A DNA stretch of 20,243 nucleotides from a virus. A program made the position numbers and the translations under genes. Shown here piece by piece: positions 1 through 20,243 of the stretch. The notes beneath the pieces are model-generated. The model saw only the letters and a program-made list of their open reading frames with translations. It was not told the origin of the DNA and made no database searches. The stretch is taken from positions 1 to 20,243 of the IMG/VR virus record IMGVR_UViG_3300044951_000832; one strand, written 5' to 3'. Position 1 is the stretch's first letter; every line of letters begins with the position of its first letter.

Positions 1-1
1 C

Positions 2-1066
2 GCTGATGTTTGGACTTACGCAACAAGAGAACTTACTGGATTCAACTTTACGGTTGATACAATAAAGGATTTGGATATAGATGCTATAAAAGCTAAAACA
101 GATAATCTTCCAATTAATCCCGCTTCTCAAACTAACTTAGATGTTGCAGTATCTACACGACTACCCACTTCATCTTACACAGCACCCGACAATGTAACGA
201 TTGGTTTAACAAGCTCAAATGTTCTATTGATACCAACTAATCCATTATTGGATAACGATATTAGATTGATTAATTTAGACACGCCTGTTTCTACAAGATT
301 AGCAACCGCTGGTTATGTAGCACCAGATAACGCTAGAATTGTCAATATAAATGCGATTGTTGAAACTATTCCTACGGATACTTTGACTAGCACAGACCCA
401 AGATTAAACGCTTTGGATACTACTATTTCAAGTCGCTCTACTTTAGTTGCGAGTGATGTTTGGGCAAATCCAACACGCACTCTAACTTCTGGTGGAGGAA
501 GTGGTGGTGCAACTGCTGAAGAAGTATGGTCTTATCAAACTAGGACAATTACTGGAGCATCTGGTTTAGCTTCTAGCATTTGGGAATATGAAAATAGAAC
601 TCTTACTAATTGGCGAAACATAGTTACAGATATTTGGAACGCTGTTCCCGCATGGTTTAGTAAGAAGATTGAACAATTAATTGAATCTGATTTATACATC
701 TATAAAGGTGTGACGAATAAGATTTCAATTGTTGGAGCGGGAAATATAGGTGGAAGTAGCAATATAGTTTTCACTGTGAAAAACAAACATACAGATTCTG
801 ATGCACAATCCATATTGAGAATAGAATTTCTAAATGGACTTACTATCTTAAATGGTGGTCAATATCCAATAGGAACAGATGCCTCAATATCAATATTAGA
901 TGAAGCGAGTGGAGATATTGAGATAATTCTCAATTCTACTCCGTCACTTAATTTGATTCCAAGTCAGAAAAGACTTTATGATATTAAAGCCAGAGTTGGG
1001 AATGATGTCAAATTGGTTTCTCGTGGAAAGATTGATATTCTACCAGATGTTACAAATGATATATAA
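2..1066 (+). CDS. Repeat-rich phage virion protein (5'-truncated)
   Basis: The reading frame is open from base 2, so the gene begins before the window. A TTG at 71 is not the start, because the residues before it (ADVWTYATRELT) are one more copy of the protein's own repeat. Copies visible: DVWTYATREL, DVWANPTRTLT, EVWSYQTRTIT, SIWEYENRTLT. A second repeat type, roughly NLDxxVSTRLxTxxYxAPDN, appears twice in the first third. A Gly/Ser stretch (GGGSGG) follows. The C-terminal ~125 residues look like a separate beta-rich domain ending in YDIKARVGND...GKIDILPDVT, a pattern I associate with the C-terminal domain of many phage structural proteins. It is followed 14 bases later by the ferritin-like gene. 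A fibre, whisker or neck role is inference; the virion location is likely, the exact function is not known. Confidence 0.6.
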   Translation, partial: ADVWTYATRELTGFNFTVDTIKDLDIDAIKAKTDNLPINPASQTNLDVAVSTRLPTSSYTAPDNVTIGLTSSNVLLIPTNPLLDNDIRLINLDTPVSTRLATAGYVAPDNARIVNINAIVETIPTDTLTSTDPRLNALDTTISSRSTLVASDVWANPTRTLTSGGGSGGATAEEVWSYQTRTITGASGLASSIWEYENRTLTNWRNIVTDIWNAVPAWFSKKIEQLIESDLYIYKGVTNKISIVGAGNIGGSSNIVFTVKNKHTDSDAQSILRIEFLNGLTILNGGQYPIGTDASISILDEASGDIEIILNSTPSLNLIPSQKRLYDIKARVGNDVKLVSRGKIDILPDVTNDI

Positions 1067-1080
1067 AAAGGATGTGAAAA

Positions 1081-1566
1081 ATGTTAATTTCTGAAAGCCT
1101 TAGAAGTTCACTCCTCGAACAATGGATTGAAGAAAAAGAGAACTCCCAATTTTATCTATATATTGGAGGATGGCTCAAAAATGGTGGATATGATAATCTG
1201 GGAAAATTTTTCATTGATGCGAGTAAGGAAGAAGACGAACACGCCTTGATGATTTTTAATTTGCTAACAGATTTAAATATCCAATTTGAAACAAATCCAA
1301 TTGGTTCGGGAGTATTTGCTATTTTGTCAATTATAGACATTGCTGAGAAATTTCTTAGCAGAGAAATACAAACAACTCAATCTCTGAGAGATATTAGGGA
1401 CTTATGCTCAGGCGAAGAGTCTGGAAGTTCCGTAGTTGAAGAATTCATCAGGGATATGATTTCAAAACAAAGAAGCGAACTTGAAGAAGCAACTACTTTC
1501 ATGGACAAGGCAAAAGTTATGAATGAGTGGAAATTCGTAATGCTTTGGGACATGAGTTTAAAGTAG
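1081..1566 (+). CDS. Ferritin-like diiron protein
   Basis: A 161-residue, mostly helical protein with the layout of a ferritin four-helix bundle. Helix A carries E18 in EEKENSQFYLY (ferritins have E-x6-Y here). Helix B carries E51 and H54 in KEEDEHA, the ExxH metal-binding pair. Helix C contains candidate E89/E95. Helix D carries Q130-x-x-E133, matching the QxxE of FtnA-type ferritins. The length is close to bacterial ferritin. The family stores or oxidises iron. In this setting, between a virion protein and the capsid protease, it could be packaged, protect DNA from oxidation, or be an inactive structural bundle; these are inferences. The start has only a modest site (AAAGGATGTGAAAA). No close orthologue can be named without a search. 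Confidence 0.72.
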   Translation: MLISESLRSSLLEQWIEEKENSQFYLYIGGWLKNGGYDNLGKFFIDASKEEDEHALMIFNLLTDLNIQFETNPIGSGVFAILSIIDIAEKFLSREIQTTQSLRDIRDLCSGEESGSSVVEEFIRDMISKQRSELEEATTFMDKAKVMNEWKFVMLWDMSLK

Positions 1567-1575
1567 AGATATATT

Positions 1576-1806
1576 ATGTATATGATAAACAGGGAAATGC
1601 TTCGAAAAATACCTTGTTATATAACAGATAAAAAATTAGGGAACTTTTTGATAAATAGAAGAGGACTTCCAGTGTTATCAATAATTGGAGATAAATACTA
1701 CTTTAGTAAAACAAAAGTTTCTGACAGAGTTTTTGAAAGCGAAATCCCATTATTCTATAAATGGTTTTCTACTATCTTAGAAAAAAGGGGAGGTGAAGAA
1801 AATTGA
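1576..1806 (+). CDS. Small hypothetical protein (76 aa)
   Basis: A 76-residue basic protein with no motif I recognise. It begins 9 bases after the ferritin-like stop with no clear ribosome binding site, so translation is probably coupled to that gene; an in-frame ATG two codons later (1582) is an equal choice. It ends in TGA, and its last four bases (TTGA) overlap the TTG start of the protease-scaffold gene. The strong site AGGGGAGGTG that serves the protease lies inside its 3' end. That conserved-style overlap, with no gap on either side, supports a real gene. Function unknown. Confidence 0.6.
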   Translation: MYMINREMLRKIPCYITDKKLGNFLINRRGLPVLSIIGDKYYFSKTKVSDRVFESEIPLFYKWFSTILEKRGGEEN

Positions 1807-3446
1807 GTCAAAAAATAAATTTTGAAGTTGAGAGTGGTGAAATTATAGATGACCCATCTCAATCAGAATTTGCAACTGCTAAACTTAGATTATTTTCCAG
1901 TGGAGCAAACAGACATGGGATGTATTGTGAAGAAGATGTTTTGCAATCTACTGCTATTACAGCATATGAGAAACCCGTTGTTTTTGAAATTACTGGAAAT
2001 GACTTCGGAGGACATTCTGGGAAAACGATTCCCGCAGGATTTATCGTTCCCAATAGTGGAGAATTTATTAGAGAATCTGACGGAAGAATGTCTTTCAATG
2101 TTCTTAGTAAAATCTGGAAAAGATATTCTGGAAAATTTCTAGATATTTTTGCAAGTAATAGCAGAACGAAATCCAAACTTTCAGTTGAGATGATAATGGA
2201 TGAAACTGAAGATAGGGAAGATGGTTTAATTGGAATGAAAAGATTTTACTACACAGCGGCAACTATCCTCGGTGACTTGCTGACTGAAGCGTCTCCCGAT
2301 GCAAACATTGAAATGCTTTCATTCTCATATGAAAACGCAATTGCTAAAGAGTTTGGTTACAATAAATATAAAGACCTTGACTTTCAAATTCCTTCCGAAA
2401 TAAAAGAGTTGGCTAAAAATACGATGAGTGAATACACTAGAGTCGGTAAGGGAGGAAATTCTGTTTCCCTCTCTAATGCCAGATTCTTTATAAGGGAAGA
2501 AAAACTAAATCCAGAAAGAGTGAGAACAATTTATAAAAAATTGTCGTCATATTCTAAGGGTTCTTTAGAATCCGAAGAAGAAAAAATTCGATTTAATCTT
2601 TGGGGTGGAGAAATAGGATTGAATTGGGTTAGAGAATTATTTAATAAGCTCGAAGAAATAGACAATAAAAAGTCTGGTTCTTATTTTGCTGAGAATATGG
2701 CGGTTGAAGAAACTCCGTCTATTGAAAAAGAAAACGGAAAGGAGGAAAAAAACGTGAAAGAAGAAGAAAAAGAAAAGGAAGAAATGGCAGTAGAGCCAGT
2801 GGTTGAAAATAAAGCTGAAATGGCTGTCGAAACTCCTGAAGAGGAAAAAGTGGAAGACCCCAAAGAAGAAGCAACTGAAACACCTGAAGAAGAAAAGAAA
2901 GAACAGATGTCTTTAGACTCTTACTTGGATATGGTCTACACTCTCGCACTTATGGAAGAAGAAACCGAAAGCAGAAAAGAATTTCTCAAAGAGGAAGACG
3001 AGTTTGCTTTGAAGTGTGCTGTCGATGAAATCAAAAAAGATGGGGAAAAAGATTTTGCGGTAGTTAGCAGAGGTATGTTTGCTTGCTTGAAGGAGATGTC
3101 TGCGAAGATGTCCAAGATGGAAGAATCAAACAAGGCGTATATGGCTGAATTTGAATCTCTGAAATCATTCAAGAAATCAATTGAAGATGCCAAGTTTGGT
3201 TTCGAAGTTGAATCTACTTTGAAAGAAGTTGAAAATTCAATGCCGGTTGAGGAAATTGAAAAGGCTCGTGAAGAGTCTGCTAAATTCTCACTGGAAACAA
3301 TTGATGGTTGGAAAAACGCAGTCAAGGCTAAGGCTTTCAGTTTTAGTAAGACCGCTGATAAAAAGGATAAAACACCGATTACTCCAAGATGGATGTACGA
3401 TGTTAATACCTCTCAATCCAAAGATAATATGTGGGTAAAGAAATAA
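1803..3446 (+). CDS. Head maturation protease-scaffold fusion
   Basis: A 547-residue protein in four parts. Residues 1-180 resemble phage capsid maturation proteases (XkdF-like/S78-like): candidate catalytic H71 in FGGHSGKTIPAG and S127 in SKLSVEM, then TAATILG and a SPDA turn as in prohead proteases. Residues about 195-285 hold a small helical module with ARFFIREEKLNPERV and the signature LWGGEIGLNW, seen in many phage proteins. Residues about 298-365 are an acidic, lysine/glutamate-rich linker with repeated MAVE. Residues 366-547 are helical, scaffold-like. It would cleave itself, scaffold and capsid N-termini during procapsid maturation. The start is TTG at 1803, chosen because GGGGAGGTG lies just upstream and it overlaps the previous stop by four bases. 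An internal start at 2754 probably releases the scaffold alone. The protease assignment rests on pattern, not alignment. Confidence 0.7.
   Translation: MSQKINFEVESGEIIDDPSQSEFATAKLRLFSSGANRHGMYCEEDVLQSTAITAYEKPVVFEITGNDFGGHSGKTIPAGFIVPNSGEFIRESDGRMSFNVLSKIWKRYSGKFLDIFASNSRTKSKLSVEMIMDETEDREDGLIGMKRFYYTAATILGDLLTEASPDANIEMLSFSYENAIAKEFGYNKYKDLDFQIPSEIKELAKNTMSEYTRVGKGGNSVSLSNARFFIREEKLNPERVRTIYKKLSSYSKGSLESEEEKIRFNLWGGEIGLNWVRELFNKLEEIDNKKSGSYFAENMAVEETPSIEKENGKEEKNVKEEEKEKEEMAVEPVVENKAEMAVETPEEEKVEDPKEEATETPEEEKKEQMSLDSYLDMVYTLALMEEETESRKEFLKEEDEFALKCAVDEIKKDGEKDFAVVSRGMFACLKEMSAKMSKMEESNKAYMAEFESLKSFKKSIEDAKFGFEVESTLKEVENSMPVEEIEKAREESAKFSLETIDGWKNAVKAKAFSFSKTADKKDKTPITPRWMYDVNTSQSKDNMWVKK
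2738..2745 (+). promoter_or_regulatory. Internal ribosome binding site inside the protease-scaffold gene
   Basis: AAAGGAGG matches the anti-Shine-Dalgarno perfectly and stands 8 bases before GTG 2754-2756, which is in the same frame as the surrounding gene. This is as good as the best gene starts in the window. The local codons (Gly-Lys-Glu-Glu) could produce GGAAAGGAGG by chance in a Lys/Glu-rich stretch, but an in-frame start at ideal spacing exactly where the linker begins argues for function. Confidence 0.6.
2754..3446 (+). CDS. Nested capsid scaffold (internal in-frame start)
   Basis: Initiation at GTG 2754 would make a 230-residue protein identical to residues 318-547 of the full-length product: an acidic Lys/Glu-rich N-terminus followed by helical, charged segments with no protease residues. 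This is the composition expected of a scaffold. Nested scaffolds in the same frame as a capsid protease are well known, for example Nu3 within C of phage lambda. It would let the phage make many scaffold copies for few protease copies. Support is the perfect upstream site at 2738-2745. It is inferred, not proven, and the full-length protein is still expected. Confidence 0.55.
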   Translation: MKEEEKEKEEMAVEPVVENKAEMAVETPEEEKVEDPKEEATETPEEEKKEQMSLDSYLDMVYTLALMEEETESRKEFLKEEDEFALKCAVDEIKKDGEKDFAVVSRGMFACLKEMSAKMSKMEESNKAYMAEFESLKSFKKSIEDAKFGFEVESTLKEVENSMPVEEIEKAREESAKFSLETIDGWKNAVKAKAFSFSKTADKKDKTPITPRWMYDVNTSQSKDNMWVKK

Positions 3447-3467
3447 ATTTTATTTAGGAGATTAACT

Positions 3468-3659
3468 ATGGAGGAGAAAAAATATTTCTTCTGTTATTCG
3501 CTTCGTCTAAAACTTTTTTTAAAAAGTATAGGTTTTCGTTATGAAATTGGGGGAAATAATAATAAGACAGACAAGCCTTATTGGGCATACCTTCGTTCTG
3601 AAGAATTGAGTGATGCTTTAAGTAAATGGAGGAATATAAATAATTATCCTTCGAGTTAG
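3468..3659 (+). CDS. Small FCYS-type hypothetical protein (63 aa)
   Basis: A 63-residue protein starting YFFCYSLRLKLFLKSIGFRYEIGG and closing with a W-x-Y ... L-x-x-A-L-x-x-W pattern. Small proteins with this FCYS-x-x-L-x-x-FL-x-x-x-GF-x-Y layout occur in Bacillota and their mobile elements (possibly the DUF5659 type; from memory). Function unknown. AGGAGA lies ahead of the ATG. It sits between the scaffold and the homing endonuclease, where other phages go straight on to the decoration or capsid gene, so it may have come in with the endonuclease. Nothing suggests a virion role. Confidence 0.6.
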   Translation: MEEKKYFFCYSLRLKLFLKSIGFRYEIGGNNNKTDKPYWAYLRSEELSDALSKWRNINNYPSS

Positions 3660-3685
3660 ATTATATGTTTAGGAGACTATTTTAA

Positions 3686-4651
3686 ATGACTCAAGAAAAA
3701 CTTTCTGAAAAATATGTTAAATCTTTTCTTTATGAACACGGTTATATTTTTGATGGAAAATTTGAATATTCTAAAAATAATATTACGCTAGAGGATTTTG
3801 ATGGATATTTTTATTTTATAAAATTTTCCGCATTAAAGTGGAATATAGAATTAAATGAGAAAATAGGAAGATTATATAAACCTATGAGATTTTCTACAAA
3901 AAATCCATACACCATAAATAATATTTGCAGATGGGTGGTTTTAAATAAAAAACCTTTTGAATTTATACGTGGTGATTATTTTGGAAATGAGGAGAAAAGT
4001 TTATATTTTAAGTGTGATAAATGTGAACAGGTGTGGGACACCAACTGGGGAATTATTTTTATGGGATGTGGTTGTCCTTTTTGTGGAAATATAAGAGTCG
4101 GGAATAATACTCTTGGAAAAGATAGACCAGACTTGGTAGACGAATGGAATTATTCTAAAAATGGCAACATAACTCCTTATGATGTTCGACCCCTTTCCAA
4201 TAAATCAGTTTGGTGGGTTTGTAAAAAAGGACATGAGTGGAAAATTGAAATATCCAATAGAAATGGAAAATTGCCAAGAAATAGAACTAATTGTCCAGTT
4301 TGTAATTTTTCAAAAGGAGAAAGAAAAATAAACAATTTCTTATTGGAAAATAATATAAAATTTATTACCCAAAAAAGATTTTTAAATTGTAAAAATAAAA
4401 AACCACTACCTTTTGATTTTTATTTACCAGAAATAAACACACTCGTAGAATACGATGGACAACAGCACTTTTATCCAGTTAGATTTGGAAATATCTCGGA
4501 AGATGATTCTATTGATAATCTTGTAACCGTAAGGAAAAATGACGAAATAAAAAGAATGTTTTGTGAGAAAGAACGTATAAACTTAGTAAGAATATCATAT
4601 TGTGATTTTGACAATATAGATGATATTTTAAAAAATGTATTTAATTTATAG
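3686..4651 (+). CDS. Free-standing EDxHD-type homing endonuclease with zinc ribbons
   Basis: A 321-residue protein with a DNA-binding N-terminal half and a nuclease C-terminus. Zinc ribbon 1: C110, C113, C128 or C130, C133. Zinc ribbon 2: EWNYSKNG...VWWVCKKGHEW with C179, H183, C203, C206 (the DUF4379-like 'probable zinc ribbon' pattern). The C-terminal Vsr-like domain has E212 (KGERKI), D244 (PFDFYLP), D257/H261 (EYDGQQH) and D286, matching the E-D-x-H-D order known from I-Bth0305I. Such enzymes cut alleles lacking the gene and spread by repair. It is visibly more AT-rich than the capsid genes and interrupts the scaffold-to-decoration order, consistent with an insertion. All catalytic-type residues are present, so it looks intact. 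Its TAG stop overlaps the ribosome binding site of the next gene. Confidence 0.85.
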   Translation: MTQEKLSEKYVKSFLYEHGYIFDGKFEYSKNNITLEDFDGYFYFIKFSALKWNIELNEKIGRLYKPMRFSTKNPYTINNICRWVVLNKKPFEFIRGDYFGNEEKSLYFKCDKCEQVWDTNWGIIFMGCGCPFCGNIRVGNNTLGKDRPDLVDEWNYSKNGNITPYDVRPLSNKSVWWVCKKGHEWKIEISNRNGKLPRNRTNCPVCNFSKGERKINNFLLENNIKFITQKRFLNCKNKKPLPFDFYLPEINTLVEYDGQQHFYPVRFGNISEDDSIDNLVTVRKNDEIKRMFCEKERINLVRISYCDFDNIDDILKNVFNL

Positions 4652-4662
4652 GAGGATTTAAA

Positions 4663-5202
4663 ATGGCACATGGTATTATGATTCCGTCCGCTGTAGCTTC
4701 GTTAAATGTGGACTCGTATGTAAGACACGCAAAGGGAGCCGTTGATTTGGATAACGGTAATGTTGTTTCTTTAACCGCTTTGACAGCCGTTGCTGGAGAG
4801 CGTGAGGTTTGGACTGCGGCAGTTCCCGCTACAGGGGCAACTCTAACCAATTTGTTTATGGTGGGAGAACCAGAAATTGTATTGACTTCTTCAAAATATA
4901 AAAATATTGACCCCAATGTTCAGAATTTTTATAATGTTACAGGAGATGTTTTTAGTGCTTTCAGACTTCAACTGGGAGACGTTGTCTCCCTCAGCGCGGA
5001 TTGTTTAGGTGGAACTATTGGCGCAAATACTTTCGTGGTTGCCACGAATGCTACAGCCAAATTGACCTGGAGTGCCACAGTGGTTAGTGGTGTATCTTTG
5101 AAATTACTCGCCACCGAATACGTTAGCCTCCCCACAACTGGAGCGATTGGTGAAAGTCAGCGAGTGACTATGTATCGCTTTGAAGTTGTTGCGTTAGCTT
5201 AA
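4663..5202 (+). CDS. Probable head decoration / capsid-stabilising protein
   Basis: A 179-residue protein rich in Val, Thr, Ala and Gly, poor in charge, with alternating beta-type hydrophobicity and no signal peptide. It lies immediately before the major capsid gene, after protease and scaffold, which is the usual place for a head decoration protein. TAGGAGG with ATG at 4663 is a strong initiation site, in line with a protein needed in hundreds of copies. Its codon use leans toward that of the capsid gene (GCC, GTT, CTC) more than that of the inserted endonuclease. No specific family motif is visible, so the role rests on position and composition. Confidence 0.55.
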   Translation: MAHGIMIPSAVASLNVDSYVRHAKGAVDLDNGNVVSLTALTAVAGEREVWTAAVPATGATLTNLFMVGEPEIVLTSSKYKNIDPNVQNFYNVTGDVFSAFRLQLGDVVSLSADCLGGTIGANTFVVATNATAKLTWSATVVSGVSLKLLATEYVSLPTTGAIGESQRVTMYRFEVVALA

Positions 5203-5230
5203 TAAATATTGTATATAGGAGGAATAAAAA

Positions 5231-6373
5231 ATGAAATATAATAAACAAATCGTAGCTTTCTCAGAGGCTTACCCTGACGTAGCACCACTTCTTGAAAAAA
5301 TTGAGGATTATTACAATCACTATCTCTTTGAAGTGGAAGGAAAAAAAAATAAGGCTGGCACGTTCAAAACTATGGGAGTAAATGCTGAAGGTAGAGATGT
5401 AGCAATTACTTTTGCTGAAAAAGAAAGCATCATCAACGAAGAATTCAAAAAGACAATTTACAAATTGGCTGGTGTTCAAAATCCAAAAATGCTTCCCGAT
5501 ATTGTTTGGTCAACCAATCCTCAAGTGGGTTGGTACACCTATGCTATCGTTGCAACAGCCATTGATGCCGTGTTGCCGAATACCTTGATTGACACAATTG
5601 GAATGTACTCCGATATTCGCAATATTGGATGGGGAGATTCGGCGGTCTTCAATATCGAACCTCGTGACCTCTTCCCTGTTTCTAAAGCTGGTCGTGGGAA
5701 ACGCACGGGGGAACTACAGAAACAATTTAACGGTCAGGTTTCTTTAGTTCCTCAAAATCACGAAATGACAGTAGGTGTTGCTCTTTATCGTGTTTTGAGC
5801 GGTGCGGAATCTCTTGCCCGCTTTGTCTCCAAAGCTATTCGCTCAATGGAAACTCAGGTAACGATTGATGCTTTCACAGCTTTTAATACCGCCATGCTCG
5901 CTCTGCCCAATACCCCCGGTAATGGTCAACTGCGTGCCGCTGGTTGGTCACAGGACACTTTCACCAACTTTGCACAGAAAGTTTCAGCTTGGAACGGTGG
6001 CTCACAAGCTATCGCTCTCGGTACGAAACGTGCTTTGGCTAAGGTTCTTCCTTTGAATGCCAACTATCGCTATGACATCGAAAGTGATTTCGTGCGTGTC
6101 GGTTATATCCGTAACCTCGCTGGTGTGGATACTCTCGAACTCCCGCAGGTCGCTGATTGGGAAAATCCTTTCGGTCTGAAACTGAATGACGATGTGATTT
6201 ATATCATGTCTCCTTCGGCTCAGAAACCTGTCAAACTTGTTCTTGAAGGAACCACTTTGTCCTACACCCAGAACCAGTTTGATGCCGCTAATTTGACTCA
6301 GACAACCACATTCCAGAAGTCTTGGGTTGCCGGTGTCGCTACCAATGCAATTGCCGCCACAATCACTCTCTAA
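5231..6373 (+). CDS. Major capsid protein, HK97-fold (inferred)
   Basis: A 380-residue protein that should form the icosahedral shell. The N-terminal region (about 1-75) is charged and helical, with KKNKAGTFKTMG, and could include a segment removed by the protease. The rest has the expected mix: WSTNPQVGWYTYAI, then IEPRDLFPVSKAGRGKRTGELQKQ resembling an E-loop, a long central helix (LARFVSKAIRSMETQVTIDAF) resembling the spine helix, and a beta-rich P-domain-like end. Arginine is CGT/CGC in 12 of 13 cases where neighbours use AGA, and C-ending codons are common, as in very highly expressed phage genes. TATAGGAGG precedes the ATG. A strong hairpin follows. HK97 fold is inferred from layout and context. 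Confidence 0.8.
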   Translation: MKYNKQIVAFSEAYPDVAPLLEKIEDYYNHYLFEVEGKKNKAGTFKTMGVNAEGRDVAITFAEKESIINEEFKKTIYKLAGVQNPKMLPDIVWSTNPQVGWYTYAIVATAIDAVLPNTLIDTIGMYSDIRNIGWGDSAVFNIEPRDLFPVSKAGRGKRTGELQKQFNGQVSLVPQNHEMTVGVALYRVLSGAESLARFVSKAIRSMETQVTIDAFTAFNTAMLALPNTPGNGQLRAAGWSQDTFTNFAQKVSAWNGGSQAIALGTKRALAKVLPLNANYRYDIESDFVRVGYIRNLAGVDTLELPQVADWENPFGLKLNDDVIYIMSPSAQKPVKLVLEGTTLSYTQNQFDAANLTQTTTFQKSWVAGVATNAIAATITL

Positions 6374-6381
6374 TTAAAAAC

Positions 6382-6411
6382 AGAGGGGTTGGATTTTTAT
6401 TCAGCCCCTCT
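6382..6411 (+). terminator. Hairpin after the capsid gene (no U-tract)
   Basis: Arms 6382-6392 (AGAGGGGTTGG) and 6401-6411 (TCAGCCCCTCT) pair over 11 bp around an 8-base loop, with two G-U wobbles (6389/6404 and 6392/6401). The wobbles pair only in the + transcript. AAAATTAAAA follows instead of a U-run, so this may be a weak terminator, a barrier protecting the capsid message from 3' decay, or a processing site. Confidence 0.6.
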
Positions 6412-6447
6412 AAAATTAAAAAATAATAAATAGGAGAATTTTAAAAA

Positions 6448-7056
6448 ATGAAAGCCAAAAAAGTTTCAACCCCCGTAGTCTCAAATGAATCGGAGATTGA
6501 AATTCTCAAACGTCAAGTTGCCGAAATGCAGGAAAAACTTAGCCTTGCTCCAAAAGAAGTTCAAGTCAAATCAGAAGATATTCGACTGGATAGAGTTGTG
6601 AAAGTCATGAGTCTCTTTAGAGGAATTTTGAATTTATCGAGAGGTAAGGATAAAGATGAACTTAGATTTACTGAGTTTGGTGAAATCAAACGAGTTCAAT
6701 ATTCCGTATTATTGGAAATCCTTGACAGGAACGAAAATTTTTACAAAAACGGTTTGTTCATTATTTTAGATGAAGAGGTTGTTAAGAAACTCGGTTATGA
6801 AGACTTGAATGTCCTCAACAAAGACCAAATTGAAAGAACAATTGATTCAACCTGTAAAACGGAAGATGCTTTTGAATTGTATAAGAATGGTTCTGACAGA
6901 CAGAAATCTACAATCGTAGATGTTTTGATTTCAAATATTAGGGACGGAAAAGATGTCAATCAAAACTTAGTCAGACTTATTGAGAGAGAAAGCAAAATTA
7001 AAATTACAGAAAAGGCGGAAGAAGCTAAAGAATATATGGCTCTCGGACTACCCTAG
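6448..7056 (+). CDS. Hypothetical protein downstream of the capsid gene
   Basis: A 202-residue protein. Residues 15-35 (SEIEILKRQVAEMQEKL) form a short coiled coil. The middle (RVVKVMSLFRGILNLS...FTEFGEIKRVQYSVLLEILDRNENFYKNGLFIILDEEVVKKLGY) resembles a phage protein type that I recall next to capsid genes in other large phages of Gram-positive hosts; its job is not known to me. The C-terminus is helical and charged. A TAGGAGA site stands about 10 bases before the ATG, beyond the post-capsid hairpin, so it may be made less than the capsid protein. A role in head completion or connection is possible from position only. Confidence 0.6.
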   Translation: MKAKKVSTPVVSNESEIEILKRQVAEMQEKLSLAPKEVQVKSEDIRLDRVVKVMSLFRGILNLSRGKDKDELRFTEFGEIKRVQYSVLLEILDRNENFYKNGLFIILDEEVVKKLGYEDLNVLNKDQIERTIDSTCKTEDAFELYKNGSDRQKSTIVDVLISNIRDGKDVNQNLVRLIERESKIKITEKAEEAKEYMALGLP

Positions 7057-7083
7057 ATATTATTTTTAAGAGGAGGATGAACT

Positions 7084-7548
7084 ATGACAGGGACAGCATT
7101 TTCTGAAATATTTGACCTTTTCATGGTTCAGATAAAAGATTGGAGACTCCAGAATTTATACGAGTCTTCAATTCTGGACTTTGAAATTTATTTGAGTGGA
7201 TTTTTAATTATTGCAATTCCTCAGTTCAATGAGAATTGTAACCAATCATTATCCTACAATGAAACCACCAAGTCATTCACGGACATCTTGACAGATGATA
7301 ACAAAGTTATGTTGTCTAAGTTGATGGTTGAAAAATGGCTTGAAAAAGAAGTGCAGGATGTAAACCAAATGAATCTCCATCTTCAAGATAGAGACTTTAA
7401 AGTTTATTCTGAAAGCCAAAATCTAAAAGAGAAATCTTTGCATTTGGATAAGGTCAAAGAATATAATGCTCAAAGTATAACTGTTTATTCCTACAATAAA
7501 AGTACAGATTGGGCTAATTGGTTTAGTGGGACTTTCTATGTTCCATAA
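7084..7548 (+). CDS. Probable head-tail adaptor / connector protein
   Basis: A 154-residue, largely helical protein: F-x-x-x-x-x-DWRLQNLYESSI, then FEIYLSGFLIIAIPQFNENCNQSLSY, KLMVEKWLEKEVQDVNQMNLHLQDRDFKVYSESQNLKEKSLHL. This pattern of short helices with a final W-x-x-W belongs to a connector-region family common in phages of Bacillota, in my recollection; the size fits a head-completion adaptor that docks under the portal. It follows the 202-residue gene and precedes the head-closure candidate. GAGGAGG stands just upstream; an ATG at 7077 in another frame is ignored. The exact role is inferred from order. Confidence 0.55.
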   Translation: MTGTAFSEIFDLFMVQIKDWRLQNLYESSILDFEIYLSGFLIIAIPQFNENCNQSLSYNETTKSFTDILTDDNKVMLSKLMVEKWLEKEVQDVNQMNLHLQDRDFKVYSESQNLKEKSLHLDKVKEYNAQSITVYSYNKSTDWANWFSGTFYVP

Positions 7549-7562
7549 AATAAGGAGGTAAA

Positions 7563-8843
7563 ATGCCGTATAAATATACGCAAATGCAGACCGCCTTAAT
7601 AAAGAACCCAAAGACAACTTACATAGAAGATTTCAATGCCAGATTAGAGGAGGGGTTTGAAAACTCCTCCGACTGGTTTACAATACAAGAAGAAACATCA
7701 TTTGCATCTGAAGAATATGTTGACATAGACGCAAGAATAAATTATGTTATTGCCGCTGAAACAGGCGAAAAGATGTCCGATGATTTTAAGATGCTTTGGT
7801 TTAGAGATACCTCCCACACCGTAAAACTTGGAACAATGTTTTATTTCAATGAGAATTATTGGCTCTGTATAAATACGGAAAAGATAAAGTCTCTCACTAC
7901 TGCTGTAACCATCAAGAGATGCAATAATACATTAAGGTGGATGGATTCAAAGGGTGGAATTTATAATGTGCCATGCACTATGGCAGACCCATTAGTTAGA
8001 GAAAATAGAGATTATTCAACTACGGGTAGTGCTGTGGTCAACGTCTCTGGTGTTATCGAAGTAATGGTTCAATTCAATGAAAAGACTAATAAAATTAAAT
8101 CCAATCAAAGATTTTTGTTCGGTAATCCTGATAACTGGTATTGCTATAAAATCTTCGGTGCGGGTGTAAATAATATTAATTTAATGAAAACAGATGATTT
8201 TTATTCATCTGGATTAATTAGATACTCAATGGGTGGATGGCAATTGAATGAGGACACAGATGATTTAGTAAATGGAATTTGTGATGTGTATCAAAATGAA
8301 TATGAGATACAAGTGAATCCATCTTCTCTCAGCCTAAATGTCGGTGAGCAAATAACTTTATCTTATTCTGTAATTCACAACGGAAGATACGAGATACACG
8401 ATGTTGAATGGGTTAGTTCTAATCCTTCGATAGTAGAAGTCTATAATGGATTGATAAATCCTAAACAATTGGGATTATCTACAATAACTATAAAATTGAA
8501 AAACAATGATAATGTATTTGTTGAAGTTCCAGTAAGTGTTGTAGCCGAACCAAATGAAAATTGGGAGATAAGAGTTTCACCGAAAAATAACTTTGTTCTT
8601 GAAGGCACAGTGGAAGTATTTACAACACAACTATATATAAACAATGTAGATACATCTAATTCGTTTACTTACTCAATTATTGGAACATCTGTTCCAACCG
8701 CTAATTACACATTTACAACTCTCACGGGAAATATGTTCTCTATTGAAAATGTGGAAAAATATCTAAATCAATATCTCGTTGTGAGATGTACGAGTGGTAG
8801 CCATTATAAAGACGTTTCAATATTGTTAAAGGGAGGATGGTAA
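7563..8843 (+). CDS. Head-closure-type neck protein with Ig-like Big_2 domains
   Basis: A 426-residue protein. Residues 1-240 form an N-terminal domain (MPYKYTQMQTALIKNPKTTY...FDWFTIQ-like start, MLWFRDTSHTVKLGTMFYF, LCINTEKI, RFLFGNPDNWYCYKI), positioned like a head-closure (stopper) protein. Residues about 248-328 are a Big_2 immunoglobulin-like domain: VNPSSLSLNVGEQITLSYSV, VEWVSSNPSIVEVYNGLINP, GLSTITIKL. Residues about 335-426 look like a second Ig-type domain. Ig domains on phage necks are surface decorations thought to bind glycans or host surfaces. AAGGAGG precedes ATG 7563. It ends in TAATG, one base shared with the next start. Domain calls are firm for the Big_2; the stopper role is by position. 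Confidence 0.65.
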   Translation: MPYKYTQMQTALIKNPKTTYIEDFNARLEEGFENSSDWFTIQEETSFASEEYVDIDARINYVIAAETGEKMSDDFKMLWFRDTSHTVKLGTMFYFNENYWLCINTEKIKSLTTAVTIKRCNNTLRWMDSKGGIYNVPCTMADPLVRENRDYSTTGSAVVNVSGVIEVMVQFNEKTNKIKSNQRFLFGNPDNWYCYKIFGAGVNNINLMKTDDFYSSGLIRYSMGGWQLNEDTDDLVNGICDVYQNEYEIQVNPSSLSLNVGEQITLSYSVIHNGRYEIHDVEWVSSNPSIVEVYNGLINPKQLGLSTITIKLKNNDNVFVEVPVSVVAEPNENWEIRVSPKNNFVLEGTVEVFTTQLYINNVDTSNSFTYSIIGTSVPTANYTFTTLTGNMFSIENVEKYLNQYLVVRCTSGSHYKDVSILLKGGW

Positions 8844-9409
8844 TGACTAAAGAAACTCCCTTTGATAAACTTGATAGAATTGCATATAATTCTTTCAATG
8901 ATTACGATGAAATTCCATACCAGATAATAAATCATCTGATGGATAACAACGAATTGATTTGGAAACTTCTCAAGTACGATACTCCAGATGCCTATTTGCA
9001 ATTAGATTTAACTAAGGCAGAGAAGGCTAAATTGATTTATAACGGTGAAGAATTGACAACAGATTTTAGAGTTTTCATGGATGTAGGACAGCCTGACGCT
9101 GTAACAAAAGAAATAACTCTTTTGAGAATTTCTCATTGGCACATCACACCTAAAACAAGAACTGTTGGAATTATCACTGTATCTTTTCAAGTCTATGCTC
9201 ATTATAAAATAAATCATCTTTCTAATTACAAAACTAGAAACGATATAATTATAAATGAGTTGATAAAAACGATGAACGGTGTTCAAATAAAGGGTGGACT
9301 TGGAGTTCTGTATTTCGATGGAAAGAGAGAACTAACAGACAGAATGATTGTTACTGGTCAAATTCCTTTCATCGGTAAACAACTTTTTATGAGTATGAAT
9401 TATGGCTAA
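8843..9409 (+). CDS. Neck / tail-completion protein (hypothetical)
   Basis: A 188-residue protein. Two in-frame ATGs exist, 8837 and 8843; I choose 8843 because GGGAGG at 8831-8836 abuts the first ATG but sits 6 bases from the second, and 8843 gives the common TAATG stop-start overlap. The sequence (TDFRVFMDVGQPDAVTKEITLLRISHWHITPKTRTVGIITVSFQVYAHYK ... GVLYFDGKRELTDRMIVTGQIPFIGKQLFMSMNY) is a mixed alpha/beta protein with a closing beta-hairpin. Order between head-closure candidate and tail tube suggests a tail terminator or neck role. No catalytic motif is seen. Confidence 0.55.
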   Translation: MTKETPFDKLDRIAYNSFNDYDEIPYQIINHLMDNNELIWKLLKYDTPDAYLQLDLTKAEKAKLIYNGEELTTDFRVFMDVGQPDAVTKEITLLRISHWHITPKTRTVGIITVSFQVYAHYKINHLSNYKTRNDIIINELIKTMNGVQIKGGLGVLYFDGKRELTDRMIVTGQIPFIGKQLFMSMNYG

Positions 9410-10190
9410 AGAATTTTCTAAGTATGAAATGTCATATATTTATGACGATGTTATTTCATATAAAGGATTGGAGATTCATCCTGTCGGAATGAGGGATTAT
9501 TTATCGTTCTTTTATTTCGCTGAATGTTTCACTTTGGATAAGAACAGTATAAATGATGCGAAAACAATATCCATGACATACATGGATTATATGTATTCTA
9601 TAAATACGGATGAATTTCCGTATATTGCGTTCTTTGATGCTGTTCTAAAAATAGTCACAAAAAATCCAGACTTGAAAGTTATTTATGCTAGAAATAAAAA
9701 GAATAAGCCTATTTTTATCGTGGATGGACGCGAGTATAACTCATCGGATTTCGATGAAATAAAAAAAATAATATGTGAATATAACATGGTCGATTTACCT
9801 GACGATACTATTCAAAAAGAAATTCGAGATAATATGAAGAAAGCACAGGAACTAAGAAATAAGTCATCTGGAAAGATGGCTTCTTTGGAAGACCAAATAG
9901 TTTGTGTTTTGATTTCATCTAGTCTATCGTTGGAGCAAATCTATTCCCTCTCGATTCGTAAGTTTACGAAGATATTGGAAAGAGCAGATTTGCAACTTCA
10001 TTATAAGGTATATTTGGGTGCATCCATGAGTGGAATGGTTGAGTTCAAAGATAAATCATTCATAAAACATTGGATGTCCGATTTGACTAAGAATAAACTT
10101 GACCTAGTTCCATTCGAACAAATAAAAGATACTATGTCGGGTAAGCCTTCTGCGGCAAGAAATAAAACTGGCGGTAGAGGAAAAAAATAA
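9402..10190 (+). CDS. Hypothetical tail-region protein preceding the tube gene
   Basis: A 262-residue protein overlapping the previous gene by 8 bases with no clear ribosome binding site, so coupled translation is likely. It is mostly helical and charged: YKGLEIHPVGMRDYLSFFYFAECF, EIKKIICEYNMVDLPDD, KMASLEDQIVCVLISSSLSLEQIYSLSIRKFTKILERAD, KSFIKHWMSD, with a basic tail ending GGRGKK. This layout recurs just ahead of tail tube genes in other phages of Gram-positive hosts as I recall them, but I know no proven function. A soluble assembly factor is plausible. No transmembrane or signal segment. Confidence 0.6.
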   Translation: MAKEFSKYEMSYIYDDVISYKGLEIHPVGMRDYLSFFYFAECFTLDKNSINDAKTISMTYMDYMYSINTDEFPYIAFFDAVLKIVTKNPDLKVIYARNKKNKPIFIVDGREYNSSDFDEIKKIICEYNMVDLPDDTIQKEIRDNMKKAQELRNKSSGKMASLEDQIVCVLISSSLSLEQIYSLSIRKFTKILERADLQLHYKVYLGASMSGMVEFKDKSFIKHWMSDLTKNKLDLVPFEQIKDTMSGKPSAARNKTGGRGKK

Positions 10191-10202
10191 GGAGGATTTA
10201 TA

Positions 10203-11246
10203 ATGGCAGAAAAATTATTTATGGTTTCTGTTGCCGATTACTATATGTATGATGGCGACCAAAATATGTTGGCGGCTGGAAAGACGCTTTCAGAATCGAC
10301 TATGGAATTGTCGGTTAATTCAACGGATGTTCGTGGTGGTAAGGGTGCGCCATTGCAGTATATTTACTTCAATTCTCCCGACATGAACATTACCTTGACA
10401 GATACTCAATTCAATCTCCCGTTCATTTCACTTTCAACTGGTGAAGCTATTGCCAATGGTGCAAATGTTTGGACGGAAGAGAATGTTACTTTGAGTGCTG
10501 GCTTGACTGGTACGGTTCTTGGGACTCCTGCGGGATTCTTGGGTAGTGCCACAAAATACGCTTGGGTTACACATAGCGATGGTTCAATTGAAAGATTGGC
10601 TTTCACTTCTCAAACATTCACTTCTGCTACAGGCACAAGTGGAGAAATTGTTTGCGCTAGATACTATGAGACAGATGCGGCGGCTAAAGAAGTTACAATC
10701 CCCGCAAATATCATTCCTTCAATCGTTACTCTCGTTCTTGATGCTCAATTGGCTTCAAGTGACGAATCGACAAATATTGTTGGTAGCGTTCAAATCGTGT
10801 TCCCCAAAGTTCAACTCACGGGCAACTTCACTCTCAGCATGACGATGGACGGAGTTTCTACGACTCCTCTTACCGCTCGTGCTTTGTCATACACCCCCGT
10901 AGGTGTGGCTGGTTGTGCAAATCAAGATGTGTTCGGTTACATCAAACAAATTCGTCTTGCCTCCAATTGGTATGATGATGTGTATGCTTTGGCTTTTGCT
11001 CCTTCAGAAATTGCCCTAGTTCATCCTGCGACTCGACAACTCGTGTTGAAAGCCCTTCATGAAAGTGGAAGTCCTTCAACTCCTCCGATGTCTGCTTTGA
11101 CTTTCGCTAGTGATACCGTTGGTGTTGCTACGGTTAGTGCGGGTGGTCTTGTGACAACGGTTGGTGCTGGAACAACCACCATCTCAGTCTTCATTACTGC
11201 TAAATCTACTGTTGACGCTTTCGCTGAAATTACTGTGACTATCTAA
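10203..11246 (+). CDS. Major tail tube protein with C-terminal Big_2 domain
   Basis: A 347-residue, beta-rich, Ser/Thr/Val-rich protein. Residues 1-265 would form the tube-protein fold: an N-terminal hairpin (MELSVNSTDVRGGKGAPLQYIYFNSPDMNITLTDTQF), a central insert around 85-165, and NIVGSVQIVFPKVQLTGNFTLSMTMDG. Residues about 268-347 form an Ig-like Big_2 domain (LTFASDTVGVATVSAGGLVTTVGAGTTTISV), which would stud the outside of the tail. AAGGAGG stands just before ATG 10203, and codon use is richer in GCT/GTT/CTC and CGT than in neighbours, as for an abundant protein. A strong hairpin follows. Only one tube gene and no sheath were found, supporting a siphovirus. Confidence 0.72.
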   Translation: MAEKLFMVSVADYYMYDGDQNMLAAGKTLSESTMELSVNSTDVRGGKGAPLQYIYFNSPDMNITLTDTQFNLPFISLSTGEAIANGANVWTEENVTLSAGLTGTVLGTPAGFLGSATKYAWVTHSDGSIERLAFTSQTFTSATGTSGEIVCARYYETDAAAKEVTIPANIIPSIVTLVLDAQLASSDESTNIVGSVQIVFPKVQLTGNFTLSMTMDGVSTTPLTARALSYTPVGVAGCANQDVFGYIKQIRLASNWYDDVYALAFAPSEIALVHPATRQLVLKALHESGSPSTPPMSALTFASDTVGVATVSAGGLVTTVGAGTTTISVFITAKSTVDAFAEITVTI

Positions 11247-11254
11247 ATAAAATA

Positions 11255-11288
11255 GTTTGTGGGGTTATAGAAATATAGCCCCACAAAT
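11255..11288 (+). terminator. Hairpin after the tail tube gene (GAAA tetraloop, no U-tract)
   Basis: Arms 11255-11269 and 11274-11288 pair over 15 bp, closing on a GAAA (GNRA) tetraloop at 11270-11273. The core is TGTGGGG/CCCCACA. Wobbles at 11265/11278 and 11255/11288 pair only in + strand RNA. Only AATAAAGG follows, so a classical intrinsic terminator is unlikely; a 3' stabiliser of the tube message or partial terminator fits better. Confidence 0.65.
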
Positions 11289-11303
11289 AAAGGTTGGTGA
11301 AAA

Positions 11304-11543
11304 ATGGAAGAAAAGAAAAAGGAAGATAAAGAGGTAGCATATAATTATCAGTATCCAAAGAAAGAAGTCATTAAAGAAATAAAGAAAGAAAAGTTTGAAG
11401 TTGTCTTAATTGGTAAAAATTTTCTTATATTGAAAAATAGTGAAGGTAACAACATTAGAGTTATTTGCCCAGACACGAGTAAGTTTTCAGTAAATGAAAA
11501 AATCTATAAGGAAAATGGTATATTTTTATGGGAGAGGAAATAA
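11304..11543 (+). CDS. Small charged hypothetical protein (79 aa)
   Basis: A 79-residue protein with a Lys/Glu-rich N-terminal third (EEKKKEDKEVAYN...KKEVIKEIKKEK) and a C-terminal compact beta-like part (FEVVLIGKNFLILKNSEGNNIRVICPDTSKFSVNEKIY). The second part could be a small OB- or SH3-like barrel, but that is a guess. The initiation site is weak (AAAGGTTGG). Its 3' end overlaps the next gene by 16 bases. Function unknown. Confidence 0.55.
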   Translation: MEEKKKEDKEVAYNYQYPKKEVIKEIKKEKFEVVLIGKNFLILKNSEGNNIRVICPDTSKFSVNEKIYKENGIFLWERK

Positions 11544-12007
11544 CTTCTGGGGACAGAAGATTAAACCAACTAGAAGAAAGATTTACCAGAACGGAGGATA
11601 AGGTCATGCAACTGGATAAGAGCATCGCCGTTTATTCTGCTATTTTTGAAAGAAATTTACAAATTCAAGAAAAATTATCCACAGCTATAGATAGACTAAC
11701 TGAAACAACTAGCGGACTTCAAAGAACTTTGATTGGTGTGTTGCAGGATATTAAAAGAAACGCTGAAGCACAGGAACAAAATTCAATGAAAATCGGTGAG
11801 ATAGAAGTAGCCACTGATAAAAAGATAAATGAACTGGAAACAAAACTGCATGGTAAATTAGAAACCTTAGATGTAAAATTAAATACGGTTGACGACAAGG
11901 GAAAATTTGACTTCATCAAATTTCTAAAAGAAAACTTCATCTCCGTCACGATGTTTGTATATATTATAGTAGATGGAGTAAAAAGCTATTTGCAGGTGGC
12001 TAAATAG
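11528..12007 (+). CDS. Coiled-coil protein with C-terminal membrane segment
   Basis: A 159-residue protein. Residues 8-120 are continuous heptad-like helix (RRLNQLEERFTRTEDKV, LQIQEKLSTAIDRL, IGEIEVATDKKINELETKL), followed near the end by one hydrophobic segment (FISVTMFVYIIVDGV). The coiled-coil-then-membrane layout resembles XhlA-type holin partners, but the position in a tail cluster, with no endolysin nearby, leaves this open. It starts inside the previous gene with a poor ribosome binding site (AAGGA 13-14 bases upstream), suggesting coupling. A tail-associated or lysis-accessory role are both possible. Confidence 0.55.
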   Translation: MGEEITSGDRRLNQLEERFTRTEDKVMQLDKSIAVYSAIFERNLQIQEKLSTAIDRLTETTSGLQRTLIGVLQDIKRNAEAQEQNSMKIGEIEVATDKKINELETKLHGKLETLDVKLNTVDDKGKFDFIKFLKENFISVTMFVYIIVDGVKSYLQVAK

Positions 12008-12022
12008 CACAGGAGGAATTTT

Positions 12023-12553
12023 ATGGCTGGATATAACAGAATATTTTTAGACACAGAAAATTTTTATAGACTGCAAACAAGTTATACTAACGTACATGGA
12101 ATTTGGTTATATCCATTAGAGTACATGGCTATCCATAGCGGTATCGCTTTAGGTTTGCAACATCTTTCACTACAAGGAATTGAATTGGAAGAAGTTATCT
12201 TTGCGGATTTAGATTTGCTAACAAGCATCGGTAAATACACAGTAGACCCAACTACTAATTCCATAATTATCATCGTAGACAAAACTCCGATTGATACTGA
12301 TGCTGAGGCGATTGCTGAAATCACAGGACTTCTTTTGAATTATCAAATGAAGACACTTGAATATTTCTCAACGGATTCTTTATATACGATGGAAACATAT
12401 TCTGCAAATGGAACATTCTTAGGTTCTACTCAGGCATCATCCACAAGTGTTTTAGTTTCTAAAATACTTACAATGGATGCTTCACAGAATGTCAATAGTG
12501 AAATTGGTTATCAAGAACATATTTTGAGGAGAGCGTTACAAGTTACCGCTTAA
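12023..12553 (+). CDS. Hypothetical tail-region protein (176 aa)
   Basis: A 176-residue acidic protein: helical first half (NFYRLQTSYTNVHGIWLYPLEYMAIHSGIALGLQHLSL), a strand-rich middle (GKYTVDPTTNSIIIIVDKTP) and a helical end (ILRRALQVTA). No motif I can name. A very strong AGGAGG precedes the ATG, so it is probably made in quantity, consistent with a virion or abundant assembly protein. It is followed 11 bases later by the tail assembly chaperone. Confidence 0.55.
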   Translation: MAGYNRIFLDTENFYRLQTSYTNVHGIWLYPLEYMAIHSGIALGLQHLSLQGIELEEVIFADLDLLTSIGKYTVDPTTNSIIIIVDKTPIDTDAEAIAEITGLLLNYQMKTLEYFSTDSLYTMETYSANGTFLGSTQASSTSVLVSKILTMDASQNVNSEIGYQEHILRRALQVTA

Positions 12554-12564
12554 CTAGAGGAACA

Positions 12565-13164
12565 ATGGACAAAATTAAACTTAAGTTTTCAAAGAAATCA
12601 AATGTTGAAGTTTCATATTTCGGTGAGACAATATCTGTAAACCCAATTATAAAAATCTCGGAGCAATCTTTACTTAGAGAAACCTATTTGGAATCACTTT
12701 TCAAAGACGGTAAAGAAGGAATATGGGATGAACAATTTGCTGAGTTCATGTTTAGGCGTGAAATTCTAAGAAGTAAAACAAACATTGATATTGACTCCAT
12801 TGTGGAAGTAGAGGATGTAGACTCCTTGATTTGGGGTGAATTTTATGAGAAAGTATCTTCCGCAATTATAAACTATAAGGAAGTTGAAAGCCTTATTCAT
12901 TTCACTCTCTCAAACATCCTAAAGAAAATTGCTATCGAAAATAGCTCTGGGTTTTTGATTTCTGGATTGATTTCAAAGTTTAAACCATTCTTGGATGAAA
13001 TGATGAATATGAAACCAGAAGATTTAGATAAACTTAAGGCTTCTGCTAGTGAATTGATTGATAAAGCAAAACAAGAACCAATTGCCTCAATACTTTCCGA
13101 TATGAATGGAAACAAAACATCCCCCAAGAAAAAGTCCAAGAAGGATAAGGAATATGTTCAATAG
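12565..13164 (+). CDS. Tail assembly chaperone
   Basis: A 199-residue, helical, charged protein. The start (KIKLKFSKKSNVEVSYFGETISVNPIIKIS), SKTNIDIDSIVEVEDVDSLIWGEFYEKVSSAIINYKEVESL and a Lys/Asp-rich tail match the layout of the tail chaperone of Gram-positive phages, which binds the tape measure before tube assembly. GAGGA lies four bases before ATG 12565. Near its 3' end is ACA TCC CCC AAG, where the following ORF (+1 frame) is open. A +1 slip there would fuse the two as in the gpG-gpGT arrangement. The Lys-rich end (PKKKSKKDKEYVQ) is the unshifted product. Confidence 0.65.
   Translation: MDKIKLKFSKKSNVEVSYFGETISVNPIIKISEQSLLRETYLESLFKDGKEGIWDEQFAEFMFRREILRSKTNIDIDSIVEVEDVDSLIWGEFYEKVSSAIINYKEVESLIHFTLSNILKKIAIENSSGFLISGLISKFKPFLDEMMNMKPEDLDKLKASASELIDKAKQEPIASILSDMNGNKTSPKKKSKKDKEYVQ
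13121..13126 (+). promoter_or_regulatory. Candidate +1 frameshift site CCC-CCA
   Basis: In the chaperone frame the codons are TCC CCC AAG. A tRNA-Pro on CCC (13123-13125) could re-pair one base forward on CCA (13124-13126), moving into the frame of the zinc-ribbon ORF, which is open from 13106. Proline-codon +1 slippage is known in Listeria phage PSA structural genes. No downstream stimulatory structure was identified. Confidence 0.3.
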
Positions 13165-13441
13165 TGATACTAGTGTAATTGAAAATTTAGGAAGACTTAA
13201 ACATACAACTAAAGAAACTTGTGAAGATTGTGAAAAATCAAAATTGCAACTTAGAGTTAGAACCGTAGAAAGTGCCGATGTGGAATATTTATATTGTCCC
13301 AATTGTGGTTTTGAAAAATACAAAGAGCGTGTGAAGCTCGTGGATATTTATAAAAAACAAGCAAAAGAACTTTCGGAGTTTGAAGATAAAGTTGCGAAAA
13401 AACAAGAATTGAAAAATAAGAATAATTATAGGAGAAGATAA
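13154..13441 (+). CDS. Zinc-ribbon protein, possible frameshift partner of the tail chaperone
   Basis: Taken from ATG 13154 this is a 95-residue protein with a four-cysteine zinc ribbon: C23 and C26 (CEDC), C48 and C51 (CPNC), then a Lys/Glu-rich helical tail. GAAGGA stands 8 bases before this ATG, so independent translation is plausible with an 11-base overlap. The frame is also open back to 13106, just after TGA 13103, and crosses CCCCC 13121-13125 where the chaperone ribosome could slip +1, giving a fusion of about 291 residues. An ATG at 13106 lacks a ribosome binding site and is rejected. In other phages the second chaperone ORF is reached by frameshifting, so both modes may occur. Confidence 0.65.
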   Translation: MFNSDTSVIENLGRLKHTTKETCEDCEKSKLQLRVRTVESADVEYLYCPNCGFEKYKERVKLVDIYKKQAKELSEFEDKVAKKQELKNKNNYRRR

Positions 13442-13442
13442 A

Positions 13443-13796
13443 ATGAATTTAGAATTTTTAAAGGGTCGTGAAAGAATGTTGCTTGCTTTAGGCGGCGGAA
13501 TTTTGTTCATGATTCTTCAAGTATTATTTCCCTCTATGAAATTAGACGAAACTCAAACCATGATGTTTGTTGGTCTTTTGGGTGCGTATATGGTGGGAGA
13601 AGGTATCTCTGCTCAAAAACTTGGTGAGGGATTCAAAGATTTATTTAAATCACAAAAGTTTCAAGCCCTTCTTGCTGGAATTGCTGTGGTGATTGTTCAA
13701 GCCATTTTCCCTGACATCAAAGTATCAGAAGAACAGATTATGAGTTTAGTCGCCCTGTTGGGTACATTTATTCTTTCTGCTGGTGTTCGTAGTTAA
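13443..13796 (+). CDS. Internally duplicated membrane protein (holin-like topology)
   Basis: A 117-residue protein made of two related halves at an exact 60-residue offset without gaps. Each half has a hydrophobic helix, Q-x-x-FP, K, E-x-Q-x-M, then V-x-LLG and a second hydrophobic helix: FP at 29-30 and 89-90, E36/E96, Q38/Q98, M40/M100, LLG 45-47/105-107. By my count 17 of 47 aligned positions (11-57 against 71-117) are identical. Four membrane helices are predicted by eye. Single-copy forms of this helix-FP-helix unit are often labelled holin-like in phages, from memory, but no endolysin is near. AGGAGA precedes the ATG. A strong hairpin follows. Function is uncertain: holin, or a membrane-inserted virion part. 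Confidence 0.6.
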   Translation: MNLEFLKGRERMLLALGGGILFMILQVLFPSMKLDETQTMMFVGLLGAYMVGEGISAQKLGEGFKDLFKSQKFQALLAGIAVVIVQAIFPDIKVSEEQIMSLVALLGTFILSAGVRS

Positions 13797-13805
13797 CTTA
13801 TATAT

Positions 13806-13841
13806 TCTAGGTGGGTTTATAATGAAATAGACCCACCTAGA
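13806..13841 (+). terminator. Hairpin after the duplicated membrane protein (no U-tract)
   Basis: Arms 13806-13820 and 13827-13841 pair over 15 bp (core CTAGGTGGGT/ACCCACCTAG) around a 6-base loop, with one G-U wobble (13817/13830) that is valid only in + strand RNA. TAATTTAGAGG follows, so no U-tract. It separates the tail chaperone block from the resolvase/recombinase pair, whose ribosome binding site starts 7 bases downstream. Confidence 0.65.
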
Positions 13842-13859
13842 TAATTTAGAGGATTATAG

Positions 13860-14327
13860 ATGGAATATGTTATAGCGTTAGATTTATCTTTAAGTTCATC
13901 TGGAGTCGCTATCTTTAGTCAAGATGGTAAATTGAAGAAATTGATTACCATAGAAACTGATGCAAAATCAGAAACGCAAATTAGACTAAAAAAAATAGGG
14001 ACTGAATTAAACAAAATAAAGAAAGAATATAAACCTAAAGTTGTAGTGTCAGAACACGGATTTACAAGATTTCATAAAAGTACACAATTACTTTTCATGG
14101 TACACGGTATATCTCAATACATATATTCGGACAAAGAAATAGTTTATTATTATCCTATGACAATTAGAAAAATAGTTTGTGGTAAAGGGAATGTAGATAA
14201 GGAATATGTTCGAGATTTTATAAATAGTAAATATGGGAACATAAAATTTAAAAATTATGATGAATCTGACGCTACGGCTATTGGTCTAGCATACTTCATA
14301 GATACGGGAGTTATTACAAATGATTAA
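13860..14327 (+). CDS. RuvC-like Holliday junction resolvase
   Basis: A 155-residue RNase H-fold nuclease of the RuvC type. Acidic residues sit where RuvC has them: D8 (IALDLSLSSSGVAIF), E65 (VVVSEHGF), D134 and D137 (YDESDATAIGLAYF). The segment PMTIRKIVCGKGNVDKEYV matches the RuvC stretch P-x-x-x-K-x-x-x-x-G-x-G-x-x-x-K. Length is close to cellular RuvC. The enzyme would cut four-way junctions, in phages to debranch replicating DNA before packaging. It overlaps the tyrosine recombinase by 8 bases, so the two are co-translated. Being inside a tail cluster is unusual; these genes normally lie with replication functions. AGAGG precedes ATG 13860 at good spacing. Confidence 0.85.
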   Translation: MEYVIALDLSLSSSGVAIFSQDGKLKKLITIETDAKSETQIRLKKIGTELNKIKKEYKPKVVVSEHGFTRFHKSTQLLFMVHGISQYIYSDKEIVYYYPMTIRKIVCGKGNVDKEYVRDFINSKYGNIKFKNYDESDATAIGLAYFIDTGVITND

Positions 14328-15297
14328 AATTGATGATGTAACGGAGTCGGATTGGAATTCTATAAATCCATTTAATAAAAAAATAGTGGAGGAATTTTTA
14401 GAACAATCCACAACACTTAGTGACCAAACACTTAAACAATATAAATCATCTTTGCAGATATATTTCTTTTGGGTAAAGAAGAATGCTGGAGATAAGTCTT
14501 TTTACGAATTGAAATCTCGTGATTTTTTATTTTATCAAAATTGGCTTACAAAAATGGAACAATCTTCTGCGTCAATTAGATTTAAAAGAAGTGCTGTAAG
14601 TAGTTTCAATAATTATGTTTCTTTGTTTTACGGTGAGGAATATAAAGACTTCCGAAATTATATAAATAAAGGAATTCCCTTACCCCCAAGTAACTTTGTA
14701 AACGAAAAGAAACCATTAAACATTGGTGAGTACAAACTACTTTGTGAAGCATTGGAGAAAGAAGAACGGTGGCAAATATTAGCATATCTAAAGTTCTCTT
14801 TTTCTACTGGTGCGAGAAGAAGTGAAGTCAGGCAATTGCTAAAAGAAGTTTCTAATTATGAACCAAAAGTTTTAGAATCTAATGGTTCAAAGATAAATGT
14901 TTACACTACCCATAAACTCCGATGCAAAGGAAGAGGAAAAACCGGTAAGATTAGACAGTTGAACTTTGACCAAGAGGCAATGGACTCCATTAAGAAATGG
15001 TTAGAAGTTAGAGGTGATGATGACTGTCCTTATGTTTTCGTCACTAAGGAAAACGGGAAATATTCAAATGTTGGAGAATCTACATTTAATTCTTGGGCAG
15101 AAAATCACTTAGAAAGACTTGTCGGAAGAAGAGTTCACCCACATGCACTCCGAGAGTCACGGGCAACAAGTATGGTAGTGGAACAAGGAAAAGATATTTC
15201 CTCAGTTCAGAAATTACTTGGGCATGCGTCATCTGCAACTTCAGAAATTTACATTATTCGTGAAGATAAAGATGAGGCAGATGACGCATTTTTGTAA
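14320..15297 (+). CDS. Tyrosine recombinase (integrase/Xer-type)
   Basis: A 325-residue enzyme with both expected domains. Residues 18-115 are a SAM-like core-binding domain (LKQYKSSLQIYFFWVKKN ... SSFNNYVSLF). The catalytic domain carries the full set: R166 (STGARRSEV), K203 (CKGRGK), H275 and R278 (HPHALRES), H302 (LLGHASS) and nucleophile Y311 (SEIYII). It should join, cut or resolve DNA at specific sites through a 3' phosphotyrosine. Start ATG 14320 has GGGAG nine bases upstream inside the resolvase gene. No nearby attachment-type repeat pair or excisionase was seen. It could be a prophage integrase placed oddly, a multimer resolver like Xer, or cargo that arrived with the resolvase. Confidence 0.88.
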   Translation: MIKIDDVTESDWNSINPFNKKIVEEFLEQSTTLSDQTLKQYKSSLQIYFFWVKKNAGDKSFYELKSRDFLFYQNWLTKMEQSSASIRFKRSAVSSFNNYVSLFYGEEYKDFRNYINKGIPLPPSNFVNEKKPLNIGEYKLLCEALEKEERWQILAYLKFSFSTGARRSEVRQLLKEVSNYEPKVLESNGSKINVYTTHKLRCKGRGKTGKIRQLNFDQEAMDSIKKWLEVRGDDDCPYVFVTKENGKYSNVGESTFNSWAENHLERLVGRRVHPHALRESRATSMVVEQGKDISSVQKLLGHASSATSEIYIIREDKDEADDAFL

Positions 15298-15344
15298 CCC
15301 CAATAAAATAGGGATTTTATGATAGTCTTTTCATAGGAGATTAT

Positions 15345-15947
15345 ATGCCAAATATGACGAGTGAGTCTCAAATAAAAAAAATACTCAATGACGCAATGTT
15401 AAAATGTTTAAATGAAGTAAGTGTAGAGGTGAGAAAAGACCTTCAAGAATATATCAAAATGGATGTGTACGAATATGACTACTTTCCCAATTATAAGTAT
15501 GAGGGTGGAAATGGCACATTCGGAAGTGGTAAACCGTCCTTTGAATTTGAAGAGGCTTTCAGATGGAAAGAAACTACTCGCTCCACTAATGAAGTAAAAA
15601 AAAGACTTTATTATGCTTGGGAAAATATGACGATTGACCGACATACAGGTAGGCATTTTGAAGATGGAAGAGATACGAGAAAAGAACTTGCTGAAATGCT
15701 GAATGTTTACGGAATTGTTGGCAATAAGAAAAGAAGTGCTTATTGGGATAATTTCATAAGTGTTAGCGATAAAGTTTTTAAAGTTTATTTCGAAAGTTCG
15801 ATGAAAAAGAAAGGATTTAAAATTGTTGAAAATGAACTTGCTTGGATGTCTCAGTTTACTGGCGGTACTGATTTGAAATCCGCAGTAAATGGAATGATGG
15901 GAGCAATGGATAAGTTTCTATATGATATATATCCAAGTTTAATATAA
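15345..15947 (+). CDS. Hypothetical minor virion protein preceding the tape measure
   Basis: A 200-residue protein: helical N-terminus (SQIKKILNDAMLKCLNEVSVEVRKDLQEYI), an aromatic stretch (DVYEYDYFPNYKYEGGNGTFGSGKPSFEFEEAFRW) and a helical end (LAWMSQFTGGTDLKSAVNGMMGAMDKFLYDIYPSLI). The pattern DLQEYI...VYEYDY resembles small phage proteins near neck and tail genes as I recall them. AGGAGA stands before ATG 15345. It is the last gene before the tape measure. Function is not known; a tail-assembly or minor structural part is likely from context. Confidence 0.55.
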   Translation: MPNMTSESQIKKILNDAMLKCLNEVSVEVRKDLQEYIKMDVYEYDYFPNYKYEGGNGTFGSGKPSFEFEEAFRWKETTRSTNEVKKRLYYAWENMTIDRHTGRHFEDGRDTRKELAEMLNVYGIVGNKKRSAYWDNFISVSDKVFKVYFESSMKKKGFKIVENELAWMSQFTGGTDLKSAVNGMMGAMDKFLYDIYPSLI

Positions 15948-15962
15948 CTCTCATATCGAGAG
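15948..15962 (+). repeat. Small hairpin ahead of the tape-measure ribosome binding site
   Basis: CTCTC (15948-15952) and GAGAG (15958-15962) form a 5-bp stem with a five-base loop, between the stop of the 200-residue gene and AAAGGAGG (15963-15970). It leaves the binding site exposed. Short stems arise by chance, so a role is only possible. Confidence 0.25.
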
Positions 15963-15977
15963 AAAGGAGGGTTATAA

Positions 15978-18900
15978 ATGTCTTCAAGTAACGAATATTC
16001 TGTACTATTAAAAGCTAGATTGGACACATCTGGAATAGCGAAAGATGTATCATCTATTCAGGCAGAATTAAATAAGTCTATGATAAATGTGGGGACTAAG
16101 CAAAAATCTCCAGTTGTTGAAAAGTTGAAGCAAGAATTCAAGGCTGGAAAATTTGAAATAAGTCCAACATTCGATAAAAGTAAAATAGATAAAGTTATGA
16201 AAGAAATCCAGTCAAAAGCTGGAAAGTGGGAATCTACAAGTATAAAAAGTGGATTTGATGAAAACGGTATTCAAAAGGCTGTATCCGCAACAGTAAAATG
16301 GAGAGATGAGGCGGGTAACGCTTATTCCGAGTTTGTTAAATTAGATAATTCAATTAAGGGTACGGTTACTTCTACTCAAAAAGCCGCTTCTGCCCAAAAA
16401 ACTTTAGGTAGCGAAATGGGTGCTGTGGTTCGTAGAACTTTAGAGTCTGCGGCAACACTAGGAATGATGTATGGTGCATTGAACCAATTGAGATTAGGTG
16501 TTCAATATATAACAGATTTAGATAAACAATTGACAAATATTCAGGTTGTTACAGGGATGAGTGAAGAGTCTGTAAATAAACTTGCAATTGGTTATAATGG
16601 ATTAGCTAAAGAAATGGGCGTAACTACCCTAGAAGTTAGTAAGGGTTCTTTGGAATTTTTAAGACAGGGTAAAAGTGCCGAAGAAACGAGCATACTGATT
16701 AAGTCGTCTATGGTTCTCGCAAAATTGGGAAATCTTGAAGCGGCTCAATCTACAGAGTATTTGACATCAATGATGAATGGTTTTAAAATTGAAGCCAAAG
16801 ACAGTATGGATACAATTTCAAAAATAATTTCTTTAGATAACGCATTTGCCACATCGTCTGGAGAAATAAGTTCTGCGTTACAACGCTCAAGTGTTTCCGC
16901 TCAACAGGCAGGTGTTACATTTGAAGAACTGGCTTCAATGATTACCGTTATTTCAGATGTGTCTCGCAAAGCCCCTGAAAGTATTGGAGAAAGTCTTAAA
17001 ACTGTCTTCGCTAGGTATCAAGATATTCTTCAAGGTGGTGTTGATGAAGAAGGTCAAGGAATCAACAATGTAGGGAAAGCATTAGACAGAGTGGGAATCA
17101 GTATTAGAGATGCTGAAGGTGGGTTTAGAGATTTTAGTGATGTTTTAGATGATTTATATCCCAAATGGGGTAGTTTAAATGAAATTGAACAAGCAAATAT
17201 ACTTAAGGCACTCGCCGGGACGAGACAGAGAGAATCTTTGCTTATTTTATTGGAAAATCAAGCTAAATACGAAAAAGGGTTAGAGGTTCAGCTAAATTCA
17301 ACGGGTAAAGCTCTTGAGAGATACGATGAATATCTTGGGGGAGTTGAAGCATCTCAAAATAAAATGAAGGCTTCATGGGAAGAGTTGTGGCAAAAGGCTC
17401 TTAGTGGTGGGGCGGTTAAATCAGTTTATGATTTAGCTTCTGGTTTTTTAGAAGTAGTTGATGCCATAGGCGGATTACCAACAGTTCTTACTTTAGCGAC
17501 AAGTGCATTAGTCGCGTTTAATTGGGCGGCAATTGCCGCTTTTGCCGCTAATCCTGCAACTGTTTGGATTGTGGCAATCGGGGCAGTTGTTTTAGCGATT
17601 GGCACATTGATTAGTAGTATAGATTCGGCTGATGAAAAACTTATAAAATTAAATAAAAAATCTCAAGAGAATGCTTCGGAAATATCTTCTCTTAGAGATA
17701 AACAGAAAGAAGTTTCGGAACTTTCAGATAAATATTCAATTTTAAAAAAAGAATACGAATTAAGTGGAATAGCTTCCCAAGAATTTTTAGATGTCCAAAA
17801 TAAACTAAAGGAATTAATTCCTTCTTTGGGTGGAGTTTATGATGATTATGGGAACTTTATAATTAGCTCTACCGAAGATACGAAGTCTTGGACTCAGGCA
17901 ATAAAAGATAATATAGTGGAACTTGTAAATCAAGACAAAATATTAAAAGACTCGGCGGGAGAAATATTCGTTGGAGAGTTAATAAAGTCTAAAAAAGCAC
18001 TCGGTAATACTGGTTCTATAAATAAATTTACGGGCAAATTAAAATCGGAAGAATTTAATGACCAATTATTAGCATCAAAAGATGCTTTCAATCAAATGTC
18101 TCAAGAAGGAAAGGATGCAGTAATAAAGGCTCTAAGAGATGGTGGAGAAGAAGGGATGGAACTCCTATCTCTATTTATGCTGGAAGATGCAAAGAAAATG
18201 TCTGGAGATTCTTGGATTGAAAAATTCAAACCTGAGAAAGAAGAAGTTGTAAATATCGGGAGAAAGAGCGGGGAAGATTTATATCTGGGTTTTAAACAAA
18301 GAATTGGTGAACTTACATCTGAAGAAAGTATTTTAGATTCTTTAACTAAAAAATCTATGTCTGGAGAATTAGGTTTTTCAGATGTTCAAGAAATTCCAGA
18401 AGAATATTTATCAGCATTAACTATTGAAGGGGAGAAATTACAATTAAATATTGATAAAGTGAAACAACTTCAGTTAGCAAAAGCGGCAGAGGCAGTTGAA
18501 TCGGCTGAGATAGCATTAATTAGACAGGAAACAACTCAATCCGAAGTAGATATGCTCCAATTATATTACGACCAATTATTAGCACAATCACAAAACACAT
18601 TTGGTCAATTTAGTCAAACCGCTTGGCAGTATGATGAGTTGTTATGGTCAATTTCCAATGACGCTGTTGCCGCAGGATATTCATTTTTAGATATGGAAGG
18701 AACTGCTTTAAATTCGGCTCAAGCCATATTTGATTATATGTCTCAAGGAGATGCTCAATTCAATCACGTTGTTCAACAAATTGCTCAAGCTACGGGTCGT
18801 TCCATTCAAGAAGTTATGGGCATAGTAAATCAGATGGTTGCTCAAAGTGTAAATAATGCGAGAGCTTCTGTTGCTCAAATTCAAGCGATGGTTTCTGGTG

Positions 18901-19871
18901 GATTATCTTCTGCAATTGTAGCTTCTGTGGGTGCTGGAACTGCCCCACAAATAGCCAATCTGTTTCCTGCATTATCTTCTCCAAGTAGTCTTGGAAGTGG
19001 TGGAGGTGGTGGAAGTTCATCATCATCTGGTGAAACTGCCGCAGATAGAAGAGAAGCAAAGAGACTTGCTAAACTAAAAGAAATTGAAGATGCTATCGCT
19101 AAGGCTAGAAAAGAAGCAACTGATGATTTGAAAGACCAACTAAATCTTTATAAAGACATGGTAGACGAGAGAAAGAAGATTCTCGATAGCATGGTTGAAG
19201 AAAGAAATTACCAACAAGATTTAGAAGAAAATCAAAACAATGTTGCAGATATACAAAATCAAATTGCGGAATTATCGTTAGATGATAGTGATGAGGCTAG
19301 AGCGCAAGTTTTAGCACTACAAGAACAACTAGCGACTGCCCAACAAGATTTAGCAAATTTAGAATATGAACACGGTATTGAACAGCAAAAGACAGCATTA
19401 GATACTGAGTTAGAAAGAGTGACGGATTTAATAAATACGGCGATTGCTTCTATTGAAGGAATCAATGCAACTTCTTTGAATGCTTTCACTTCTCAACTAG
19501 CTACAATCTTAGCAAATATGGGTACTGCTGTTCCAACCTTCCACAGCGGGGGCGTTGTCGGTGGTCAATATCAAAGTAAAGAGAATGAACAGTTTGCTAA
19601 GTTACTGAATAAAGAAGTCGTTCTTACTCCTGAACAAATGTCTGGATTTATGAATAAGACATTACCTAATTTAATGCAATCATCTCCCAATATATCATCC
19701 AATATGAAAGGGATGGAAATTGGAACATTGATGTCATTCAATATTACGGGGTCAATGGATAAGTCGATTCTTCCAAATATTGAATCTTTAGCAAATAAAG
19801 TTGTTGAGAAATTGAATAATAATATGCTTTTACGTGGAACTAAGCGGTCTAGTAACCTATTTAGCTCCTAA
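15978..19871 (+). CDS. Tail tape measure protein
   Basis: At 1297 residues the largest product; it sets tail length and is ejected with the DNA. Residues about 165-470 are the phage tail minor core (PhageMin_Tail type): QLRLGVQYITDLDKQLTNIQVVTGMS, ETSILIKSSMVLAKLGNLEA, DVSRKAPESIGESLKTVFARYQDI, LAGTRQRES. Residues about 497-547 are a long hydrophobic segment, typical of tape measures that enter the membrane. Residues 550-1000 are helical and charged. A Gly/Ser linker (SLGSGGGGGSSSSSG) lies near residue 1010, followed by strong coiled coil (EQLATAQQDLANLEYEH) to about 1150. The C-terminus FHSGGVVGGQ...NKEVVLTPEQM is the familiar tape-measure ending. AAAGGAGGG is at ideal spacing. No lysozyme or peptidase motif was noticed. 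Confidence 0.92.
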   Translation: MSSSNEYSVLLKARLDTSGIAKDVSSIQAELNKSMINVGTKQKSPVVEKLKQEFKAGKFEISPTFDKSKIDKVMKEIQSKAGKWESTSIKSGFDENGIQKAVSATVKWRDEAGNAYSEFVKLDNSIKGTVTSTQKAASAQKTLGSEMGAVVRRTLESAATLGMMYGALNQLRLGVQYITDLDKQLTNIQVVTGMSEESVNKLAIGYNGLAKEMGVTTLEVSKGSLEFLRQGKSAEETSILIKSSMVLAKLGNLEAAQSTEYLTSMMNGFKIEAKDSMDTISKIISLDNAFATSSGEISSALQRSSVSAQQAGVTFEELASMITVISDVSRKAPESIGESLKTVFARYQDILQGGVDEEGQGINNVGKALDRVGISIRDAEGGFRDFSDVLDDLYPKWGSLNEIEQANILKALAGTRQRESLLILLENQAKYEKGLEVQLNSTGKALERYDEYLGGVEASQNKMKASWEELWQKALSGGAVKSVYDLASGFLEVVDAIGGLPTVLTLATSALVAFNWAAIAAFAANPATVWIVAIGAVVLAIGTLISSIDSADEKLIKLNKKSQENASEISSLRDKQKEVSELSDKYSILKKEYELSGIASQEFLDVQNKLKELIPSLGGVYDDYGNFIISSTEDTKSWTQAIKDNIVELVNQDKILKDSAGEIFVGELIKSKKALGNTGSINKFTGKLKSEEFNDQLLASKDAFNQMSQEGKDAVIKALRDGGEEGMELLSLFMLEDAKKMSGDSWIEKFKPEKEEVVNIGRKSGEDLYLGFKQRIGELTSEESILDSLTKKSMSGELGFSDVQEIPEEYLSALTIEGEKLQLNIDKVKQLQLAKAAEAVESAEIALIRQETTQSEVDMLQLYYDQLLAQSQNTFGQFSQTAWQYDELLWSISNDAVAAGYSFLDMEGTALNSAQAIFDYMSQGDAQFNHVVQQIAQATGRSIQEVMGIVNQMVAQSVNNARASVAQIQAMVSGGLSSAIVASVGAGTAPQIANLFPALSSPSSLGSGGGGGSSSSSGETAADRREAKRLAKLKEIEDAIAKARKEATDDLKDQLNLYKDMVDERKKILDSMVEERNYQQDLEENQNNVADIQNQIAELSLDDSDEARAQVLALQEQLATAQQDLANLEYEHGIEQQKTALDTELERVTDLINTAIASIEGINATSLNAFTSQLATILANMGTAVPTFHSGGVVGGQYQSKENEQFAKLLNKEVVLTPEQMSGFMNKTLPNLMQSSPNISSNMKGMEIGTLMSFNITGSMDKSILPNIESLANKVVEKLNNNMLLRGTKRSSNLFSS

Positions 19872-19873
19872 TC

Positions 19874-19910
19874 ATAATACCCTTCAGTCTAATGGATTGG
19901 AGGGTATTAT
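19874..19910 (+). terminator. Hairpin after the tape-measure gene (no U-tract)
   Basis: Arms 19874-19889 and 19895-19910 pair over 16 bp (core TAATACCCT/AGGGTATTA) around a 5-base loop, with two G-U wobbles (19884/19900 and 19887/19897) possible only in + RNA. TAAATATGAAA follows, so no U-tract. It begins two bases after the stop codon. Confidence 0.65.
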
Positions 19911-19940
19911 TAAATATGAAAATAAAAGGAGGTCATAAAA

Positions 19941-20243
19941 ATGCCATTTTATGCCAGTGAATTTCAATATGAAAATATTGCAAGTTCGACATATAACCTA
20001 TACATAAGTCAAATAGATGGAGATGGAGGTTCTACGGATATGGGTTCTTCTCCTATGGAAATATATAATCAAAAGTTATATAGAAGAAGTCAACCATATT
20101 TTTACGGAAGCACACCTTCTGAAAATTTGTCAATGGAAGTTTCAATATCTTCTCCTGACAACATAGATTCGGAAACATCTCAACTAATAAGTAAGTGGCT
20201 TTTTTCTAATCGCTCCTATAAAAAATTAATGATTATTCAACCT
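19941..20243 (+). CDS. Distal tail (Dit)-like protein, N-terminal part (cut by window end)
   Basis: Frame open from ATG 19941 to the last base: 101 codons, continuing beyond the window. AAAAGGAGG stands 8 bases upstream. The sequence (FYASEFQYENIASSTYNLYISQIDG ... SMEVSISSPDNIDSETSQLISKWLFSNRSYKKLMIIQP) matches the N-terminal layout of siphovirus distal tail proteins, whose strand-turn-helix ends in a W-L-F ... Y-K-x-L signature. Such proteins form the hub ring joining tube to tip and host-binding parts. Position straight after the tape measure fits. The remainder is unseen, so size and any carbohydrate-binding extension cannot be judged. Confidence 0.68.
   Translation, partial: MPFYASEFQYENIASSTYNLYISQIDGDGGSTDMGSSPMEIYNQKLYRRSQPYFYGSTPSENLSMEVSISSPDNIDSETSQLISKWLFSNRSYKKLMIIQP

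Follow-up and report, generated by a model that had tools for sequence, protein, structure and literature searches.

A predicted RuvC-family Holliday-junction resolvase adjoins a YomM-like tyrosine recombinase in the late gene cluster of uncultured phages

The window analyzed here, a 20,243-base IMG/VR fragment taken at its full length, is a late structural cluster with all genes on one strand. The features around the two recombination genes are listed in Table 1. An earlier note on this DNA had described a RuvC-like resolvase and a tyrosine recombinase that overlap by 8 bases and keep all catalytic residues, and the open reading frames, the profile matches and the residues agreed with that description. 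The layout was also as described there, with the pair lying between a hairpin, which proved to be real, and the genes leading to the tape measure gene. The closest relative, L003, has a holin-like gene at this position that is 81% identical to that of the window; a holin also adjoined the resolvase in the Lactococcus phages WRP3 and AM4. The product of the small gene that separates the pair from the tape measure gene had no Pfam family above the cut-off and no PHROG match. Further upstream, the gene at 10203-11246 matched profiles of virion structural proteins and of major tail proteins. No Rfam family or tRNA was detected in the window.

Table 1. Features at and around the resolvase–recombinase pair in the window.
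Feature	Position	Strand	Evidence
Holin-like gene, directly 5' of the pair	13443..13796	+	phrog_9987 holin, 4e-7
Hairpin between holin and resolvase genes	13799..13848 (stem 13806-13841)	+	Inverted repeat, no U-tract
Predicted RuvC-family Holliday-junction resolvase gene, 155 aa	13860..14327	+	Pfam RuvC, 4e-6; phrog_159, 7e-27
Xer/Cre-type tyrosine recombinase gene, YomM-like, 325 aa	14320..15297	+	Pfam Phage_integrase, 2e-20; phrog_1, 2e-38
Palindromic 18-mer ATAAAATAGGGATTTTAT, directly 3' of the recombinase stop codon	15303..15320	+	Identical in L003/L005
Small gene after the pair, before the tape measure gene	15345..15947	+	L003 counterpart at this position, 52% identical
Tape measure protein gene, 1297 aa	15978..19871	+	PhageMin_Tail, 2e-31; phrog_4211 tape measure, 2e-84

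The catalytic residues of the resolvase were intact (D8, E65, D134, and D137). Its Pfam RuvC score was 27.2 bits against a cut-off of 22.2, and its profile matched the solved RuvC structure 7w8d at 9e-13. The DEDD residues were kept in 77 of the 83 family members. On these sequence features, the protein is assigned to the RuvC family of Holliday-junction resolvases and is predicted to cleave four-way junctions. The active site of the recombinase was likewise complete (R166, E169, K203, H275, R278, H302, and Y311), and a SAM-like domain match at the N-terminus showed that the core-binding domain was present along with the catalytic domain. The AlphaFold model was confident, with a mean pLDDT of 88.7, and its top PDB matches were XerA and XerH. 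The residues R, H, R, H/W, and Y were kept in 75 of 80 dereplicated homologues, the window recombinase included.

Homologues of the recombinase were found by tblastn in 152 phage records, and the identity of the window protein with YomM of SPbeta was 33%. The tape measure gene is closely preceded by the recombinase gene in SPbeta (yomM), BcoS-136, WRP3, AM4, E3, Perkons, PhiSepi-HH3, Sundance, and FADO. In these nine phages the two genes follow each other directly or are separated by one to a few small genes, apart from an insertion of about 6.8 kb between them in Geobacillus phage E3. The window recombinase is classed as YomM-like since it is homologous to YomM and its gene likewise precedes the tape measure gene. 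Sextaecvirus 6ec and Lactobacillus phage ATCC 8014-B2 carry more distant homologues, which lie at the end of the late operon or close to it. A recombinase of the Xer/Cre type before the tape measure gene is thus carried by many large phages, mostly of Gram-positive bacteria. The earlier note had regarded the recombinase as out of place in a tail cluster; this view does not hold, since the location is the usual one for this group of large phages. The unusual part is the adjoining resolvase and its exchange between the RuvC and RusA families.

The recombinase was 89.5% identical in amino acids to that of L003, the highest value among 15 compared proteins, while the putative major capsid protein was 71% identical. 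The divergence at four-fold sites was equal (0.48 for the recombinase against 0.46), which rules out a recent transfer of the gene and indicates that the protein is under strong constraint. SPbeta has been under study for decades. No study of YomM was found in the literature searched, which was covered in part, and the modes of genome replication and packaging of SPbeta are not established (PMC8270828).

A resolvase beside the recombinase was looked for in two ways. A search of IMG/VR with the RuvC profile, which selects on RuvC, gave 56 loci, and a same-strand recombinase lay downstream of RuvC in 24 of them; the two genes usually overlap or abut, and the tape measure gene comes after them. 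To offset this selection, a second scan was made by the recombinase alone. The loci were dereplicated, and only those with enough flank were counted; a locus was scored as having no resolvase when neither the RuvC nor the RusA family was detected within 2.1 kb upstream, and the counts rest on profile searches of fragmentary IMG/VR records. In the A6 recombinase clade, a resolvase was found within this distance in 13 of 14 dereplicated loci, usually abutting (RuvC in 11 and RusA in 2, with no locus having the two). For the A5 clade, to which the window belongs, the figure was 8 of 39 loci, and most had none. A third recombinase clade (L049, L052, L068) also sits after RuvC, which brings the number of recombinase clades occupying the slot to three. 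In total, the pair was present in about 20–25 dereplicated loci, which are too diverged to stem from one recent event; where the flank was long enough, the tape measure gene mostly lay downstream. The recurrence on which the earlier note mainly staked its reading was therefore found. In the literature searched, again covered in part, no description of the pairing was met with, and what is newly noted here is a predicted Holliday-junction resolvase adjoining the recombinase in dozens of uncultured phages.

In several loci, the RuvC slot was occupied by a RusA-type open reading frame (phrog_34/1682, down to 3e-19). The RusA-like proteins matched the structure of Escherichia coli RusA at 7e-9 in a profile search; they were missed by Pfam at E 0.01 and detected by PHROGs and the solved-structure profile. 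The RusA assignment from these profiles is firm. None of these loci had both RuvC and RusA. The RuvC state was clustered on the recombinase tree, where the RusA state required six changes. The exchange is visible between pairs of loci: L173 has the gene order of L042 with RusA replacing RuvC, and the same replacement distinguishes L182 from L183 and L092 from L093, where the neighboring gene order is largely shared. Furthermore, the two genes of the window have separate affinities. In L003, the recombinase was 90% identical and the RuvC only 41% identical to the window proteins, whereas the RuvCs adjoining A6-clade recombinases were about 53% identical to the window RuvC and the recombinases next to them only about 25% identical to the window recombinase.

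Since the adjacency persists while either gene is exchanged, simple co-inheritance is hard to sustain, and a pair that moves as a unit does not fit. The suggestion of the earlier note that it might be a cassette moving between late regions was not supported, because the recombinase is fixed in the cluster and the resolvase is exchanged independently. The replacement of one resolvase family by another in the same slot indicates that both enzymes probably act together on replicated phage DNA. Adjacency kept with changing partners supports a joint late role on phage DNA and speaks against an integrase, and the retention of a resolvase beside the recombinase, swapped for one of an unrelated family, points to a specific DNA step.

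Phage Holliday-junction resolvases (T4 gp49, T7 gp3, and those of the RuvC and RusA types) are needed for debranching DNA before packaging. We give about even weight to the reading that the pair is a late DNA-processing unit of large siphophages, combining junction cutting with site-specific recombination on replicated DNA. Late in infection, the resolvase would cut the branched junctions arising from recombination-dependent concatemer replication and make the DNA packageable. The recombinase, of Xer/Cre type, may act on the phage genome at a dif- or lox-like site of its own, and this recombination would control the monomer or circle state around packaging, or the re-circularization of the genome. 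The genes would stay together since both enzymes would act on junctions of replicated DNA at the same stage. What the two enzyme families do is established; we infer the late timing (from gene position alone), the shared substrate, and the outcome of the reaction. The complete active sites, the conservation of the recombinase in the structural cluster, and the filling of the slot before it by RuvC or RusA are in agreement with this reading. Against it, most A5-clade loci had no adjacent resolvase, and more than 20 kb separates the resolvase from the recombinase in the isolated Lactococcus, Bacillus, and Geobacillus phages. The altered second catalytic Arg of the SPbeta-type branch, described below, also limits confidence in it. 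In addition, SPbeta probably packages by a headful mechanism from concatemers (PMC8270828), and late resolution into monomers would therefore not be clearly useful and could even hinder packaging. The proposal of the earlier note that the pair acts late on replicated DNA is the best reading, as the recombinase sits among late genes in the relatives, while a target site was not found.

Among the alternatives, a main role of the recombinase in DNA binding or assembly, either regulating late genes or being carried with the DNA, is unlikely, though worth weighing. The SPbeta-type branch lends this some support. This RuvC is missing from SPbeta, Perkons, and PhiSepi-HH3; their recombinase gene is retained, with the second catalytic Arg replaced by Lys, which suggests from the sequence that activity is reduced or lost in this branch; part of the family may therefore have changed to a non-catalytic function. 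The same phage also provides a precedent, since the SPbeta repressor MrpR has a tyrosine-recombinase fold and no recombinase activity (PMC10516654). Pure binding would require none of the catalytic residues kept in 75 of 80 homologues, including that of the window, and it leaves the resolvase neighbor unexplained. The Lys replacement (NPHLFK), with the other active-site residues kept, was seen in L008 (SPbeta yomM), L011, L013, L015, and L048.

Tyrosine recombinases proceed through a Holliday junction. The two enzymes could accordingly form one coupled reaction, in which the recombinase makes the first strand exchange and the adjoining RuvC or RusA resolves the junction; a resolvase of any family would then be needed beside the recombinase. 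We regard this as improbable, and judge equally improbable its wider form, a two-enzyme system whose interchangeable resolvase finishes or controls the reaction late, tied to packaging or genome circularization. The alternation of the unrelated RuvC and RusA next to three recombinase clades would fit. However, the recombinases adjoining resolvases retain every residue that a complete reaction requires, and many complete recombinases have no adjacent resolvase.

There is a rather small chance that the two are independent late genes, neighbors by shared ancestry and without joint function. Phage gene order is inherited, the RuvC state clusters on the tree, and homing endonuclease genes of the GIY-YIG type have been inserted between the pair without obvious harm. 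The repeated replacement of RuvC by RusA in one slot and the replacement of the resolvase independently of the recombinase (window versus L003), with the adjacency persisting in both cases, argue against it. The GIY-YIG genes, identified by eye, separate the recombinase from its RuvC or RusA neighbor in L033, L037, L097, L182, L185, and L186.

That the gene is an ordinary prophage integrase, placed among tail genes by chance, is very unlikely, even though the Pfam and PHROG matches are to integrase families and some of the relatives are prophages. The gene lies inside the head and tail genes in the window and in prophage relatives; in prophage L151, it is internal, with head genes upstream and the tape measure gene downstream. 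As the earlier note had stated, no repressor or att-like repeat was found beside the gene in the window, which is a fragment and does not cover the rest of the genome, and no candidate repeats were found. It had also proposed to look for a second integrase in the genome; among the relatives, many carry another tyrosine-recombinase gene elsewhere. Moreover, the gene is intact in Lactococcus 949-type phages, which we take to be lytic, and thus it is not bound to lysogeny; lytic relatives that can be cultured include Lactococcus 949 and Bacillus BcoS-136. SPbeta itself integrates by the serine recombinase SprA (PMC10516654). Site-specific inversion switching tail genes is hardly credible: tail genes are near and tyrosine recombinases are able to invert DNA, but no inverted pair of at least 15 bp lying more than 60 bp apart was found in the window or in nine compared loci (L002, L003, L092, L097, L151, L161, L175, L177, and L183).

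Candidate recombination sites were sought around the pair. The hairpin before the resolvase gene has 15-bp arms, a 6-nt loop, and an RNA z-score of −5.7. It is one of three strong intergenic hairpins (z about −6) without a U-tract, which follow the 10203-11246 gene (11255-11288), the holin-like gene, and the tape measure gene (19874-19910); it is therefore not specific to the pair. The three hairpins are possibly RNA 3' ends or processing sites. The 15-6-15 inverted repeat was rejected as a lox-like site because L003, whose recombinase is 90% identical, lacks it at this position, and because two similar hairpins end other genes.

The 18-mer after the recombinase gene is conserved in L003, and a 17/18 match lies near SPbeta yomM. 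It was rejected as a recombination site because contigs that lack the recombinase, or have it elsewhere, also contain exact copies, and it is probably a repeated regulatory element. The wider form ATAAAA-N6-TTTTAT had 30 copies in FADO (L220-L228) and 13 in BcoS-136 (L205-L212), compared with 1 and 0 copies, respectively, of the reversed control, and many of the copies lie just upstream of ribosome-binding sites. The best form of the palindrome was ACTGGATAAAA-N6-TTTTATCCAGT; the 18-mer of the window belongs to this repeated element. The palindrome could be the operator of an MrpR-like repressor; its 11-6-11 layout resembles the sites of tyrosine recombinases. Palindromes of the 11-6..8-11 form shared between four complete relatives and the window were only regulatory or terminator-like repeats, and no conserved candidate site common to the window and WRP3, BcoS-136, or FADO was found.

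Compared with known systems, the nearest are YomM of SPbeta and its homologues in Lactococcus 949/WRP3, Kenyattavirus BcoS-136, FADO, and Brevibacillus Sundance, with about 24–50% identity. As in the window, their recombinase gene belongs to the late structural cluster and shortly precedes the tape measure gene, but their slot holds a tail-type gene (phrog_7299 in BcoS-136) or a small unassigned gene in place of a resolvase, and the SPbeta-type members differ in the Lys at the second catalytic Arg. XerC/D, XerA, XerH, and phage P1 Cre resemble the window recombinase in fold, size, and catalytic residues, and site-specific action on the element's own genome is a probable common feature. Unlike these, the window recombinase lies among phage tail genes and is paired with a predicted Holliday-junction resolvase, and the search for a dif or lox site gave none. 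The window resolvase is similar to T4 gp49, T7 gp3, and the RuvC- and RusA-type phage resolvases in family, intact active site, and late-region position. What sets it apart is its position right in front of a recombinase and the tape measure gene, where RuvC and RusA are exchanged. MrpR (YopR), the master repressor of SPbeta, has the tyrosine-recombinase fold and belongs to the same phage superfamily as the window protein; it has lost the catalytic residues and acts as a repressor, whereas the window recombinase keeps all of them.

Several further arrangements were noted. In L038, a natural recombinase-less variant, RuvC is immediately followed by the tape measure gene. In several Lachnospiraceae and Clostridia prophages (L117, L128, L105, and relatives), the window-type gene is placed not before the tape measure gene but a few genes before putative terminase genes, with HU-like DNA-binding genes nearby in some; these neighbors were identified by eye. 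In the window, the open reading frames 12565-13164 and 13106-13441 overlap upstream of the tape measure gene; they could encode tail assembly chaperones joined by a programmed frameshift, and L003 lacks the overlap. An HNH/homing-type endonuclease gene has been inserted among the head genes at 3686-4651 (phrog_559, E 2e-41).
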